A DNA stretch of 64,000 nucleotides from Hallerella porci. GTDB lineage: Bacteria; Fibrobacterota; Fibrobacteria; Fibrobacterales; Fibrobacteraceae. This document shows, piece by piece, positions 1 to 64,000 of this stretch (position 1 is its first letter; the number at the start of each line of letters is the position of its first letter). The stretch lies in assembly GCF_003148885.1 (NCBI RefSeq), contig NZ_QGHD01000006.1, forward strand, positions 62,001 to 126,000. The letters are read 5' to 3'. Position numbers and translations under genes: made by a program. Under the pieces are notes generated by a model. That model was given only the letters and a program-made list of their open reading frames with translations, was not told where the DNA came from and ran no database searches.

Positions 1-2226
1 GATGGCAAGGAAACGTTGCAAGTTGTCTGCGGAGCGCCGAATGTTGCCGCGGGACAAACGGTGGTTTTGGCGCCGATCGGTGCAGAACTTCCTCTCCCCG
101 ATGGCAAGTCGCTCAAGATGAAAAAATCGAAAATCCGTGGCGTCGAAAGCTTCGGGATGATTTGCGCCGAAGATGAAATTGGACTTTCGGACGATCATGG
201 TGGCATCATGGTCTTAGACGATTCAATTCCTGCGGGAACGCCGTTTATTTCTCTCGGACTTTACGATGCGACTTTTGAATTGAATGTTACGCCGAACCGT
301 CCCGATGCACTTTCGCATCGCGGAGTTGCGCGTGAACTCGCTGCAAAATTTAACCGCCCGTTAAAGCCTCTCGCTTTTGAATTGAAAGAAGATAATTCCG
401 CAGAAGCTTCGTCAAAAATCAAACTCACCGTAGAACCGGGCGCAGGTTGTTCGCGTTACGTCGGCCGCGTCATCGAAGATGTTCAGGTTGGACCTTCGCC
501 GAGTTGGCTCGCACGCCTTCTCAAATCGGTGGGATTAAACAGCGTCAACAATGTCGTCGATGTGACGAATTTTGTGCTGATGGATGTGGGACAACCGCTC
601 CATAGTTTTGATATGGCGAAACTTTCGGGCGCAGAAGTTGTCGTGCGCAAAGCAAGAGCTGGCGAAAAAATTGAAACCCTCGATCACAAAGAACATGAAC
701 TGACGACGGCGGATCTCGTGATTTGCGATGGCGATAAACCTTCTTGCGTTGCCGGTGTGATGGGCGGCGTCGAAAGTGAAATCACCGAAACGACGACGAA
801 AGTTTTCCTCGAAAGCGCTTGGTTTAATCCGACTGTCGTGCGCAAACAAGCGCATCGCCTTTGCACTTCGACCGATTCCAGTTACCGCTTTGAACGCGGC
901 ATTGATTATTCGATGCAGCGCGAAGCTGACGATTACGCTTGCGCTTTAATTCAGCAAGTGGCCGGCGGTAAAGTGTTAAAAGGAACAGTGGAATATACCG
1001 GCGACGATCACCAGAAAAAGCCGTGGGTAGTAAGCCTCCGCGCTTCTCGTGTGACGAAAGTTTTGGGAATTACTCTCCCCGAAGAAGATATCATCCGTTA
1101 CTTGACGGGCATCGGGCTCAAGCATCTCGGTGAAATGAATTTTGAAATTCCGCCGTTCCGTCCGGATCTCGAACGCGAAGTGGATTTGATTGAAGATGTC
1201 GCACGCCTTGTCGGCTTTGACAATATTCCTTACGATGTTCCGTCGTTCAAAATTAAGCCGAACGATCTCCCGGCCGAAGAAATTCTCGGACGTAAAATTC
1301 GTTATGCGCTTTCGGCTCTTGGTTTGCACGAATGCATTTCGCTTCGTTTTACGAGCGCTGCAAATACCGCAAAAGTTTTTGGCGAACCGGGCGATGATCC
1401 GCGCAGCAAGCCGGCAAAACTTTTGAACGCTCTTTCCGAAGAACTCGGCTGCGTTCCGACTTCTCTCATTCCGATTCTTCTCAAATCGGTGGCTGACAAT
1501 GAAAAAAATCGCCCCGGTTCTGTGCGCCTTTTTGAAAACGGCAAAGCGCAATTTAAGAACGCCACTCGCCAAGATGACCGCGATCCGGGCTTTACCGAAA
1601 AGCCTGTTTTGTGCGCAGTCATCGCGGGCCATTACAAGATGGAAGCGCTCGATGATAAACCGCGCGAAGTCGAATTTGCAGACATTAAAGGTCTTGCCAT
1701 TTCGCTCTTTAAGCGTCTCGGTTTGACGGTAGAAATTCGCGCAGCCGAAAAGCCCGAAGTCTTCTTGCACCCGGGAAAGCAAGCGGTAATCGTCTGCGGC
1801 AATTCCGTTCTCGGAAGCATCGGCGTTTTACATCCGGCGGTGCAGAAAGCGTTTGACATTAGCTACGCGACTGCGCTCTTCGAAGTCGATTTGGAAAAAG
1901 TTTTGAAGGCGACCGAAAAGAAGGTCATCTTTACGCCGTTCAGCCGCCAAGGATTTATGACCCGCGACATTTCGATGATGGTCGCAGAACGCATGACGAA
2001 TGAAGCGATTTTGCAAAAATTGAATGCGTTCAAAGTCAAGAATTTGGCGAAGATTGAACTCAAGAGCGTTTACCAAGGTGCAGGCGTTCAACCGGGCGAA
2101 AAGAATATGGTTTACACGTTCACTTATCAGTCGATGACAGAAACCCTCACCGACGAAACCGTGAACAAGGCGCACGATAAGCTCCGCGAAAAACTTTCTG
2201 CGGATTCGGAAATCACTTTGCGTTAA
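1..2226 (+). CDS. pheT: phenylalanine--tRNA ligase beta subunit (5' end outside window)
   Basis: Beta chain of the heterotetrameric cytoplasmic enzyme that charges tRNA-Phe. The frame is open from base 1, so the start codon and the first part of the protein (about 50 residues, judged from the usual 790-800 aa length) lie upstream; 741 residues are visible. The first visible residues, with the LQVVCGAPN motif, belong to the EMAP/Arc1p-like tRNA-binding domain. The B3/B4 editing region, the B5 domain, the catalytic-like core and the C-terminal ferredoxin-fold anticodon-binding domain (about the last 95 residues) follow in the usual order. pheS is probably just upstream. dnaX begins 20 nt downstream on the same strand. 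Identity is clear; only the true start is unknown. Confidence 0.96.
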   Translation, partial: DGKETLQVVCGAPNVAAGQTVVLAPIGAELPLPDGKSLKMKKSKIRGVESFGMICAEDEIGLSDDHGGIMVLDDSIPAGTPFISLGLYDATFELNVTPNRPDALSHRGVARELAAKFNRPLKPLAFELKEDNSAEASSKIKLTVEPGAGCSRYVGRVIEDVQVGPSPSWLARLLKSVGLNSVNNVVDVTNFVLMDVGQPLHSFDMAKLSGAEVVVRKARAGEKIETLDHKEHELTTADLVICDGDKPSCVAGVMGGVESEITETTTKVFLESAWFNPTVVRKQAHRLCTSTDSSYRFERGIDYSMQREADDYACALIQQVAGGKVLKGTVEYTGDDHQKKPWVVSLRASRVTKVLGITLPEEDIIRYLTGIGLKHLGEMNFEIPPFRPDLEREVDLIEDVARLVGFDNIPYDVPSFKIKPNDLPAEEILGRKIRYALSALGLHECISLRFTSAANTAKVFGEPGDDPRSKPAKLLNALSEELGCVPTSLIPILLKSVADNEKNRPGSVRLFENGKAQFKNATRQDDRDPGFTEKPVLCAVIAGHYKMEALDDKPREVEFADIKGLAISLFKRLGLTVEIRAAEKPEVFLHPGKQAVIVCGNSVLGSIGVLHPAVQKAFDISYATALFEVDLEKVLKATEKKVIFTPFSRQGFMTRDISMMVAERMTNEAILQKLNAFKVKNLAKIELKSVYQGAGVQPGEKNMVYTFTYQSMTETLTDETVNKAHDKLREKLSADSEITLR

Positions 2227-2246
2227 GCGTAAAGAAGGCGAAGAAG

Positions 2247-4202
2247 ATGGCTTATATCGCAATGGCACGCAAATGGCGGCCGAAATCGTTCAACGATTTG
2301 GTCGGTCAAGAGCATATTGCAAAGACGATCGAAAATGCAATTTCGGGCGGACGTTTGCATCACGCATTTCTCTTTACGGGAACGCGCGGCGTGGGTAAAA
2401 CGACATCGGCTCGTATTCTTGCGCGGACATTAAATTGCACGGGCGGAAATCCGCTAGTTCCTTGTGGCAAATGCAAAAGCTGCTTGGACATCGAAAGCGG
2501 TCATCCGATGGATGTGATTGAAATCGATGCAGCTTCTAATACTGGCGTAGACAATATCCGCGATCTCTTGGAACAAACGCAGTACACGCCGATGATCGGC
2601 AAGTACAAAGTTTTCGTCATCGACGAAGTGCACATGCTTTCGAAGGGAGCGTTTAATGCGCTTTTGAAAACTCTCGAAGAACCGCCTCCGCATGTGATTT
2701 TCATCTTTGCGACGACCGAAGTCAATAAAGTTCCGCAGACGATTCTTTCTCGTGTGCAACGTTTTGATTTCAAACGCCTTTCGACAAAGCAAATCACCGG
2801 TCGCTTAAAATATATCTGCGAGCAAGAAGGCATTTCAACCGACGCTGAAGCTCTCGGGATGATCGCCGAAAAAGCGGACGGTTCGATGCGCGATGCGCTC
2901 ACGTTCTTTGATCAGGCTTACGCATTTACCGGAAACGATATGAACGCCGAATCGGTGCGTTCTGTTCTCGGAATTCCGCCAAACGAATTGTATTTTTCTC
3001 TTCTCGAATCCATTGAAAATCACGATATCAAAGGAACATTTGCTGTCATCGAAAAAGCTTCGGAAACGGGAGTGGAATTTGCGCCACTTCTCGATGGATT
3101 TGCCAAATTTATCCGCAATAAATTATACGTTAAAGTCGGCGGTATTTCGGCGGAATCTCTCAACATTTCGGATGCGCTTTTCGGAAAATTGGAAAGCGCT
3201 TCGCCCAATCTTTCAAACGGCGATTTGCTTCGAATTGCTCGCATTTTAACCGATTTGCAAGGGAACATTCGGCGCAGTGCAAATCCGCGACTTTTGGTGG
3301 AATCGGCATTTGCGCGGATGGCTTACTTAGACCGCGTTGTCGATTTGAAACGGGCCTTGGCAGCGATTAACGACCCTGCTTCTCAGGGCGCAAAAAAAAA
3401 ATTAGCTGAACCGAATTTTTCGGCTCCTGCGCCAGTTGCAGCTTCTACGCCTGCGGCGCCTTCCGCTAATTTTTCAAGTTCAACGGCGTCATTGTCTTCG
3501 AATTCACCTTCTGCGCCGGCGGATAATTCTCCGTTTGCGATTGATTTTGATGCGCCTCTCGGCGGAAATTCTTCGCCAAAAAATCCTGCGCCCGAACCGC
3601 AAACGCCGCCCGCAGAACCAGAACCGCCGATGGATGACGTGGGAATGTCTATCGATTTTGGCGGCGGCGATTTTATCCCCGAACCCGAAGAACACGCTAA
3701 TTTGGATAATTTCGGTGCAGAAATGGATGCACCGCGGCAATATACGCGCTACGATGTTTGCAATGCGTGGCAAGAATTGGTCCGCAGCAGTTTTTCGCGC
3801 GAACTCGGATTTTTTGCGACGAGCCTCAACGGCTCATATTTGGAACACGGCGATTTTAACGAAAATCCGTATCGTTTGAAAGTCGTTTATCCCGCTTCGT
3901 TTAAGTGGGGCTACGATCAAATGATGAGCCGCGAAGATTACCGCAACCGTTTGGAAACGATTCTCGAAGATCGATTGCAGACAAAAGTGGTCGTCTCGTA
4001 TGAACTTCTCGAGCCGAAGCCGGGCGAAGAAATTTCGTCAGTGCCCTTAACACCATGGGAAACCGATTTGCAAAAAGAACCGGTGCTTGCGCAATTTGCG
4101 GAACGCTTTATGGCGGAGCTCATTTCGACGCGTTCTGCGCCGCGGAATGCCGGAAACACGGACGATTGCAGCGATCAATGCGCTACGACTCCCGAAGAAT
4201 AA
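2247..4202 (+). CDS. dnaX: DNA polymerase III subunit gamma/tau
   Basis: Clamp-loader ATPase of the replisome, 651 aa. Visible are Walker A GTRGVGKT (residues 45-52), the zinc-binding cysteines C64, C73, C76 and C79, the Walker B DEVH (126-129) and the ATTE sensor region (155-158), followed by the lid and oligomerisation domains to about residue 370. A low-complexity Ala/Ser/Pro-rich linker (about 390-480) and a tau-type C-terminal domain follow. The linker starts with an A10 tract in codons 382-385. Slippage there would stop translation within three codons and give a short gamma-like protein. The preceding AGAAG stretch is a weak ribosome-binding site. ybaB follows 30 nt later, the usual dnaX-ybaB order. 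Confidence 0.96.
   Translation: MAYIAMARKWRPKSFNDLVGQEHIAKTIENAISGGRLHHAFLFTGTRGVGKTTSARILARTLNCTGGNPLVPCGKCKSCLDIESGHPMDVIEIDAASNTGVDNIRDLLEQTQYTPMIGKYKVFVIDEVHMLSKGAFNALLKTLEEPPPHVIFIFATTEVNKVPQTILSRVQRFDFKRLSTKQITGRLKYICEQEGISTDAEALGMIAEKADGSMRDALTFFDQAYAFTGNDMNAESVRSVLGIPPNELYFSLLESIENHDIKGTFAVIEKASETGVEFAPLLDGFAKFIRNKLYVKVGGISAESLNISDALFGKLESASPNLSNGDLLRIARILTDLQGNIRRSANPRLLVESAFARMAYLDRVVDLKRALAAINDPASQGAKKKLAEPNFSAPAPVAASTPAAPSANFSSSTASLSSNSPSAPADNSPFAIDFDAPLGGNSSPKNPAPEPQTPPAEPEPPMDDVGMSIDFGGGDFIPEPEEHANLDNFGAEMDAPRQYTRYDVCNAWQELVRSSFSRELGFFATSLNGSYLEHGDFNENPYRLKVVYPASFKWGYDQMMSREDYRNRLETILEDRLQTKVVVSYELLEPKPGEEISSVPLTPWETDLQKEPVLAQFAERFMAELISTRSAPRNAGNTDDCSDQCATTPEE
3385..3409 (+). 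promoter_or_regulatory. candidate slippage/frameshift site in dnaX (A10)
   Basis: Ten consecutive A residues (3392-3401) span codons GCA AAA AAA AAA at the junction of the ATPase/oligomerisation part and the linker. A -1 shift reads ATT AGC TGA (stop 3407-3409); a +1 shift reads AAT TAG (stop 3403-3405). Either shift would give a protein of about 385-387 residues. An AGGG (3385-3388) lies just upstream. E. coli dnaX uses ribosomal frameshifting and Thermus dnaX uses transcriptional slippage at comparable A runs to make gamma; use of this tract here is inferred. Confidence 0.7.
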
Positions 4203-4232
4203 ATTTTCAATTCAAAACCAAAGGAACACGTT

Positions 4233-4544
4233 ATGAACATGCAAAAAATGTTGAAGGATTTGCAGAAAATGCAATCGAAAATGGTCAAAGCTCAAAGCGA
4301 ACTTCAAGCGCAAAGCTTTGAAGCCGAAGCGGGCGGCGGCATGGTGAAAGTCGTCTTGAATGGTCAAGGCATTATGACTTCGATTAAAATCAATCCGGAT
4401 GCAGTCGATAAAGATGACGTGGAAGCTCTCGAAGATTTGGTGATGGCTGCGGTCAATTCTGCGGTCAAGAAAAAAGATGACCAATCGAAAGCGAGCATGG
4501 AAGAATTGATTCCTGCGGGCATGAAAATCCCTGGACTTATGTAA
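4233..4544 (+). CDS. YbaB/EbfC family nucleoid-associated protein
   Basis: A 103-aa DNA-binding protein of the YbaB/EbfC family, which forms tweezer-like dimers on DNA. The N-terminal half is a Met/Lys/Gln-rich helix, followed by the family core with the GGGMVKV and ING/NGQG-type strand motifs, then a helical end. The length is typical (100-110 aa). AAGGAA precedes the ATG by 6-7 nt. It sits 30 nt behind dnaX, the conserved arrangement, although recR does not follow here. A strong hairpin terminator closes the transcript 10 nt after the stop. Confidence 0.92.
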   Translation: MNMQKMLKDLQKMQSKMVKAQSELQAQSFEAEAGGGMVKVVLNGQGIMTSIKINPDAVDKDDVEALEDLVMAAVNSAVKKKDDQSKASMEELIPAGMKIPGLM

Positions 4545-4553
4545 ATTCATTTG

Positions 4554-4585
4554 AAAAAAAAGCGCAGCTTTGCTGCGCTTTTTTG
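4554..4585. terminator. bidirectional intrinsic terminator between ybaB and a sugar transferase
   Basis: Stem 4561-4568 pairs with 4572-4579 around a TTT loop. It has an A run on the left and a T run on the right, so it can stop both the dnaX-ybaB transcript (+) and the converging sugar-transferase transcript (-). Confidence 0.9.
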
Positions 4586-4595
4586 ATGAACTTTT

Positions 4596-5771
4596 TTAAT
4601 AAGCCCCGTCGCTTTTGAAAACCGCTTTAAAGGTCTTGGCGACGAGCTGTAAGTCGGTGCCGAAATTTCCGTGTCGCACGTACTTGTTGTCGAGACGCAT
4701 CCAATCTTCGAATCCGATGTCGCTGCGCCCGCTGACTTGCCAGAAGCAAGTGAGTCCCGGGATGACGGAAAGACGCATCTTGTGCCACGGCAAATATTCT
4801 TTGACTTCGGACGGAAGCGGGGGACGCGGTCCCACGACTGACATATCGCCCATGAGAATATTAAAAAGCTGCGGCAATTCGTCCAAACTAAATTTGCGAA
4901 GAATGTGACCCATCGGATAAATGCGCGGGTCATTTTTCATTTTAAAAGTCGGACCGCTCGATTCGTTAAATTTTTCCAATTCTTTTTTGCGTTCTTCGGC
5001 GTCGACATACATACTGCGGAATTTATACATCGTAAATAAATTGCCGTTTTTGCCGACGCGAGTTTGCTTAAAAATAATCGGGCCTTTCGGATCGCTGATT
5101 TTAACGATGAGCGCACAGGCGAGAAGCAGCGGCGAAAGCAAAATAATCGCGCAGAGAGAAGAAACAAAATCAAATGTGCGCTTCAGAGCGACTTTGACAT
5201 ATTCGAGTTTCTTATTCGTCTGCATTAAAATATCGGAATAGAACAAACGCTTGAGCGAGAAAAATCCGTTGTTGCGTTTATTGAATTTCGCAATGGAAGC
5301 GTCCAATTCTTGATCTTGCTTTTCTTGTAATCCGGTGTAAATGCAAACTTGAAAAACGGGTTGCCGCACTTTTTTGTGAAGCATCTCGACGAGGCCCGCT
5401 TTTTTGAGATTGATAAGCATCTTGCGGCGGAGGCGTTCGAGAACATGCAAATCCGAATCGATAAGGATTACGCCGAGTCCATCGGGATTATCCAAGTAGC
5501 CGACGATATCGGTGAATTTCGTTTCGGTTAAAACGGTGAGAACGGCGATTTTCCACGCCCGCACAAAAGAAGAATCGAATTTGTTAAATCCGACGAGATC
5601 GTATTGTCGGGTGACAATTTTAAAATAGAGAAACGGATGCTGATTTCGATTTGTCCGCAGAAATTCTTCGCGGAGACGCGTCTTAAAGAATTCCGCCGGG
5701 AAGACAACATTGCCGATGTCCTGCGGGGAAATCAGTCCCTCAAACTGTGATGGTGTTGAATCTTTATTCAC
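4596..5771 (-). CDS. sugar transferase with divergent N-terminal domain
   Basis: Predicted polyprenyl-phosphate sugar-1-phosphate transferase that starts lipid-linked polysaccharide synthesis at the inner membrane; 391 aa from a GTG start. The last ~200 residues are the bacterial sugar transferase domain: a hydrophobic segment, then VGKNG, YKFRSM, the LDELPQL motif, VGPRPPLP and the PGLTCFWQVSGR motif. The first ~150 residues contain no membrane segments. Instead they hold a fold with TDIVGYLDN and GLGVILIDSD strings that looks like a degenerate GGDEF-type domain (inference). GTG is preferred to the upstream in-frame ATG at 5858 because a TATATTTA box lies 5 nt ahead of it and the extra residues look non-native. 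It is transcribed alone and converges on ybaB. Confidence 0.85.
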   Translation of the reverse strand: MNKDSTPSQFEGLISPQDIGNVVFPAEFFKTRLREEFLRTNRNQHPFLYFKIVTRQYDLVGFNKFDSSFVRAWKIAVLTVLTETKFTDIVGYLDNPDGLGVILIDSDLHVLERLRRKMLINLKKAGLVEMLHKKVRQPVFQVCIYTGLQEKQDQELDASIAKFNKRNNGFFSLKRLFYSDILMQTNKKLEYVKVALKRTFDFVSSLCAIILLSPLLLACALIVKISDPKGPIIFKQTRVGKNGNLFTMYKFRSMYVDAEERKKELEKFNESSGPTFKMKNDPRIYPMGHILRKFSLDELPQLFNILMGDMSVVGPRPPLPSEVKEYLPWHKMRLSVIPGLTCFWQVSGRSDIGFEDWMRLDNKYVRHGNFGTDLQLVAKTFKAVFKSDGAY

Positions 5772-5776
5772 GAATG

Positions 5777-5784
5777 TAAATATA
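5777..5784 (-). promoter_or_regulatory. TAnnTTTA promoter box, probably leaderless start
   Basis: On the minus strand TATATTTA ends 5 nt before the GTG of the sugar transferase and no Shine-Dalgarno sequence lies between. Confidence 0.55.
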
Positions 5785-5880
5785 ACATAAACTTTTGCAA
5801 ACGGCTTTGCAAGGGCGAAAGCTTTTTGCTTTTGCGTAATTCTCGTCAACATAACCATTTTAATCGGATTCAGTTTTTGC

Positions 5881-5888
5881 TAAATTTT
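5881..5888 (+). promoter_or_regulatory. TAAATTTT promoter box of homoserine dehydrogenase
   Basis: The box lies 27 nt before the hom start, leaving room for a leader with a GGAGA ribosome-binding site. Confidence 0.5.
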
Positions 5889-5915
5889 CCGCGAAAAATT
5901 AAAATGGAGATTTTT

Positions 5916-7205
5916 ATGCGTATTGGACTCATTGGCACCGGAACAATCGGCGGCGGCGTTGTCGAAATTTTGGAATCGAAAGTTTCGGAATACCGCGAAA
6001 AGTTGGGCTTAAATTTGGAACTCGCATGCATTTGCGCAAAGAGCGAAGAAGAAGTTGCGCCGTATAAAGCAAAAGGTTATGCGACGACGACCGATGCGAT
6101 GACGATGATTACCGATCCTTCGATCAATGTAATCGTTGAACTCGCGGGCGGTTACGAAATGCCGCGGAAGTGGATTACCGCAGCTCTCGAAAATAAAAAG
6201 CATGTGGTCACAGCGAACAAAGCGATGCTCGCCAAATACGGTCACGAAATTTTCCCGCTCGCCGAGAAGAACGGTTGCCATGTTCTCTTTGAAGCTGCTG
6301 TTGGCGGAGGCATTCCCATTATTCGTAGCATTCAAGAAGGATTCGTCGGCAATAACGTTGAACACTTGAGCTGCATTATCAATGGCACTTGCAATTACAT
6401 TCTTTCTCGCATGGGCGAAAGCGGACTTTCTTTTGAAGACGCATTGAAAGAAGCGCAGGCGAACGGCTTTGCCGAACGCAATCCGACTTTTGACATCGAA
6501 GGCATCGACTCGGCGCACAAGACGGCAATTCTTGCAAGCCTTTGCAGCGGCAAGTATGTGGACTTTGAAAAAATTCACGTGACCGGCGTTTCGAAAATCA
6601 CTGCAGAAGATATTTCAAATGCGAAAGAACTCGGTTATAAAATCAAACTGCTCGGCATTTACGGTCGCGGAGAAGATGGCGCAGTCGATGCTCGCGTGCA
6701 TCCGTGCCTCGTCCCGAACGATCATCTCTTGGCAAATGTCGATGGCGTTTTGAACGCGGTCTATTTGCAATGCGATAATTTGGGTCAGACTCTTCAAACG
6801 GGCGCAGGCGCAGGACGCCTCCCGACGGCAAGTGCCGTCGTCGCAGACTTGGTTTCGTTAGCGCGTTCTACCGATACCGGTGCGCGTAAACCGTTACCGA
6901 TGGGCTGGTTCAACAAAGAAAATGCAGCAAAATTGACCCCGATCGAAGAAACGTATTCGCGTTATTATCTGCGCTTTACGACGAAGGATTCTTGCGGCGT
7001 TCTCGCAAGCATCACGGGCATCTTTAGCCAGAATAATATCTCGATTGAATCCCTCATTCAAAAAGATGTGAAGGATCCGGGCAAGGTAAGCATTATCGTT
7101 GTTTCGGAACGTTCGAAGGAAAGCAAAATCCTCGCAGCTCTCGAAGCGATTGATTCGCTTTCGGCAATTGCAGAAAAGAGTCAAATGATTCGCTTCCTCA
7201 AGTAA
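5916..7205 (+). CDS. hom: homoserine dehydrogenase
   Basis: Reduces aspartate semialdehyde to homoserine on the way to threonine and methionine; 429 aa, the normal monofunctional length. It has an N-terminal NAD(P)-binding motif (GTGTIGGGVVEIL), the catalytic domain with the ANKAMLAKYG and GGGIPII motifs, and a C-terminal ACT domain (about the last 75 residues) that normally carries threonine feedback control. The ATG at 5916 is chosen because GGAGA sits 5 nt upstream and the protein then begins MRIGLIG; an ATG at 5904 would add four residues. It has its own promoter in the divergent gap with the sugar transferase. The next gene starts 5 nt after the stop. Confidence 0.95.
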   Translation: MRIGLIGTGTIGGGVVEILESKVSEYREKLGLNLELACICAKSEEEVAPYKAKGYATTTDAMTMITDPSINVIVELAGGYEMPRKWITAALENKKHVVTANKAMLAKYGHEIFPLAEKNGCHVLFEAAVGGGIPIIRSIQEGFVGNNVEHLSCIINGTCNYILSRMGESGLSFEDALKEAQANGFAERNPTFDIEGIDSAHKTAILASLCSGKYVDFEKIHVTGVSKITAEDISNAKELGYKIKLLGIYGRGEDGAVDARVHPCLVPNDHLLANVDGVLNAVYLQCDNLGQTLQTGAGAGRLPTASAVVADLVSLARSTDTGARKPLPMGWFNKENAAKLTPIEETYSRYYLRFTTKDSCGVLASITGIFSQNNISIESLIQKDVKDPGKVSIIVVSERSKESKILAALEAIDSLSAIAEKSQMIRFLK

Positions 7206-7210
7206 GCTTT

Positions 7211-8662
7211 ATGTTCCGCGGAAACAAACTCGAATTCTTACTGCATCTTTTAGGCGACGCATTAGCTGTATTTCTCTGCTTTCTCGCCGCTTTTTGGGTG
7301 CAGTTCGACAGCGGATGGATCGCTGATAAATTTAATCCGGCGAAATTATTTTCAGAATATACCCGCGTGGCGATTGCGTCCACTTGCGGGTGGATTTTAC
7401 TTTTTGCAATCACCGGACTTTATCGTTCTTGGCTTTTGCTTTCGCGGACGCTGCAAGTGTTGTACGTTGCCCGCGCAGCAGTGCTCGGCACTCTCGCCAT
7501 TCTGCTCGGACTTTTCGGATTTGAATTTATCGGGCGCGTGACGACAGGATCGCCGCTTTTGGGCGATTACATTTACGGCTCGCGTTTCCGCTGGATTTTG
7601 CTTTACGGATTTGCCATCTTCTTTTTAGTCGCGACTTTTCGCATGGGAATTGCTCTCTTTTTGCGGGCACTTCTTCGGAAAGGTTACGGCGCAAATAAAA
7701 TTCTCATTCTCGGGGCGACGGAAGCGGGCGAAAAAATTGCCAAAGCTTTTAGTCGTGCTCCCGAACGCGGTCGCAAAGTCGTCGGATTTTTAGACGAACA
7801 TTTTTCGGTGATGGCGCATGAATTTGCGGGATTTCCTGTCCTCGGAAAATATTCGGATTTAGCTTCGATTGTAAAGAAGTATAAAATTTCGGGCATCGTC
7901 ATTTCTCACGACAGTTCATCTCTCCAAGAAATTACGCGGGTGCTCGCTTGGGCGTGCGATTTGCCGTTACATATTTATGTAATTCCCGGCCTTTATAATG
8001 TGATTAGCGGACATTACCGCACGAATCTCGTTCACGGTTTTGAATTGCAAGAATTGTTTGCTTTTACGATGCCGCCGTGGCAAGTGCAAGTAAAACGTCT
8101 CATGGATATTATCGTCGCAGCCATTCTTCTCTTAGGCACTCTCCCGATTATGCTCTTCGCTGCGATTGCGATTAAGCTCGATTCCAAAGGTCCCGTTTTT
8201 TATTCGCAAGAACGCGTCGGGCTTTACGGCAAACGGTTTATGGTTCGCAAATTTCGAACGATGCGAACGGATGCTGAGAAAAATGGGGCGCAGTGGGCGA
8301 CGAAAAATGACCCGCGCATTACTCGGGTCGGACGCTTCTTACGGAAAACGCGAATCGATGAATTGCCTCAACTTTTGAGCGTTCTCAAAGGTGAAATGAG
8401 CATGGTCGGACCGCGTCCAGAACGCGCTGTGTTCATCGAAAAACTCCGCGAACAAATTCCGTTTTATATCGGACGTTTAAAGATGAAGCCGGGCCTTACC
8501 GGTTGGGCACAAGTCCGCTATCATTACGACACAAGCCTCGAAGATGTGCAGAAAAAATTGGAATACGACATGTACTATTACGAGAATATGTCGCTACTTC
8601 TGGATCTTCAAATTTTATTCCGGACGATTTACGTCGTTCTCACAGGAAAAGGAGCTCAATAA
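7211..8662 (+). CDS. undecaprenyl-phosphate sugar phosphotransferase, WbaP/WcaJ type
   Basis: Integral-membrane initiator of polysaccharide or O-antigen synthesis, transferring a sugar-1-phosphate to undecaprenyl phosphate; 483 aa. Four to five hydrophobic segments fill residues 10-155. A nucleotide-binding-like domain (ILILGATEAGE onward, about 160-270) and a further membrane anchor precede the C-terminal catalytic domain (about 290-483), which has RVGLYGK, VRKFRTM, RIDELPQLL, VGPRPER and PGLTGWAQV. This is the complete architecture of the family, unlike the sugar transferase at 4596-5771. Its stop overlaps the nadC start by one base, and galE lies further along the run. Confidence 0.92.
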   Translation: MFRGNKLEFLLHLLGDALAVFLCFLAAFWVQFDSGWIADKFNPAKLFSEYTRVAIASTCGWILLFAITGLYRSWLLLSRTLQVLYVARAAVLGTLAILLGLFGFEFIGRVTTGSPLLGDYIYGSRFRWILLYGFAIFFLVATFRMGIALFLRALLRKGYGANKILILGATEAGEKIAKAFSRAPERGRKVVGFLDEHFSVMAHEFAGFPVLGKYSDLASIVKKYKISGIVISHDSSSLQEITRVLAWACDLPLHIYVIPGLYNVISGHYRTNLVHGFELQELFAFTMPPWQVQVKRLMDIIVAAILLLGTLPIMLFAAIAIKLDSKGPVFYSQERVGLYGKRFMVRKFRTMRTDAEKNGAQWATKNDPRITRVGRFLRKTRIDELPQLLSVLKGEMSMVGPRPERAVFIEKLREQIPFYIGRLKMKPGLTGWAQVRYHYDTSLEDVQKKLEYDMYYYENMSLLLDLQILFRTIYVVLTGKGAQ

Positions 8663-9525
8663 TGTACGGTGATAATTCAAAGCCGGTTTTTCCTACTGAA
8701 GATGCTCTCACGATGATTCGCTTGGCGCTCGCCGAAGATGTGCGCACGGGGGACGTGACAAGCCTTTGGACAATTCCTGCAAATCAAACCGAACACGCTC
8801 GATTAATCGCAAAAGAAGACGGCGTCTTGGCGGGGCTTCCGGTGATTGAACTCGTTTTCCAAGAACTCAAAGCGAATGTCAAAGTGACGCTTCATAAAGC
8901 CGACGGTGACGTGGTGAAAAAGGGCGATTTAATCGCAGAACTCGATGGCACGACCCGCGAACTTTTAACGGGCGAACGCACACTTCTCAATTTTATTCAG
9001 CAACTTTCGGGAGTTGCGACGGTTGCGCACCGTTTCCAAGAAGCGTTGAAAGCGGGAAAGACCCGCGTACTCGATACCCGCAAAACGATTCCGGGATTCC
9101 GCACAATGCAAAAGTATGCGGTCCGCGTTGGCGGCGGAAGCAATCATCGCATGGGACTTTTCGATATGGTTCTCGTAAAAGACAATCATATCGCTGCGTG
9201 CGGTGGCGTTTTAGAAGCGCTTGCTGTCGTCAAGAAAAATAACACGCAAAATCTCATGGTCGAGATGGAAGTTGAAAATCTCGAAGAATTGAGAAGCCTT
9301 TTGAATAAAGGCGTTGACGTCATCATGCTCGACAATATGTCAAATGAAATGATGGCAGAAGCGCTCCAAATTATCCGCGAAAGCGGGGACAAAGTTTTGG
9401 TCGAAGGCTCGGGCAATATGACTCTCGAACGCGCAAAAGAAATTGCGACTCTCGGGCTCGATTTCATTTCGGTCGGCGCTCTCACGCACAGTGTGAAGGC
9501 TCTCGACATTTCGATGCGCATTTGA
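8662..9525 (+). CDS. nadC: nicotinate-nucleotide pyrophosphorylase (quinolinate phosphoribosyltransferase)
   Basis: Converts quinolinate and PRPP to nicotinate mononucleotide in de novo NAD synthesis; 287 aa. Family motifs include EDVRTGDVT near the N-terminus, ERTLLNFIQ, DTRKTIPGFR (substrate-binding Arg and Lys), GGGSNHRMGL and, near the end, VEGSGNMTLE followed by ISVGALTHS. The ATG is set by AAAGGAG 8 nt upstream and overlaps the TAA of the sugar transferase (TAATG), so translation is probably coupled. coaX follows after 15 nt, making a cofactor pair. Confidence 0.96.
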   Translation: MYGDNSKPVFPTEDALTMIRLALAEDVRTGDVTSLWTIPANQTEHARLIAKEDGVLAGLPVIELVFQELKANVKVTLHKADGDVVKKGDLIAELDGTTRELLTGERTLLNFIQQLSGVATVAHRFQEALKAGKTRVLDTRKTIPGFRTMQKYAVRVGGGSNHRMGLFDMVLVKDNHIAACGGVLEALAVVKKNNTQNLMVEMEVENLEELRSLLNKGVDVIMLDNMSNEMMAEALQIIRESGDKVLVEGSGNMTLERAKEIATLGLDFISVGALTHSVKALDISMRI

Positions 9526-9540
9526 TTTCTTGGATTTGAA

Positions 9541-10356
9541 ATGACGAAAGAACAATTCACCTTTGTTGTGGATGTGGGCAATACGCACACGGTTTTGGGC
9601 ATTTACAAAGGCGAAAAAATCGTAGATCATTGGCGGCTGACAACGCATAAAGAAACGACGAGCGACGAAGTGATGAACCGCGTCGGCGGACTCATTCGCT
9701 TTTCGCAAATCAAGCCCGAAGAAATTTCGTCCGTGGGAATTTCTACCGTCGTTCCGGTGCTCGAACGTCCTTGGGTCAAAGCGCTTCAAAATTTGCTCAA
9801 GAAACCGGTGCAAGTTGTGAGCTCTAAAAATTGCCTCAACTGTCCGATTGCCTATGCGAACAAAGCATCTCTTGGCGCCGATCGCCTTTGCAATGTTATC
9901 GCGCTTAGACATCGCGGATTTAAAGATGCGATTGTCATCGACATGGGAACAGCGACGACCTTTGATGTGTTAAACGATGGACGCTTCGAAGGCGGACTTA
10001 TTATTCCGGGAATTAGCGCAAGCATGGATGTGCTTTCCGAAAAGGCTGCGCGCCTAATGCCGGTGAGCATTGAATGGCCCGAACGCATCGTCGCAAACAA
10101 TACCGATGACGCAATTCGCGCAGGTCTTCTCTTCGGATTCATCGCAGAACTCGAAGCGCTTGTGCAAAAAATCAAAACGGAACTAGGCAAAAAAGATATG
10201 CCTGTTTTTGCAACAGGTGGCTGGGGCCGCATGATTCTCGGACACACAAAAGTCATCAACACTTACGATCCGTATTTGACGGTGGACGGAGTGCGATTGG
10301 TCGCACTTTACGGAAATCGCGCCGAGGAAATTGACCGCGATAACGACGAAGTTTAA
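9541..10356 (+). CDS. coaX: type III pantothenate kinase
   Basis: First step of coenzyme A synthesis from pantothenate; 271 aa. Motifs of the ASKHA-fold CoaX family are visible: N-terminal DVGNTHTVLGIY, the GADRLCN segment, DMGTATTFDV (catalytic Asp region) and GGLIIPGI. The family has low affinity for ATP, uses a monovalent cation and is not feedback-inhibited by CoA. It sits directly behind nadC and 21 nt ahead of galE. No distinct promoter is visible, so it is likely part of the nadC transcript. Confidence 0.95.
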   Translation: MTKEQFTFVVDVGNTHTVLGIYKGEKIVDHWRLTTHKETTSDEVMNRVGGLIRFSQIKPEEISSVGISTVVPVLERPWVKALQNLLKKPVQVVSSKNCLNCPIAYANKASLGADRLCNVIALRHRGFKDAIVIDMGTATTFDVLNDGRFEGGLIIPGISASMDVLSEKAARLMPVSIEWPERIVANNTDDAIRAGLLFGFIAELEALVQKIKTELGKKDMPVFATGGWGRMILGHTKVINTYDPYLTVDGVRLVALYGNRAEEIDRDNDEV

Positions 10357-10377
10357 CGAAAAAAATTAGGGGTCAAA

Positions 10378-11391
10378 ATGAAAATTGCAGTGACAGGTGG
10401 AGCCGGATACATCGGCACGCACACAATCATCGAACTCATTCACGCGGGGCATTCTGTTGTGGCTATCGACAACTTGGTCAATAGCTCTCGGGAAGCGATG
10501 CGCCGCGTTTCGGAAATTGTCGGATTCCCCGTGCCATTTGTCGAGGCCGATGTCCGCGATGCCAAAACGATGAATCGCGTTTTCCAAGAAAATCATTTTG
10601 ATGCGTGCATTCATTTCGCAGGGCTCAAAGCCGTGGGCGAGTCGGTGCAGAAACCGCTTGAATATTATGAGAATAATATGAATGCGACTTTCGTTTTGTT
10701 AGATGCGATGCGGAAAAATGGCTGCAAAAATTTCATCTTTAGTTCGTCCGCAACCGTTTACGGAAATCCCGCACAAATTCCCATCACCGAAGAATGTCCG
10801 AAGGGCGAATGCACAAATCCGTATGGCCAAACAAAATCGATGCTCGAACAAGTTTTAATCGATGTGCAAAAAGCGGATCCTGAATGGAATGTGGTGCTTC
10901 TCCGTTACTTTAATCCGATCGGCGCACATCCGAGCGGACGCATCGGCGAAAATCCGAATGGAATTCCGAATAATTTAATGCCGTATATTACGCAGACCGC
11001 GGTGGGACTTCGCAAAGAACTCGGCGTATTCGGTAACGATTACGATACGCATGACGGCACAGGAGTCCGCGATTACATTCACGTTTGCGATTTAGCTTAC
11101 GGACATGTTTGCGCATTGCAGGCGATTGAACGCAAATGCGGCATTGCGATTTACAATTTGGGAACAGGTCACGGTTACTCGGTTTTGGATGTGCTGCACG
11201 CATTCGAAAAAGCGAACGGATTAAAAATCCCATATAGCATTAAACCGCGTCGCGCCGGCGACATTGCGACTTGTTACTGCGATCCTTCCAAAGCTTTCCG
11301 CGAACTCGGTTGGAAAGCGAAATACGGCATCGAAGAAATGTGTCGCGATTCGTGGAATTGGCAAAAGCAAAATCCGAAGGGATTTGAATAA
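10378..11391 (+). CDS. galE: UDP-glucose 4-epimerase
   Basis: Interconverts UDP-glucose and UDP-galactose, supplying galactose for surface polysaccharides; 337 aa, the standard length. The Rossmann motif GGAGYIGTH (7-15), S124 and the catalytic Tyr149 and Lys153 (YGQTK) fall at the same positions as in the E. coli enzyme. A GGGGTC stretch ahead of the ATG is a modest ribosome-binding site. It closes the hom-sugar transferase-nadC-coaX-galE run and is followed by a hairpin terminator. There is no gal operon around it, so a biosynthetic role is more likely than galactose use. Confidence 0.95.
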   Translation: MKIAVTGGAGYIGTHTIIELIHAGHSVVAIDNLVNSSREAMRRVSEIVGFPVPFVEADVRDAKTMNRVFQENHFDACIHFAGLKAVGESVQKPLEYYENNMNATFVLLDAMRKNGCKNFIFSSSATVYGNPAQIPITEECPKGECTNPYGQTKSMLEQVLIDVQKADPEWNVVLLRYFNPIGAHPSGRIGENPNGIPNNLMPYITQTAVGLRKELGVFGNDYDTHDGTGVRDYIHVCDLAYGHVCALQAIERKCGIAIYNLGTGHGYSVLDVLHAFEKANGLKIPYSIKPRRAGDIATCYCDPSKAFRELGWKAKYGIEEMCRDSWNWQKQNPKGFE

Positions 11392-11410
11392 AAGAGAAAT
11401 TCAGAGAACG

Positions 11411-11437
11411 GCGCACCTTGCGGGTGCGCTTTTCTGT
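11411..11437 (+). terminator. intrinsic terminator after galE
   Basis: GC-rich stem 11411-11417 pairs with 11423-11429, then a TTTTCTGTTTTT tail. Confidence 0.85.
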
Positions 11438-11449
11438 TTTTGAATTTTC

Positions 11450-11457
11450 TAAATTAT
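11450..11457 (+). promoter_or_regulatory. promoter box of the exbB operon
   Basis: TTTTCTAAATTAT ends 23 nt before exbB, leaving a short leader with a TGGAGG site. Confidence 0.5.
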
Positions 11458-11480
11458 GGACATCATTTTTTGGAGGCTTC

Positions 11481-12170
11481 ATGCTCGATTTGCCGGTCAT
11501 TCAAATGGTGCGGGATTCCGACGTTGCGACCATTATCATCCTTTGCATTTTGGCGTTGATGTCGCTTTTTTGCTGGGGAATTATTTTGCTCAAAGCGATT
11601 TTCTTCCGCAAAAATCAGCACGCCAATGCGCAATTCTACCGCCAATTTGAAAAAATTGAACGCTTCGTGGATTTAAAAGAACTCTGCGATTCTAGCGGCG
11701 TCAGCGCTCTCAAAAGTTTAACCGAAGAAGTTCTCATCGAAGCTTCGAAATTCAGCAACTTTGTGAGTTACGATTCGATTCAGCACCGCGCATCGCTTTT
11801 GGAAGATACCATTCAGCGTTCGATTGAAGGCATTCGTTTAAGCGAAAATCGCCACGTCAATTTCCTCGGCATGTGCGCAAACTTGGCACCGTTCTTCGGC
11901 CTTCTCGGTACGGTTTGGGGAATTATGAGCGCATTCTTTGAAATCGGAAAACACGGTTCCGCAGATTTGACTGTCGTCGCTCCGGGTATTGCGATGGCGT
12001 TAATCACAACGGTCGCAGGCCTTGTCGTCGCCATTCCCGCTTCGGGCGCTTACAATATTTTTGTTTCGCGGACAGGGGAAAACGAAATCGCTTATTATAA
12101 CTTCGGCAGCCGTATGCTCAGCCTTTTCAAACGCGGTGACTTGCTCGCTCTCGAAGAAGTCGCGGGCTAA
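11481..12170 (+). CDS. exbB: MotA/TolQ/ExbB proton channel family protein
   Basis: Inner-membrane subunit of a proton-driven motor that energises TonB or Tol proteins; 229 aa. A first membrane segment lies at about 17-40 and the conserved pair about 125-185, with the family signature around LAPFFGLLGTVWGIM and the ALITTVAGLVVAIP helix. The ATG is chosen because TGGAGG lies 4 nt upstream; the in-frame extension to 11418 would run back into the galE terminator. exbD (9 nt) and a TonB-like gene follow, giving a complete ExbB-ExbD-TonB set. Tol versus Ton function cannot be decided from sequence. Confidence 0.93.
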   Translation: MLDLPVIQMVRDSDVATIIILCILALMSLFCWGIILLKAIFFRKNQHANAQFYRQFEKIERFVDLKELCDSSGVSALKSLTEEVLIEASKFSNFVSYDSIQHRASLLEDTIQRSIEGIRLSENRHVNFLGMCANLAPFFGLLGTVWGIMSAFFEIGKHGSADLTVVAPGIAMALITTVAGLVVAIPASGAYNIFVSRTGENEIAYYNFGSRMLSLFKRGDLLALEEVAG

Positions 12171-12179
12171 GGAGATTTT

Positions 12180-12572
12180 GTGAAGCGCAGTCGCGGAAAA
12201 CCGATTAACCAAGAGATGAATCTCACGAACATGATTGACGTCGTGTTCTCGATTCTCATCGTATTTATGATTTCCGCTCCGTTGATGAGTCAAGGAATCA
12301 AAGTGGAGCTTCCGAAAGCCGAAGCGCCAACGATGGAACAAGAAAAACTTCTCAAAGTTTCGATTAACAAACAAGATGAAGTTTACATCGCTGACATGAA
12401 AGTGAATTTGACGGATTTCCGCAGCGTCTTCAAATCGCTGTGGGACGGCAATATGGCGGTGGTCATTAACGCCGACGAAACCGTCGATTACGGCAAAGTG
12501 ATGAAAGTCGTTTCTCTCGTGCAGCAAGCGGGAGTAACGAAACTCGGATTTTTGACTTTACCGGAAAAATAA
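12180..12572 (+). CDS. exbD: ExbD/TolR family biopolymer transport protein
   Basis: Partner of ExbB in the proton channel; 130 aa. It has a short cytoplasmic N-terminus, a single membrane helix (about 17-38) beginning with NMIDVVFSILIVFMI, where the Asp is the proton-carrying residue of the family, and a periplasmic domain. The start is GTG, supported by AAGGAG a few bases upstream. It lies between exbB and the TonB-like gene, with only 2 nt to the latter. Confidence 0.93.
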   Translation: MKRSRGKPINQEMNLTNMIDVVFSILIVFMISAPLMSQGIKVELPKAEAPTMEQEKLLKVSINKQDEVYIADMKVNLTDFRSVFKSLWDGNMAVVINADETVDYGKVMKVVSLVQQAGVTKLGFLTLPEK

Positions 12573-12574
12573 CG

Positions 12575-13339
12575 ATGGCAAATAATCCGCAGAAAGAATC
12601 CCCGTTTTTTAGAAATGGTTGGGGTGGAAAACTCCCGAAGATCATTATCGTTTCGGTGTGTTTTCATCTGCTGATTGTTTTTTCGGTCATCTTTTTGAAT
12701 AAAATCAATTTTGAGCGTGAACCCGAAGAAGTTAAAATTTTTGAATTGGTGCAAGTTCAACAGCCCAAGCGCGTAGCGCCGCCGAAAGCAAGACCCAAGC
12801 CCGAAAAGCCCAAACAAGAGCCGCCGAAAGAAATCAAAAAAGAAGTGCCCAAGCCCAAGCCCGAATTAAAACCGGAGCTTCCGCCCGAACCGAAAATCGC
12901 CGAAGAAAAACCGGAACCGAAGCCCGAGCCCGAACCGGAGCCCGCTCCAGAACCCGAGCCGCCCGCCGAAGAATCGATGGATCTTCCCGACGATATGGAT
13001 TTGCCCGAAGAAATCGCCGAAGAATCGGGACTCAATCCCGTGGGCTATGTGGACATGGACCCGCTCATGCAAGTATATCTCGAACGGTTAAAGCAAATTA
13101 TCATGCAAAATTTCAATCCGCCGTCGGGACTCAACGTTTCGAAGAGCACAAAGACTTCGGTGCAATTTACCGTCGATCGTTTTGGCGCCATTACCAATGT
13201 CTCGCTCAAACGTTCCTCGGGCAATAAAACGTGGGATCATCTTTCCATGCGCGCTGTTCAAATTTCCAAACTTCCTGAACTCCCGCCCAATTACCGCGCC
13301 CCCGCGCTTTCGCTCAAATTTAATTTCACACCGAATTAA
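12575..13339 (+). CDS. tonB: TonB family energy transducer
   Basis: Links the ExbB/ExbD motor to outer-membrane receptors; 254 aa. A cytoplasmic N-terminus is followed by one membrane anchor (about 22-42). A long Pro/Lys/Glu-rich periplasmic spacer (about 60-137) comes next, with Lys-Pro pairs giving way to Glu-Pro pairs. The C-terminal TonB-type domain (about 160-254) has VQFTVDRFGAITNVSLKRSSG and the KLPELPPNY stretch. It ends the operon. Downstream are an inverted repeat and then the repeat-rich gap. A TolA-type role is possible, but the C-terminal signature favours TonB. Confidence 0.9.
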   Translation: MANNPQKESPFFRNGWGGKLPKIIIVSVCFHLLIVFSVIFLNKINFEREPEEVKIFELVQVQQPKRVAPPKARPKPEKPKQEPPKEIKKEVPKPKPELKPELPPEPKIAEEKPEPKPEPEPEPAPEPEPPAEESMDLPDDMDLPEEIAEESGLNPVGYVDMDPLMQVYLERLKQIIMQNFNPPSGLNVSKSTKTSVQFTVDRFGAITNVSLKRSSGNKTWDHLSMRAVQISKLPELPPNYRAPALSLKFNFTPN

Positions 13340-13351
13340 ATGAGGAATGAG

Positions 13352-13378
13352 TTTCCATTTTGCTTTGCAAAATGGAAA
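13352..13378. terminator. long hairpin behind tonB
   Basis: A perfect 12-bp stem around a TTT loop, starting 13 nt after the tonB stop. It lacks a downstream T run, so it may be an mRNA 3'-end stabiliser rather than a strict intrinsic terminator. Confidence 0.5.
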
Positions 13379-13498
13379 GCCCGCTTCGCGCGCAATTAGG
13401 AACGAGAAATTAAGAGAATGGCGCGGCGAAGCCGCGCGAAAGAAATAGGGGTTAGTAATCAGTGGTTAGTGGTCTGTTGTCAGTTGTTAGAAACTGCG

Positions 13499-13642
13499 TG
13501 TCATCCTGAGCGGAGTGATATATGAAACTTGGAACTTTAGTTCCTTCGTTGAATTAAGCCTTTTAGGGTAGAATCTAGCGTTTTTTTTTCGCAATGAGAA
13601 CAGCTAGATCCTTCACTGCACTGCGTTTCGTTCAGGATGACA
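13499..13642. repeat. inverted-ended intergenic element, copy A
   Basis: Begins GTGTCATCCTGAGCGGAGTG and ends with the inverted form CGTTCAGGATGAC. Inside are a GGAACTTTAGTTCC palindrome and opposed GAATCTAG/CTAGATCC segments. Copy B lies about 30 bp downstream. Confidence 0.75.
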
Positions 13643-13673
13643 GCGGGGCATTGCGAAAGGATGACAACCGCCG

Positions 13674-13856
13674 AGTCATTCTGAGTGGAGCCGTAGGCGA
13701 AGCGATATATGAAACTTGGAACTTTAGTTCCTTAGTTGAATTAAGCCCTTTGGGGTAGGATCTAGCATTTTCTATTGAGTCCAAAAAAGGACTTCTTCTA
13801 ATTCACAAACCAAGTGCTAGATTCTTCGCTCCATTACATTACGCTCAGAATGACAC
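13674..13856. repeat. inverted-ended intergenic element, copy B
   Basis: Begins GAGTCATTCTGAGTGGAG and ends with GCTCAGAATGACAC. About 80 bp of interior, including the GGAACTTTAGTTCC palindrome, is nearly identical to copy A, while the central part differs. Confidence 0.75.
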
Positions 13857-13860
13857 TACT

Positions 13861-14115
13861 AGATTTCCAGTGCTAACATTTCCCCCAGGCGATGAACCCG
13901 CTGGGATTTCAGTGATAACAATTCCCGGGGGAAATAAGTTCACCGAATTTCTAGAAATGACAGTTCCCGGGGGAAATATGTCCGCTGAATTTCTGGAGAT
14001 GAGATTTCCCGGAGAAAATATGTTCGCCGAATTTCTGGAGATGAGATTTCCCGGAGGAAATGTGTTCGCCGGATTTTTGGAAATGAGATTTCCCAGGGGA
14101 AATTTGTTCACCGAA
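13861..14115. repeat. 42-bp-period tandem array 1 (about 6 units)
   Basis: Unit starts fall at 13876, 13918, 13960, 14002, 14044 and 14086, each exactly 42 bp apart, with partial units at both edges. Units 2-6 share a 16-bp palindromic core of the form ATTTCCCGGGGGAAAT followed by a TTCGCCGAATTTCTGGAGATG-like stretch with substitutions. Unit 1 is the most diverged. The period lets both strands stay open in one frame, but there is no ribosome-binding site and no third-position bias. Confidence 0.9.
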
Positions 14116-14161
14116 GGCGGAGCACGGCTACGCCGTGCGCACTAATTTTTCATTTCTCATT

Positions 14162-14692
14162 TTAAAGCGATGCAATACACGCTTCGCGGATGCGCCAAAT
14201 TTCTTCGAAGGAATAGGGAAGAAACATTTCCGAAAGCCATTTTTTCATATAGGCTTTGTGGAGTGCCGTTTTTTGTTCGGCGGCTTTTTCGGGGTCGAGT
14301 TCGTGGGTTTCTAAAATGCGCTTTTCAAAATCGTTGAAGAATTTTCCGGGGCGCGTGTAATCGCCGGGGACATTATTTTCGAGCAGATAACAGTGCGCTT
14401 CGGGGATGTAATCCAAATGAAAATGCGTGAGAACGTCAGCGATTTTTGGAGTACTTTCGGCGCTCATTTTAAAAAGCGAAACCATTAAACGAACATGGGG
14501 AATCGCATTTTCTAAGGCATAGCACGCGAGATATGCGTGCTTTCCGCTACACGTTCCGCGCCCGTCTTGAAGAACGCTTAAAGCGTCTTTCGGATTTGAG
14601 GTTCTGCCGTAGGGGAGCGCTGCAATATAAGATTTGAGCGCATCCCACGTGAGAATGCCTTTTTCGCGGGCGAGGTCGGTGTAAGGGGTCAT
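14162..14692 (-). CDS. transglutaminase-like domain protein
   Basis: Predicted 176-aa cytoplasmic protein. The central GRGTCSGKHAYLACYALEN stretch resembles the catalytic-Cys helix of transglutaminase-like folds, and a downstream His (EAHCYLLEN, about 30-60 residues on) could be the second catalytic residue; the third is not clear. No signal peptide is visible. The ATG at 14692 lies 1 nt after the stop of the giant activase gene, so translation is probably coupled. An upstream in-frame extension to 14773 would overlap that gene and is rejected. Substrate and role are unknown, and a link to acyl-CoA metabolism rests only on position. Confidence 0.65.
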   Translation of the reverse strand: MTPYTDLAREKGILTWDALKSYIAALPYGRTSNPKDALSVLQDGRGTCSGKHAYLACYALENAIPHVRLMVSLFKMSAESTPKIADVLTHFHLDYIPEAHCYLLENNVPGDYTRPGKFFNDFEKRILETHELDPEKAAEQKTALHKAYMKKWLSEMFLPYSFEEIWRIREACIASL

Positions 14693-14693
14693 A

Positions 14694-17600
14694 TTATGCC
14701 GTGACGTGATGCGACTTTTCCAAATCGCGGGCGTTGATAATGAGCATCTGCAAACGGTTTTCGATGTTTGCAAAACTCGTATCCGGATCGTAGTCGAGGC
14801 TGAGCACTTGAATATGCGGGTATCTTGCCTTGACCGCTTTCGTTAAGCCGCGGCCCGAAATGTGGTTCGCTAAGCACGCAAACGGTTGCACGATGATGAA
14901 GCTGTTAATGCCGTGCGGTGCATTGTAAAGAATTTCGCCCGGAATCAGCCAGCCTTCGCCCGTGTTGTATGTCGGGTCGATGATATCGCCGACAAGTTTT
15001 ACGAGTTCGTAACAATCTGCGTGATGTTCGTAGAGCTTGTATTTTTGAGCGTGCTTTTGAATCGTCTTGACCGCGTGCGTGTAAATTTTCGCCGTGGCTC
15101 CGCCGATGAGCATATTTTCGAGCGGCTTTGCAATCAGTCCGCGCTTGATTTTTTCGCGGCGCACGACTTCGTCGACGCGGAAGAAGTCTGTCATACCGGG
15201 CAGATACACTTCCATGCCGTTATTCATCAAGTAATCTTCGATGTAGCCGTTTGCGCCCGGGTGATAATTCATCAAAATTTCGCCGAGAAGCGCTACGCGC
15301 GGTTTGCGGTAAGAATCGTCGACTTCAATTTTGTTGAAGGCTTCAACCGCTTGATCAAAGAGATGAATCGCTTCTTTCGGATACGCGATGCTCTTCTTCG
15401 AAATCACAGCGACTTTTTCCATGATTTTCGGGAGCCATTCGTCGTAAACTTTTTGCGTGTCACCTGCGTGGAGTTCGTAAGGACGGCTGCGACGATACAT
15501 CGTTTCAATCGCATCCATCATCGTTAAACCCCAAAGCATGTGCAAACGGAAGTCCAAAGTCAATTTGAAGCCCGGGTGCATATTCTTCGTATCCGTTCCG
15601 GTCGTGATGATGGGAACGTCGGCGTAGCCCGCTTCGTCGAGAGCTTTGCGCGCGAGAACTGCATATTGGACAGCGCGGCAGTTTTCGCAGTTCTTCGAAA
15701 GGGTGACTGCGATTTTATCGTGCGGATAATCCGGATGTTGCTTTAACCACAAAAGATTTTCGCCGATATTGATTTGCGCCGGGAAGCAGATATCGTTGTG
15801 CACGTATTTTTTGCCGAGGGCAAAGGCTTCGGGGCCGCCGAGCGGGAGAAGTTCCACAATGTAACCGAGCGCTTGGAAGTAAGCGGTCGCGAGAATGCTA
15901 AATCCGCGAGAAAGGTTTGGCACCAAAATTTTGCGAACGTCTTTGTCTTCTTTGTTGAATTTGACAGGGAAGAGCGGACCTTCGGTTTTGGGCGGGAAGT
16001 TGACTTTGCGACGAGCGCGGACCGTTTCGATAAAGCTTTTCACGCGAATGCCGACAGGACCGCGGGCATCGCCTTCGTCGAGCTTGAGCATTAACAATTC
16101 TTTCATCGAAACTTCGTGGAGCATACGGCTCATTTCATCGGTTAAAACCGAATCGTGTCCGCAGCCAAAGCTCACGATTTGCACGAGTTCAAGAGCGGGG
16201 TCGCGGGCGGCGAGCATAGTTGCGCCGAGCATTCGCATGTGGAAGGTATTCTTCACTTCCATGCGGGTGTGTTTATCAATATCCTGATCGAAAACTCCCG
16301 GAAGCGATTCTGTCGTGAGAACAGGAATGCCCATCCGCGTAAAGTGCTGTGCGATGTTGTGGTTGATGAGAGTGTCTGCGTGATACGGACGACCTGCTAA
16401 GCAAATTGCAAAGTCGCCGGTTTTGCGGACATTTTCCAAGATTTGCGCGCCTTCGTCGGCGAGGGTTTTGCGGAAAGTATTGAGGGCGGTTTCGCCTTCG
16501 GTGACCGCTTTATCGAGAATTTTTTTCTTGATTCCCCAGAGTTCGTGGAAGTAATGAATCGTCTGCTTGCGGCGCTGATCGGTATCGGTCCAATGGAAGA
16601 CCGGCTGAATCATCGGGATGCCGTAGCGGTGTTCCGGGTCATCGGAATTGCGGCTGACATCGGGATAACCTTGGACGACGGGGCAGACTGCGGTCGCTGT
16701 AAATTTGCTGTGATCGCTCGGAAGAGCAACCATCATCGGGAAGAAAATCGAATTGACTTTCTTATCGACTAAGTCTAAGACATGTCCGTGGACGAGCTTT
16801 GCCGGGAAGCAAATCGTATCGCTTGCGATGCTACGAAGTCCGCGTTCAAAGAGAGTGTAATCGCTCTGCTTGCTCACGACAACGGTGTAGCCGAGACTTG
16901 TGAAGAACGCCTTCCAGAAAGGTAAACTGGACCAAAATTCGAGAACGCGTGGAATGCCGATGGTCTTTCCCGTCTGCGGAAGCAAAACTTTCGGCGCATA
17001 ATCTTTCACCAAAAGTTGATTTGTGCGCTTCACCATATCGGGGACGGCGAGCATTTTCTTATTGATTTCTGCGATGAGTTTCTTTGTCGCCGGATCATTC
17101 GGGTCTGCGGTGACTTCGCCACGTTCGCAGCGGTTTCCCGTCACAAAGCTTTGACCATCGCTGAATGTCACGATGGTTCGCGAGCAATGGTTGGTGCAGT
17201 ATTGGCAAATTATCCCGGGCTTATTGTCCCAGCTTAAATTGCGGGCAGCTTCGAGACCGATAAATGTCGATTGATAATTCGGGTCGGTCTTCTTTTTCTC
17301 TTCGACGAATTTTTTTGTGAGAAGAGCTACGCCGATAGCACCCATTTCGCCCGGACGTTCGGGGCGAATAGGAACGATACCTGTGAGCTGTTCGAAGGCG
17401 CGGAGAACGGCGTCATTTTTGAAGGTTCCGCCTTGGACGACGACGACTTTGCCGAGGGTTTCCAAATTGCGGATGCGAATCACTTTGGTGAACACATTCT
17501 GAATAATGGAACGGCAAATGCCCGCGATAATATCTTCGGGCTGTTTTCCGTCGCGCTGTTCTGTGATAATTGAACTATTCATGAATACCGTGCAACGGCT

Positions 17601-19109
17601 GCCGAGTTGCGAAGGATTCTTCGCGTTAAATGCGAGTTCGGCAATTTTCTCCATCGGAACGCCGAGGGATTTTGCGTAGGTTTCGATGAAAGAGCCACAG
17701 CCCGATGAGCACGCTTCGTTCAAAATAATTCCGGTGACAACGCCATCGTTCACCGAAATCGCTTTCATATCTTGACCGCCAATGTCCAAAATAAAGGAAA
17801 CATCGGGGCGAAGTTTTTGGGCTGCATTGGCGTGTGCTACGGTTTCAACCGTGTGATAATCCGCGTGGACGGCTTTTGCAAAAAGTTGTTCGCCGTAGCC
17901 CGTCGTGCCGACGCCTAAAATATTTAATTGACAACCGTATTCTTCGTAACGGTCTGCGAGTTCGTTGAGCGCTTTCTTCAAAACGGCGAGAGGTTCCCCT
18001 TCGTTGCTCGCATAAAATCCGTCAATGACTTTTTCTTCTTCGTTTAAGAGGACGAATTTTGTCGTCGTCGAGCCTGCGTCAATGCCTAAGTAAGCGTTGA
18101 TTGTCGAACCCGAAAGCGGCTGCGGATAATGATTTCCTGCAAGCGGATGCGCTTTTTTGAATTGTTCATATTCTTCGTGATTTTTGAAGAACGGTTCGGA
18201 GTGATCTTTGCGTTCGGCAAGACGAATTTCGTTAAAGTGGAGAAGCATCTCCAACGAACCTTCGCGGCGATAACCGCATTCTTTGTCGTTGAACATGCTG
18301 CCGAGAGAAAGCGCTGCGCCGTAAGCGACGAGAACTTCGGAATGTTCGGGGCGAATCGCTTGTTCATCCGAAATGCCGAGGCGTTCTTTGAAAGCGCGGA
18401 CGAGTGTCGGGTTAAAGGTCAAAGGTCCGCCTTCGAAAATGACAGGCGGCTTAATTTCCATGCCTTGGGCGAGACCGCCGATGGTCTGCTTGGCGATAGC
18501 GTGGAAACTCGAAAGGGCGACGTCTTCTTTGGCGACGCCGTTGTTTAAGAGCGGTTGAATATCGGTTTTGGCAAAAACGCCGCAGCGTCCCGAGATTTCG
18601 TAAACTTTTTGGCCGCGGGCAGCAAACGATTCAAATTGTTCGGTTTTAATGCGGAGAAGTCCAGCGACTTGGTCAATGAAAGCACCGGTACCGCCTGCGC
18701 AGACACCGTTCATGCGCATATCGCTAGCGATGAGTTTTCCGGTTCCCTTGTCCTTTTCAAAGAAGACGACTTTCGCGTCCTGACCGCCTAGTTCGATAGC
18801 GACGCGGGCTTCGGGATGCGTAGAGCGGACAGCGAGAGCATTTGCTACGACTTCTTGTACAAAGAAAGCATGGGTTGCTTCGGCAAAAGGCTGACCACCC
18901 GAGCCGCAGAATGCCACTTGGAAATTCTTATCGGGGAACATACCATGGGCGGTAGAGAGAACTTCGTACACTTTCTGCGCCTGCATCGCATTGTGGCGTT
19001 CGTATGTAAAGTGAAGAAGTTTTTCGGTCGCAGGATCTACGACGGCGATTTTCACAGTGGTGGAGCCGACGTCAACGCCGACCCATAAATCGTTATTCAA
19101 ATTGCTCAT
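14694..19109 (-). CDS. acyl-CoA dehydratase activase fusion protein (two BadF/BcrA-type ATPase domains)
   Basis: A 1471-aa protein of the 2-hydroxyacyl-CoA dehydratase activase superfamily. The first ASKHA ATPase domain starts at residue 10 (GVDVGSTTVK), with iron-sulfur-type cysteines C137 (GVCAGGTGAF) and C176 (RCGVF). A second ATPase domain begins at about 340 (LGIDAGSTTTK) and has its own EACSSGCGSF and SRCTVF cysteine motifs. A long C-terminal half with CXXC-type and CGHD motifs resembles the DUF2229/dehydratase-subunit-like regions of this family. In characterised relatives the activator uses ATP to inject an electron into a dehydratase; the substrate here is unknown. A TAAATTTA box 7 nt before the ATG replaces a ribosome-binding site. 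Confidence 0.88.
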   Translation of the reverse strand: MSNLNNDLWVGVDVGSTTVKIAVVDPATEKLLHFTYERHNAMQAQKVYEVLSTAHGMFPDKNFQVAFCGSGGQPFAEATHAFFVQEVVANALAVRSTHPEARVAIELGGQDAKVVFFEKDKGTGKLIASDMRMNGVCAGGTGAFIDQVAGLLRIKTEQFESFAARGQKVYEISGRCGVFAKTDIQPLLNNGVAKEDVALSSFHAIAKQTIGGLAQGMEIKPPVIFEGGPLTFNPTLVRAFKERLGISDEQAIRPEHSEVLVAYGAALSLGSMFNDKECGYRREGSLEMLLHFNEIRLAERKDHSEPFFKNHEEYEQFKKAHPLAGNHYPQPLSGSTINAYLGIDAGSTTTKFVLLNEEEKVIDGFYASNEGEPLAVLKKALNELADRYEEYGCQLNILGVGTTGYGEQLFAKAVHADYHTVETVAHANAAQKLRPDVSFILDIGGQDMKAISVNDGVVTGIILNEACSSGCGSFIETYAKSLGVPMEKIAELAFNAKNPSQLGSRCTVFMNSSIITEQRDGKQPEDIIAGICRSIIQNVFTKVIRIRNLETLGKVVVVQGGTFKNDAVLRAFEQLTGIVPIRPERPGEMGAIGVALLTKKFVEEKKKTDPNYQSTFIGLEAARNLSWDNKPGIICQYCTNHCSRTIVTFSDGQSFVTGNRCERGEVTADPNDPATKKLIAEINKKMLAVPDMVKRTNQLLVKDYAPKVLLPQTGKTIGIPRVLEFWSSLPFWKAFFTSLGYTVVVSKQSDYTLFERGLRSIASDTICFPAKLVHGHVLDLVDKKVNSIFFPMMVALPSDHSKFTATAVCPVVQGYPDVSRNSDDPEHRYGIPMIQPVFHWTDTDQRRKQTIHYFHELWGIKKKILDKAVTEGETALNTFRKTLADEGAQILENVRKTGDFAICLAGRPYHADTLINHNIAQHFTRMGIPVLTTESLPGVFDQDIDKHTRMEVKNTFHMRMLGATMLAARDPALELVQIVSFGCGHDSVLTDEMSRMLHEVSMKELLMLKLDEGDARGPVGIRVKSFIETVRARRKVNFPPKTEGPLFPVKFNKEDKDVRKILVPNLSRGFSILATAYFQALGYIVELLPLGGPEAFALGKKYVHNDICFPAQINIGENLLWLKQHPDYPHDKIAVTLSKNCENCRAVQYAVLARKALDEAGYADVPIITTGTDTKNMHPGFKLTLDFRLHMLWGLTMMDAIETMYRRSRPYELHAGDTQKVYDEWLPKIMEKVAVISKKSIAYPKEAIHLFDQAVEAFNKIEVDDSYRKPRVALLGEILMNYHPGANGYIEDYLMNNGMEVYLPGMTDFFRVDEVVRREKIKRGLIAKPLENMLIGGATAKIYTHAVKTIQKHAQKYKLYEHHADCYELVKLVGDIIDPTYNTGEGWLIPGEILYNAPHGINSFIIVQPFACLANHISGRGLTKAVKARYPHIQVLSLDYDPDTSFANIENRLQMLIINARDLEKSHHVTA

Positions 19110-19116
19110 AGTGCGG

Positions 19117-19124
19117 TAAATTTA
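19117..19124 (-). promoter_or_regulatory. TTTTCTAAATTTA promoter box, probably leaderless start
   Basis: TAAATTTA on the minus strand ends 7 nt before the ATG of the activase gene, with no ribosome-binding site between. Confidence 0.6.
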
Positions 19125-19159
19125 GAAAATTTGCATGCTTCTGGAACAGGGATAAAGGC

Positions 19160-19167
19160 TATATTTG
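19160..19167 (+). promoter_or_regulatory. TATATTTG promoter box, probably leaderless start
   Basis: A perfect TAnnTTTG box ends 4 nt before the ATG at 19172, and no Shine-Dalgarno sequence is possible in that space. Confidence 0.6.
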
Positions 19168-19171
19168 TGAT

Positions 19172-19702
19172 ATGCATTATTTGATTATTCCTGGATTAAA
19201 TAATTCTGGCCCGAAACATTGGCAAAGTTTTTGGGAGAAAAGTCTTCCGGATGTAAGCCGTGTTCACCAAGAAAATTGGGAACATCCCGAAAAAGAAGAC
19301 TGGGTGAATCGCCTTTCGCATTATATCGCCGAACTCACTTCGGATACGATTCTCGTCGCACACAGTTTAGGCGTCGTTACAACCGTCGAATGGTTGGTGA
19401 AGTATCAAAATCCGTTAATTCGCGGGGCTTTTCTCGTCGCCCCTGCCGATGCCGATCACGTGGACATTATCCGCTCTTTTGCGCCGATACCTCTTCAAAA
19501 GCTTCCGGTTCCGTCGATGGTTGTCGCAAGCGAAAACGATGAATATGTGACCTTTGAACGCGCTCAAGAATTTGCAAAAGCGTGGGGTTCGCAATTAGAA
19601 AACGTCGGACGTCTCGGGCATATCAATGCGAAAACCGATCTCGGCGAATGGCCTGCGGGCAAAGCGCTTCTCCAAAAATTTGAAAATTCGATAAAACTTT
19701 AA
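19172..19702 (+). CDS. RBBP9/YdeN family serine hydrolase
   Basis: A small alpha/beta-hydrolase of 176 aa, the usual length. It starts with PGLNNSGPKHW, the oxyanion-side signature of the family, and has the nucleophile elbow AHSLG (about residues 71-75). The acid lies in the ASENDEYV region and the catalytic His in GRLGHIN near the C-terminus. The cellular substrate of this family is not established. It is transcribed alone, divergent from the activase gene, and ends in a strong terminator. Confidence 0.88.
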   Translation: MHYLIIPGLNNSGPKHWQSFWEKSLPDVSRVHQENWEHPEKEDWVNRLSHYIAELTSDTILVAHSLGVVTTVEWLVKYQNPLIRGAFLVAPADADHVDIIRSFAPIPLQKLPVPSMVVASENDEYVTFERAQEFAKAWGSQLENVGRLGHINAKTDLGEWPAGKALLQKFENSIKL

Positions 19703-19717
19703 TTTTCGAAAAATCAA

Positions 19718-19746
19718 AAAGCTCTGCGAAATGCAGAGCTTTTTTG
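19718..19746. terminator. terminator between the hydrolase and a symporter
   Basis: Stem 19720-19727 pairs with 19733-19740 (AGCTCTGC/GCAGAGCT), flanked by A and T runs, so it can serve both converging genes. Confidence 0.88.
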
Positions 19747-19773
19747 TGCGATGAAAAAAATCCACTTTGAAAT

Positions 19774-21195
19774 TTATTTTTCAAATTTCGCTAGGAATTG
19801 TTTCGTTTCGCGGGCGACGATTCCGCTGAGCAAAATGAGCGCAACCAAGTTCGGGAAAGCCATTAAGCCGTTGAAAATATCGGCAATCGTCCAAACCGCA
19901 GAAACGGTCAAATAAGGTCCGATGAAAACAGCTGCGACATAAAGCCAACGGTAAATGAGTTTTTTCGTTTTGCTTTTTCCGATGAGGAATTGTAAACATC
20001 TTTCGGAATAATACGCCCAGCCGAGAATCGTTGTAAAGGCGAAGAATGCGAGCGAAACCGTGAGAAGATACGGCGCAACGGTAGCGCCGCCCGGGATGAA
20101 TGCAAGACCTTTGCGGAAAGCTTCCATCGTAATGTTTACGCCTTCGAGTCCAAGAGACGGTTCCCAAGTGCCGCCGATGACAATGACGAGGCCGGTCATC
20201 GTACAAATGATAATCGTATCGATGAATGTTCCCGTCATGCAGACAAGTCCTTGACGCACCGGTTCTTTTGTTTTGGCTGCAGCCGCTGCAATCGGAGCCG
20301 AACCCAAACCCGCTTCGTTACTGAAAATGCCACGGGCAATTCCTTTTTGCATCGCGATGAAAATCGAGCCGACAACGCCACCTGTCACCGCTGCCGGATT
20401 AAATGCAGCGCGGACAATCGTTTCAATCGCAGTCGAAATGTGCGAGAAGTTGAGAAGCAAAATGGTGACGCAAGCGATGATGTAAAAAATCCCCATAAAC
20501 GGCACAATAATCGAAGCGACTTTTGCGATGCGGCGAATGCCTCCGATAATCACAAACGCTGTGCAAAGAGAAATCACAAGGCCTGCAATCGCTGTCGTAT
20601 AAGAGATATTGTGCGCGCCGACCGTTAAAAATGTGCCCGAAGGAATGACGGAATTTGCCGCCGAAGCGATACCGTTAATTTGCGTAATCGTTCCGATTCC
20701 CATGAGGCCTGCGCAAACGCCGAAGATAGCGAAGAGAACCGCTAACCATTTGAAATTCCAACCGAAACGTTCTTTGATGCCGCATTGAATGTAATAGAAT
20801 GGACCGCCGAGAATTTTTCCGTCATTTCCCACGGTGCGGTATTTGACAGCGAGAAGACCTTCGGCATATTTCGTCGCCATTCCTAAAAACGCAGCGACTT
20901 CCATCCAAAAAAGAGCGCCCGGTCCGCCCGTTCCGATTGCGGTCGCAACGCCGACGATGTTACCGGTTCCAATCGTTGCGGCAAGCGCTGTGCAAAGAGC
21001 TTCAAAACTAGAAACGTCGCCATCGCCTTCGTTTTCGCTGCGAATCGCATAACGGAGCGCATTTTTTAAGTTCGCAACTTGTAAACCGCCTAAGCGGATG
21101 GTGAGCAAAAGCCCCACAAAAAGGATGATAACGATAAGAGGAATTCCCCAGACGATGCCGTCAACGGAATCTAAAATTTGGTTGATATTTTCCAC
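19774..21195 (-). CDS. alanine/glycine:cation symporter (AGCS family)
   Basis: Sodium- or proton-coupled amino-acid importer in the inner membrane; 473 aa with about ten hydrophobic segments. The family signatures are clear: GGPFYYIQCGIKERF, the GIARGIFSNEAGLGSAPIAAA segment, and TILGWAYYSERC. The start is GTG, supported by AAGGA about 6 nt upstream. The usual substrates are alanine or glycine; the exact one cannot be read from sequence. lgt lies 78 nt upstream on the same strand, with a TAAATTTT box in that gap, so the gene may have its own promoter. Confidence 0.93.
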   Translation of the reverse strand: MENINQILDSVDGIVWGIPLIVIILFVGLLLTIRLGGLQVANLKNALRYAIRSENEGDGDVSSFEALCTALAATIGTGNIVGVATAIGTGGPGALFWMEVAAFLGMATKYAEGLLAVKYRTVGNDGKILGGPFYYIQCGIKERFGWNFKWLAVLFAIFGVCAGLMGIGTITQINGIASAANSVIPSGTFLTVGAHNISYTTAIAGLVISLCTAFVIIGGIRRIAKVASIIVPFMGIFYIIACVTILLLNFSHISTAIETIVRAAFNPAAVTGGVVGSIFIAMQKGIARGIFSNEAGLGSAPIAAAAAKTKEPVRQGLVCMTGTFIDTIIICTMTGLVIVIGGTWEPSLGLEGVNITMEAFRKGLAFIPGGATVAPYLLTVSLAFFAFTTILGWAYYSERCLQFLIGKSKTKKLIYRWLYVAAVFIGPYLTVSAVWTIADIFNGLMAFPNLVALILLSGIVARETKQFLAKFEK

Positions 21196-21217
21196 GATGA
21201 ATCCTTTCAGTGGGCGG

Positions 21218-21225
21218 TTTTTAAA
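21218..21225 (-). promoter_or_regulatory. TAAATTTT promoter box of the AGCS symporter
   Basis: A minus-strand box about 22 nt ahead of the GTG, upstream of the AAGGA ribosome-binding site. Confidence 0.4.
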
Positions 21226-21273
21226 AATTTAGCTAATGCAAAAATTTTCCGGTTAATTTGTGCAAGAAAAATT

Positions 21274-22149
21274 TTAAGGATTTTTTGTTTTTGCTGACAA
21301 ATTTGTCTTCAGTTCGCGTTTGTGTTCCCAGATGAAAATCGCAATGCCTGTGACGATCATTAAAAAACACAAAGATTGTCCGCGGCTCATTCCAATCAAA
21401 TCATTGCGCCCGAGGAAATTATCCGGATGGCGGAAAAATTCGATGAAGAAACGGAATGTGCCGTAGCCGATGAGATAAAGCGGAAACATTTGCTTTTTAA
21501 ATAATTTGTAATGGCTGAGCCAAAAGAGAATGCCGAAGAGAATAATTCCTTCGAAAGTCATCTCGTAAAGTTGCGACGGATGACGCAGTTGCAAATCGTG
21601 CGCCATCGGGAAAAGCATTCCGATCGGACTTGTCGTGACTTCGCCGTAAAGTTCTCCGTTGACAAAATTTCCCCAACGTCCCCAACTGTAGCCGAGCGGA
21701 ACCGCTAAAAATCCGAGATTTAAAGTTTCCCAAATCGGCATTTTGTTGCGCTTCATCCCGAGAATGCCAAAGAGAATTGCGCCGATAAGTCCGCCGTGAT
21801 AAGACATGCCCGAAATGCCGACGAAGATAAATCCTTCGACGGCGTCGTAGCGGAACGGCATAATGATTTCGAGCGGATTTGTGAGATAATGCATCGGATT
21901 ATAAAAGAGAACGTAGCCGAGGCGCGCGCCGATTAAAATGCCCGCGATCACCCACGAAACGAAACTGTCCATCTGTTCTTTTTTGATGCCGACATTTTGC
22001 TTTAAATTCATTTTCCAAATGACGAAATAGCAAGTGGCAAAGGCGAACAAATACATGAGTCCGTACCAATGCACGGGGAAATTACCCAGCTGAATTGCAA
22101 TTCCGTCAAAGTGTGTGGGAATTAAATTCCACCAAGAAAACTCTGGCAT
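21274..22149 (-). CDS. lgt: prolipoprotein diacylglyceryl transferase
   Basis: Transfers diacylglycerol to the lipobox Cys of prolipoproteins at the inner membrane; 291 aa with about seven membrane segments. Signatures include WYGLMYLFAF, GARLGYVLFYN, the HGGLIGA motif (catalytic His region), WGRWGNFVNGELYG and RHPSQLYE. GGAGAAATAAAA precedes the ATG. The gene starts 2 nt behind the penicillin-binding-protein gene, so the two are cotranscribed. Several lipoproteins in this window would be its substrates. Confidence 0.96.
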   Translation of the reverse strand: MPEFSWWNLIPTHFDGIAIQLGNFPVHWYGLMYLFAFATCYFVIWKMNLKQNVGIKKEQMDSFVSWVIAGILIGARLGYVLFYNPMHYLTNPLEIIMPFRYDAVEGFIFVGISGMSYHGGLIGAILFGILGMKRNKMPIWETLNLGFLAVPLGYSWGRWGNFVNGELYGEVTTSPIGMLFPMAHDLQLRHPSQLYEMTFEGIILFGILFWLSHYKLFKKQMFPLYLIGYGTFRFFIEFFRHPDNFLGRNDLIGMSRGQSLCFLMIVTGIAIFIWEHKRELKTNLSAKTKNP

Positions 22150-22151
22150 TT

Positions 22152-23432
22152 TTATTTCTCCTTAGCCCAGTAATTGATGAGAAGCGCTGCGACTTGAGAC
22201 GCAACTTGTGTGCGGAATCTCCCGTGCACTTGCATCACGACAATCGCAATCGCTTTATCGGGATTGGAACGGCTTTTGGCAAATCCCATAAACCAATCGT
22301 AGCGACCTTTGGGATTTTCGCCGTCGAGGGAACCGGTTTTTCCACCGATGTCTAAATCGCTAAAAACTTTCCGCGAAATATTTTTTGAGGAAATGTGTTT
22401 GCGGGAAGTGCCTTCGGTTACCGTCGCAAGCATCGCTTGCTTGAGTCCGATGTAAGCGTTTTCCGAAAAGCGTTCGATGCCGAGTGCAATCGGTTGCGTC
22501 GGCGCATGATTTTTCGAACCGCTTCCGCGTGCGCCGTTCTTTTCCCACGGAATTTCAAAAGGCTTTTCCATGAGAATGGCGCGGGCAATTCCTGCCGCTT
22601 GTAAAGGCGAAAGAGTTGTGCTCTGCGTAAAACCGCAAGCGACTTCGGCGAGTCCATAGCCCGAATCCGGGGGGGAGTATTGACTGCGTTCGGGAATTCC
22701 TGCGGGGAAATTTCGATTAAATCCAAATTTTTCTGCCGCCGATTTTAAACGCTTCGCGCCGACATTCATCCCGATGAGAGCAATTGGCGGATTAAAAGAT
22801 TTCGCATAAGCTAAGTGCACTGCAGAAATCGGACCGCAATAATTTTCGGGCACTTTTAGTTGGCGTTTGTAAAGGGTGTGCGCGCTACCGATTAACGGCA
22901 CTTCGCTGTGAATCGAATAGCGCTTGGATTCAAATGCCGCAGCAATCGTAATCGTTTTCGCAAGACTTGCCGCGGGGAATGTCGCCTGTGAAAGAAAATC
23001 GGGCTCGGTTTGAATCGTCGAATCTTTCCGTTCGCCCCAAGCGATGATTTCATTTGTCTTCGCATTGACGACTAAATAAAGCGCATTGTCCGGATGAAAA
23101 CGCCGCAAGTAAGTGTCCATCATATGGGCGAGTCCCGTATCGCGTTGCGCGTAAACGTGCGAAAGATCGGGCTTTTTCGAGGAATCGGAAACGGAAATTT
23201 TTGCAGGCGCAGACGAAGAATTTATCGCGGAATTTTTTACCGAAAGAGTATCAAATGTCGCCGCAGAATCCGACAAAACTTTCTCATTTTTTGTCGTAAC
23301 ATTTTCGCTATTTTCATCGTCTTTTTGAAAAGCGCAGCGCGAACATTGTAAAATGCAAAAAAGGACTGCGACTAGAAGAATGGCTCGATTGATGAGGCGA
23401 ATGTTTCGCGGGAGAGGCTTGGACGGACGCAT
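22152..23432 (-). CDS. penicillin-binding transpeptidase domain protein
   Basis: Membrane-anchored peptidoglycan enzyme, 426 aa. An N-terminal hydrophobic segment (about 15-33) is followed by a low-complexity Ser/Lys/Asp linker to residue 100 and a transpeptidase domain. The active-site motifs are S156-L-A-K159, S212-F-N214 and K365-T-G-S368. It lacks the N-terminal glycosyltransferase or dimerisation modules of high-mass PBPs, so it is a short, single-domain PBP (class B or class D-like). Its ATG directly abuts the orn stop codon, and lgt follows after 2 nt, giving an orn-PBP-lgt operon. Confidence 0.88.
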   Translation of the reverse strand: MRPSKPLPRNIRLINRAILLVAVLFCILQCSRCAFQKDDENSENVTTKNEKVLSDSAATFDTLSVKNSAINSSSAPAKISVSDSSKKPDLSHVYAQRDTGLAHMMDTYLRRFHPDNALYLVVNAKTNEIIAWGERKDSTIQTEPDFLSQATFPAASLAKTITIAAAFESKRYSIHSEVPLIGSAHTLYKRQLKVPENYCGPISAVHLAYAKSFNPPIALIGMNVGAKRLKSAAEKFGFNRNFPAGIPERSQYSPPDSGYGLAEVACGFTQSTTLSPLQAAGIARAILMEKPFEIPWEKNGARGSGSKNHAPTQPIALGIERFSENAYIGLKQAMLATVTEGTSRKHISSKNISRKVFSDLDIGGKTGSLDGENPKGRYDWFMGFAKSRSNPDKAIAIVVMQVHGRFRTQVASQVAALLINYWAKEK

Positions 23433-24005
23433 TTATTTTTCGAGATGAAAAATCGTTTTCCGATAATATTCGAGTTCGGCGATGCTTTCTAAAATGTCGT
23501 CGAGTGCTTGATGGCGTTCTTGCTTTTCGAATTCGGGAAGGTTCGGAAACCAGCGGAAAGCGAGTTCTTTAATCGAAGAAACGTCCACGTTGCGGTAATT
23601 GAGCCAATCCGAAATTTTCGGCATATACTTATATAAGAAGCGCCGATCTTGGGTAATCGAATTGCCGCAGAGAATATTTCCGCTGTGAGAACGATCGTGC
23701 TTGACCGTAAACGGTTTGATAAAGTCCAAAGTCGCTTGTTCTGCAGCGGCGGTATCGTATTGAGAATGGCGAACCCGCTCTACCAGTCCGCTTTGCGTAT
23801 GATGGCGCGTATTCCAATCGTCCATTTGATTCAAAATATTTTCGGGCTGATGGATAGCAATCACAGGTCCTTTGGCGAGGATTTTTAAATCGGGACCGGT
23901 AATTATGGTTGCAATTTCCAAAATCACATCATGTTCGGGGTTTAATCCGGACATTTCGAGGTCCATCCATACCAAATTCGGGGCTGTTTTGTTTTGAATT
24001 GCCAT
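23433..24005 (-). CDS. orn: oligoribonuclease
   Basis: A 3'-5' exoribonuclease of the DEDDh family that removes the last di- to oligonucleotides of RNA decay; 190 aa. WMDLEMSGL carries the first catalytic Asp and Glu, and the HHTQSGL and HQALDDI stretches contribute the later catalytic His and Asp. Length and motifs match the family. The start lies 7 nt after a TAAATTTG box that is half of a palindromic divergent promoter with fabF, with no ribosome-binding site, so the mRNA is probably leaderless. A PBP gene and lgt follow without gaps. Confidence 0.95.
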   Translation of the reverse strand: MAIQNKTAPNLVWMDLEMSGLNPEHDVILEIATIITGPDLKILAKGPVIAIHQPENILNQMDDWNTRHHTQSGLVERVRHSQYDTAAAEQATLDFIKPFTVKHDRSHSGNILCGNSITQDRRFLYKYMPKISDWLNYRNVDVSSIKELAFRWFPNLPEFEKQERHQALDDILESIAELEYYRKTIFHLEK

Positions 24006-24012
24006 TTAATAT

Positions 24013-24028
24013 CAAATTTATAAATTTG
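24013..24028. promoter_or_regulatory. palindromic divergent promoter of orn and fabF
   Basis: CAAATTTATAAATTTG is a perfect 16-bp palindrome that presents TAAATTTG on both strands. The minus-strand box ends 7 nt before orn; the plus-strand box ends 62 nt before fabF. The two RNA polymerase sites overlap, so initiation should be mutually exclusive. Confidence 0.65.
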
Positions 24029-24090
24029 TATTGCACAAAAAGAACTCGGGCGCCTTCGGGCTCCCTTCACCTTGAACAAAAGGAATGAAA

Positions 24091-25326
24091 ATGGAAGAAG
24101 TTGTTGTTACCGGAATGGGTTGCGTTTCGTCTCTCGGAAATGATCCGCAGACTCTTTGGGAAAATCTTCTTGCAGGGAAATCTGGCGTTTCGAATATCGA
24201 AAAAATGGACACATCTGCTTACGAAGTTCATTTTGCTTCGGAAGTGAAGGAATTTGACGATTCCATGTATTTCAATGCCCGCGACCAAAAGCGTTATTCG
24301 CGCAACATCCGTTATGCGGTTTACGCAGCTTTGCACGCTGTCGAAAATTCGGGCTTGGATTTGGAAAAAGTCGATAAGACCCGCGCAGGTGTCATCGTCG
24401 CTTCGGGCATGGGCGGCATGGATATTTATTACGACGGTTCTGCAGCGCTTGCGACAAAAGGTCCGCGCCGCGTTTCTCCGTTCTTCATTCCGATGTCCAT
24501 TACGAATATGGCAACGGGTGAAATTTCGATTCGTCTCGGCTTTATGGGTCCGAACTTTGTGACGACTTCGGCTTGTGCTTCTTCAAACCATGCGATTATC
24601 GCTGCGGCTGACCAAATTCGTCTCGGCCGCGCTGATGTGATGGTCGCAGGCGGTACCGAAGAAGCGGTGACGCCGGTTTCTATCGCTGGCTTTGCCAATA
24701 TGCACGCCCTTTCTCGCCGTAACGATGAACCGCAAAAAGCTTCGCGTCCGTTTGATAAGAACCGCGACGGTTTCGTCATTGGCGAAGGCTCTGCGGTGAT
24801 GGTTCTCGAAAGCAGAAGTCACGCAGAAAAGCGCGGGGCAAAAATTCTAGCAACGATTGCAGGCGTAGGCCTCTCGGCAGATGCGCATCACATTACCGCT
24901 CCGCGTGAAGACGGCGCCGGTGTGAAACTCGCCATCGAAAACGCTCTTCGCGATGCAAAGCTTGAACCGCAGCAAGTCGGTTACATTAACACGCACGGCA
25001 CATCGACTCCGCTTGGCGACGTCGCCGAATGCAAAGCGATTACCGAAATTTACAAGGGCGACACGAAGAATTTGAAAATCAATTCTTCGAAGTCGATGAT
25101 CGGTCACATGCTCGGTTCTGCTTCGGCAATCGAAGGCATCATCTCGATTAAATCCCTCATCGACCAGAAAGTTCACGGAACAATCAACGTGGACGAACAA
25201 GATCCGGCAATTCAGTTGGATGTTTGTGCGCACGGTTCTGTCGAACATAAATTTGACTATGCGATGTCCAACAGCTTCGGCTTTGGTGGACATAATAGCG
25301 TCGTGATTTTCGGTCGCGAAAAATAA
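24091..25326 (+). CDS. fabF: beta-ketoacyl-ACP synthase II
   Basis: Condenses malonyl-ACP with acyl-ACP in fatty-acid elongation; 411 aa. The catalytic triad is visible as C162 (TSACASSNHA), H302 (NTHGTSTPLGD) and H339 (SMIGHMLG), with Lys334 between. The ATG at 24091 is preferred to 24085 because AGGA at 24081-24084 then has a 6-nt spacing and the protein starts MEEVVVTGMG. There is no acpP next to it, so it stands alone between a divergent promoter with orn and a terminator. Confidence 0.95.
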   Translation: MEEVVVTGMGCVSSLGNDPQTLWENLLAGKSGVSNIEKMDTSAYEVHFASEVKEFDDSMYFNARDQKRYSRNIRYAVYAALHAVENSGLDLEKVDKTRAGVIVASGMGGMDIYYDGSAALATKGPRRVSPFFIPMSITNMATGEISIRLGFMGPNFVTTSACASSNHAIIAAADQIRLGRADVMVAGGTEEAVTPVSIAGFANMHALSRRNDEPQKASRPFDKNRDGFVIGEGSAVMVLESRSHAEKRGAKILATIAGVGLSADAHHITAPREDGAGVKLAIENALRDAKLEPQQVGYINTHGTSTPLGDVAECKAITEIYKGDTKNLKINSSKSMIGHMLGSASAIEGIISIKSLIDQKVHGTINVDEQDPAIQLDVCAHGSVEHKFDYAMSNSFGFGGHNSVVIFGREK

Positions 25327-25346
25327 TCCTTTGATGAACGAAGAGA

Positions 25347-25382
25347 AGGCGAAAGAGAATTTTCTTTCGCCTTTTTCTTTTT
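25347..25382 (+). terminator. intrinsic terminator after fabF
   Basis: Stem 25347-25356 pairs with 25363-25372 and is followed by TTTTTCTTTTT. Confidence 0.88.
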
Positions 25383-25392
25383 AACAATTTTC

Positions 25393-25400
25393 TAAATTTG
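25393..25400 (+). promoter_or_regulatory. TTTTCTAAATTTG promoter box, probably leaderless start
   Basis: A perfect TAAATTTG ends 5 nt before the GTG at 25406, with no ribosome-binding site. Confidence 0.65.
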
Positions 25401-25405
25401 CGCTC

Positions 25406-26395
25406 GTGAAAATTCGCAGTTTTCTTTTTTTGATTTTATTCTTTGCGTGGAACGTCTTTGCGCAAGGGGAAATTGTGTCTGCGGATTCTCTTCACACGGA
25501 TTCGTCCGCCGTAAAAAAAGCGGATTCCGTCATCGTTCCGTATTCGCAGCATTGGCGCGATACCGCATTCGATTACCGTTCCGAAGATCCCGGCAGCGAT
25601 TCGCTTCAAAAATTTTCGGGCTTAAAATTTGGCGGAATGGTGACGCTCACCGCGAGCGCTTATGTAGCGGCTTATGCTCTTGTCTTTGCCAAAGGTTGGT
25701 GGGACGATGAACATTCGCATTTTCATTTTGAAAACGATTTTGAATATGCAAAAAATTTGGACAAAGCGGGACATTTCGGCGCGGGAGTTTTCTTAGCCGA
25801 AGGATTTTACCAAGGCTATTATTGGTCCGGACTTTCGGAATTACAATCGTATTTGGCAGCGGGCCTTTCGGCGATGGCAACGCACATCGCAATCGATGTG
25901 AAAGACGGTTATTCTCCCGAATGGGGCTTCAGCATTTTTGACGTCCTCGCAGGATCTCTCGGCGGCTTTTATCCGATGGCAAAACGCTATGTGCCATTTT
26001 TCAAATACATCGATTTTAAATACAGCTACTGGATCAATTCGCGGGCCTATTACCGCCAAAGCGATACCGGCGTTTTTACCGATGACTATTGCAACGAAAC
26101 GTTCTGGCTTTCTTTCAAAATTCATCGAATGCTTCCTGCTTCGATCCGCTGGATTTGGCCAGAATGGTTTGCTATCGCGGGCGGTTGGAGTATCGACGAA
26201 GGCGTCTTTGAACACAAAAAAGGACATCACGAATTTTTCGTCGCGCTCGATTACGATTTAGAAGGCATCTTCAAACCGCACGAACGTTGGGCGCGCAATG
26301 TCGTCCGCATTTTGAATTACATTAAATTGCCCGCGCCGACCGTTCAAGTTTATCCCGACGTCAAATTCTTCTGGCTTTATCCGATTAAATTCTAA
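25406..26395 (+). CDS. DUF2279-like exported protein
   Basis: A 329-aa protein with a signal peptide (about 1-20, ending FAQ) and a Ser/Asp-rich stretch to about residue 50. A central region resembles the YfiM/DUF2279 family: AGHFGAG, EGFYQGYYWSG, then a helix and DVKDGYSPEWGFSIFDVLAGSLGG. The C-terminal 150 residues are rich in aromatic residues and alternate like membrane beta-strands, suggesting outer-membrane or periplasmic placement. Function is unknown. It starts with GTG directly behind a promoter box and is followed closely by the GDP-mannose genes, although gmd has its own promoter box. Confidence 0.8.
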   Translation: MKIRSFLFLILFFAWNVFAQGEIVSADSLHTDSSAVKKADSVIVPYSQHWRDTAFDYRSEDPGSDSLQKFSGLKFGGMVTLTASAYVAAYALVFAKGWWDDEHSHFHFENDFEYAKNLDKAGHFGAGVFLAEGFYQGYYWSGLSELQSYLAAGLSAMATHIAIDVKDGYSPEWGFSIFDVLAGSLGGFYPMAKRYVPFFKYIDFKYSYWINSRAYYRQSDTGVFTDDYCNETFWLSFKIHRMLPASIRWIWPEWFAIAGGWSIDEGVFEHKKGHHEFFVALDYDLEGIFKPHERWARNVVRILNYIKLPAPTVQVYPDVKFFWLYPIKF

Positions 26396-26428
26396 GAGTT
26401 GCTGATGCGCTTAGCGCCTTAAATTTTC

Positions 26429-26436
26429 TAATTTAA
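26429..26436 (+). promoter_or_regulatory. TTTTCTAATTTAA promoter box, probably leaderless start
   Basis: The box ends 5 nt before the gmd ATG, and no ribosome-binding site is present. Confidence 0.5.
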
Positions 26437-26441
26437 GAAAT

Positions 26442-27461
26442 ATGAAACGCGCACTTATTACTGGAATTACGGGTCAAGACGGCTCTTATCTTGCAGAACT
26501 TCTTCTCGAAAAAGGCTATGCGGTTTACGGCCTTGTCCGCCGCAAAAGCAAACTCGATTTTAACAATGCGGAACATTTAAAAGGAAAGGTGACTTTCATC
26601 TTTGGCGATATGACGGATTCCGCATCGCTTCTGCGGGCAATGGAAATTGCAAAGCCCGATGAAATTTACAATCTCGCGGCGCAGTCCTTTGTGACGACTT
26701 CGTGGGAAACGCCGCTTTCCACCGCCGACATTAACGCCATCGGCGTCACAAAACTTTTGGAAGCTGTCCGTTTGGTAAAGCCCGATACTCGCGTCTATCA
26801 AGCGAGCACAAGCGAAATGTTTGGCAAAGTGCAGACGATTCCGCAGAACGAAAAAACACCGTTCTATCCGCGGAGTCCTTATGGTGTATCAAAACTTTAC
26901 GGCCATTGGATTATCAAAAATTACCGCGAAAGTTATGGCATGTTTGCGTGCTCTGGCATTCTCTTTAATCACGAATCCGAACGCCGTGGCGAAGAATTTG
27001 TCACGCGAAAAATTACGATTTCCGTTGCCAAAATCAAAGCGGGTTTACAGGATCACGTAGAACTCGGCAATTTAAATGCGAGCCGCGATTGGGGACATTC
27101 GGCGGATTATGTTCGTGCGATGTGGTTAATGCTTCAACAAGATAAAGCAGACGATTACGTTGTCGCGACTGGGAAAACGCACACCGTCCGCGAATTTGTT
27201 TCTCTCGCATTCCTCGCAGCGGGAATGGAACTCGAATTCCACGGCGAAGGCGTTCAAGAATATGCGACCCTCAAAGGAACGGACCGCATTCTCGTCAAAG
27301 TGAATCCGGAATTTTTCCGCCCTGCCGAAGTGGATTTGCTCATCGGCGATGCGACGAAAGCGAAAACGATTCTCGGCTGGGAACCGGAAATCACTTACGA
27401 AGAATTGGTGAATCGCATGGTGAAAAGCGACATTCAGCTTTTGGTTGAAGGTAAAATTTAA
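26442..27461 (+). CDS. gmd: GDP-mannose 4,6-dehydratase
   Basis: Makes GDP-4-keto-6-deoxy-mannose, the precursor of GDP-fucose, GDP-rhamnose and related surface sugars; 339 aa. The short-chain-dehydrogenase fold starts with GITGQDGSYLAELL. The catalytic SxxxY-xxxK is visible as STSEMFG followed by YGVSKLYGHW, and the NHESERRGEEFVTRKI stretch is diagnostic for Gmd. Its stop overlaps the next start (TAATG), so it is coupled to a reductase or epimerase that should use its product. Confidence 0.95.
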   Translation: MKRALITGITGQDGSYLAELLLEKGYAVYGLVRRKSKLDFNNAEHLKGKVTFIFGDMTDSASLLRAMEIAKPDEIYNLAAQSFVTTSWETPLSTADINAIGVTKLLEAVRLVKPDTRVYQASTSEMFGKVQTIPQNEKTPFYPRSPYGVSKLYGHWIIKNYRESYGMFACSGILFNHESERRGEEFVTRKITISVAKIKAGLQDHVELGNLNASRDWGHSADYVRAMWLMLQQDKADDYVVATGKTHTVREFVSLAFLAAGMELEFHGEGVQEYATLKGTDRILVKVNPEFFRPAEVDLLIGDATKAKTILGWEPEITYEELVNRMVKSDIQLLVEGKI

Positions 27462-28342
27462 TGCCGCGCACACTCGTCATCGGGGCTTCGGGATTTGTCG
27501 GTGGTTACTTGGTCCGCGAATTAGAAAGCGCGGGGCATTCTGTTTTCCAAGCGAATTATCCCGAATACGATTTGTTAAATCCGTCCGCGATGGAAAATGC
27601 GGTGAAGCAAGCCGCGCCCGATTACGTGGTCAATTTGGCGGCGATTAGTTCTGTCGGTGAAAGTTGGAAAAATCCGGTGCAGACGTTGGATGTGAACGTC
27701 AAAGGCACGTTGCATTTACTCGATGCCATTCAGCAATTTGCTCCGCACGCAAAAACTCTTCTCATCGGAAGCGCCGAAGAATACGCGCCCAAAAATTCGC
27801 CGCTTTCAGAAACGGATCCGCTCGAAGCGAGCAATCCCTATGGCATTAGCAAAATTGCACAAGAAAATTTTGCGGAACTTTACCGCAAAAAATTCGGCAT
27901 GAAAATCGTGTGCACGCGTTCGTTCAATCACACGGGAATTGGGCAAACGCCGACATTTGCGCTCCCGAGTTTTTGTAAACAAGTGGCAGAAATTGACAAA
28001 AGCGGAAAGCCGGGAAAAATTTTCGTCGGCAACTTGAGCGCAGTCCGCGATTTTTCGGATGTTTCTGATGTGGTGCACGTTTATCGCGAACTTCTCGAAA
28101 ACGAAAATGAATTTACGGTGTATAATGTCGGCTCGGGAATTTCGCATTCCGTTGAAGAATTGCTGCAGACGATCATCGGCTTTGCGCAGGTAAAAATTGA
28201 AGTGGTTCAGGATCCGGCAAAAATGCGTCCGGTGGACATTCCGTTCCTCTGCGCAGATATTTCGCGGATAAAAAAATTCTGGCGCGGCACATCGATTCAA
28301 ACGACGATGCAAAAAATGTTCGCCGATTTTCGAAATCGCTAA
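27461..28342 (+). CDS. GDP-6-deoxy-D-mannose reductase-like SDR protein
   Basis: A 293-aa extended short-chain dehydrogenase with N-terminal GASGFVGGYLVREL, a VNLAAISSVGESWKNP segment, active-site YGISK and the FNHTGIGQ motif. These are typical of the Rmd/GDP-4-keto-6-deoxymannose reductase group, which yields GDP-D-rhamnose. The translational coupling to gmd supports that reaction. A GDP-fucose synthase role is possible but less likely, because the WcaG motifs are not evident. The glycan that receives the sugar is unknown. Confidence 0.85.
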   Translation: MPRTLVIGASGFVGGYLVRELESAGHSVFQANYPEYDLLNPSAMENAVKQAAPDYVVNLAAISSVGESWKNPVQTLDVNVKGTLHLLDAIQQFAPHAKTLLIGSAEEYAPKNSPLSETDPLEASNPYGISKIAQENFAELYRKKFGMKIVCTRSFNHTGIGQTPTFALPSFCKQVAEIDKSGKPGKIFVGNLSAVRDFSDVSDVVHVYRELLENENEFTVYNVGSGISHSVEELLQTIIGFAQVKIEVVQDPAKMRPVDIPFLCADISRIKKFWRGTSIQTTMQKMFADFRNR

Positions 28343-28713
28343 AAATTTTCAAGAAAAATAATTACAATTTTGTAGTAACATTTTACAATTATTCGTTAAA
28401 CATCTGCTGATTTCAGAAGAGAAGGAAATTTTTTCGCCCGAAGAAGGAAAAAACGGGGAAATTTTTCGGAAATTTGGAGAAAATTGCACTTTCAGCGGGC
28501 GGCTCGCCTCCAAAATTTTCAGCTTCTCGGAATTTCATTTCTCCGCTGCATTTTTCGAGAAGAAAACAACAAAATTGCTATATTTTGCGAGCAAAAAAGA
28601 CAAAAAAGTATGGTTTGTTTCGCCTTTTTTGCGAAATCTGCGAAATTATGCCGATATTTCTGTTGGCATGCTTTTTGCAAAAGCTAGAGCAAACAAACCA
28701 TAAGGAGTACATT
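28343..28713 (+). promoter_or_regulatory. 371-bp AT-rich control region upstream of glnN
   Basis: No gene is visible. The region is A/T-rich, with several A-tracts that may bend the DNA, and ends in a sigma-54-type promoter. The open frame that extends glnN upstream to 28474 has no ribosome-binding site and unlikely composition. An enhancer-binding-protein site should lie here if the promoter is used, but no clear NtrC-type palindrome was found. Confidence 0.6.
28664..28679 (+). promoter_or_regulatory. sigma-54 (RpoN) -24/-12 promoter of glnN
   Basis: TGGCATG-N4-TTGCA, with GG (28665-28666) and GC (28677-28678) separated by exactly 10 nt as the consensus requires. Transcription would start near 28690, leaving a leader of about 24 nt containing the AAGGAG site at 28702-28707. 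Confidence 0.8.
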
Positions 28714-30780
28714 GTGAGTATTCAAGAAGATTTTGGCAGCCTCGTGTTCAGCGCGAAGACGATGGGCAAGTACCTTTCGCACAAGACCTACGAAAGCCTC
28801 CTTGCAACGATGAAAAATGGTTCTGCTTTGGATCCGTCCATCGCAGACGAAGTCGCTGCAGGAATGAAAACTTGGGCGATTGATCATGGTGCTACGCACT
28901 TTACCCATTGGTTCCAGCCGTTAACCGGTACCACTGCAGAAAAGCATGACGCTTTTTACAATCCGGATTTTGAAGGCGGCGTTGTCGCTTCGTTCTCGGG
29001 CAAGGAATTGACCCAGGGCGAACCGGACGCATCGAGCTTCCCGTCTGGCGGTCTCCGTGCGACTTTCGAAGCCCGCGGTTACACCGCTTGGGATCCGACT
29101 TCTCCGGCTTTCATCAAGAAGAATAATGACGGCGTTGCAGTGCTTTGCATCCCGACTGTGTTCTACGGTTATCATGGCGAAGCTCTCGATAAGAAGACTC
29201 CGCTTCTCCGTTCGCAGGCAGCTCTTGTCAAGCAGCTTCACCGCGTTGCAAAACTCTTCAAAATCGAAGGCAATGAACGCCCGTTTGCAACTCTCGGACC
29301 TGAACAGGAATACTTCCTCGTCGATGCCGATGTTTACAGCAAACGTCCGGATTTGATTCAGACCGGTCGCACCCTTTTCGGTGTTCGTCCGGCTCGTCAC
29401 CAGCAGCTCGAAGACCATTACTTTGGTAAGATTAAGAATCGCGTTCTTTCGTTCATGGCAGAAGTTGATCGCGAACTTTGGAAACTCGGCGTTCCGGCGA
29501 AGACTCGTCACAACGAAGTGAGTCCGGCTCAGTTTGAACTTGCTCCGGTTTTCGAAGAACAGAATTTGTCTTCGGATCATAACATGCTCACGATGGAAGT
29601 TCTCCAGAATGTGGCTGAACGTTATGGCATGGTTTGCCTCACTCACGAAAAACCGTTTGACGGTGTGAATGGTTCGGGCAAGCACAACAACTGGTCCATC
29701 ACGGGCCCGGATGGCAAGAACTGGCTTTCTCCAGGAAAGACTCCGCACGAAAATGCAAAGTTCTTGATGGTTCTCGTTTCGATTATCAAGGGCGTTGATA
29801 CCTTTGCTCCGCTGCTCCGCGCAAGTGTGGCAAGTGCAGGTAACGATCACCGTTTGGGCGCAAACGAAGCTCCTCCGGCTATCATTTCTATCTTCCTCGG
29901 CGATCAGCTCACCGATATCATCAACCAGCTCGAAAAGGGCACTCCGTCTTCTTCGAAGAAGGGCGGCGAAATTGAAATCGGCGTTTCGACTTTGCCGAAG
30001 CTCCCGCAGGATGCAACCGACCGTAACCGTACGAGCCCGTTTGCATTCACCGGCAACAAGTTTGAATTCCGCGCTGTCGGAAGCGAACAGAGCTGCTCTA
30101 CTGCAAACACTGCTTTGAACGCAATCGTCGCATGGGCTTTGGACGATGTGATGAATCAGATTGAAGCTTTGACTGCAAAGGGCACCGAATTCAACGCAGC
30201 TCTCCAAACTGTGCTGCAGAAAGAAATCAAGGAACACAAGCGCGTGCTCTTTGACGGAAACGGTTACAGCGATGAATGGAAGGCTGAAGCTGCTCGTCGC
30301 GGACTTCCGAATTTGAAGACGACTCTCGACGCTATCGAAGCTTATCGCGATCCGAAGGTGATCAAACTTTACAAGGATTACGGTGTTCTTTCCGAAGTTG
30401 AACTCGAAAGCCGTTATGTGATTGAAAAGGAAAAGTACGAAGCGGTTGTCGCTCTCGAAGCGAACTGCGCTTTGACGATGGCGAAGACAATGTTCCTCCC
30501 CGAAGGCATTTCTTACGCAGTCGAACTCGCAGAATCTTCTTCGGCTCTTACCGATTTCATCCATTCGGGCATTTCGAAGCTCGCCAAGAGCGCTGCAGAA
30601 GAAGTGGAAGCTTTGACGCAGGAAATTGAAAAGCTTGAAGCGGCAATCGATAAAGCGGATCCAGCTCTCGAACTCGCAGGAATGGCAAGTGTTCGCAAGC
30701 ACGTCGATGCTTTGGAACGCATCGTTCCGGAAAGTCAGTGGCCGGTTCCTGGCTACGGTGAAATGTTCTTCATCGGCTAA
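28714..30780 (+). CDS. glnN: glutamine synthetase type III
   Basis: ATP-dependent ammonia assimilation into glutamine; 688 aa, the length of the large GSIII class common in Bacteroidota and Fibrobacterota. Motifs include the THWFQPLTG stretch, GPEQEYFLVD, RHNEVSPAQFELAPVFEE, NGSGKHNNWS and FRAVGSEQS, which match the catalytic and nucleotide sites of the family. The GTG start is supported by AAGGAG 6 nt upstream. It stands alone behind a sigma-54 promoter, consistent with nitrogen control, and is followed by a strong terminator. An open frame across its antisense strand is a codon-bias artefact. Confidence 0.96.
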   Translation: MSIQEDFGSLVFSAKTMGKYLSHKTYESLLATMKNGSALDPSIADEVAAGMKTWAIDHGATHFTHWFQPLTGTTAEKHDAFYNPDFEGGVVASFSGKELTQGEPDASSFPSGGLRATFEARGYTAWDPTSPAFIKKNNDGVAVLCIPTVFYGYHGEALDKKTPLLRSQAALVKQLHRVAKLFKIEGNERPFATLGPEQEYFLVDADVYSKRPDLIQTGRTLFGVRPARHQQLEDHYFGKIKNRVLSFMAEVDRELWKLGVPAKTRHNEVSPAQFELAPVFEEQNLSSDHNMLTMEVLQNVAERYGMVCLTHEKPFDGVNGSGKHNNWSITGPDGKNWLSPGKTPHENAKFLMVLVSIIKGVDTFAPLLRASVASAGNDHRLGANEAPPAIISIFLGDQLTDIINQLEKGTPSSSKKGGEIEIGVSTLPKLPQDATDRNRTSPFAFTGNKFEFRAVGSEQSCSTANTALNAIVAWALDDVMNQIEALTAKGTEFNAALQTVLQKEIKEHKRVLFDGNGYSDEWKAEAARRGLPNLKTTLDAIEAYRDPKVIKLYKDYGVLSEVELESRYVIEKEKYEAVVALEANCALTMAKTMFLPEGISYAVELAESSSALTDFIHSGISKLAKSAAEEVEALTQEIEKLEAAIDKADPALELAGMASVRKHVDALERIVPESQWPVPGYGEMFFIG

Positions 30781-30791
30781 CCGAAACTTTC

Positions 30792-30820
30792 AAAAAGCCC
30801 CGCGCAAGCGGGGCTTTTTC
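30792..30820 (+). terminator. intrinsic terminator after glnN
   Basis: Stem 30796-30803 pairs with 30808-30815 (AGCCCCGC/GCGGGGCT, GCAA loop), followed by TTTTT. Almost the same hairpin follows rplY. Confidence 0.92.
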
Positions 30821-30837
30821 ATTTTAAAAATTCAACG

Positions 30838-30863
30838 CAAAACGCGCGCCTTTGGCGCGCGTT
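30838..30863 (-). terminator. hairpin at the 3' end of the GH5 gene
   Basis: A 10-bp GC-rich stem, 30841-30850 with 30854-30863. On the minus strand it is followed by a short TTTT-containing stretch. Confidence 0.6.
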
Positions 30864-30884
30864 CATTTTCCTTTTTGCAAAAAC

Positions 30885-31901
30885 TTAAACTTTTGAAAGC
30901 AAAAATTTCCGCAGCGGTTCATAATGCGGATCGGTAAATCCGAAGTCCATTTCCTTATAACTCCACAAGGAATGTCCAATGCCGAATTTATCAAAAGTCT
31001 GAAGAACAGCGTCAAACCATTTCACGGTTTCGTTTGCATCTGCTTGATCGATGACGCCGAATTCGCCGCAGTAAAGGGGAACGCCATTTTTCTTGGCAAC
31101 AGAAACCGCTTCGGTTAAGAATGCTTCAAAAAATTCTGTTCCCATTTTTTTGCAGTTTGCTTTCAAAATATTTTCGCCCATGTAACCGAGCGGGCGAGAA
31201 TTTTCGCGGAAGAATTGTAGGTCGTCGGTAAACGGAATCGCGGGCTGATTTTTGAGCGCAGGAACCCAAGAAGCTTTTTGATGCGTAAAGAGAAGTGGCT
31301 CGTACAAATGAAATGTATAGATGATATTTTTCGTCGTCGGCGGAAGCAAATCTTTGACGAAACACGCGCTGTTCCAGCAAACGCCACCGTAAATAATCGG
31401 CGTCTCGGGCGCATTCTTGCGGATAACTTCCACCGCTTTCTGAATCAAATCATTCCACGGTTTTCGAAATTCTAAATCGGTCACTTCATTCAAAAGTTCA
31501 AAGGCGACATTTTCTGCGTGTGCATAACGTTTCGAAACGCGATCCCACAACGCTAAAAAACGTTTCTGCAAAATTTCGTTAGCGAATAAATTATTCTTTT
31601 CGTTATCGCCGAAATCGTTAAAGTCAAATCCCGCGGTTTTATGCAAATCCAAGATGACATTTAAACCTGAAATTTTTCCCCAGTTGACTGCATTATCCAA
31701 GTACTTCCAATTTTCGGGAAGGTCATTTCCGTTTGCGTCTTCGATTACATTAAAATCAAAAGGCACGCGCACATGATCAAATTTCCACTGGGCGATTTGC
31801 TGAAAATCTTTTTCGGTGATAAAGGTTTCGTAGCGTTCTTTCGTGTAATTGCACTGCGAAAGCCAACCGCCGAGATTGATTCCGTTTTGAAGAGCGATCA
31901 T
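30885..31901 (-). CDS. glycoside hydrolase family 5 enzyme
   Basis: Predicted beta-glucanase/cellulase-type retaining glycosidase, 338 aa. The TIM-barrel family markers are visible: NLGGWL near the N-terminus, HVRVPFDF, DLHKTAG, the acid/base Glu139 (ELLNEV) and the nucleophile Glu280 (YCGEFG), with SLWSYKEMDFG near the end. There is no signal peptide, so it should act in the cytoplasm on imported oligosaccharides rather than on fibre. The ATG at 31901 is chosen for the CCAAGGAG site 6 nt upstream; an in-frame extension to 32045 would overlap the next gene. Confidence 0.9.
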   Translation of the reverse strand: MIALQNGINLGGWLSQCNYTKERYETFITEKDFQQIAQWKFDHVRVPFDFNVIEDANGNDLPENWKYLDNAVNWGKISGLNVILDLHKTAGFDFNDFGDNEKNNLFANEILQKRFLALWDRVSKRYAHAENVAFELLNEVTDLEFRKPWNDLIQKAVEVIRKNAPETPIIYGGVCWNSACFVKDLLPPTTKNIIYTFHLYEPLLFTHQKASWVPALKNQPAIPFTDDLQFFRENSRPLGYMGENILKANCKKMGTEFFEAFLTEAVSVAKKNGVPLYCGEFGVIDQADANETVKWFDAVLQTFDKFGIGHSLWSYKEMDFGFTDPHYEPLRKFLLSKV

Positions 31902-31923
31902 TGCGGACTCCTTGGAAAAATTA

Positions 31924-32820
31924 TTAGTGATTGCGAAAATTTTTACGCGGTTTTGAATGCGAAAAACGGCGACGTTCTTCTGTTTTTTTGGCGATGCGAA
32001 TTCCATCGTTTCCGATGAAAATGCGACCTTGACGGAAAAGTCCACCGATGACTTTTTTGAAAGCTTTTTTCGAAAGACCGAATTCTTGCTGAATTTCTTC
32101 CGGAGAACTGCTATCGGAGAAGGGGAGAATTCCGCCGGCTTCTTCGAGCTTTTTCATAATATCATCGGCTGCGTCCATCGTCGCGTGATAACCGACGGGT
32201 TTTAAACTCAAAGTCAAACGGCCATCTTCGCGGATGTTTTGAATGTAACCTTCGCCGGTATCACCGATTTCAAAAGTTTCGTCTTGCGTTGAAGCGTCTA
32301 AATGCAAACGTCCCGTGTAACGGTTGTTCACCAAAAAATCGACGTAATCGTCAGCGACATCGTAAACCGCTAAATTGACTTTTTGCGAAATGTGCAAATC
32401 GCGCGTATCGCGGTCGAGGAATGCTTTGATTTTTTCGGTAGCGACAATGCGCGCTGTGCGTTCATCTTCTAAAATGAAAACAACGCAGCGATCGCCGGGA
32501 ATGAGTTTTCCCAGTTGTTGCTTATACGGCAAAAACAAATCTTTGTCTAGACCCCAATCGAGGAAGGCGCCGACATCGTTTACATCTTTCACTTCTAAAA
32601 CGGCAAATTCACCGACGGTCGCATACGGTTTCTGCGTCGTAGCGACAGGACGACCTTCGTTGTCTAGATAAATGAAAACGTCTAATGTATCGCCTTTTTG
32701 GAGGCCTGCGGGCGCTTTAGATCCGGGCAAAAGAACGCGTCCACCGCTTTCGACTTCCAAGTAAAATCCCTGCGGCTTAATGTCTTCAACCCGAGCGTAT
32801 TCAAAGTGTCCAATATGCAT
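31924..32820 (-). CDS. CvfB-like S1 RNA-binding protein
   Basis: A 298-aa protein of the CvfB/YitL type. Successive S1-like OB-fold domains cover about residues 1-220 (GFYLEVESGGRVLLP, VGAFLDWGLDKDLFLP and TGEGYIQNIREDGRLTLSL). A C-terminal winged-helix region (about 230-285) contains FGLSKKAFKKVIGGLFRQGRI. In Gram-positive bacteria such proteins affect virulence-gene expression through RNA; the role here is unknown. The start has a GAGGTGA ribosome-binding site directly behind a TAAATTTG box. The GH5 gene follows 22 nt downstream. Confidence 0.88.
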   Translation of the reverse strand: MHIGHFEYARVEDIKPQGFYLEVESGGRVLLPGSKAPAGLQKGDTLDVFIYLDNEGRPVATTQKPYATVGEFAVLEVKDVNDVGAFLDWGLDKDLFLPYKQQLGKLIPGDRCVVFILEDERTARIVATEKIKAFLDRDTRDLHISQKVNLAVYDVADDYVDFLVNNRYTGRLHLDASTQDETFEIGDTGEGYIQNIREDGRLTLSLKPVGYHATMDAADDIMKKLEEAGGILPFSDSSSPEEIQQEFGLSKKAFKKVIGGLFRQGRIFIGNDGIRIAKKTEERRRFSHSKPRKNFRNH

Positions 32821-32835
32821 AAAATCACCTCAAGA

Positions 32836-32843
32836 CAAATTTA
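32836..32843 (-). promoter_or_regulatory. TAAATTTG promoter box of the CvfB-like gene
   Basis: The minus-strand box lies 15 nt before the start, with GAGGTGA in between, so the mRNA would have a leader of only about 10 nt with its ribosome-binding site at the very 5' end. Confidence 0.55.
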
Positions 32844-32848
32844 GAAAA

Positions 32849-33823
32849 TTAGAATTTTGCGTTTCCAGAAACGTCGAGCATTACCGCAGAAAGCGCGCTT
32901 TCTTTGCGAGTTCCCGAACCGGGAAAATCAAGACCTTGTCCTTTCGCCCAAAGAATTTTTGCCCGCGGAAATTTTTGCTGCAGCGTTTTCAAAGTTTCTT
33001 TTGCCAAACTTTCGGGAGTGCATTCGCTAAAATTAGTGCTCGCTAAAAAGAATGCACTTGGCGAAAGAATTTCGGCGACTTCGGAAACGAGAGTTTGAAA
33101 ATCAGACTTGACAGAAAATGTCTTTCCTTTATTACGAGAAAAACTCGGCGGGTCTAAAATGACGCCGTCAAAATGCAAGCCTTTGCGCATGCACCACGCT
33201 AAATATTCGCGGCTATCGCCTTTAAAAAATTCGCCCTTTTGAATTTCAAGATGATTTAGCCGATAATTTTCGCGGCCTTTTTCCAAAATTTTTCCGCTGA
33301 TGTCAGCGTTCACTGCACGCGTGCTCCCGCCGATTCTTGCGTGTACCGCAAAACTGCACGTGTAGCTAAAAAGATTTAAAATTTCTTTTCCGCGAGAGCG
33401 CGATTCAACATCGAAACGCCCATCGCGCATATCCAAAAAAAGTCCCGGATTTACCGTGTCCAAAAGATCGACGTGAAATTTTGCGTTTCCTTCGCGGACG
33501 ATTGTTTGTGCGGCATTTTCGTTTCCGAAGTGCACTTCCATTTCGGGCTTTTCGAGAGATTTTCCCGATGGCGAAAGACGAAATTTTGAAACGAGAAAAT
33601 CGGGCGAAAAAATGCTTTGCACGGCGGCTGCGATTTCTGCTTTTCGGGGTAAAAGTTCTGCGCCAAAATATTGAATTTGAAAACAATTTGCGTAGCGGTC
33701 AATTGCTACGCCGGGAAGTCCGTCATCGGCTCCATTGACTACGCGAAATGCATCCGTCACTTCAAAAAGCGAAGCGCGTTTGGCAAAAGCCATTTCGATT
33801 TTTTCTTTTAGCGAATTTTTCAC
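32849..33823 (-). CDS. class I rRNA (cytosine-C5-type) methyltransferase, RlmI family
   Basis: S-adenosylmethionine-dependent RNA methyltransferase of 324 aa. The N-terminal part has the family's VNGADDGLPGVAIDRY segment, the SAM-binding motif is ILNLFSYTCSFAVHA, and the catalytic motif is LDPPSFSRNKG. It lacks a full N-terminal PUA domain, so it is shorter than E. coli RlmI (396 aa). Start GTG at 33823 sits 4 nt after a TAAATTTA box without a ribosome-binding site; an internal ATG at 33793 is the alternative. The exact nucleotide target is unknown. Confidence 0.85.
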   Translation of the reverse strand: MKNSLKEKIEMAFAKRASLFEVTDAFRVVNGADDGLPGVAIDRYANCFQIQYFGAELLPRKAEIAAAVQSIFSPDFLVSKFRLSPSGKSLEKPEMEVHFGNENAAQTIVREGNAKFHVDLLDTVNPGLFLDMRDGRFDVESRSRGKEILNLFSYTCSFAVHARIGGSTRAVNADISGKILEKGRENYRLNHLEIQKGEFFKGDSREYLAWCMRKGLHFDGVILDPPSFSRNKGKTFSVKSDFQTLVSEVAEILSPSAFFLASTNFSECTPESLAKETLKTLQQKFPRAKILWAKGQGLDFPGSGTRKESALSAVMLDVSGNAKF

Positions 33824-33827
33824 ACGA

Positions 33828-33835
33828 TAAATTTA
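33828..33835 (-). promoter_or_regulatory. TAAATTTA promoter box, probably leaderless start
   Basis: The box is palindromic and ends 4 nt before the GTG of the methyltransferase. Confidence 0.5.
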
Positions 33836-33915
33836 GTTTTTTCCGAAAATGGAAAAGGCGAAAGAGAATGGCTTCTAACGCTTAATTTTATTATATTCCT
33901 TTTAGAGGTAATCCT

Positions 33916-34473
33916 ATGCAAAATCGCATTTTGTTTTTACTCGCCGACGGATTTGAAGAATCCGAAATGGTTCTGCCATTTGATATTTTGACACGCGGAG
34001 GCGTTAAAGTTTCTCTTGCAAGTATTCACGAAGATCCTTACGTCGAAGGCGCTCACGGGCTCACGATTAAAGCGGATGCGCTTCTTTCCGAAGTGGATTT
34101 GAAACTCTTCTCGGGAGTATTTCTTCCGGGCGGCGGTCGTGGCGTCGAAAATTTGCGGGCATTGGAAGCGGTGCTTGAAACCGTGCGTTCTTTTGTCTCG
34201 GCAGATAAATGGGTGACGGCAATTTGTGCGGCTCCGATTGTTCTTGCGTTAGCGGGAATTCTCCACGATAAACGCGTGACGAGTTATCCTTCGACCGAAG
34301 CGGATATTCGCCCGTATTGCAAAGCGTATTCAAACGATCGCGTCGTCGTTGACGGAAAATTGGTGACGAGTCGCGGGCCGGGTTCTGCGGAAGAATTTGG
34401 GTTTGCTCTGCTTTCGCTTTTAGAAGGCGAAGAAAAAATGACAGCCGTAAAAGCCGGCATGGTCGCGCGCTAA
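33916..34473 (+). CDS. DJ-1/PfpI family protein
   Basis: A 185-aa single-domain protein of the DJ-1/ThiJ/PfpI superfamily. The N-terminal LLADGFEESE contributes the conserved acidic residue, PGGGRG forms the oxyanion region and Cys104 (AICAAP) is the reactive cysteine; VTSRGPGSA follows. The pattern is closest to the DJ-1/YajL group, associated with oxidative stress or protein/nucleotide deglycation, though that activity is debated. An AGAGGTAA site precedes the ATG. It appears to be a single-gene unit. Confidence 0.9.
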   Translation: MQNRILFLLADGFEESEMVLPFDILTRGGVKVSLASIHEDPYVEGAHGLTIKADALLSEVDLKLFSGVFLPGGGRGVENLRALEAVLETVRSFVSADKWVTAICAAPIVLALAGILHDKRVTSYPSTEADIRPYCKAYSNDRVVVDGKLVTSRGPGSAEEFGFALLSLLEGEEKMTAVKAGMVAR

Positions 34474-34529
34474 ACTCGCAAATCATTCTTAGAAAAGAGC
34501 GTTCTTTTTGAGAGCGCTCAAAAAATTTT

Positions 34530-34537
34530 TAAATTTA
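34530..34537 (+). promoter_or_regulatory. TAAATTTA promoter box, probably leaderless start
   Basis: The box ends 5 nt before the citramalate synthase ATG, with no ribosome-binding site. Confidence 0.55.
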
Positions 34538-34542
34538 TTTGC

Positions 34543-36132
34543 ATGAAGCCAGAAGTATTTCTTTACGATACCACATTACGCGATGGAAATCAGGATCGCA
34601 AAATTTCTCTTTCCTTAGCGGACAAATTGCAAATTGCAAAGCTTTTGGACGCATTTGGTTTTGATTATATCGAAGGCGGTTGGCCAAATCCGAGTAATCC
34701 GACGGATGTGGAATTTTACAAGCGCATCGGCGAAATGCATTTAACGCATGCAAAAATTGCAGCGTTTGGAAGCACTCGTCGCCCGAAAGTTCTTGCTGAA
34801 AATGATCCGCTCTTGCAATCTCTCATTGCAAGCCAAGCTCCGGTCAAAACGATTTTTGGCAAAAGTTGGGATTTGCATGTGACCGAAGTCATTCGCACGA
34901 CTCTTGAAGAAAATCTGGATATGATTGAATCTTCGGTGCGCTTCTTAAAAGAAAATTCTGAAGAAACGATTTACGATGCGGAACATTTCTTTGATGGTTA
35001 CAAAGCAAATCCGCAATATGCGATGGAAACGATTAAAGCGGCTGCTCTCGGCGGCGCAGACTTTATCGTTCTTTGCGATACAAACGGCGGCACGATGCCG
35101 TGGGAAATGAAATCGATTCTTGCCGAAGTGCAAAAAGTCATCTCGGTTCCGCTCGGCATTCACGCGCATAATGATAGCGGTCTTGCGGTTGCAAACTCGC
35201 TCGTCTCCGTCGATGCGGGCGTGCACATGGTGCAAGGAGTTTTGAACGGTTACGGCGAACGTTGCGGTAACGCAGACTTAACGACTATCGCTGCGGATTT
35301 GGTTTTCAAATTGAAAAAGCAAATTTATTGCGGCGAAAATATGAAAGACCTGCGCAAAGTGAGTCTCGCTCTCGATCAAATCGTCAACATTCCGAGCGAC
35401 ATTAAAGCACCGTATGTCGGCGATGCAGCGTTTGCGCACAAAGGCGGCGCTCATATCGATGGCGTGATGAAAGTTTCGCGGAGCTTTGAACATGTCGATC
35501 CGAAGTCGGTAGGGAACAACCGCGTCTTCGTCACAAGCGATCAAGCGGGTGGTTCTTTGGTCGTCGAAAAAATTAAAGAATTGCTGCACATTGAAATTGA
35601 CAAGAAAGATCCGAAGGTGCAAAATCTTTTGCATTTGATTAAGGAACGCGAAAATGCGGGCTGGCATTTTGACAGCGCAGAAGCGAGTTTTGAAATGCTC
35701 GTTTACCGCACACTCGGACGTTTTGCGCAGCCGTTTACGGTGGAAAATTATCGCGTCATCGAAGACCGTTCCGAACAAGGCGTAAGCGTTTCGCAGGCGT
35801 CGGTGAAGCTTCGCGTGAACGATGAAATTAGTCATCAAGTTGCCGAAGGCGATGGCCCGGTGAACGCTCTCGATGCGGCTCTTCGCAAAGCGCTTTTGCC
35901 GTATTATCCGTATATGAAGAATGTGCGCTTGGACGATTTTAAAGTGCGCGTTCTCGGTTCGAATGTCGGCTCGGATGCGCATGTTCGCGTGTGGAGTACA
36001 TTCGGCGACGAAGATGGCGTATGGCATGTCGCAGGCGTTTCGACAAATATCATCGAAGCGTCTTGGTTCGCACTCGTGGACGGACTTTCGTATAAGATGT
36101 ACAAAGAATCTTTAAAAGGAAATGCAAGATGA
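34543..36132 (+). CDS. cimA: citramalate synthase
   Basis: Condenses acetyl-CoA with pyruvate to (R)-citramalate in the threonine-independent isoleucine pathway; 529 aa. The N-terminal TIM barrel has DTTLRDGNQ (metal and pyruvate site), IEGGWPNPSNP, the HAHNDSG metal-binding His pair and NGYGERCGNADL. The C-terminal domain (about 400-529) is the LeuA-type allosteric dimerisation domain. Length and the GGWPNPSNP motif favour the CimA/TIGR00977-type group over isopropylmalate or homocitrate synthases. Its end overlaps hisD by 4 bases (ATGA), giving a translationally coupled pair. Confidence 0.92.
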   Translation: MKPEVFLYDTTLRDGNQDRKISLSLADKLQIAKLLDAFGFDYIEGGWPNPSNPTDVEFYKRIGEMHLTHAKIAAFGSTRRPKVLAENDPLLQSLIASQAPVKTIFGKSWDLHVTEVIRTTLEENLDMIESSVRFLKENSEETIYDAEHFFDGYKANPQYAMETIKAAALGGADFIVLCDTNGGTMPWEMKSILAEVQKVISVPLGIHAHNDSGLAVANSLVSVDAGVHMVQGVLNGYGERCGNADLTTIAADLVFKLKKQIYCGENMKDLRKVSLALDQIVNIPSDIKAPYVGDAAFAHKGGAHIDGVMKVSRSFEHVDPKSVGNNRVFVTSDQAGGSLVVEKIKELLHIEIDKKDPKVQNLLHLIKERENAGWHFDSAEASFEMLVYRTLGRFAQPFTVENYRVIEDRSEQGVSVSQASVKLRVNDEISHQVAEGDGPVNALDAALRKALLPYYPYMKNVRLDDFKVRVLGSNVGSDAHVRVWSTFGDEDGVWHVAGVSTNIIEASWFALVDGLSYKMYKESLKGNAR

Positions 36133-37406
36133 AAATCATCAAGGTCAAGCAGAATTCGCAAGAAGTCGATCGTATTTGCGCACGTGGTGTTGCACCGACC
36201 GAAGAAATTCATCAAAAGGTGAAGAAGATTCTGGAAGACGTCCGCGAAGGCGGTTTAGAAAAAGCGGTGGAATACGCTCAAAAATTTGACGGCTTAAAAG
36301 GCAAAAAACTCGCAGTGAGCGAAAGTCAAATTTCTAAGCTCGCCGACAAAGTCACGCCGACTCTTGCCAAAGCAATTCGCCAAGCGATTAAAAATGCAGT
36401 TGCATTTCACAAGCACGAACTCAAGGATTTGAACGGTTTTACATTCAAAGGCAAAGATGGGGAAGTGCTTGGTCAACGCATTCGTCCGATGCATCGCGTA
36501 GGTCTTTATGTGCCCGGTGGCGCTGCGGTTTATCCGAGTACGGTGATTATGAATGCTGTTCCCGCTCTCGTCGCCGGCGTTGATGAAATCGTTGTCACGA
36601 CTCCAGCAAAAGATGGCATTCATCCGTCCGTTGCATTTGTTCTTCGCGAACTTGGCATTACCGAAGTCTATCACATCGGCGGAGCACAAGCGATTGCGCT
36701 TCTCGCTTACGGCGCCAAAGGAATTGAACCGGTCGATAAAATTGTAGGCCCCGGAAATGTCTTTGCGGCAATTGCGAAAAAAGAAGTTTTCGGAACCGTC
36801 GATATCGATATGATCGCTGGCCCTTCCGAAATTTTAGTGCTCGCAGATTCTTCGGCAGATCCGGATTTTGTGGCCGCCGATTTGTTAAGTCAAGCGGAAC
36901 ACGGTTCGGGCTTCGAAGCAGCGCTTTGCATTACCGATAACATGGAAACCGCCGAAATGATTTCGGAATGCGTCGATGAACAAGTGGAAAAATCGCCGAA
37001 GAAAGAACTCTTAGAAAAAGTTCTCGCAAATTTCGGACGCATCTTGGTCGTGAAAGATTGGTTTGACGGCGTTGCGATTGCAAACCGCATCGCTCCCGAA
37101 CATTTGGAAATCATGACTCGCGAAGCCGAAGAACTTTCGGAAAGCATTGTGAATGCCGGCGCCGTTTTCATCGGTCCGTGGTCAAGTGAACCGGTCGGCG
37201 ATTATTTTGCAGGCCCCGATCATGTGCTCCCGACGAATGGAACCGCACGCTTCTCCAGTCCGCTCGGCGTTTATGATTTCGTCAAACGGATGAGCGTCAT
37301 CCGCTATTCGCAAAAAGCGATTTTGAAAAATGGCAAAGCAATCGCCGAAATGGCGAATACCGAAGGATTCATCCATCACGCTAACGCCGTTTTAAAAAGA
37401 CTGTAA
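36129..37406 (+). CDS. hisD: histidinol dehydrogenase
   Basis: Catalyses the last two oxidations from L-histidinol to histidine with NAD and zinc; 425 aa, normal length. Motifs include RVGLYVPGG, GGAQAIALLAYG, KIVGPGNVFAA, DMIAGPSE, the catalytic APEHLEI stretch and the final EGFIHHANAV. It overlaps the citramalate synthase gene. No other his gene is nearby, so the histidine pathway is split in this genome. A strong hairpin follows. Confidence 0.95.
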   Translation: MKIIKVKQNSQEVDRICARGVAPTEEIHQKVKKILEDVREGGLEKAVEYAQKFDGLKGKKLAVSESQISKLADKVTPTLAKAIRQAIKNAVAFHKHELKDLNGFTFKGKDGEVLGQRIRPMHRVGLYVPGGAAVYPSTVIMNAVPALVAGVDEIVVTTPAKDGIHPSVAFVLRELGITEVYHIGGAQAIALLAYGAKGIEPVDKIVGPGNVFAAIAKKEVFGTVDIDMIAGPSEILVLADSSADPDFVAADLLSQAEHGSGFEAALCITDNMETAEMISECVDEQVEKSPKKELLEKVLANFGRILVVKDWFDGVAIANRIAPEHLEIMTREAEELSESIVNAGAVFIGPWSSEPVGDYFAGPDHVLPTNGTARFSSPLGVYDFVKRMSVIRYSQKAILKNGKAIAEMANTEGFIHHANAVLKRL

Positions 37407-37413
37407 AAAAGAA

Positions 37414-37446
37414 CTCTCTAAGCGCAATGCGCTTAGAGAGATTTTC
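37414..37446 (+). terminator. terminator after hisD
   Basis: A perfect 12-bp stem, 37414-37425 with 37429-37440, then ATTTTCTTT. Confidence 0.85.
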
Positions 37447-37458
37447 TTTGAAAAATCA

Positions 37459-37491
37459 AAACAGCACCCTTAAAAAAGGATGCTGTTTTTT
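37459..37491 (-). terminator. terminator of tRNA-Gly (and possible second hisD hairpin)
   Basis: A 12-bp stem with one mismatch and A/T runs on both sides. On the minus strand it begins about 14 nt after the tRNA 3' end. Confidence 0.75.
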
Positions 37492-37504
37492 AATGGAGGA
37501 CTAG

Positions 37505-37577
<73 letters not shown>

Positions 37578-37645
37578 AGGCGTTACAAATGTAATAAAGA
37601 TTTTTTGATTTGGACAGCTTCGCCGGAAATTTTTATCGTTTAAGC

Positions 37646-38263
37646 ATGAAGTTTCGGATGCGTATTTTTGTGGTCGCCTTATTCTGCGGATTATTTTCAT
37701 TTGGATTTTCCGAAGAAAGTAAATCGCTTTGGGATTCTTTTACAGGATTTTTTAGTTCAAAAGCAAAGCCTGCGGGCGAAGGTCCATTGTATCAACAACT
37801 CGCAGACATCGATAATGAAATTCAAGATGTGCAGTGGCGTTATTCGCGGGAAAGGCGCGCCGTGCGCAAGTCGCATTATAAAATGCAATTAAAAGATTTA
37901 CATACTTCGCGGGATTCGCTCGCGGCTCTCATTCAAAAACAAGAATCGGAAAAATCATCGATAAGTTCTGCAACGCAAGCAAAGTCTTCGGCGGTTTTGT
38001 CGAGTTCCTCGGCGGCGATTTCTTCGAAGGCTTTATCTTCGAGTTCGCTTGCGATTTCTTCCTCGGCGATTTCTTCCTCGGCGATTTCTTCTTCGAGCGC
38101 AGAATCGTCTTCGTCTGTCGAAGTTCCTATCGCTCCGCCTGCGTCAATTCCTACGCCGGATTCTGTAGTGGTGACGGTAACTGTAACCAAGTATATTCGC
38201 GATACGGTAATTGTCCGCGATACGATTTTTGTGCACGATACCGTCTTCGTCGAGAAAAAATAA
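37646..38263 (+). CDS. exported protein with poly-serine linker
   Basis: A 205-aa protein of unknown function. A signal peptide (about 1-22) is followed by a segment with charged helical character (about 45-100, likely coiled coil, with LADIDNEIQDVQWRYSRERR). A Ser/Ala-rich linker (about 105-165) follows, with short SSSSAIS-type blocks. The C-terminus is a strand-like repeat of the form RDTVxVxDTIFVxDTVFV. Such Ser linkers are common in exported Fibrobacter proteins. The ATG at 37646 gives a clean signal peptide; the frame continues upstream to 37610 without support. Likely periplasmic or surface-associated. Confidence 0.75.
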   Translation: MKFRMRIFVVALFCGLFSFGFSEESKSLWDSFTGFFSSKAKPAGEGPLYQQLADIDNEIQDVQWRYSRERRAVRKSHYKMQLKDLHTSRDSLAALIQKQESEKSSISSATQAKSSAVLSSSSAAISSKALSSSSLAISSSAISSSAISSSSAESSSSVEVPIAPPASIPTPDSVVVTVTVTKYIRDTVIVRDTIFVHDTVFVEKK

Positions 38264-38269
38264 CTTGGA

Positions 38270-38325
38270 ATAAATTAACCAATATAAATTAACTCATATA
38301 AAGTAATCATTATAAATTCACTAAA
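38270..38325. repeat. 14-bp tandem repeat, four units, upstream of ispE
   Basis: Four consecutive 14-mers of the form ATAAATTAACTCAT (starts 38270, 38284, 38298, 38312) fill the space between the Ser-rich gene and ispE. Each unit carries a TATAAA(T/G)T string similar to the promoter box. Confidence 0.75.
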
Positions 38326-38335
38326 CGGAATAAAA

Positions 38336-39184
38336 ATGCAACAAGAATTTGCGCCAGCGAAAATCAATCTTTTTTTGGATATTCTTTTGAAGCGTCCCGA
38401 TGGCTATCATAATTTAGGAACGCTTTTTCAAACAATCAACGTGGGCGACACTCTTTCGGGCGAAGTCAATTCGACGGGCGAAATCATCATGCGCTACAAT
38501 GCGCCGCAGGAATATCCCTTAGAAAAAGATCTCGTTTACAAAGCCGCAAAACTTTTGCAGCGAAAATTTTCGGTGAAAGCGGGCGCAGAATTTTACTTAG
38601 AAAAAAAAATGCCGCTCGGTGCAGGCCTTGGCGGAGGAAGCGCAGACGCTGCAGCCGCTTTCCGCTTGCTCAATCGCCTGTGGAATTTGAATCTTTCTTG
38701 CGAAGAATTGGAAAAACTCGGAACCGAAATTGGCGCTGACGTTCCGTTCTTAATCCGCGGCGGCAGTGCTTTGGCCGAGGGAATCGGAGAACGCTTAACG
38801 CATTTAGAACCGTTATCTCTTCCTTCGGGCGGAGCTCTTTTGGTTGCGACTCCGCATTGCGCAGTTCCGACGAAAGCCGCTTACGCAGGATGCATTCCTT
38901 CGGGAGAATCGCGCTGGGACGCTTATAAAAATTCACCTTTCCGCGATTTTCAGGGCGCATTTAATAAATTCGAAGAATCGGTTTTCCCGCAATTTCCGTT
39001 AATTTCAGAGATGAAAAATGACTTTTTAGAAGGCGGCGCTGCGGTCGCACTCATGTCGGGCTCGGGCGCATCGGTCTTTGGCATTTTCAAAAATCGCGCA
39101 GATGCTGAAAAAACAGCTGAGAAAATCGCCAAAAATGCGCGATTTGTCGCGGTGACCGAATTCTTTGCCGGTTTTTTTGTTTAG
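38336..39184 (+). CDS. ispE: 4-diphosphocytidyl-2-C-methyl-D-erythritol kinase
   Basis: GHMP kinase of the MEP isoprenoid pathway; 282 aa. Signatures are PAKINLFLDIL at the N-terminus, the ATP loop PLGAGLGGGSADAAAA, GADVPFLIRGG, and the C-terminal LMSGSGASVFG. There is no strong Shine-Dalgarno sequence ahead of the ATG; CGGAATAAAA is the only purine-rich stretch. The four-fold 14-bp repeat lies directly upstream and probably contains the promoter. tRNA-Gln and rplY follow on the same strand. Confidence 0.95.
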   Translation: MQQEFAPAKINLFLDILLKRPDGYHNLGTLFQTINVGDTLSGEVNSTGEIIMRYNAPQEYPLEKDLVYKAAKLLQRKFSVKAGAEFYLEKKMPLGAGLGGGSADAAAAFRLLNRLWNLNLSCEELEKLGTEIGADVPFLIRGGSALAEGIGERLTHLEPLSLPSGGALLVATPHCAVPTKAAYAGCIPSGESRWDAYKNSPFRDFQGAFNKFEESVFPQFPLISEMKNDFLEGGAAVALMSGSGASVFGIFKNRADAEKTAEKIAKNARFVAVTEFFAGFFV

Positions 39185-39211
39185 AATGCAATTTTTTTGC
39201 TCGAACCCCTT

Positions 39212-39240
39212 GCGAAAACAAAAAATGTTTTCTATAATTG
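39212..39240 (+). promoter_or_regulatory. promoter of tRNA-Gln
   Basis: TTG, 20 nt, then TTTTCTATAATTG; the box ends 10 nt before the tRNA. The same TTTTCTATAATTG string stands in front of guaA. The TTG to TAnn box spacing fits the Bacteroidota promoter pattern. Confidence 0.65.
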
Positions 39241-39250
39241 GGTCACCCTT

Positions 39251-39323
39251 TGGGGTATCGTCAAGTTGGTAAGACAACAGATTTTGATTCTGTTATTCGT
39301 TGGTTCGAGTCCAGCTACCCCAA
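39251..39323 (+). tRNA. tRNA-Gln (anticodon TTG)
   Basis: Acceptor TGGGGTA/TACCCCA, anticodon stem ACAGA/TCTGT with loop TTTTGAT (anticodon TTG), and T-arm with GGTTCGAGTCC. CCA is not encoded. rplY starts 35 nt downstream. Confidence 0.95.
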
Positions 39324-39358
39324 TAGGTTTTTTTATTTTAAATACTTTTGGAGAAATA

Positions 39359-40024
39359 ATGCAACTTACAACACTCAAAGCAACCTCGAGAGTATCGGGC
39401 TCGTCTCGTGCAACTGGTCGTCTTCGCAAAGAAGGTCAGATTCCGGCGGTCTATTATGGTAAGGGTCAAGAGGCGGTAAGTATCAGCGTGAATGCTCAAG
39501 ACGTGGCAAAAGTCCTCGCTCCGGGCAAGCGTTATACCCTTCTGGATCTCGAAATTGATGGCAAGGCTGGCAATCCGGCGGTCATCTACAACTATCAGAA
39601 GGACTCCATTTCGTTCGCTATCGATCACATCGACTTTTTGAAGATCGATGAAGCGACTCCGATTACAGTTCGCGTTCCGGTTGTTCTCAAGGGTCTTCCG
39701 GTTGGCGTGAAGAATGAAGGCGGTCTCTTCTCTCAGATTTCCCGCTACATTAAGCTCAGCGCAACTCCGGAAAAGATTCCGGCAAATGTCACCTTGGATA
39801 TTTCTGATTTCCACGCTGGTGTGACTTTTTACGCAAAGGCTCTCAAGTTGGAAGGTGTGAAGCTTGCTTCTCCGGAACGCACAGTTATCTTCACGATTTC
39901 GACTAAGGCTAAGGCTGCAAAGATCGAAGCTGCTGAAGAAGCACTCGTTGCATCCGTTGCTCCTGCTGCCGCTCCGGCTGCTGATGCTGCTGCAGCTCCG
40001 GCTGCTGACGCAGACAAGAAGTAA
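39359..40024 (+). CDS. rplY: 50S ribosomal protein bL25 (CTC form)
   Basis: Binds 5S rRNA in the large subunit; 221 aa. The N-terminal ~90 residues are the L25 beta-barrel (RVSGSSRATGRLRKEGQIPAVYYG), followed by the CTC-type C-terminal domain (to about 190) and an Ala/Pro/Asp tail. The ATG is set by TGGAGA 7 nt upstream; the frame remains open back through the tRNA, which is an artefact. It may be cotranscribed with tRNA-Gln. A terminator almost identical to that of glnN follows. Codon use is skewed as expected for a highly expressed gene. Confidence 0.94.
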   Translation: MQLTTLKATSRVSGSSRATGRLRKEGQIPAVYYGKGQEAVSISVNAQDVAKVLAPGKRYTLLDLEIDGKAGNPAVIYNYQKDSISFAIDHIDFLKIDEATPITVRVPVVLKGLPVGVKNEGGLFSQISRYIKLSATPEKIPANVTLDISDFHAGVTFYAKALKLEGVKLASPERTVIFTISTKAKAAKIEAAEEALVASVAPAAAPAADAAAAPAADADKK

Positions 40025-40327
40025 TTTTCTTGACAAATTTCAAAAAAGCCTCGCGCAAGCGGGGCTTTTTTGTATTTCTTCAAAGCCGGCTGGGCTAGTG
40101 GCCAAATTTTTAATAGAAGTTTGAATTGAGTTTGCACCGCTCCGCAGAGAGCATCTCCTTTTTCAAAAAATGAAGAGACTTGCGACGCTTTATTGCATAC
40201 TCATTATTAGTTTTTATTGAATTTATTAAAAAAAACTAATGAATTTTTGTGATTTTCTCTTGCAAACGTAACGTTTTTTTTACATTTTGCGCCAAAATAA
40301 ATTTATTCGTTTCAGAAGGATGGATCT
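40025..40327. other. gap between rplY and a Ser-rich lipoprotein gene
   Basis: Apart from the rplY terminator, this 303-bp gap holds an AT-rich inverted repeat (ATTAGTTTTT 40206-40215 with AAAAACTAAT 40231-40240) and a TAAATTTA box (about 40299-40306) about 21 nt before the lipoprotein start. No gene is visible. Confidence 0.65.
40043..40072 (+). terminator. intrinsic terminator after rplY
   Basis: Stem 40047-40054 pairs with 40059-40066 around GCAA with one G-T pair, then TTTTTT. Confidence 0.9.
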
Positions 40328-40909
40328 ATGAATAAGTTTTTCGGTTGTTTGAGAGTTGCAGCGATTGCATCGGCTGCATTTGTGGCTTGCGATGACTCGA
40401 GCAGTTCTCCTAGCGGCGACGACCTCAGCAGTTCTAGCGCAGAAGTCAAGAACGAAGTTTATTCGAAAGATGACCTTGAAGAATGCGTGAAGGCAAATGA
40501 CGGCGACACCGTTTTCGTCCAAGATGAAAAAGTCAATTACGTTTGCCAAGAAGGCGAGTGGATTGCAGAAGCAAAATCTTCTTCTTCGGAAAAGGTCAGC
40601 TCCAGCAGCGAAAAAGATGAAAAGTCGAGCTCGTCTGTAAAGTCTTCGGAATCTAAGAAATCTTCAAGTTCCGTAGCAAAGTCTTCGGAATCTAAGAAGT
40701 CTTCTAGTTCTGTAGCAAAGTCTTCGGAATCTAAGAAGTCTTCTAGTTCTGTAGAAAAGTCTTCGGAATCGAAGGAATCATCTAGTTCCGCAGAAAAGTC
40801 TTCGGAATCTAAGGAATCTTCAAGTTCTGTAGAAGAAAGTTCTTCGAGCTTTTGTTCGCTTGACAACTGTGGACTTCAGGAAGGGGAATCCGAATCTGGA
40901 CAGCTTTAG
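40328..40909 (+). CDS. Ser-rich repeat lipoprotein
   Basis: A 193-aa predicted lipoprotein. The signal peptide ends in lipobox FVAC (Cys at about 21). A Ser/Asp stretch, a compact 50-residue segment (about 43-92) with EECVKANDGDTVFVQDEKVNYVC, and a long Lys/Ser/Glu repeat follow. The repeat unit is about 13 residues, of the type KSSESKKSSSSVA, present about five times. A short Cys-containing tail ends the protein. The 39-bp DNA repeats behind it could recombine. AGAAGGAT lies ahead of the ATG. Function is unknown; probably an exposed outer-membrane lipoprotein. Confidence 0.8.
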   Translation: MNKFFGCLRVAAIASAAFVACDDSSSSPSGDDLSSSSAEVKNEVYSKDDLEECVKANDGDTVFVQDEKVNYVCQEGEWIAEAKSSSSEKVSSSSEKDEKSSSSVKSSESKKSSSSVAKSSESKKSSSSVAKSSESKKSSSSVEKSSESKESSSSAEKSSESKESSSSVEESSSSFCSLDNCGLQEGESESGQL

Positions 40910-40953
40910 TTCGGATTCTTAATGGCGCGCGAAAATTAAACGCTTTTAATTTC

Positions 40954-41514
40954 TTAAACTCCTAAGTCTTCATCTTTCATTTCTAATTTTTTCCATTTTC
41001 CCGGTTGTAAACCATCGAGTTTTAAGCGCCCGATTTGGATGCGGATAAGCCGAAGAGTGGGGAAGCCGACGGAGGCTGTCATGTGGCGGACTTGGCGATT
41101 TTTGCCTTCGGTTAAAGTGAGCTGAATCCAAGACGTGGGAATATTTTTGCGAAAACGAACGGGCGGAATTCTTTCCCAAAGATTTTCGGGCGCAGGGACG
41201 CATTTGGCTTCGCACTTTTTCGTATGATAACCTTGAATGATGACGCCGCTACGCAATTTTTGCAACGCTTCTTCGGTCACTTGGCCTTCGACTTGCGCAA
41301 GATAAGTTCGCGGGTGACCATTTTTAGGCGAGAGCAATTTTTGAATGAGTTTTCCGTTGTCGGTTAAAAGAAGAGCGCCTTCGCTATCGTGATCCAAGCG
41401 CCCCGCCGCATAAACTCCTTTTGGAAATCCAAATTCGTTTAAAGCGCGGTGCCCGCCTTCGGGGGTGAATTGACTCAAAACACCAAAAGGTTTATTGAAA
41501 AGAATAAGCGCCAT
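40954..41514 (-). CDS. rRNA pseudouridine synthase, RluE/RsuA family
   Basis: A 186-aa pseudouridine synthase without the S4 domain, like RluE. It starts LFNKPFGVLSQFTPE. The catalytic motif is AAGRLDHDSEGALLLT (Asp in GRLDHDSEG), and later motifs are EGKNRQVRHMTASVG and LRLIRIQIG. RluE modifies 23S rRNA U2457 in E. coli; the target here is assumed from family. The ATG stands 7 nt behind a TAATTTTG box without a ribosome-binding site. It converges on the Ser-rich lipoprotein gene. Confidence 0.9.
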   Translation of the reverse strand: MALILFNKPFGVLSQFTPEGGHRALNEFGFPKGVYAAGRLDHDSEGALLLTDNGKLIQKLLSPKNGHPRTYLAQVEGQVTEEALQKLRSGVIIQGYHTKKCEAKCVPAPENLWERIPPVRFRKNIPTSWIQLTLTEGKNRQVRHMTASVGFPTLRLIRIQIGRLKLDGLQPGKWKKLEMKDEDLGV

Positions 41515-41521
41515 GACGACG

Positions 41522-41529
41522 CAAAATTA
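41522..41529 (-). promoter_or_regulatory. TAATTTTG promoter box, probably leaderless start
   Basis: A minus-strand TAnnTTTG match that ends 7 nt before the pseudouridine synthase ATG. Confidence 0.6.
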
Positions 41530-41583
41530 GAATTGTTTTTGTATTTCGTTTCGATGAAAGTGGGAGAGTTTCTTTGAATTTTC

Positions 41584-41591
41584 TATAATTG
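41584..41591 (+). promoter_or_regulatory. TTTTCTATAATTG promoter box of guaA
   Basis: The box ends 8 nt before the ATG and no ribosome-binding site is present; the 13-nt string is identical to that of the tRNA-Gln promoter. Confidence 0.6.
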
Positions 41592-41599
41592 AAAGCGAT

Positions 41600-43435
41600 A
41601 TGAAAAATGTTGATACGATTGCCGTTTTGGATTTCGGCGGACAGTATGCGCACTTGATTGCGAACCGCGTTCGTCGTCTGGGAGTTTTTACCGAAATTCA
41701 TTCTCCGAATGCTCCGGTTTCGGAACTTGAAGGGGTGAAGGGAATTATTTATAGCGGTGGACCTTCGAGCGTTTATGCGCCAGATGCGCCCGCTTACAAT
41801 CCCGCGATTTTGGATATTCCCGTTCCGAAGCTCGGCATTTGCTACGGACATCAACTGATTGCGCAACAACTCGGCGGGCACGTAGAACCGGGAAAAGTGA
41901 AAGAATACGGCATCGCAGATTTAGAAGTCGAAGATGAAAATTGCCCCATCTTAAAAGGCCTCCCGAAGGCTTCGCCGATGTGGATGAGTCACGGTGACCA
42001 AGTGACGGAACTGCCCGCGGGTTACCGCATTGTCGCAAGCACGAAAGATTGCAAAGTCGCTGCGGTTGCCTTTGACAGCGAACTTCCGAATCGGAAAATT
42101 TTCGGCATTCAATTCCATCCCGAAGTGACTCACAGCCGTTTCGGCATGAAAATTCTCGACAACTTTATCGATGTCTGCGGCGCTTCGCGTTCGTGGAATA
42201 TGAAAAGTTATTTGCCGTTAATCACGCAAAAAATCAAAGACCAAGTGAAAGAACGCAAAGTGTTCTTGCTCGTGAGCGGTGGCGTCGATTCAACGGTGGC
42301 ATTCGTTCTTTTGAACCGCGTTCTCGGATCCGAAAAAGTCCTCGGCCTTCATGTAGATAACGGGATGATGCGCCTCGGCGAATCGCAAAAAATCATGGAA
42401 TTTTTGAAAGCCGAAGGCATGAATAATTTGAAAGTCCGCGATGCGAGCGATCACTTTTTGGCAAAGCTCCAAGGGGTCACTGCTCCCGAAACGAAGCGCG
42501 GCATTATCGGCAAAGAATTCCTTGTCGTCAAAGACGAAGAAATGGCGAAGCTCCATTTGGATCCGAATGAATGGATGATGGCGCAAGGAACGATTTATCC
42601 GGATACGATTGAAAGCGGTGGCACCAAAAATGCAGATAAAATTAAAACGCATCACAACCGCGTGAAAGAAGTTTTGGATTTGATGGAAAAAGGCTTGGTC
42701 TTAGAACCGCTCGCGGATTTGTATAAAGATGAAGTGCGTGCTCTCGGTGAAGAACTCGGCATTCCGCACAATCTCGTGTGGCGGCATCCGTTCCCAGGTC
42801 CGGGTCTTGGCGTGCGTCTGCTCTGCAGCGACGGCGTCCTCGGCAAAGATATGGTCGCATTGGATGAGGTGAAAGATTCGAATGGAAATTCTCTCGTCGA
42901 TTATTTGCGCGAAAATAAAATTTCGGGATATATTCTTCCGATTAAAAGCGTGGGCGTGCAAGGCGACGGCAGAACATATGCGCAGCCGTTCCTCATTACA
43001 ACGCCGAATTTGAGCTGGAAAGAATGCGAAAAATTTGCGACGGAACTTGCGAATCGTTTTAAGGCGATTAACCGCGTGATTTATCAAATCGGAACTGTGG
43101 AGGCTTCGGAACCGAAACTCGTTGCGCAATATGCGACCCGCGAAAATTTCGACACTCTCCGCAAATTTGATGATATCTGCACGCAATTCTTGCAAGAGAA
43201 TGATTTATACGAAAAAATTTGGCAGATGCCCGTGGTCTCGGTACCGCTCCGCGTGAAAAATTTACCGTGCATTGTGATGCGCCCAGTCAATTCGACGGAA
43301 GCGATGACCGCAAACTTTGCGGAAATCGATCCGCAAGCCCTCGCCAAATTGTGGCAGCGCTTCTTAAACGCAGGCGCAGGCTCACTCTGGTACGATGTGA
43401 CGCACAAGCCGCCCGGAACCATTGAGTGGGAATGA
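41600..43435 (+). CDS. guaA: GMP synthase (glutamine-hydrolysing), long form
   Basis: Converts XMP to GMP using glutamine; 611 aa. The N-terminal class I amidotransferase has Cys81 (GICYGHQ), His173 and Glu175 (FHPEVT). The ATP-pyrophosphatase domain has SGGVDS (226-231), and the C-terminal domain ends PPGTIEWE. Most bacterial GuaA proteins are about 515-525 aa. The extra ~90 residues lie after RHPFPGPGLGVRLL in the dimerisation region, as in the longer eukaryote-like forms. The promoter box sits directly before the ATG. A terminator follows within 5 nt of the stop. Confidence 0.95.
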   Translation: MKNVDTIAVLDFGGQYAHLIANRVRRLGVFTEIHSPNAPVSELEGVKGIIYSGGPSSVYAPDAPAYNPAILDIPVPKLGICYGHQLIAQQLGGHVEPGKVKEYGIADLEVEDENCPILKGLPKASPMWMSHGDQVTELPAGYRIVASTKDCKVAAVAFDSELPNRKIFGIQFHPEVTHSRFGMKILDNFIDVCGASRSWNMKSYLPLITQKIKDQVKERKVFLLVSGGVDSTVAFVLLNRVLGSEKVLGLHVDNGMMRLGESQKIMEFLKAEGMNNLKVRDASDHFLAKLQGVTAPETKRGIIGKEFLVVKDEEMAKLHLDPNEWMMAQGTIYPDTIESGGTKNADKIKTHHNRVKEVLDLMEKGLVLEPLADLYKDEVRALGEELGIPHNLVWRHPFPGPGLGVRLLCSDGVLGKDMVALDEVKDSNGNSLVDYLRENKISGYILPIKSVGVQGDGRTYAQPFLITTPNLSWKECEKFATELANRFKAINRVIYQIGTVEASEPKLVAQYATRENFDTLRKFDDICTQFLQENDLYEKIWQMPVVSVPLRVKNLPCIVMRPVNSTEAMTANFAEIDPQALAKLWQRFLNAGAGSLWYDVTHKPPGTIEWE

Positions 43436-43440
43436 TAAAA

Positions 43441-43467
43441 AAGAACCGCGATGCGGTTCTTTTTTAA
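43441..43467 (+). terminator. intrinsic terminator after guaA
   Basis: Stem 43441-43449 pairs with 43453-43461, loop GAT/ATG region, then TTTTTT. Confidence 0.9.
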
Positions 43468-43667
43468 TGAGAAATAAGGAGGGAGAGTTTTGAGAACTTA
43501 GAGCTTAGAACTTTGATCTTAGAAAACTCTAAGTTCTAAGATCTTGCATAGCGCACGAAGCGCCTAACTCTCTAATTATGCATTGTTAATTATCCATTAT
43601 AAATTGAATCCAAGCGGTATTTCTCTTCTGCGAAAGTAAAAGGGAATCGCTTTTCTAATTATAAAAG

Positions 43668-44040
43668 CTTCTCCGACACTCCGATGAAGGTCGTGACGCC
43701 CGTCTCTAGGCTCTCCGACGCTCCGATGAAGGTAGCGACGCCCGTCTCTAGGCTCTCCGACGCTCCGATGAAGGTAGCGTCGGCCGTTTCTAGGCTCTCC
43801 GGGACTCCGATGAAGGTAGCGACGCCCGTCTCTAGGCTCTCCGACACTCCGATGAAGGTAGCGACGGCCGTTTCTAGGTTGTCCGAGCGTCCGATGAAGC
43901 TAGTGACGACCGTTTCTAGCTTCTCCGAGCGTCCGATGAAGGTAGCGACGGCCGTCTCCAGGCTATCCGACACTCCGATGAAGCTAGCGACGACTGTTTC
44001 TAGGTTGTCTGAGCGTCCGATAAAGGTGGAAACGGAAATA
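43668..44040. repeat. 42-bp-period tandem array 2 (about 9 units)
   Basis: Unit starts fall at 43684, 43726, 43768, 43810, 43852, 43894, 43936 and 43978, with a partial unit from 44020, each exactly 42 bp apart. Every full unit begins ATGAAG and carries a GTTTCTAGG/GTCTCTAGG block and a CTCCGA(C/G)-type block. Substitutions occur in all codon positions. Long frames are open on both strands but lack ribosome-binding sites. Confidence 0.92.
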
Positions 44041-44074
44041 GTTAGGAATTAGGAGAGCGGTGCGCACTCATTTC

Positions 44075-46375
44075 TCATTCTTTATACGCACAGCAACGGT
44101 AGGAAATCGAGGGGTCGGTGTAGAATGCAGCGGCGCCTTTGTACTTTTTATTTTCGCCGGTAAAGAAAACGGCTTCGGTGCGAATCGCTTCGTATTTCAA
44201 ATTGCCCGCCAATTCTTCGAGCCATTTCTTGCCGCCTTTTTTGTATTCGGTTAATGGCGCATAATCTTCGCCGAGCGAATCCCCATCGGCAGAAGATACT
44301 TTGAAAATTTGAATCGAATCTTTGAAATCTTTTTTCGTGAGTTTCTTGTAGAGGGTGCGGGCGGTGTCGAGGGTGTAACTCGTATCAACCTTTGTGCCTT
44401 CGCGGTAAAGGTAAACGGTGTCTTGCGTGTAGCCGGCGCGGGAGCGGTTCGGGAGCGAATACGTCGTGCATTTAGAAAGCGATTCGCGGGAACTTCCTGT
44501 GTAATAGACGTAGCTTGAACCGCGGAGAACGTAGAGCATCGTATCGGAGGGACCGATTGTCCATTCTTGAAAGCCGCCCGAAAGATCGCGGATACCGTCG
44601 GGGCTTACGCAGAGTTTGTTCCGCTTTTTCATATCCAGCGCAAGAGTGGAATCGTCCGAGCCGACACCGCAATTTTTATACAAGAATTCGGTGGCAGAAA
44701 AATCCCCGTCTTCGATGACGCCGTAAGACGAACGCCCTTGAGCCATGCACGCAGCTTTCCAATCGGCGGATTTGCAAAGGGAAATGGTGAAGCCGCTTGC
44801 GCTCATCGCTTCGCAGCCGGCGACCGCTTCGCTATAGAGAACGCCGTGGGCAAAGGTGCTATCGGAATCGCGGTGTTCAAATTGTTCGATGCAGAAACGC
44901 GTCGTATCGCTTGTGCGGACGGGGACAAATCCTTCGGGGCAATTTAAGTCGGCTTCGGGACCTTCGGAAACGTAAATGGTATCGGTAAGCGCTTTCGAAT
45001 AATAGCCCGAAGAATCCATCGAACGGATGCGGAGAATGACGGTATCTTTCGGCACAATCCAACGAATGGTATCGGTGACGTATTCGCCCGTTGCGGATAC
45101 TGCCATCGAGTCGCCACTAACTTTATACGACTTCGTGTATTTTTCTTCGGACATGCCGCCGGCACCTGCCGCCACTTCCCACGATTTTCCGTTCCAAATG
45201 CAGACTTCGTATTTTTTTACTTGGCGGTAGCAGAGCCCTTCGAAGCAATCATTCGGGTAATGCAAAATCGAGTCGGCGGTAATTCGGCTGGTATCGGAAA
45301 GAGGGTCAGCGCTTCGCGCCCAAAAGAGGATGATTCGGTTCGAATCGAGAGTGGCTTTGCCTAGAGAATCGGTTTCGTAACGGAGAGTTTTCGGCATGAG
45401 CGGAGCGATGCGATCGGTCGTCATAAACAGTTGATTCGTTTCGACGGAACCTGTTCCCGATGCGTTTCCCGCAGAATCCCATGCGATAATTCCAATCGTA
45501 TAATTGCTTTCGGGGCTTAATCCTTCGATAATCATGCGGAATCGGTTTGCACTATCCGCTGAAAAGTCAAATCCTTTGCCGTCTAAAACAGCGAGACGCA
45601 AATAATTTTTCGAAGCGTCGCCTTGCGAGGTGGTGTCAATCCAAAGAGAATCATTTGTAAAACGGAAACGGTGATGTCTTTTCCACAATTCATTGCCGAG
45701 AGAATCCGATTTTCCTTGATGCGTAATTTTTACTTTGACGCGGCGCAAATCTTGATTTTCATTTTCGGCCCAAAGGAGCACATTGTAGCCGGCGATGGGT
45801 CCCGAAAGACTTTCGGGCGCGTAATAATCCCGCTGATCGGTGGGCCGCGCCCAATCGATTGCGACGCCTGTTGTCCAAACGGAATCGGTAATCGTTACGA
45901 GAGAAGGCGGCAAGTCATCACCAAAATGCACAAAGATATGTTGCACATCTCCCGAGCGGACATTGTCTGCGTATTCGCACCAAATGGCAATCGCTAAACT
46001 GTCTTGGTGCAAATAATCTTTCACATATTTGGTAAGGTCAAGAGTGTCGTAAAGTTTTTCGGGATTTTGAAAGGCGACTTGAATGGAATGTTCTTTGGCT
46101 CCGCTCGGAACACTCGTCGTGGAATCGTCCACGTAAAGAGTATCTACCCAAATATGAAAACGCTGAAGATTTTCCGTTTCGATGGGAATTCTCCAGCGCA
46201 GTTGATAGCAGTAAGTCGATGAATCGCTTTTACTAGAACAGCCGCGCAAAATGGAAAGATCTTGAACGGCGCGTTCAAAACTGTAATCGTCGTGAGCATT
46301 TGTATCGGAACAAGCGTCAAATACGAGAACGCAAACGAGACAAAGAAAAGCGAGAATCGGAGTGAAAATTTTCAT
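44075..46375 (-). CDS. large lipoprotein with C-terminal formylglycine-generating-enzyme-like domain
   Basis: A 766-aa predicted lipoprotein with a lipobox ending FDAC (about residue 22). About 500 residues of beta-rich sequence with fibronectin-like strands follow (ITDSVWTTGVAIDWARP, LSPESNYTIGIIAWDSAGN). A C-terminal region from CPEGFVPVRTSDTTRFCIEQFEHRD to SYRCCAYKE resembles the SUMF/FGE-sulfatase fold found in many Fibrobacter surface proteins; catalytic cysteine function is not assured. The ATG at 46375 has no ribosome-binding site, but TATCTTG lies 6 nt upstream. It follows pdxT by 20 nt, though no functional link is evident. Confidence 0.8.
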   Translation of the reverse strand: MKIFTPILAFLCLVCVLVFDACSDTNAHDDYSFERAVQDLSILRGCSSKSDSSTYCYQLRWRIPIETENLQRFHIWVDTLYVDDSTTSVPSGAKEHSIQVAFQNPEKLYDTLDLTKYVKDYLHQDSLAIAIWCEYADNVRSGDVQHIFVHFGDDLPPSLVTITDSVWTTGVAIDWARPTDQRDYYAPESLSGPIAGYNVLLWAENENQDLRRVKVKITHQGKSDSLGNELWKRHHRFRFTNDSLWIDTTSQGDASKNYLRLAVLDGKGFDFSADSANRFRMIIEGLSPESNYTIGIIAWDSAGNASGTGSVETNQLFMTTDRIAPLMPKTLRYETDSLGKATLDSNRIILFWARSADPLSDTSRITADSILHYPNDCFEGLCYRQVKKYEVCIWNGKSWEVAAGAGGMSEEKYTKSYKVSGDSMAVSATGEYVTDTIRWIVPKDTVILRIRSMDSSGYYSKALTDTIYVSEGPEADLNCPEGFVPVRTSDTTRFCIEQFEHRDSDSTFAHGVLYSEAVAGCEAMSASGFTISLCKSADWKAACMAQGRSSYGVIEDGDFSATEFLYKNCGVGSDDSTLALDMKKRNKLCVSPDGIRDLSGGFQEWTIGPSDTMLYVLRGSSYVYYTGSSRESLSKCTTYSLPNRSRAGYTQDTVYLYREGTKVDTSYTLDTARTLYKKLTKKDFKDSIQIFKVSSADGDSLGEDYAPLTEYKKGGKKWLEELAGNLKYEAIRTEAVFFTGENKKYKGAAAFYTDPSISYRCCAYKE

Positions 46376-46395
46376 CGGGAACAAGATACAAAAAT

Positions 46396-46986
46396 CTAGT
46401 GCTTCCCGACGATCTGATTTAGAAAGTATTGGTGCATGCTCAAGTCAGAAGAAAGTTCGGGATGAAATGAAATCGCGAGTTGCTTCTGGTATTGAACGGC
46501 GACGATTTGACCTTTTACTTTTGCCAAAATTTTCACGCCATCGCGGACGCTTTCGACTTGCGGTGCGCGGATAAATGTCATCGGAATTTTTCCGATTCCT
46601 TCGACATTTTCTTCGGTATAAAAACTGCCGAGCTGACGCCCGTAAGCGTTGCGTTCTACTGTGACGGGGAGAGTTCCGAAATAGGTGTTTTTATCGTTGC
46701 TCAATTTTTCGGCGAGAAGAATGAGGCCTGCGCAAGTTCCAAAAGTCGGAAGTCCGTTTTGAATGCGTTCTTGCAGCGGAGAAAAAAGTCCTAAATCGCG
46801 GAGAAGTTTTCCTTGAACGGTGCTTTCGCCGCCTGGGAGAATGAGTCCGTCAAATTCGCGGTCTAAATCCTTCAACTGACGAATTTCAAAAGTGTTGACT
46901 CCGAGTTTTGCAAGCATTTGCCGGTGTTCGGCAAATGCTCCTTGAACCGCCAATACGCCGATAAGTGGTGTATTGTTTGGGGGCAT
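46396..46986 (-). CDS. pdxT: pyridoxal 5'-phosphate synthase glutaminase subunit
   Basis: Releases ammonia from glutamine for the PdxS subunit; 196 aa. The catalytic triad is visible as Cys85 (FGTCAGL), His175 and Glu177 (SFHPELS), with LPGGESTV at about 50-57. Its ATG overlaps the pdxS stop by one base (TAATG), which fits the tight stoichiometric complex of the two proteins. A TAA stop is followed after 20 nt by the FGE-like lipoprotein gene. Confidence 0.96.
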   Translation of the reverse strand: MPPNNTPLIGVLAVQGAFAEHRQMLAKLGVNTFEIRQLKDLDREFDGLILPGGESTVQGKLLRDLGLFSPLQERIQNGLPTFGTCAGLILLAEKLSNDKNTYFGTLPVTVERNAYGRQLGSFYTEENVEGIGKIPMTFIRAPQVESVRDGVKILAKVKGQIVAVQYQKQLAISFHPELSSDLSMHQYFLNQIVGKH

Positions 46987-47864
46987 TATTTGCCTCGTTC
47001 TGCCATGAGCAACGAAATTTCTTGTTCGTTAATGCCGACCATCGCTTCGCCCAAATCTTCGGAAAGTTTTGCGATGAGTTTTGCGTCGGTGTAATTGGTA
47101 ACCGCTTGCACGATTGCCGCAGCACGCTTTGCCGGATTTCCGGATTTGAAAATTCCCGAGCCCACAAAGACGCCTTCGGCGCCGAGTTGCATCATGAGTG
47201 CTGCATCTGCCGGAGTTGCGACACCGCCCGCTGCGAAATTGACAACCGGAAGACGCTTGTTATCGTGCACCGATTTGACGAGCGCATACGAAACTTGCAA
47301 TTCTTTTGCGCGGTTGAAAAGTTCATCTTCGCGCATCGACGAAATGCGTGCGATTTCTTGATTCATTAAACGCATGTGGCGCACGGCTTGCACAATGTCA
47401 CCAGTTCCCGGTTCGCCTTTGGTGCGAATCATCGATGCACCTTCTTCAATGCGGCGGAGAGCTTCGCCGAGATCGCGCGCACCGCAGACAAACGGCACTT
47501 TAAAATCGTGCTTGTTGATGTGGAAAACATCGTCAGCAGGGGAGAGTACTTCGCTTTCATCGATATAGTCAATTTCAATCGCTTCCAAAAGTTGTGCTTC
47601 GACAAAGTGACCGATGCGGCATTTTGCCATCACCGGAATCGAGACGGCGTCTTGAATGCCTTTGATCATTTTCGGATCGCTCATGCGCGAAACACCGCCG
47701 GCTGCGCGAATGTCTGCAGGAATGCGTTCCAAAGCCATCACAGCAGCAGCGCCAGCGGCTTCAGCGATTTTTGCTTGTTCCGGAGTGGTGACGTCCATGA
47801 TGACGCCGCCCTTGAGCATTTGAGCCAAGTTCTTGTTCAATTCGTAACGGTTTTCTTCTGCCAT
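46986..47864 (-). CDS. pdxS: pyridoxal 5'-phosphate synthase lyase subunit
   Basis: Builds pyridoxal 5'-phosphate from ribose 5-phosphate, glyceraldehyde 3-phosphate and ammonia; 292 aa, normal length. Asp24 (GGVIMDV) and the Schiff-base Lys81 (MAKCRIGH) fall at the family positions, and the [17 protein letters not shown] phosphate-binding region is present. The ATG at 47864 is chosen for AAGGAGA 7 nt upstream; the frame continues to 47906 without support. It is divergent from a MocR-type regulator gene that most likely controls it. Confidence 0.96.
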
Positions 47865-47925
47865 GATGATTCTCCTTTGTTTGCGCGGATATTCCGCAAT
47901 TTTCACGCATAAATTAGTTGATTTA

Positions 47926-47996
47926 TTGACCTTTTCAAATGTTCAATTTTCAATTATTTTAGTATATTCAGTTTAAGGTCAGATTAAAGTCAGATT
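47926..47996. promoter_or_regulatory. candidate PdxR operator between pdxS and its regulator
   Basis: Two adjacent direct repeats, AAGGTCAGATT (47975-47985) and AAAGTCAGATT (47986-47996), plus an opposed GACCTT (47928-47933) 41 bp upstream. A TATATTCA box (47964-47971) lies between them. MocR/PdxR regulators are known to bind direct plus inverted half-sites in such divergent gaps. Confidence 0.6.
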
Positions 47997-48008
47997 TTTT
48001 GAGGTTTT

Positions 48009-49421
48009 ATGCTCAGTTACGATATGACGCAAGCGGGTGACGATACGCTTTATCATTTTTTGTATCGTTTGATTCGAAACGATATTTTATCGGGGAAGCT
48101 TCCCGCCGAAGAAAAATTGCCGTCGAAGCGGTCCTTTGCTCAATCGCTTGGCGTTAGCGTCATCACCGTCGAAAATGCTTATGCGCAATTACTCGCCGAA
48201 GGTTTCATCTACACTCTTCCGCGAAAAGGATTTTTTGTTTCTTCCATTCGGACGAAAAATGCGGCGCTGCCAAAATTTTCTCCCATTCCTGAATCCCGCG
48301 AATCGAAAATGGGCGAAGTCAAAACGCCGCGCTATATCGCTGACTTTGTCGATAATCAAGCCGAAGCATCGAGCTTTCCGTTTTCTACATGGGCGACTTT
48401 AACGCGAAAAACTTTGTGCGAAAAGCAAAATGATTTGCTCAAACGTTCGCCGAATTCTGGCGTTCTTGCGTTACGCAAAGCGATTGCAAAAATGCTTTTG
48501 GAATTTCGGAGTCTGCGCGTTTCGCCCGAGCAAATCGTCGTCGGTGCCGGAACAGATTGCCTTTACGCTTGGCTTGTGCAGCTTCTCGGCTTCGATAAAA
48601 AATACGGTGTCGAAGATCCGGGTTACAGTAAAATTTCAAAAATTTATCGGAAGCTCGGAGTCGTTTGCAATTTTATTCCGCTCGATGAATCGGGAATTCG
48701 CTTGGATCAATTAGAAGAAACTTGTACCGATGTAATTCACATTTCGCCTTCGCATCATTTCCCCACGGGAAAAGTGATGCCGGTGAGTCGTCGTTATGAG
48801 CTTTTAAGTTGGGCTGCAAAATCGAGCAATCATTACATTGTCGAAGATGAATATGACAGTGAATTTCGTATGGTCGGGCGTCCGATTCCTTCGCTTCAAA
48901 GTATTGATGTGCAAGAAAAAACGATTTACATCAATTCATTTACGAAGACTCTCGCTTCGACTGTGCGCGTCGGTTATATGGTTTTGCCGAAAACTTTAGC
49001 GGAAAAATTTCGCGATGAATTTTCGTTTTACACATGCACCGTTTCGAATTTGGAACAGTATGTGCTTGCGGAATATATCGGCAGCGGTCGCTACGAAAAA
49101 CACATTAACCGCATGCGGAATTTTTACCGCAGCCGCCGCGATTTTTTGCTTGAAATCATTCGCAAAAGTCGTTTAAAAAATGCGATTGAAATTTCCGAAG
49201 AAGATGCGGGCTTGCATTTCATTTTAAAAGTAAACACGCCTTTAAGCGATGAAGAATTCTGCGAGCGCGCCGCTCAAAAGGGGGTGCATTTACGGGCGCT
49301 TTCGGATTATTACACCGTTGCGAAACCTTCGGTGCACGAATTTGTCATCAATTATTCTTCTCTCCCCGAAAGCAAAATGAAAAAAGCGGTCGCTGCACTT
49401 TGCGCTGTATTGGACGCGTAA
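48009..49421 (+). CDS. pdxR: MocR-type transcriptional regulator of PLP synthesis (PdxR-like)
   Basis: A 470-aa GntR/aminotransferase fusion. The N-terminal winged helix (about 12-80) contains KLPSKRSFAQSLGVSVITVENAY. The aminotransferase-like domain (about 115-470) keeps the PLP-binding signature VEDEYDSEF (278-286) and Lys313 in SFTKTLAS, which forms the aldimine in active relatives. Divergent placement 144 nt from pdxST indicates a PdxR that senses pyridoxal 5'-phosphate. The name rests on domain structure and context. A weak TGAGG stands before the ATG. Confidence 0.85.
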   Translation: MLSYDMTQAGDDTLYHFLYRLIRNDILSGKLPAEEKLPSKRSFAQSLGVSVITVENAYAQLLAEGFIYTLPRKGFFVSSIRTKNAALPKFSPIPESRESKMGEVKTPRYIADFVDNQAEASSFPFSTWATLTRKTLCEKQNDLLKRSPNSGVLALRKAIAKMLLEFRSLRVSPEQIVVGAGTDCLYAWLVQLLGFDKKYGVEDPGYSKISKIYRKLGVVCNFIPLDESGIRLDQLEETCTDVIHISPSHHFPTGKVMPVSRRYELLSWAAKSSNHYIVEDEYDSEFRMVGRPIPSLQSIDVQEKTIYINSFTKTLASTVRVGYMVLPKTLAEKFRDEFSFYTCTVSNLEQYVLAEYIGSGRYEKHINRMRNFYRSRRDFLLEIIRKSRLKNAIEISEEDAGLHFILKVNTPLSDEEFCERAAQKGVHLRALSDYYTVAKPSVHEFVINYSSLPESKMKKAVAALCAVLDA

Positions 49422-49485
49422 ATAATTCGAAGTGAAGACGAAGCTACTGCTTCGTGATGCGATAATAAAAACGAAAAAAATTTGC

Positions 49486-49520
49486 ATAAAAAAAACGAAC
49501 TTCCGAAGAAGTCCGTTTTT
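49486..49520 (-). terminator. terminator of rpsD
   Basis: Stem 49493-49503 with 49508-49518 (one mismatch, CGAA loop). On the minus strand it is followed by a T run. Confidence 0.8.
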
Positions 49521-49540
49521 CTGAACTCGAAAATTCGAAA

Positions 49541-50146
49541 TTAACGAGAGTAGTATTCGACCACGAGCTGTTCTTGGAGCTGAACCGGAATCTGAGTGCG
49601 AAGCGGTGTTGCGACCAACTTGCCTTCCATCTTATCCTTATCCACAGACAGATATTCCGGAGCTGCCGGAGCGTTTTCCAGAGCTTCCTTAATCTGAACG
49701 TGATTCTTCGAACGTTCGCGGACAGCGATCACGTCGCCAGCCTTGATGAGGCGGCTCGGAGAGAAGCTGCGAACACCGTTCACGGAGAAATGACCGTGAG
49801 CGACATACTGACGTGCTGCAAAAATGGTGCGAGCAAAACCCATGCGGAAGACGAGAGCGTCTAAGCGGGTTTCGAGAAGAACCATCAAGTTATCACCAGC
49901 AGAACCGTCGCGACGGTTGGCTTCGGCATAAGTCTTCGCCATCTGAGCTTCGGAAATGTTGTAGGTGAAACGAAGGCGCTGCTTTTCGACGAGCTGTTGC
50001 TTGTAAACGGAAGCAGACTTCTTGCGATCCTGGCCATGTTGACCCGGACCGAATTTACGACGGTCCAGAACCTTTTGGGTCTTAGGGGTGGTTGCGAGCC
50101 CGAGAGAGCGGGCGACCTTAGCTTTTGGTCCACGATAAGTAGACAT
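49541..50146 (-). CDS. rpsD: 30S ribosomal protein uS4
   Basis: Small-subunit assembly protein, 201 aa. It starts MSTYRGPKAKVARSLG and contains KFGPGQHG, KQKLRFTY-type KQRLRFTYNIS, and the S4 RNA-binding domain from LETRLDALVFRMGFA through ARQYVAHGHFSVNG. It lacks the N-terminal zinc cysteines. It stands outside a ribosomal operon, alone between a lipoprotein gene and pdxR. The 86-nt upstream gap has a TATCTTTA box (minus strand, about 50220-50227) and a CG-rich hairpin. Any S4-type feedback structure is unproven. Confidence 0.96.
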   Translation of the reverse strand: MSTYRGPKAKVARSLGLATTPKTQKVLDRRKFGPGQHGQDRKKSASVYKQQLVEKQRLRFTYNISEAQMAKTYAEANRRDGSAGDNLMVLLETRLDALVFRMGFARTIFAARQYVAHGHFSVNGVRSFSPSRLIKAGDVIAVRERSKNHVQIKEALENAPAAPEYLSVDKDKMEGKLVATPLRTQIPVQLQEQLVVEYYSR

Positions 50147-50232
50147 TTGTACCTCGAAAGGAAGCTCTTTAGTTAAAACCGAATCACTGGCAGAGCTTGG
50201 CGCGGCGAAACGGCGGGGTAAAGATAGTAAAA

Positions 50233-51828
50233 TTATTCGCCAATGTACACGGTAATCGTGTCACGAGCGCGCGGATCGGCTTTGCTTTCGGCGATTAAGC
50301 GGAAAGTTTCTCCGATGACGTCGGAATTACTCGTGAGAATCACTTGATTCGTGCTCAAAAGCTGCTCGCTTCCGCGGGATTTGCATTGTTCGCTCGAATA
50401 AGCCGATTGGATAAAGTCCAAATCGTTGCAAGGCATAAACCAACGCGCATAATTGCTCACGTCCGAAGGTTCCACGCGCAGAGCGAGATTGGCAAAGACC
50501 AGCGTATCGTTTAAATGCGTCGCGATTTTTTCAAAAACTTTATCGTGTTCTTCGTCGTAGAAGTAGAATTTTTTCACATAATTCAAACGGCGAATCGATG
50601 TGTGCAAAGTCAATTCTTGGCTGCTCGTTTTCGGTGGAGAATTTAAGCGGACGTAATGCAAGTAGTAATCGCCTGCAGAAGTGGCGACGAATTGCGGGCG
50701 GGTTTCTGTAATGGTTGCGACCGAATCGCCTTTGCTATTTAAGATGGTATAAGTTGCCGGATAGCTTGCATCCGAATAATAGCCTTCGATGCTGTGGAAA
50801 ACTTGAATCGTATCGCCTTTGGCTAATTTGGCGAGCCACACATATTGTTCTTGACGCAGATAATATTTGGCGGCGTCATTTTTTTCGCGGACAATCGTTA
50901 ACGTATCGCCGACTTTTTGAATGGAATCCGGATTCGCAAAATATTCGCCTTTGCCGAGATCGCGGCTCGTCGTCGCGACGGTGAAGTAACCGTAAAATCC
51001 CGTTTTATAATTCGGGAATTTTTGCGGGAAAATGGCGACGGAATAATTCGCATCTTTTTCGGGAAGAATTTGTTCGTTAATCGAATTTCCAGCGGCGATT
51101 TTTTTGTTGTCGTTTCGCAAAATCATTTCGTTAAGAGATGTTCCGGAAATGTTGATGTTGATGCTTTTTCCCATTTTCGCTTCGAATTTTGCCCACGCGC
51201 TATCGGCAGAATTTCCGAGAAGGAAAACGCCGCGGACAGTATCGCCGAGGGTCACTTGGAACGCAGCCGTATCGCCGACATAGCTGTAATAACTGGGCTT
51301 CACATGCGCCGCGATGCGAATGGAATAACTCGAATCTTTGTCGAGGCTTACGTGCGGAATATCGACGTAGTAAAATCCCGCATGCGTCGTGATGAAATTG
51401 GTTACGGAATATTCATCGGTTCCGAGACGGCTGTAAAAATTTTGCGTGTTATAAGTTGTGTCGCCGCTTGCATCGACCGTAAAATATTCCGGATAAAGAA
51501 TTTCGCCTTCTTCTTCACGGACAAAAAGCGAGTCCGCGTTGCCGCCTTTCTTTTGGGCGACGATTTGAATGCGCGTTCCCGTTGGATATTCGCCGAGGAA
51601 AAGTTTGTACGCCGAAAAAAGCGAATCTTGCGGAGTGAGGCGCAGCGTGTCCGCACTGAGAGTGTCGGCGTACGCCACATCCAAACGGTTCGAGAACGAG
51701 CTAGAAGAAACCGACGACGAGGATTCAGAACTTGACGAATCTTCATTCGGCGAAGAACTGCTGTCGCTTCCGCAGCCGATGAGTGCGATTGCAAATGCGG
51801 GGAGAATTTTCAAAAATGCGTGCTTCAT
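50233..51828 (-). CDS. Ser-rich lipoprotein, partner of the beta-helix protein
   Basis: A 531-aa predicted lipoprotein. The signal peptide ends in ALIGC and is followed by a Ser/Asp/Glu linker with SSSS blocks (about 22-45). The remaining ~480 residues are beta-rich, with repeated LSVxxKDSSYSIRI-like strands, but match no family that I recognise. The ATG at 51828 follows an AAGGTGA site; a GTG two codons earlier is the alternative. The start is 7 nt after the stop of the 1023-aa beta-helix gene, so the two are cotranscribed and may act together at the cell surface. Confidence 0.75.
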   Translation of the reverse strand: MKHAFLKILPAFAIALIGCGSDSSSSPNEDSSSSESSSSVSSSSFSNRLDVAYADTLSADTLRLTPQDSLFSAYKLFLGEYPTGTRIQIVAQKKGGNADSLFVREEEGEILYPEYFTVDASGDTTYNTQNFYSRLGTDEYSVTNFITTHAGFYYVDIPHVSLDKDSSYSIRIAAHVKPSYYSYVGDTAAFQVTLGDTVRGVFLLGNSADSAWAKFEAKMGKSININISGTSLNEMILRNDNKKIAAGNSINEQILPEKDANYSVAIFPQKFPNYKTGFYGYFTVATTSRDLGKGEYFANPDSIQKVGDTLTIVREKNDAAKYYLRQEQYVWLAKLAKGDTIQVFHSIEGYYSDASYPATYTILNSKGDSVATITETRPQFVATSAGDYYLHYVRLNSPPKTSSQELTLHTSIRRLNYVKKFYFYDEEHDKVFEKIATHLNDTLVFANLALRVEPSDVSNYARWFMPCNDLDFIQSAYSSEQCKSRGSEQLLSTNQVILTSNSDVIGETFRLIAESKADPRARDTITVYIGE

Positions 51829-51835
51829 ATTCACC

Positions 51836-54800
51836 TTAATTCAAGATGTAAAATTTTTCTTCTTTGCTAAACGATTCCCCCGAAACTTTGAGCGTGTATT
51901 TTCCGGTGGGATAGTTTTTCGCTTTGAATGTGAAAGTGTATTTCTTTTCGCTTTCGAGTTCGCGTCCGCAAATCTGCTGGATGAATTTTCCGGCTTCATT
52001 GAAAATTTCAATTTTCACAAATTGCGGTTCGCCGATGGTCAAATCAAAATTGCAATCGAGAGAAACGATGTTGATGTTGACTTTCGAAAGTTGAATTGCG
52101 CTTTCGGTGACGGCGCCGCTCACGGTGCGGTTCGAATCAAAGTAGCTAATGTAAAGGACGGGCGCAAGCGCTTTCCCGGCATCGCGCGAATAAATGAAAT
52201 AGCTCGAATCGCTCGGAGCGACTGCGGTCAAAATAAATGTGTAAAGCTGCGACTTATGTTTGCGTTTCATAAAGTCGGTAAGGCTTGAAGTTTTAATGAA
52301 TGTGCCGAATGGAGAATCCGGATTCGGTTTAATCGTTCCGAGGAATGTCGTGTAGCGCGGATCTATTCCGCCGCCGCGATTTTTCCGTTGTACAAATGCT
52401 CCGCCTGGACCGTCTTGGTTTGCGGGCGCCGAATACCAAGTGAGTTCGGTTTCTTGCCAATCGACAGGTGCCATGCCGTCGCCAAAATCTTTTCCGGGTT
52501 CTTCCAAAAGGCCGAAGACATTCCATTCGACGGGCTTCTTCTTGTTCTTGTAACGCGGATCGGGCGGCATAAAGAGTTGAAGGGCTGCATCCGAAACCGG
52601 ACCGGGCACAGCCGAAATATCAAACTTCAAATAGACTTTGGCGCTTGCGCCTTCTTTGCTGTAACCGATTTGCAAAAGCGAATCGTCGCCGTGCGGCGTG
52701 TAACTATCAAATTCCGAAATCCAAGTGTCCATGCCGCGTCCCGAAGCGACGCCGTTTCCGCTGTGGTCGCGGGTACTTGTCCGCAAATCGAAAACGTAAA
52801 TGCGCGAAGTATCGCTCGCTTTGAATTCGCCATCGTCTGCGGTAAATGTGATGTTGTAGCGTCCGCTATACGAGAAGGAAACATCGGTTTCGTAATCTTT
52901 TTCGTTCGAGAAGACAACGCGTCCCGGGCCCGAAAGTTTTTTCCATTGCACTGGATCTTTGCAATAGCCTTTGGCGCCGCGACCGTCATCGTAAACTTTT
53001 CCCGAAAGTTTCACAATATCGTTTTGAAGTAAAATCAAATCGGATCCGCCTTCAACTTCGGGAGGTTCGTTTGAACCGACTTTGGGAATGTAACCGACGA
53101 AGAGAGTCATCATCGTTCCGCCCGAAGGATTTTTGAGCAAATCTTCGGAAGTCAAAGTTTTCGTTGAACCGTTGCGGGTTTCTTCGGCGATTTTGGGGAA
53201 AGCATTTCCTTGAATAAGAGTTTCGCGAAGGCCTTCGACAGAGATGCTCGCCGAATCGTTGACGAACATTGGAAAATATTTTGCTTTGCGGTTTGAAATG
53301 ACGTGGACGCCGATGAGTTCTGCTTCGCCGTGAGCGCGGTTGTGCAAAACCGTGTTGCCGTTGTTTGCGGTTAAACCCAAAACCCAAAGAGTTCCACCGT
53401 TGTTTTCAATTTTTGTTTTGCGGTCATTGTCCATGTAAAGGCTGCGCGCCCAAACCCGCTGATAATTGATTACGATGTGATTGATATTTGCGTCTTCGAT
53501 GTATAAATCGCCAGCGCCTTTTTCGCTTTCGTAATCTTTGATTTTGATATTTTTTAGAATTAAAGTCTGCGGAGATTTGTGCAAAATTCCTGCGCCAAAT
53601 TCACCAAAGCGTTCAATTGTAATTTCTTTAAATGCGCTGCCTTCGATGATGAATTTCCCGGTGCCATCGATAGTCGCTTCCGTTCCGATTAAACGGCGGA
53701 CGCGATTGCGAACGTGAATATCTTTGTTGATTGTGTAGCGACCTCCGGGCGGGAAATAAATGGTTTCGGCGCCGTCATCAATCGCTTGCTGAATCGCTTT
53801 CGAGTCATCGGAACCGGTGCCTTGTGTTCCACCGTAATCGCCTTGAATGCCGACCCATTGATCCGCGGATTGTTCCATCGGGACCAATGTTTCTGCCGCC
53901 AAAAGTTTAAACGAATAAAGCGGGGAATGGCAAAGGTTCGTCGGCAAGTCCGAAGAATATTCGATGATTTCAGAACCTTCGACGCCATCGCCCGAAGCGG
54001 GACCGCGATCGTCAATCGCTTTGGCGTAGCGACTTGTTGCGATGTCGCGGGCAAAGAGAAATCCTTCGTTATAAATGGCGGCAAATTTTGCTTTCTTTTT
54101 TCCGGTGTATTCAAGTGCGCCACCGATCATCGTGAGCAGGGCATTTTCACCGTAATTGACGACAGCGGGGACCGCATTATGGCTCCGCAAATTGCGAATC
54201 GTTAAAACTTGATCGTGATTTTCGATGCCGTATTTTTTTTGCCCGAAAAGGGTAATGTGTTCGAAGGTCATTCCATACATCGGAAATCCCGTGAGAATGC
54301 CTACATCAAATCCGTGAATTTCCACATTCTTCACAAAAAGCGGACCGATGTTATCGGTATAATTCATATCGATTCCCGCAACGCCATTGCCGTCGTCTGC
54401 GAAAATTTTCAAATTGAGAAGGGTGCCTTGATAGTTTGCGTTAAAACGAACGCCGATAATTCCGGGGTTTCCTTTTCCCGTGTGCAGAGTCAAATCGCGG
54501 ATAGCATTTCGATTGTGCGCATAATTTCCCATGCCGGTATAAAGCATTGCACGCGGCGCATCGGGATTATCAAAGCCGTAGGCGTTATCGCTCATGATGA
54601 GGTGCGTTCCGCCCATGCTTTCGCCCTGAAGAATTGTTCTGCGGTAAGAATCTTCTTCTTTGTCGGCTTGCGGCCAACTTAATTGACGCGAAATGCGGTA
54701 AATTCCGTTTGGCAAATAAATGATATAATCGCCGTTTGCGTGATCGTCCAAAGCTTGCTGAATGATTTCGGTAACGTCGGATTTTCCGTCGGATTTTGCA

Positions 54801-54907
54801 TTATAAGGAGGCTTCGTAATATCGACGACGCCTGAACCATGCGGAAATTGAATCTGAGCAAAAAGCGCAGAAACAGAAAGCAGAACGAGCAAAGAAAAAC
54901 GGATCAA
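51836..54907 (-). CDS. secreted pectate-lyase-fold (beta-helix) protein with C-terminal sorting-type tail
   Basis: A 1023-aa protein with a signal peptide (about 1-18, ending FAQ). Two pectate-lyase-3/GH55-like beta-helix modules follow: the first begins NAKSDGKSDVTEIIQQALD (about 35), the second GSDDSKAIQQAIDDGAETIYFPPG (about 365). Next come a PKD/cadherin-like domain (about 620-705), a DNRLRE-like beta-sandwich (about 710-900) and a ~85-residue C-terminal domain with FNEAGKFIQQ and GKYTLKVSG. That last domain resembles type A sorting tails of the type IX system. A polysaccharide-cleaving role is probable; the exact sugar is unknown. The start is TTG, supported by GAGG 5 nt upstream. Confidence 0.82.
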   Translation of the reverse strand: MIRFSLLVLLSVSALFAQIQFPHGSGVVDITKPPYNAKSDGKSDVTEIIQQALDDHANGDYIIYLPNGIYRISRQLSWPQADKEEDSYRRTILQGESMGGTHLIMSDNAYGFDNPDAPRAMLYTGMGNYAHNRNAIRDLTLHTGKGNPGIIGVRFNANYQGTLLNLKIFADDGNGVAGIDMNYTDNIGPLFVKNVEIHGFDVGILTGFPMYGMTFEHITLFGQKKYGIENHDQVLTIRNLRSHNAVPAVVNYGENALLTMIGGALEYTGKKKAKFAAIYNEGFLFARDIATSRYAKAIDDRGPASGDGVEGSEIIEYSSDLPTNLCHSPLYSFKLLAAETLVPMEQSADQWVGIQGDYGGTQGTGSDDSKAIQQAIDDGAETIYFPPGGRYTINKDIHVRNRVRRLIGTEATIDGTGKFIIEGSAFKEITIERFGEFGAGILHKSPQTLILKNIKIKDYESEKGAGDLYIEDANINHIVINYQRVWARSLYMDNDRKTKIENNGGTLWVLGLTANNGNTVLHNRAHGEAELIGVHVISNRKAKYFPMFVNDSASISVEGLRETLIQGNAFPKIAEETRNGSTKTLTSEDLLKNPSGGTMMTLFVGYIPKVGSNEPPEVEGGSDLILLQNDIVKLSGKVYDDGRGAKGYCKDPVQWKKLSGPGRVVFSNEKDYETDVSFSYSGRYNITFTADDGEFKASDTSRIYVFDLRTSTRDHSGNGVASGRGMDTWISEFDSYTPHGDDSLLQIGYSKEGASAKVYLKFDISAVPGPVSDAALQLFMPPDPRYKNKKKPVEWNVFGLLEEPGKDFGDGMAPVDWQETELTWYSAPANQDGPGGAFVQRKNRGGGIDPRYTTFLGTIKPNPDSPFGTFIKTSSLTDFMKRKHKSQLYTFILTAVAPSDSSYFIYSRDAGKALAPVLYISYFDSNRTVSGAVTESAIQLSKVNINIVSLDCNFDLTIGEPQFVKIEIFNEAGKFIQQICGRELESEKKYTFTFKAKNYPTGKYTLKVSGESFSKEEKFYILN

Positions 54908-54932
54908 GGAAACCTCAAAGAGAACGTTGCTT

Positions 54933-54940
54933 TAAATATA
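54933..54940 (-). promoter_or_regulatory. TATATTTA promoter box of the beta-helix operon
   Basis: The minus-strand box lies 25 nt before the TTG start, upstream of the TTTGAGG ribosome-binding site. Confidence 0.5.
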
Positions 54941-55007
54941 AACAATAATGATTGAGAATTAGAAACGAGAAGGAATTTAAAGGGTGGCGCCTTCGGCGCA
55001 GAAAAGA

Positions 55008-55034
55008 AAAATCCGCGGCTTCGCCGCGGATTCT
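55008..55034 (-). terminator. terminator of argF
   Basis: A 10-bp stem, 55010-55019 with 55023-55032. On the minus strand it runs into TTTTTCTTTT. Confidence 0.88.
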
Positions 55035-55057
55035 GCGTTCTCTATTTTTAAAATCGG

Positions 55058-55987
55058 TTACAGCAACTGCCAAAGCACAGCTTTATGAGCGTGTAAACGG
55101 TTTTCGGCTTCTTCAAATGCCAAATTGACTTTGGGATTATCCATCACCGAATCCGTAATTTCTTCGCCGCGGTGAGCGGGGAGGCAGTGGCTCACTTTGC
55201 AATGTGCCGGTGCGAGTTTCAAAAGATCATCGTTGATTTGGAAAGGTAAAAAGTGACTTTGCTTTGTCGCTTTTTCGCCTTCTTGACCCATGCTGACCCA
55301 AACATCGCTATAAAGAATATCGGCGTCTTTGACCGCTTCTTTCGGGTCGTGGAAAACGCGGTATTGGGTGCCGCGCTTTTTAAAGAGCGGTTCCATTTCG
55401 CGGATGACGGAATTCGGCTGTTCATAGCCTTCGGGGCAAGCGAGAGTAAAGTTCATTCCGAGCTTGGCGCAGAGAACGAGGAAAGAATTGGCAACGTTAT
55501 TGCCATCGCCGATAAACGCAATCGTTTTGCCCGCATAATCGCCGATTTGTTCTTTAATCGTTTGAGCAAAAGCAAAAGCTTGGCACGGATGATAATCGTC
55601 GGTTAAAGCATTGATCACGGGAATGGAACCGTATTCGGCGAGTTTTTCGACGAGTTCTTGCTTAAAGCAGCGAACGACTAAAGCGTTCACCCAACGAGAA
55701 AGGCAGCACGCTACATCGTGAATACTTTCGCGTTTACCGAGTCCGATGGAATCCGGAGAAAGGAGCACGGCAGAACCGCCGAGCTGATTCATGCCCACTT
55801 GGAAAGTCGTAATGGTTCGGAGAGAAGGTTTTTCGAAGAACATGCCGATATTCTGACCGTGAAGACGATCGGAATACTGTCCGTTGTGGACTTCTTTTTT
55901 CAGGCGAATGGCGATATCGACCGTTTCGAGGATGCGTTCCTCGCTCCAGTCGGCGAGACGTAAAAGATGTTTATTTCTGTCGGTCAT
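55058..55987 (-). CDS. argF: ornithine carbamoyltransferase
   Basis: Makes citrulline from ornithine and carbamoyl phosphate; 309 aa. The signatures are FEKPSLRT (carbamoyl-phosphate loop), HPCQAFAFAQ, DVWVSMGQE (ornithine loop) and HCLPAHRGEE. The loop reads SLRTI where most relatives have S-T/L-R-T-R, so the last Arg is replaced by Ile. The SMGQE and HCLPA motifs favour ornithine over acetylornithine as substrate. The ATG at 55987 has AAGGATGAG ahead of it; an in-frame extension to 56035 is unlikely. No other arg gene is adjacent. Confidence 0.93.
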   Translation of the reverse strand: MTDRNKHLLRLADWSEERILETVDIAIRLKKEVHNGQYSDRLHGQNIGMFFEKPSLRTITTFQVGMNQLGGSAVLLSPDSIGLGKRESIHDVACCLSRWVNALVVRCFKQELVEKLAEYGSIPVINALTDDYHPCQAFAFAQTIKEQIGDYAGKTIAFIGDGNNVANSFLVLCAKLGMNFTLACPEGYEQPNSVIREMEPLFKKRGTQYRVFHDPKEAVKDADILYSDVWVSMGQEGEKATKQSHFLPFQINDDLLKLAPAHCKVSHCLPAHRGEEITDSVMDNPKVNLAFEEAENRLHAHKAVLWQLL

Positions 55988-56049
55988 GTTCTCATCCTTT
56001 TCCCGTGTGAAGGAAAAACAAAAAAACCGGTCCAAAGTTTTTTGGGCGG

Positions 56050-56084
56050 TTGTGTTTTCCCGTGTTGCGGGAGGAAAGACACAA
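56050..56084 (-). promoter_or_regulatory. imperfect hairpin at the start of the argF leader
   Basis: On the minus strand GTGTCTTTCC and GGGAAAACAC flank a CCCG-CAACA-CGGG core, immediately after the TATATTGT box. It would lie at the 5' end of the argF mRNA or act as an operator. Confidence 0.45.
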
Positions 56085-56259
56085 TATAATAGTTTTTTGC
56101 GAAAAAAGGAAATTTTTTTAAGAAATTACAAAAAGGTAAGAAATAATTGGGGAAAATTAGGAGAAAGGAATGAAAAATTAGAATGAAGAACTTCTTGAAT
56201 TTCTTTTTTTAATTGACAAAACGAAAATGAATTATTAACTTCATTTTATGCTTACGTTA

Positions 56260-56268
56260 CCCCCCCCC
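56260..56268. repeat. C9 homopolymer tract
   Basis: Nine consecutive C residues in an otherwise AT-rich stretch, 132 nt upstream of the LRR gene start. Such tracts change length readily by slipped-strand pairing. Confidence 0.85.
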
Positions 56269-56399
56269 TTGCAAATTTCGTGCCGAATTTAATTGGCAAT
56301 TTACGGTATTTGCGGTAAGCATTTTTCACAAACAGTTGAAAAAACAAAACGCATTGGAAATTCTTCAATGCGGTAAAAATTCCTTAAAAAGGAGGAGAA

Positions 56400-58482
56400 A
56401 TGAAAAAAATCATTTTCATGTTTTTGGCGCTATCTGCGTTCTCGGCATTGGCTTTTTGCTAAACCAAAACGGGAACTTATGGCGATTTGAATTGGAAATT
56501 TATACCTGAAGACAGCACGATTGTTTTTAGCGGCAATGGAGAATTTATTGAACCAGATAGATATATGTGGGCTGGTTGGAATATTGCCCACGTTGTATTA
56601 GAAGAAGGGATTACCAAAATTGGAAGCAAATTTAGTCAGTTGTTTATGGAAATGAAAACGCTAGAACTGCCGAATTCATTGACAACAATTAGTGAAGATT
56701 TTATTCAGTCTAGAACAAACTTAGAATACCTTAAATTCCCAAACAACATTGATTCTTTACCAGGATGGACAATTTCGAATAGTCCAACATTAAAGTATGC
56801 AAAGTTGCCGAGCAAATTAAAAAAAATTAAATCGAATGCGTTTATACAAGATACTTCTTTGGCTTATTTAGAAATTCCTGCGGGGGTGAAAGAAATTGCA
56901 ACTTTGGCGGTTAACGAAAAAAATATTCAAAAATTAGTTCTTTTAAGCGATTCTTATTATACGAATGTGGAGAACGCTTTTGCTTCTCTATTTCAGTCGC
57001 ATAACGCTCCTTTGCTTGTGCTTGTGTGTGGATTCGAGTTTAGTGGAAAAATATAAGACGGCTTTGAATTCATCTTCGTATTCTAACATTTCTGTTGAAG
57101 CGGTTAAAACGAATTTGGATTATAATGAATCGAAAAAGATTTTAACGATTGAAACCAACCGCAACCTTTTTGAAAATCCGATTGAAGAATCGGCATTTAA
57201 AACGGGAAAAGAAAAAAATGCGACGACGATTGCATTTAAAAATTCTCCAATGGGCGCAATTGATGCCGATGTTTTTAACAGCTATCCGAATTTAAAAACG
57301 ATTTATTTTGATGATGAATCTGCCAACATTACTTTGCAATTATTAGGGAAAATTAAAAATCCCAGTGCGCTCTCGCTTCAATTTGAAAGTTTTGATGGCG
57401 CACAAAATTTTTTGAAGCTCGCTTCCGAAAATTGGCATCAGTTGAATTGGCAACTTCATTTTGCGGTAAATGATTCGCTTTATTTCGATTATGATTTAAA
57501 AAATCAAATTTTAACGATTGGCGGAAAAGGCGCAATTCCTGATTATGATATTGCTTCTACTCCTTGGTATTTGGCTGCAGATTCCGTGAAAAAAATTGTG
57601 GTGAAAGAAGGTATTACAGAAATTGGAAATTACGCTTTGAATAATTTAAAATACACATCGCTCACTTTGCCGAAATCGCTTAGAACGATTAAGACAAACG
57701 CTATCGGAAACTCGGATTTAGATTCTTTAATTATTCCCGAAGGCGTCGAAACGATTGAAGCGAATGCTGTATTTTGGTGCAGAAATTTGAAGTATATCAA
57801 ATTGCCGAAAAGTTTAAAGACAATGGAGATGTCACCATTTGGTTTTTCAAGCGAAAAAATTTTGAAAATTGATATGCCCGAATCGATGGCGATGACGGCG
57901 ATTCCCGAATTATTTGCAGGGGATGCGTCTCTAATGACTTCAATTACTTTGCCGAATAATATTACGCGCATCGAAGCGAAGGCGTTTAGCTCTTCGGGCC
58001 TCAAGTCAATTCAACTGCCGGATTCGATTAAGACGATTTCGGAAAGCGCATTTGAAACATGCAAAAATTTAAAGAGCGTCGTGATTCCTAAAAATATCAA
58101 GAGTATTGAAGCTTCGGCTTTTGCCAATAATCCAAATTTAGATAGCATTGTGATTTTTGCAGCGGAACCGCCTGTGACTTCCCAAAGCGCATTCAATGCT
58201 ATCTCTGAAAATGCAAAAGTTTATGTGCCTTACGGAACATTAAAATTGTATCAAGCAGAAATTCCATACAGTTCGATGAAACTCGTGGAAATGGCAAAAA
58301 CGGCGATTGTGAAAAATCGAGTCCGCATTACCAAAGTGGAAATTCAAGACGGTAGAATTTTAAATGCCGCGTGCAAAAATCTTTCGGTTTACAATTTAAA
58401 TGGCACCAAAATTTATAGCGGAAACGATGCGCAAATTTCCGTTCCTACCAAAGGAATTTACTTGGTGAAAACGAGAAATTAA
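56400..58482 (+). pseudogene. BspA-like leucine-rich-repeat surface protein, broken by a stop and a frameshift
   Basis: The first 20 codons encode a clear signal peptide (MKKIIFMFLALSAFSALAFC) behind a strong AAGGAGGAG site, then an in-frame TAA at 56460-56462. The same frame continues with a BspA/LRR_5-type N-terminus and repeats to about 57030. There the coding frame shifts; the second segment continues to 58482 with more LRR_5 repeats (EGITEIGNYAL, LPKSLRTIKTNAI) and a sorting-type tail (LSVYNLNGTKI, KGIYLVKT). One extra TG in the (TG)4 run at 57023-57030 would rejoin the frames. With a sense codon for the TAA, the product would be 694 aa. Confidence 0.82.
57023..57030. repeat. (TG)4 run at the LRR frameshift
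   Basis: Four TG units at the exact point where the reading frame breaks; five units would restore it. Confidence 0.8.
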
Positions 58483-58494
58483 AAAAGCTCGGAG

Positions 58495-59382
58495 TTAAAT
58501 TTTTATTGCAGTTGCGTCGTCGCGCAGCTGCAATATGTATTTTGGTTGCACTTGTAAAAATTCAGAATCCGCTTGAAATTCTTTTTCGGGTTGATTGCGT
58601 CCTAAAAGAATTGCCGCGTCAATTCCTGCGTTCATCGCGCCGCCGATATCGGTTGCCAAAGTATCGCCGATCATGATGATTTTCATTTTTTGCGGAAGAG
58701 AATTTTTTGCTTTTTCAAAAATTTCACGAAACGGTTTCCCGAGATAAAAAACTTGCGGATGCGTTTCTAAAAAAAGGCGATGCGCATAACAGCCCGAAAC
58801 TCCTTCGCGGTTTCCGTTATTGCGGGGCGCCCACGCATCGGGATTTAAAACAATCAGTTTGGCGTTTGGCTTCTGTAAAATGCGAAGAGCATTTTCCCAA
58901 ATGAATTCGGATTTTCCTTGTGACGAAATGATGACGGTATTTTCTTTCGGCGAATCGCTGATGGAAACTCCCGCTTGCATTAAATGCGCTTTGCCGTCTT
59001 CTTTTCCAATGTAAAATGCTTCGCGAATTTTTTGTTCTTTCGCTAAATTTTCAAAAAGAGTTCCCGAAGAAATAATTTCAGACGCGGCAAAAGGAATTTT
59101 TAATTGCGCAAGATGTTCAACCATTTTTTCTATCGCAGACGATGCTGCATTTGTCACGAGTCGCATCGGCTTTCCGCTTTGGCGCACTTTTTGATACATC
59201 GCTACGGCGCCGGGATATAAAAAATTATCGCGGCAATAAAATGTGCCGAACGCATCAAAGAAAAAGGCCTCGTAATTTTCGAGAAGAAAATCGAGGTCAA
59301 CCGTTTTGGTTTGATTGGGCATCGGACGGAAACCGCCGACTTGAAAGTAGTGCTTGTAAATTTCGCGCTCGAAAGCTTCCAT
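58495..59382 (-). CDS. HAD-superfamily phosphatase, NagD-like
   Basis: A 295-aa HAD hydrolase of the class IIA (NagD-like) type. Motif I is FFFDAFGTFYC, where the Asp nucleophile is followed by Ala-Phe-Gly. Motif II is RLVTNAASS, and the C-terminal motifs are LGKPFREIFEKA (Lys) and MIGDTLATDIGGAMNAG (acidic pair). The substrate is unknown. Its ATG abuts the stop of the preceding secreted-protein gene with AAGGAT upstream. It is the last gene of a four-gene overlapping operon and ends 12 nt from the converging LRR pseudogene. Confidence 0.88.
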   Translation of the reverse strand: MEAFEREIYKHYFQVGGFRPMPNQTKTVDLDFLLENYEAFFFDAFGTFYCRDNFLYPGAVAMYQKVRQSGKPMRLVTNAASSAIEKMVEHLAQLKIPFAASEIISSGTLFENLAKEQKIREAFYIGKEDGKAHLMQAGVSISDSPKENTVIISSQGKSEFIWENALRILQKPNAKLIVLNPDAWAPRNNGNREGVSGCYAHRLFLETHPQVFYLGKPFREIFEKAKNSLPQKMKIIMIGDTLATDIGGAMNAGIDAAILLGRNQPEKEFQADSEFLQVQPKYILQLRDDATAIKI

Positions 59383-60639
59383 TTATTTTGAAATCCTTTT
59401 TACGCCCCAAGTGGCAATGGAATTTTCATTTTTCCAAAGAATTTTTTCTTGGTAACGGATGAGAAGAGAATAGCGAACGAGATAAACTCCGGTCGCAACG
59501 GCTTCGCGGTTGCTCGCTAACGCATTCCACCGCAGGAAAAATGTCTGCTTTTCACGAAGACAATTTCCGTTTGAAAAATGTTCGTCAACGCAATTTGTTT
59601 TCGAATGCACCGCGGTAACAAATTCGCCTGCGCGCGTATAAATTTGAAATGAAATCGAAATGGATAAATCATTTGCCGCAATCGAATCGAGCGGAAGCCT
59701 CGTCGTTTCCATTAAATAATGGCGAAAATCTTCGTCGCCGATTTCCAATGCGATGCCGAGTTCATTTTCGTTCGGATGATTTTCGCTAGTGGAAAAAATG
59801 CGTTCGAAAATCGGTGTGCGGTTTGCGGTATCGCTCGGAAGAATTGTCGCTAGAGAATTTGTGCGAAATTGAATCGGCAATTTGCCAAAAATTTTTGTGA
59901 AAGAATTGTTGTTGAAATTTCCCGAAGAATCGCGCAAAGAGCGGGGAAGTATTCTCAAAGAATCGCCGGATGCCGGAAATCCTTCTTGATGATTCCACAC
60001 GGCAATCGCAGCGAAATGGTCCGCTTTCCATTCGAGCGATGCGGTGAGCGGCTTCGTAAAATTTTCGTGTTTGTATTCGAAAATTTCTGCGGGCGAATTG
60101 GCGACAGCGCCGGCAACGAAAACGGGCTCGCTAAATTGAATGGTGAGAGAATCTTTGCCGTGTTCGTGCGCAGTTAAAATGGCGCTTGTGATTTTCGGCG
60201 GCAATTTTTCTTTCATCTTGACGGACATCGTCGTCGAATCGGTGAAAAGAATTTCGGCGGTTTTCGATTTTTCGGAAAGCGCAGTTTTTTGCAACGCTAA
60301 ATTTTTATCTTGCGGAATTTTGAAAATGAGTTTATTCGCCGCGGATGAATCCCATAAAATTTCGCGGGCTGGGATTGTGATCTTTTCATCGAGTCCGTTT
60401 TGATTTGGAAAATAAAATGAAATGCTTTTAATCGAAGAATCTAAACTTTCTTTCGAAAAATTGCCGAGGAAAATAATTTCTGCTTGATCGGCAAAACCGT
60501 CGCCGTTCGCATCGAGAAAAAAATTTTTTTCGGCGGAAGGCGGAATCGGTTTTTGAATAAATGCAGCGAATGCACTCGTTGAAAAAACGGCGCCACTCAG
60601 AAGAATTTTTGCGCAGCGTTTAACTGTGAAGAATCCCAT
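59383..60639 (-). CDS. secreted protein of unknown function with FlgD-type C-terminus
   Basis: A 418-aa protein with a signal peptide (about 1-25, ending AFA). It has an EF-hand-like calcium loop right after the signal (DANGDGFADQAE, about 44-55) and a long beta-rich region with repeated KITSAILTAHEHGKDSLTIQFSEPVF-type strands. The ~90-residue C-terminus contains FFLRWNALASN and ATGVYLVRYSL, resembling FlgD Ig-like/sorting domains. I do not recognise a specific family. The start overlaps the end of the preceding gene by 20 nt. Likely periplasmic or surface-exposed. Confidence 0.75.
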   Translation of the reverse strand: MGFFTVKRCAKILLSGAVFSTSAFAAFIQKPIPPSAEKNFFLDANGDGFADQAEIIFLGNFSKESLDSSIKSISFYFPNQNGLDEKITIPAREILWDSSAANKLIFKIPQDKNLALQKTALSEKSKTAEILFTDSTTMSVKMKEKLPPKITSAILTAHEHGKDSLTIQFSEPVFVAGAVANSPAEIFEYKHENFTKPLTASLEWKADHFAAIAVWNHQEGFPASGDSLRILPRSLRDSSGNFNNNSFTKIFGKLPIQFRTNSLATILPSDTANRTPIFERIFSTSENHPNENELGIALEIGDEDFRHYLMETTRLPLDSIAANDLSISISFQIYTRAGEFVTAVHSKTNCVDEHFSNGNCLREKQTFFLRWNALASNREAVATGVYLVRYSLLIRYQEKILWKNENSIATWGVKRISK

Positions 60640-61240
60640 AATCGCGACCTTCTGCGGGGACGATTAAACGCATTTCCGAAAGGATGCCGAGACGCTTTTG
60701 CAGAATGGCTTGAAAATCTTCGCCGAGTTCTTCTTCGTCATCTTGATCCAAATTGTAGGCGTAAAAACTGCCGTCGGCAAAAAGGGTGAAGCAACAATCC
60801 CAATCGATTTTGGATTTTTCGTCGTCCATGCTTTCGAGCATTAAAATCGGACGCGGCGCAGGAATCGGTTTGGCGTGTCCGTTTTCGTAGAGGAAATAAT
60901 TCCGCGAAATCAATAAATGTTCCAAAGCCATCGACGGTTTTGTGTCGGCAAATTCATTTCGCAGACGGCGAATATTGCCGAGGTCATCTTCGAATGGATC
61001 TTGGAAATCTTGCGGCAAAACGATTTGCCAATAATCAAATTTTTTGCCCGAGGCATTAAAGCGTTCTTGCCATTCTTTTGGCGGGTCGGGACGCATCATT
61101 AAAAAATCTTCGAAGCCGTCGAGGATTTCGTCGAAGCGCGATTCGTAGGGAGAATTTTTTTGTTCTTCGATTAACGCGAGGACGGATTGAATTTTTTCGT
61201 CGGTAGACGGCGTGAAAAGTTCTTCGTTATTTTCGGACAT
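60620..61240 (-). CDS. conserved acidic hypothetical protein
   Basis: A 206-aa soluble, acidic protein without signal peptide or membrane segment. Recognisable stretches are FDEILDGFEDFLMMRPDPPKEW, FDYWQIVLPQDFQDPFEDD and a C-terminal Asp/Glu-rich patch. I know no family for it. The ATG at 61240 is chosen because GAGGA is 6 nt upstream and it overlaps the preceding stop (TAATG); an ATG at 61246 leaves no room for the ribosome-binding site. The tight coupling to the aspartoacylase-like gene suggests a shared role. Confidence 0.7.
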   Translation of the reverse strand: MSENNEELFTPSTDEKIQSVLALIEEQKNSPYESRFDEILDGFEDFLMMRPDPPKEWQERFNASGKKFDYWQIVLPQDFQDPFEDDLGNIRRLRNEFADTKPSMALEHLLISRNYFLYENGHAKPIPAPRPILMLESMDDEKSKIDWDCCFTLFADGSFYAYNLDQDDEEELGEDFQAILQKRLGILSEMRLIVPAEGRDYGILHS

Positions 61241-62133
61241 TACCATTCCTCGGTCGTTTTGGTGGTGAGACTCATTGCGAGTTTCTTTTCGTAGTAAGCG
61301 CTTTCATCGATGAAAATCGGATGCACCGGAAATTCGCCATCGTAAAGAACATCTTTGCCGTCGAAGGTCATAAAAATCGGATCGCCCGGTTTGACTTCTT
61401 GATAGTCGGCTTCGCGCAAATTCGGATGCACCATCGCGGTAATTTCGCCGAAGGCATCGCGCGGATAATCGATGTCTTTAAATTGCGTGTAAACATCGAC
61501 TTTCTTTTTGGGCTTTTGCTGTAAAGTGCCGCGGTTCCATTCTTCGGCAAGTTCAAGATAACGAGTGACGACTTGTTCGGTTTCGAAGAAAAGTTTTGCG
61601 TCTAACGTGCCGTGCGGCTGCGGACCCACTTCTAAGCAAATATCCGCTTTCGCAATCGTTCCGAAATACGGCGATTCGCCGCGTTCTTCGGGCTGATAAT
61701 AGATGAACGCATTCGGAAATTCGTAAACGAGTTCTGCGCTTGCGCGCATCGTGAACGGATCGCGCGTCGAAAGGATTAAGCACACGCCCATATTCGCAGT
61801 CGTGTTGTGCACATCGATGATGAGATCGGTTTTTGTGTTTTCGCCTTTCGGTCCAAAGCGAAGATTCAATTCTTGCGCCCGACGAATTTCGTAAGCGGTT
61901 GGATTTTTGAGCGCGAGAAGTCGATTCGCAAAACTGCGGTTTAAATCGCGGTCCACATAACGACGGCAAACTGTAGAAGCTTCGATGTTCGTGTGGACGA
62001 GTTCGAGTTTTGCAGACGGGCATTTTTCTTGATAAGCGGAAAAATTTTTTGCCCATTTCTGATAAATTTTAATGCCGGTGAGTTCGTTTCCATGAGTTCC
62101 GCCGGCGACGACGATATTTTTGATCGTATTCAT
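61240..62133 (-). CDS. aspartoacylase / AstE family zinc deacylase
   Basis: A 297-aa metallocarboxypeptidase-fold hydrolase. The zinc ligands are in GGTHGNE (His and Glu, about 12-18) and DVHNTT (His, about 107). RDLNRSF and the CLEVGPQPHG stretch with the catalytic Glu match aspartoacylases, which cleave N-acetyl-aspartate or similar N-acyl amino acids. The substrate here is unknown. The TAATTTAA box lies 4 nt before the ATG and there is no ribosome-binding site. It opens the four-gene operon running to 58495. Confidence 0.88.
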   Translation of the reverse strand: MNTIKNIVVAGGTHGNELTGIKIYQKWAKNFSAYQEKCPSAKLELVHTNIEASTVCRRYVDRDLNRSFANRLLALKNPTAYEIRRAQELNLRFGPKGENTKTDLIIDVHNTTANMGVCLILSTRDPFTMRASAELVYEFPNAFIYYQPEERGESPYFGTIAKADICLEVGPQPHGTLDAKLFFETEQVVTRYLELAEEWNRGTLQQKPKKKVDVYTQFKDIDYPRDAFGEITAMVHPNLREADYQEVKPGDPIFMTFDGKDVLYDGEFPVHPIFIDESAYYEKKLAMSLTTKTTEEW

Positions 62134-62137
62134 GATT

Positions 62138-62145
62138 TTAAATTA
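62138..62145 (-). promoter_or_regulatory. TAATTTAA promoter box, probably leaderless start
   Basis: The minus-strand box ends 4 nt before the aspartoacylase-like ATG. Confidence 0.45.
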
Positions 62146-62159
62146 GTAAAAATTGCGAA

Positions 62160-62185
62160 CAAAAAACGCCTGCGATTGCAGGCGC
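62160..62185 (-). terminator. terminator of the NSS transporter operon
   Basis: Stem CGCCTGC/GCAGGCG (62167-62173 with 62178-62184). On the minus strand it is followed by TTTTTTGTT. Confidence 0.9.
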
Positions 62186-62203
62186 CGAAGAATTGACAGG
62201 GAA

Positions 62204-62311
62204 TTATTTTTTAGGCTTTTTGAAAATCTTGTAAAAGCAAAATGCGTTTAATGCAATAATTGCCGCCCAAGAAAAAGTCATAAAAATGATTCCGCCAGTT
62301 GTTAAATTCAT
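62204..62311 (-). CDS. MetS-like small subunit of an NSS transporter
   Basis: A 35-aa protein with a single membrane helix (about 6-27) and a Lys-rich tail (KIFKKPKK). Its ATG overlaps the stop of the large transporter gene by one base, and GGAGG lies 8 nt upstream. In actinobacteria, NSS transporters such as MetP need a small one-helix partner, MetS, encoded directly downstream; this gene fits that pattern in size, topology and position. Assignment is by architecture, not by strong sequence identity. Confidence 0.8.
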   Translation of the reverse strand: MNLTTGGIIFMTFSWAAIIALNAFCFYKIFKKPKK

Positions 62312-63888
62312 TAGTGAATCCTCCGATGTTTTTGTGCGCGGCCGCTCTTCCACGCATACCAAATGGCTCCATTCAAAAGTCCGATGAGAGCGAGCAAGAA
62401 AATGCGGAAGCCTAAAATGAAACTTCTTTGACTCATCGTAAAGCCGAAGAAATTCGCTTCTGCGGTCTCTTTAATATTGCTCATCGTGAGCACATTCCAA
62501 CCGTCGTGAACAATCCACGCGACCAAAAGAAGGATGAGAGCTGCGGGGCAAACGAAGCGGATGATAATGCGGAAAAATTTCGGAAGACGAATGGCGCTGC
62601 CATCGTTCAAAAGTTCAAATCCAATCGAATCGCGTCTGTGGCGTTTTTTCCCGAGGATGATGGTGAAAATGAGAGCTTGTACAGCGCCCAAAACGACGAG
62701 GAAGAAACTGCCGCCCCAGAAATCGAGTTCTTCAACGGCTCCGGCGGCAAGGCCTGCAATCGCAATAATGCCACCGATTAACGAAACCGTTCCGACGGTA
62801 AGGACGGAATTTTTGTGTGAAATTTTCAAATCGTCTTCGCAGAAACTAATCAGCGGTTGAATAATCGAAATGGCACTGGTTACGCCTGCGATAAAAAGCA
62901 TTGTAAACCAAATCGTCATAAAGAGAGAACCGAGCGGAAGCTTTCCAAAAACGAGAGGCATACTTTGGAACGCAAGTCCAAAAGTTCCCATCTTGGCGCA
63001 TTCTTCGATATTCGATCCGATGACGATAACCGCGAGCGGAATCACAATGGTGCCGCCGAGAATAATTTCGGCGAAGGCGTTTGCAGAACCCGCCGAAAGC
63101 GAAGAGAGCGCAATGTCATCGTGGCGTTTTGTGTAACTAGCGTAGCAGAAGACAATGCCCATGCCGAGGCTCATCGTAAAGAAGACTTGTCCCGCAGCGG
63201 CTAGCCAAATTTTCGGATTGAGAAGCGCCGAAAAATCGGGGTTCCACATAAACGCAAGACCGTGACTAATATCGGGGAGAGTGAGAACGCGGATAACGAG
63301 GATGATTCCCATGATGACGAGAATCGGCATCGAAATTTTATTCGCCCGTTCAATTCCTTTGCGGACTCCGAGAAGAATCACGACCATGTTGCAGATAAAC
63401 GTAATCGCAAAGAAGAAAATCGCCGCAGGAATGGAACCGATTTTTTCTTGGAGCGAAATAAAATTTCCAAAGAATTGCGTAATTTCTCCCGCTTGGACGA
63501 CAGCCATCAGCTTTCCCGTGAGGGAATACCAAGCAAAAGCTAAAATCCACGATTCGATGAAAACATAATAGCAGATAATAAATAACGGCGGCAAAAGTCC
63601 GAGAGAACCGAGATATTTTCCCCACGGACGGTCGATGATTTTATCGTATGCGCTCGGCGATGTGCCGTGACGCAGAATTCCCGCATAACGCCCAAGAGTC
63701 CATTCAATCCACGAAAGTGGAATGCCGAGAATCAAGAATGCGATTAAGTACGGAATGATGAATGTACCGCCGCCATTTGTTGCAGCCTGAACCGGAAAAC
63801 GCAAAAAGTTTCCGAGTCCGACGGCACTTCCGGCGACAGCGAGAATGACACCGAGTTTTGAACTCCAGTTTTCTCGAGATGTGCTCAT
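62311..63888 (-). CDS. sodium-dependent transporter of the NSS (SNF) family
   Basis: A 525-aa inner-membrane symporter with about twelve hydrophobic segments. The N-terminal GVILAVAGSAVGLGNFLRFP is the unwound helix 1 sodium/substrate-binding motif of LeuT-type proteins, and GGGTFIIPYLIAF follows. The extra C-terminal helix and the small downstream gene point to the MetP-type subgroup, which imports methionine or alanine; the substrate is not proven. It is followed by the small subunit and a terminator, and preceded after 10 nt by another membrane-protein gene. Confidence 0.92.
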   Translation of the reverse strand: MSTSRENWSSKLGVILAVAGSAVGLGNFLRFPVQAATNGGGTFIIPYLIAFLILGIPLSWIEWTLGRYAGILRHGTSPSAYDKIIDRPWGKYLGSLGLLPPLFIICYYVFIESWILAFAWYSLTGKLMAVVQAGEITQFFGNFISLQEKIGSIPAAIFFFAITFICNMVVILLGVRKGIERANKISMPILVIMGIILVIRVLTLPDISHGLAFMWNPDFSALLNPKIWLAAAGQVFFTMSLGMGIVFCYASYTKRHDDIALSSLSAGSANAFAEIILGGTIVIPLAVIVIGSNIEECAKMGTFGLAFQSMPLVFGKLPLGSLFMTIWFTMLFIAGVTSAISIIQPLISFCEDDLKISHKNSVLTVGTVSLIGGIIAIAGLAAGAVEELDFWGGSFFLVVLGAVQALIFTIILGKKRHRRDSIGFELLNDGSAIRLPKFFRIIIRFVCPAALILLLVAWIVHDGWNVLTMSNIKETAEANFFGFTMSQRSFILGFRIFLLALIGLLNGAIWYAWKSGRAQKHRRIH

Positions 63889-63898
63889 AAGTTACCTC

Positions 63899-64000
63899 TC
63901 ATAAAATAATTCCATCCACAAATAAAACGGCTGCGGTTGCCGCACAGGCGACGATAACGAGACCTCGTCCGAGTAAAGAAGCTGTAACCGCTGCGATAAA
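63899..64000 (-). CDS. C-terminal end of a membrane protein (5' part outside window)
   Basis: Only the last 33 codons are visible, ending with TGA at 63899-63901. They form one hydrophobic helix (LVIVACAATAAVLFVDGIIL) preceded by FIAAVTASLLGRG. This resembles the C-terminus of AzlD-type branched-chain amino-acid transport proteins, but so short a piece cannot fix the family. It is 10 nt upstream of the NSS transporter and probably in its operon. Confidence 0.6.
   Translation of the reverse strand, partial: FIAAVTASLLGRGLVIVACAATAAVLFVDGIIL

Follow-up and report, generated by a model that had tools for sequence, protein, structure and literature searches.

The dnaX gene of Hallerella porci carries a run of ten A residues just behind the part that encodes the clamp-loader core of its product. 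This locus raises the question whether the run is a programmed slippage site, from which a single gene would give both tau and a shorter, gamma-like protein, and whether RNA polymerase or the ribosome would slip there. We analysed the gene in a stretch of 64,000 nucleotides (the window, to which all coordinates refer unless a contig is named) from a genome assembly of 78 contigs and 2.85 Mb. Fibrobacter intestinalis ATCC 43854 (NZ_FUWU01000051.1, L059/G001) belongs to the same genus, as do several MAGs from the rumen that go under the name Fibrobacter sp. The gene and its surroundings comprise the following features:

16-2226, upstream of dnaX: pheT-like ORF, assigned by eye
2247-4202, plus strand: dnaX, full-length tau, 651 aa, 71.4 kDa
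2943-3356, plus strand: clamp-loader domain III (PF12169, residues 233-370), with no further domain between it and the tract
4056-4121, plus strand: tau C-terminal segment WETDLQKEPVLAQFAERFMAEL, whose resemblance to the segment of relatives was judged by eye
4233-4544, plus strand: ybaB/ebfC, the next gene and usual neighbour of dnaX

The product is a DnaX protein, with PF13177, PF22608 and PF12169 (AAA+ ATPase, lid and domain III) all above the cut-off and homology to the E. coli DnaX structures 1jr3 and 8gj0. In E. coli the tau C-terminus binds the polymerase alpha subunit, and by analogy the C-terminal segment of the window type may do the same. A segment that resembles it by eye is retained even in relatives with a short tau, where it lies only in a shifted frame. 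Around the junction between the core and the rest of tau we located these elements:

3371-3390, plus strand: predicted RNA stem-loop CG(A)CCCTG-CTTCT-CAGGGCG, MFE -8.7 kcal/mol, one base 5' of the A10 run
3392-3401, plus strand: candidate A10 slippage tract, codons 382-385 (GCA AAA AAA AAA)
3403-3405, plus strand: TAG of the +1 frame (which reads AAT TAG), reached with 9 or 12 A's, gamma of 385 or 386 aa
3407-3409, plus strand: TGA of the -1 frame (which reads ATT AGC TGA), reached with 11 A's, gamma of 387 aa

The zero frame reads GCA AAA AAA AAA TTA GCT GAA across the tract, which lies 12 codons past the end of domain III at residue 370. The first-pass annotation had described a run of ten A's where the ATPase and oligomerisation part ends, with a TGA two codons after a -1 shift and a TAG one codon after a +1 shift, and all of this was recovered in the sequence. 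Transcripts with nine, ten, 11 and 12 A's are predicted to encode proteins of 385 aa (42.2 kDa), 651 aa (71.4 kDa), 387 aa (42.5 kDa) and 386 aa, respectively, in agreement with the size of about 385-387 residues that had been proposed for the gamma-like product.

Taken by itself and from the window gene alone, the A10 run is not striking. A run of at least ten A's appeared in 11% of synonymous shuffles of this AAA-rich gene (P=0.11); the same figure was 0.2% in a close relative (G005). Within the window gene, the two near stops taken as a pair have a rank of 0.003. What excludes chance is that the tract is conserved across the phylum. In the genome itself, where A runs were counted by pattern search and sampled loci (100 of the 109 A9 positions being listed), the dnaX run was the only one of 14 checked runs of at least ten A's that lies in a sense ORF of more than 110 codons. 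Other homopolymers were seen along the way. Besides dnaX, the window has just one sense ORF of some size with a run of at least nine A's, namely an ORF of 282 codons (38336-39181) with an A9 at 38601-38609, and 20 consecutive A's on the minus strand (G000:C15:9736-9755) lie outside any long sense ORF. A sense-strand run of 11 T's at G000:C19:39612-39622 (L287), about 60 codons past the start of a 335-codon ORF, is another possible slippage or phase-variable site.

We recovered 148 dnaX genes from Fibrobacterota, one of them cut by a contig end, so that the junction could be read in 147 genomes. A run of eight to 12 A's was present at the junction in 142 of these, representing 35 of the 37 readable genera; it measured exactly A10 in 114, at least A9 in 141 and A8 in a single one of the tract-bearing genomes. 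Among the 147, the tract was absent from five (G137, G138, G154, G164 and G165). Where a deviating length comes from a single draft genome (G059 and several MAGs), a homopolymer error could be the cause. In the 69 close relatives from six genera that share A10 and an in-frame tau, codons 383-385 are AAA in every case (69/69), whereas the other conserved lysine columns of dnaX are mostly AAG. The codon after the tract is likewise GTA or TTA in 69/69, and the TA of the +1 stop comes from it. In 33 of 35 genus representatives, both of the frames that do not lead to tau close within about 13 codons of the run, the exceptions being genera g2 and g4 (Fisher p=2e-21, with the representatives treated as independent and kinship ignored). 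No such A run was present at the junction of six DnaX genes from outside the phylum, taken from plasmid-collection records of Bacteroidota (two), Chlamydiota, Bacillota, Cyanobacteriota and E. coli; the E. coli record shows its own AGGGAG...AAAAAAG. Both the tract and the shifted-frame stops, on whose conservation the first-pass annotation had staked its reading, are therefore retained in relatives, and this conservation lends good support to the gamma/tau reading as a prediction from sequence.

The tract has been kept although its surroundings in the reading frame have moved. The codon phase in which the run begins is 2 in 103 genomes, 0 in 20 and 1 in 19, and the frame leading into tau is the zero frame in 119 genomes, that with one A fewer in 15 and that with one A more in eight. 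Length varies between species from A8 to A12, and two tau frames occur inside one genus. A DnaX core tree with 85 rows requires at least ten changes for the tau frame, 14 for the phase and 16 for the length, but only three for presence of the tract. Slippage at the RNA level tolerates such drift, whereas a ribosomal site working in one direction would not.

In several lineages the zero frame does not lead to tau at all. F. intestinalis ATCC 43854 has A11; its zero frame ends after 387 aa, and an additional A gives access to the tau frame, which encodes a product sharing 55% identity with residues 423-649 of the window tau. The gene is accordingly split at G001:C49:21734-23631 (L059) into a 387-aa ORF and a tau tail that is out of frame with it. 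In the ten genomes of genus g4 and in G006, an A9 run leads to a variable short tail, and a conserved segment, (F/Y)EkDLKENPhFADFVKYM, which by eye resembles the window C-terminal WETDLQKEPVLAQFAERF, occurs only in the frame with one A fewer. Variable sites in this shifted-frame tail fall on codon positions 1, 2 and 3 in the numbers 13, 8 and 19 (ten sequences, nine from g4 and that of G006), a pattern as in translated sequence. Tau is thus reachable only by slippage in F. intestinalis ATCC 43854 and in genus g4, and a frame transition is also the only route to tau in G151 and G130. Genera g28 and g21 have a very short tau that ends in a segment similar to that of g4. We also observed that the slippage-only tau tail of g4 overruns the start of ybaB, so that dnaX(tau) and ybaB share a stretch that each reads in a frame of its own (loci L079 and L091-L100, from MAGs named Candidatus Fibrimonadales/Fibrimonadaceae).

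Directly upstream of the run, the predicted stem-loop of the window ranks 0.02 among the windows of its own gene and is more stable than expected under synonymous randomisation with the protein kept (p=0.007). We surveyed 26-nt windows ending at the tract in 65 sequence clusters. Predicted structure had a mean rank of 0.215 within the same gene, with 48% of the clusters in the lowest tenth, and formed a sharp peak of stability; windows ending 6-24 nt earlier ranked about 0.55. Synonymous randomisation gave p<0.05 at the tract in 20 of 65 clusters, compared with 1-4 of 65 at six of seven control offsets; the remaining one (+60) was also raised, with 11 of 65. Genus medians reached p<0.05 in 7 of 35 cases (1.75 expected) and p<0.1 in 13 of 35 (3.5 expected). 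The effect was strongest where the window ended 0-2 nt ahead of the run, and it was gone by 6 nt. Stems of different sequence stand at the same place in other lineages (ACCCTG/CAGGGT, CGCCTC/GAGGCG, CGCTTC/GAAGCG, TCCTC/GAGGA and GACCTC/GAGGTC). In the groups counted, pairing amounted to 82-100% and dropped when the arms were slid against each other, and a few two-sided changes were seen; the pairs of the window hairpin are kept in its genus. Some lineages, for example G142, G144, G145, G151 and G167, have a weak hairpin or none. An intrinsic terminator, which also consists of a hairpin and a run, was considered and rejected, as the coding-strand run is A rather than T and no terminator-like site was called there.

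The first-pass annotation had treated transcriptional and ribosomal slippage as equally able to produce gamma. This neutrality has to be given up, since the length of the tract, the changes in its phase and in the tau frame, the hairpin on its 5' side and the lack of a Shine-Dalgarno stimulator and of an adjacent 3' hairpin together favour transcriptional slippage over an E. coli-type ribosomal event. In the ribosomal alternative, -1 frameshifting on A_AAA_AAA would make gamma as in E. coli dnaX and the +1 stop would be incidental. The heptamer is indeed in frame with a -1 stop two codons on, but the +1 stop is conserved as well. A_AAA_AAA is slippery too and is present in every phase of these runs; however, seven A's would do for it and the run has at least nine in 141 of 142 genomes, the tract is followed by T, so that the A_AAA_AAG heptamer with its AAG is absent, and in the 15 genomes that need one A fewer the tau frame calls for a +1 shift. 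Shine-Dalgarno-like tetramers occur upstream in 28 of 65 clusters, but without enrichment over the 65 clusters, and the anti-SD pairing of the window ranks 0.62. Structure 1-20 nt after the tract showed no excess in the 65 clusters, and no match to the Rfam dnaX element was found at E<=1. The window has a small hairpin, CCGAA-TTT-TTCGG, at 3411-3423, which is not kept in the genus. Moreover, one study reports weaker -1 frameshifting where a 5' hairpin lies right next to the site (PMC6321510), and two lysine tRNA species are present (UUU once and CUU twice, ARAGORN, among 30 of 44 tRNA loci). We consider the ribosomal alternative unlikely. Further downstream, at a distance of about 25-50 nt from the tract, structure rose weakly, above all in g6 and g14, and p<0.05 was reached by 10 of 65 clusters.

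Much less probable still is the absence of any programme, where the lysine-rich start of the linker would be AAA-coded by chance and the off-frame stops would be hidden stops that end accidental slippage. The shuffling of the window gene (P=0.11) agrees with this explanation, but AAA in 69/69 despite the AAG bias elsewhere, the persistence of the tract through at least ten frame changes, the slippage-only tau of several lineages, the selection on the hairpin and the six DnaX genes of other phyla that lack such a run do not. A contingency locus at the DNA level, with replication slippage at A10 switching tau on and off between cells, would suit the variation from A8 to A12 between species and the two tau frames within one genus. 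Yet in genus g6 the run is exactly A10 and in frame in 74 of 75 genomes, and an off state makes little sense for tau, which is expected to be essential; we regard this explanation as the least probable of all.

The tract is thus probably a programmed transcriptional slippage site, assisted by a hairpin, that gives tau and a gamma-like protein. RNA polymerase would slip on A10/T10, which is about the length of its RNA-DNA hybrid (9-10 bp according to a review, PMC5009743), and the nascent-RNA hairpin just behind the hybrid would help. In this way dnaX mRNAs with 9, 10, 11, 12 or more A's would arise; those with 10 (or 13) would yield tau, and the others would run into TAG or TGA after no more than two codons and yield a gamma-like protein of 385-387 aa, which would keep the ATPase and oligomerisation domains without the linker and the C-terminal part. 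Run lengths of 9-12, a tract that may start in any codon phase and a stop in either shifted frame fit slippage by RNA polymerase. The sequences themselves show the tract, the stops, the potential for a hairpin, the conservation of all three and the moving frame; the occurrence of slippage, its level and the production and usefulness of gamma are what we infer here. With somewhat less assurance, we lean towards an ancestral, phylum-wide slippage site stimulated by the 5' hairpin: because RNA polymerase would supply all three frames, the DNA-level frame of tau would be nearly free to drift, so that the architectures would have interconverted at least ten times, and in some lineages tau would have shrunk to a short tail reached only by slippage.

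If true, slippage in dnaX would reach beyond Thermus and a few Chlorobi and take in an entire phylum, and the making of both gamma and tau would have been under long-term selection in Fibrobacterota. The lineages would also offer natural replicates (A8-A12, three phases and many hairpins) for the control of RNA polymerase slippage by hairpin and run length. Annotation of species like F. intestinalis is likely to present dnaX as a truncated gene or a pseudogene. No description of Fibrobacter dnaX slippage or of a 5' hairpin for dnaX slippage was found in the literature searched, outside of which most subscription journals lie, so that the evidence for novelty is weak; the parts that would be new to a specialist are the 5' hairpin and the frame drift. 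A survey of two-ORF dnaX genes included one Fibrobacteres genome, and its main text names no Fibrobacter dnaX case (PMC3711429); its method, as described there, misses one-ORF dnaX, so that such a gene would escape it.

Several known systems resemble the site. As in E. coli dnaX, gamma and tau are predicted to come from one gene by a shift at A's just after the core, but the E. coli gene has A_AAA_AAG, an upstream Shine-Dalgarno sequence and a 3' stem-loop, none of which the window dnaX shares. The two-ORF dnaX genes of Chlorobi and others (PMC3711429) likewise have a poly(A) run, mostly A10, at the junction, and their tau by frame transition recurs in F. intestinalis, G151, G130 and g4; unlike them, the window tau is in frame, and both architectures exist here within one genus. 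A stem-loop directly 5' of the run, the feature of hairpin-stimulated slippage of the IS630/IS1447 type, is found in the window, with a putative role. In Roseiflexus IS630, a nascent hairpin adjacent to the run on its 5' side has been documented to stimulate slippage by RNA polymerase (PMC5009743), and in IS1447 an A9 run follows a stem-loop, with slippage in both directions of about 16% each (PMC6211511). These are transposase genes whose long product needs slippage, unlike the window tau. The closest likeness is to Thermus thermophilus dnaX. Stops in both directions, which the first-pass annotation had taken for a departure from Thermus, have been described for both non-zero frames there (PMC5009743, PMC1088944), so that they are a shared trait. 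In the window dnaX we found at least nine A's in frame after the clamp-loader core (A10, 3392-3401) and near stops in both non-zero frames, and we file it, as a candidate, under the Thermus type of slippage, which is further marked by mRNAs of heterogeneous length and a gamma to tau ratio near 1:1. Both genes have a sense-strand poly(A) after the core, tau in the zero frame, close stops in the two other frames and two lysine tRNA species, a condition that has been connected with Thermus (PMC5009743). The window dnaX differs from that of T. thermophilus, which has A9, in its A10 and in a predicted gamma that ends soon after domain III, and the 5' hairpin may be a further difference; and in Fibrobacterota, where slippage is predicted from the sequence, the tract is conserved over the phylum with a drifting frame.

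Follow-up and report, generated by a model that had tools for sequence, protein, structure and literature searches.

Why should two tandem arrays whose sequences seem unrelated share the same 42-bp period? The question is raised by array B, the second of two such arrays in the 64,000-nucleotide stretch of the Hallerella porci genome analysed here (contig NZ_QGHD01000006.1, positions 62,001 to 126,000 of the forward strand; hereafter the window). Array B occupies window positions 43668-44040 (+ strand). An earlier note on this DNA had described about nine units spaced exactly 42 bp apart, and this is real: TRF reports 42 bp x 8.5 copies with 84% matches over 43670-44027 (score 444), and aligning the array in rows of 42 bp gives nine rows with zero indels. 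In the register of the superfamily described below, the consensus unit is TAGCGACGACCGTTTCTAGGTTCTCCGAGACTCCGATGAAGC (from 44 family-B units), and a unit scan places eight full units at 43691-44026 (+). The array sits in a convergent gap, 3' of a gene at 41600-43435 (+) that we take from its sequence to be guaA-like, encoding GMP synthase, and that is 81-87% identical to the genes of other Fibrobacter genomes. On its right lies a gene for 769 aa at 44075-46384 (-), whose matches to fn3 and FGE-sulfatase are weak and stay below cut-off. A Ser-rich lipoprotein-like gene at 40328-40909 carries a coding repeat of its own, of 39 bp in five copies.

The other array, A, spans 13870-14115 (+) when its diverged terminal unit is included (TRF, unit scan and MAFFT); TRF itself reports 42 bp x 4.6 copies at 13922-14115. 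The gene on its left (12575-13339, +) faces ORFs at 14162-14773 and 14694-19109 (both -). The period shared by the two window arrays and their placement between convergent genes, both claimed in the earlier note, are thus borne out by TRF and by the strands of the flanking genes, respectively. By eye the A and B units seem unrelated, with 17/42 positions identical in register. Beside array A, at 13493-13860, lie MITE-like repeats with GTCATTCTGAG.../...CTCAGAATGAC ends, whose GATATATGAAACTTGGAACTTTAGTTCC core was found in 10 copies in the genome sample, 7 of them near units.

Both arrays are free of genes, as had been proposed from the letters alone. A protein-coding repeat was rejected, with no codon-position bias (P 0.83 for B and 0.38 for A) and no Pfam match over cut-off; the open frames that cross the arrays are due to chance, each unit being 14 codons long, and since sister arrays have periods of 41, 43 and 44 bp, which break the frame, a frame cannot be kept. 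A CRISPR array was likewise rejected, the units abutting each other without unique spacers. Two coding-looking repeats elsewhere in the genome also have a 42-bp (14-codon) period (C10:32855-33133 and C1:1208-1401) and are, as far as seen, unrelated to the superfamily.

Searches within the genome give 7 other matches for the family of array B and 23 for that of A, itself included, with 50, 12, 15 and 8 matches for the further families C, F, G and E, respectively. In total, the superfamily comprises 50 loci and 15,451 bp in a genome of 2.85 Mb (78 contigs), as listed from the family searches, including those with C, E, F and G, together with 20 further fetched loci; the coding array at C1:1208 is excluded from the family counts. 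The number of units per array varies between loci, from 1 to 21 in those read, and the unit period is mostly 42 bp, with 41, 43 or 44 bp in some arrays. In 756 kb of unselected DNA (contigs C1, C3 and C4 plus the window), all 16 non-coding tandem arrays of at least 2.5 copies have a period of 41-44 bp by TRF, once the 21-bp and 24-bp sub-period rows of 42- and 44-bp arrays and a 21-bp row in a Ser-rich gene are set aside.

This abundance does not extend to relatives. B has no match in 100 other genomes of the family, and A, C, E, F and G have none in five congeners. A sequence model of the whole superfamily gives 62 matches in this genome; among 110 other genomes of the family, five have a single weak match each, the best with E 6.6e-5. 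On viral contigs, the pattern for A gives no match and that for B 18 single matches, presumably chance ones. The open-access literature searched held no recognised description of comparable arrays in Fibrobacter.

The dispersed loci also bear on the gene context. The earlier note had stressed convergent placement and suggested, as one example, a transcription-collision buffer, in which the arrays would separate genes transcribed towards each other. Both window arrays agree with this, but among the 20 array-holding gaps that were typed only 6 are convergent; the other 14 comprise 9 same-direction gaps and 5 divergent ones, according to a simple gene caller based on hexamers, which visibly errs at some starts. 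Here two A arrays in one gap were counted once, the coding array at C1:1208 was excluded, and one more array lies at a contig end. Six of 20 is somewhat above the background of convergent pairs (87/653 neighbouring gene pairs, or 21/124 for gaps of at least 150 bp), an excess that is at most mild, so the convergent placement is not general and the buffer is a very improbable explanation.

We then asked how the arrays relate to each other. Contrary to the claim that the window arrays are unrelated, alignments, hybrid arrays and MAFFT place A and B in one chain of homologous families. When consensus units are aligned circularly, A-D, A-G, A-H, E-F, F-G and C-F are linked in one orientation (z of 19 for A-D, 12 for A-G and 6 for both E-F and F-G), with a D-H link in the orientation opposite to the others; H and I are minor families of 44 and 41 bp. 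By BLASTN, a G array matches A arrays at 64-67% identity over up to 281 bp (E 1.6e-18), and a C array matches G and F arrays. Once the consensus units had been brought into a common register, scanning the sampled DNA (manually typed consensus units, 69% threshold) gave 300 units, and the 258 steps between neighbouring units are 42 bp in 225 cases, 41 bp in 15, 43 bp in 13 and another length in 5. Hybrid arrays cross the family boundaries: one reads BBBBBBG, six B units followed by one G, and C arrays carry a terminal F unit (C...CF and FC...), the junction step being 42 bp in each, while A arrays with D units show a one-base change of register. MAFFT alignment of 21 two-unit stretches puts B, G, A, C and F in the same register with an ungapped core.

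The position of B in this chain is the least firm. In the common register, which for B had been set by its dyad before the unit scan, its identity of 17/42 to A and equally to G has P ~0.02 each, and the best random rotations equal or exceed it. A further family, K, matches B on the opposite strand at 23/42, a value that 0/300 shuffles reached. On the sequence evidence, A, D, G, C, F and E are joined directly, and B appears attached by the hybrid array, the MAFFT alignment and the dyad position, its identity link being weak. Overall, these data show that the families share geometry, register and homology, least firmly in the case of B. Distant membership of one superfamily is thus the most likely reason why the two window arrays have the same period: given homologous families and hybrids that switch in exact register, a common period is expected by descent. 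Within arrays, units are more similar to each other than between arrays in 8/8 families, block duplications are visible, and unit orientation is uniform, except at C1:293793, where one F unit is opposite in strand to the E units.

If the sequences have diverged this far, what is kept besides the period? An inverted-repeat scan gave the first hint of dyads spaced by half a period in B, E, F and G. In all seven families tested (A-G), the best half-period dyad pair falls at unit positions 8.5 (8.0 in E) and 29-29.5, which in array B puts the axes at window positions 43699.5 + 42k and ~43720.5 + 42k. Permutation of columns over distinct units (families with more than 25 being thinned to 25) gave P values of 0.010 for A, 0.050 for B, 0.115 for C and 0.005 for D, and 0/200 each for E, F and G; family C is therefore not significant alone, the dyads of K deviate from the pattern, and the palindromes of any single family are modest. 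Pairing of the arms at dyad 1 is 0.79 within families vs 0.41 when arms are swapped between families, and at dyad 2 it is 0.54 vs 0.42 (n = 6 families for both).

The arms also covary across families. In the MAFFT alignment, covariation is 0.420 against 0.215 (sd 0.019) in shuffles, none of 500 being as high, and pairing cells amount to 67.7% against 56.0% when shuffled; the count covers 21 two-unit stretches out of ~300 units, and the shuffle test is inflated by the relatedness of the sequences. Controls in which the structure was slid along the same alignment gave 0.09-0.19; they retain the relatedness, but are biased towards a structure that was itself drawn from these sequences. Of the five covariation measures, two stay at shuffle level, namely the pairs changed on both sides (15, with 473/500 shuffles as high) and the further pair types (39, with 372/500 as high), which counts against covariation. 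Taking these measures together, the architecture of the unit does look constrained, with two covarying inverted repeats and a distance of 21 bp between their dyads.

Such an architecture could be read by a protein, a dimer sitting on each dyad and the 21-bp spacing aligning the dimers on one face of the helix, for nucleoid organisation, chromosome anchoring or titration of a regulator. Phasing of a nucleoid protein, suggested in the earlier note, may be among such functions. The conserved unit spacing, the 21-bp dyad spacing in 7/7 tested families and the compensating changes all agree with this. However, the arrays are missing from the five congeners and, bar the weak single matches, from the 110 family genomes, which argues against a core role in the lineage; a candidate protein did not emerge, the array units show no 10.5-bp A/T periodicity, and the differing dyad sequences would need either several readers or one that reads structure. 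We therefore regard a protein-binding array as possible, but rather unlikely.

Alternatively, the inverted repeats could act in RNA, the gaps being transcribed into a hairpin sponge, an antitoxin-like repeat RNA or a terminator array. The covarying repeats include G-T cells, and folding of the minus strand gives z-scores of -2.7 for A, -2.1 for D and -2.3 for E. Most other folding z-scores, however, are near those of shuffles; single changes away from paired states at dyad 1 go to G-T 55 times vs 45 for A-C, and no strand is favoured across all families, even if dyad 2 does lean to G-T (74 vs 39). Nor did Rfam return a match over its gathering score in window 43400-44200. Dyads acting at the DNA level are favoured over a role in RNA, which we hold to be improbable.

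The arrays do not lie alone in their gaps. Between the guaA-like gene and array B lie a module with a 7-bp period and a hairpin-like AACTTAG/CTAAGTT motif (M2; 43487-43539, +) and the core AATTATGCATTGTTAATTAT of another (M3; 43574-43593, +). M2 occurs at 44 places in the genome, 28 of which have a listed array within 250 bp; this zone around the arrays makes up ~1.4% of the genome, and in the unselected sample, the zone around units represents 9.8% of the intergenic DNA. Conversely, 21 of the 50 arrays have M2 within 250 bp. The M3 core precedes arrays of more than one family (B at contigs C6 and C26, C at C1:153447), and, more generally, arrays adjoin M2, M3, the MITE-like M1 and runs of the heptamer CACTAACC, modules present only in this genome among the DNA examined.

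These associations bring to mind REP/BIME elements, which owe their dispersal to a RAYT (Y1) transposase. REPs are described as palindromic, intergenic, dispersed and species-specific, with compensatory changes, all of which is true of the arrays, and as having a GT(A/G)G head next to a GC-rich palindrome (PMC2817692). However, GTAG beside a palindrome occurs only in family B and is, by eye, missing from the consensus of A, C, D, E, F and G, so that no head is common to the families, and the units are direct rather than alternating. The sole Y1_Tnp gene of the genome is IS200-like and has no adjoining array, and Y1_Tnp matches number 5 and 9 in two congeners that lack the arrays. A RAYT-driven origin is thus largely refuted and has very little left to recommend it. 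The Y1 transposase locus itself (contig C33, ~2487-2816; L338) adjoins a truncated frame, presumably resembling the C-terminus of leucyl-tRNA synthetase, and a second frame that we take to be PIN-domain-like; it is perhaps transferred or contaminant DNA.

A more serious contender is a neutral minisatellite, in which hairpin-prone slippage and template switching make the copies and repair quasi-palindromes, the arrays being unselected. Quasi-palindrome correction is an established mutational process, and the species restriction, the variable copy number, the occurrence in divergent, convergent and same-direction gaps alike and the homogenisation within arrays are all consistent with it. What such a process alone does not explain is how the dyads keep their positions, 8.5 and 29.5, and the period stays near 42 bp despite divergence to ~40% identity. 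We consider it quite plausible, if not the reading that we would choose.

In the samples taken, the period does not look like a property of the phylum. The earlier note had named a peak at 42 bp across Fibrobacterota as support for its idea; no such peak was seen in the sampled stretches, and outside this genome the contrary outcome, no excess at 42 bp, largely applies. By TRF, 400 kb of a complete congener (G005) held non-coding arrays with periods of 71 and 72 bp, and 373.6 kb from seven other genomes held a single array, in what is probably F. intestinalis ATCC 43854. The latter is non-coding, 41 bp x 4.3 copies, lies 3' of guaA (L211:12142-12319 = L013:3642-3819) and is unrelated in sequence to the Hallerella porci arrays. 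Arrays with a period near 42 bp are thereby seen in the gap after guaA in two species; the gene downstream of guaA differs in the genomes G005, G003 and G004, so that these offer no orthologous empty site for comparison. Another genus of the family (G007, L184:19023-19256) has an apparently non-coding array of 46 bp x 5.1 copies.

Our preferred reading is that array B probably belongs, as a single locus, to a non-coding minisatellite superfamily that is dispersed through this genome and private to it; its period would have been inherited and be held by a unit made of a dyad pair. One ancestral 42-bp tandem array would have spread to many gaps within one lineage, either together with neighbouring repeat modules or via recombination between them, and slippage and unequal exchange would then expand, contract, homogenise and diversify the arrays. 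If the working unit is the dyad pair, spaced by two helical turns, indels disturbing that arrangement would be lost, and the period would for this reason stay near 42 bp. The dyads might be read or kept by a dimeric DNA-binding protein, by hairpin or cruciform formation during replication, or by a mutational bias. Neither a mobilising enzyme nor a binding protein nor an empty site was found for the arrays, and the array that F. intestinalis has of its own in the guaA gap is unexplained by descent within this genome; both points count against this reading. Shared descent, together with maintenance of the two-dyad unit, accounts best for the common period. Between the two options that the earlier note had offered, a single generating mechanism stands in the form of one homologous lineage, while selection on the spacing itself gives way to a constrained two-dyad unit architecture. 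A bolder version, in which ~50 tandem double-dyad arrays form a lineage-specific system with dyad "alphabets" diverging in register and a putative dimeric DNA-binding reader or mobilising enzyme, is in our view doubtful.

As sequence has diverged strongly while period and dyad geometry were kept, geometry and sequence are separable here, which makes these arrays a clean bacterial minisatellite case. Should a protein read the dyads, they would represent a chromosomal site of a new type; should none do so, the arrays would lend themselves well to testing how hairpins drive repeat evolution. The loci would in addition be usable as strain-typing markers.

Several known systems share part of this description. 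Iterons of plasmid origins are direct repeats at one origin, with successive protein sites about two helical turns apart; the spacing of the dyads is similar, but here they lie at ~50 chromosomal gaps. The repeat RNAs of type III toxin-antitoxin systems come from non-coding tandem repeats of roughly 35-45 bp, whereas the present arrays are dispersed at ~50 sites. Bacterial interspersed minisatellites include the MIRU/VNTR loci of Mycobacterium tuberculosis (PMC3635867). Such loci are tens of dispersed, mostly intergenic tandem arrays of a unit of tens of bp in variable copy number, which the present arrays resemble; unlike them, strongly diverged families here share a register, carry two covarying dyads at a distance of 21 bp and form hybrid arrays. 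With REP/BIME and REPIN elements (PMC2817692, PMC3116915), the arrays have in common an intergenic, species-specific and palindromic nature, compensatory changes and mosaics with other modules, but they differ by direct tandem units of 42 bp, by the lack of a RAYT link and by the lack of a GTRG head common to the families. A dispersed minisatellite is expected to consist of direct tandem repeats, with a unit of tens of bp, at many intergenic loci; the arrays, with a period of 41-44 bp at 50 such loci, agree with this and are most likely a lineage-specific, REP/MIRU-like form of it.
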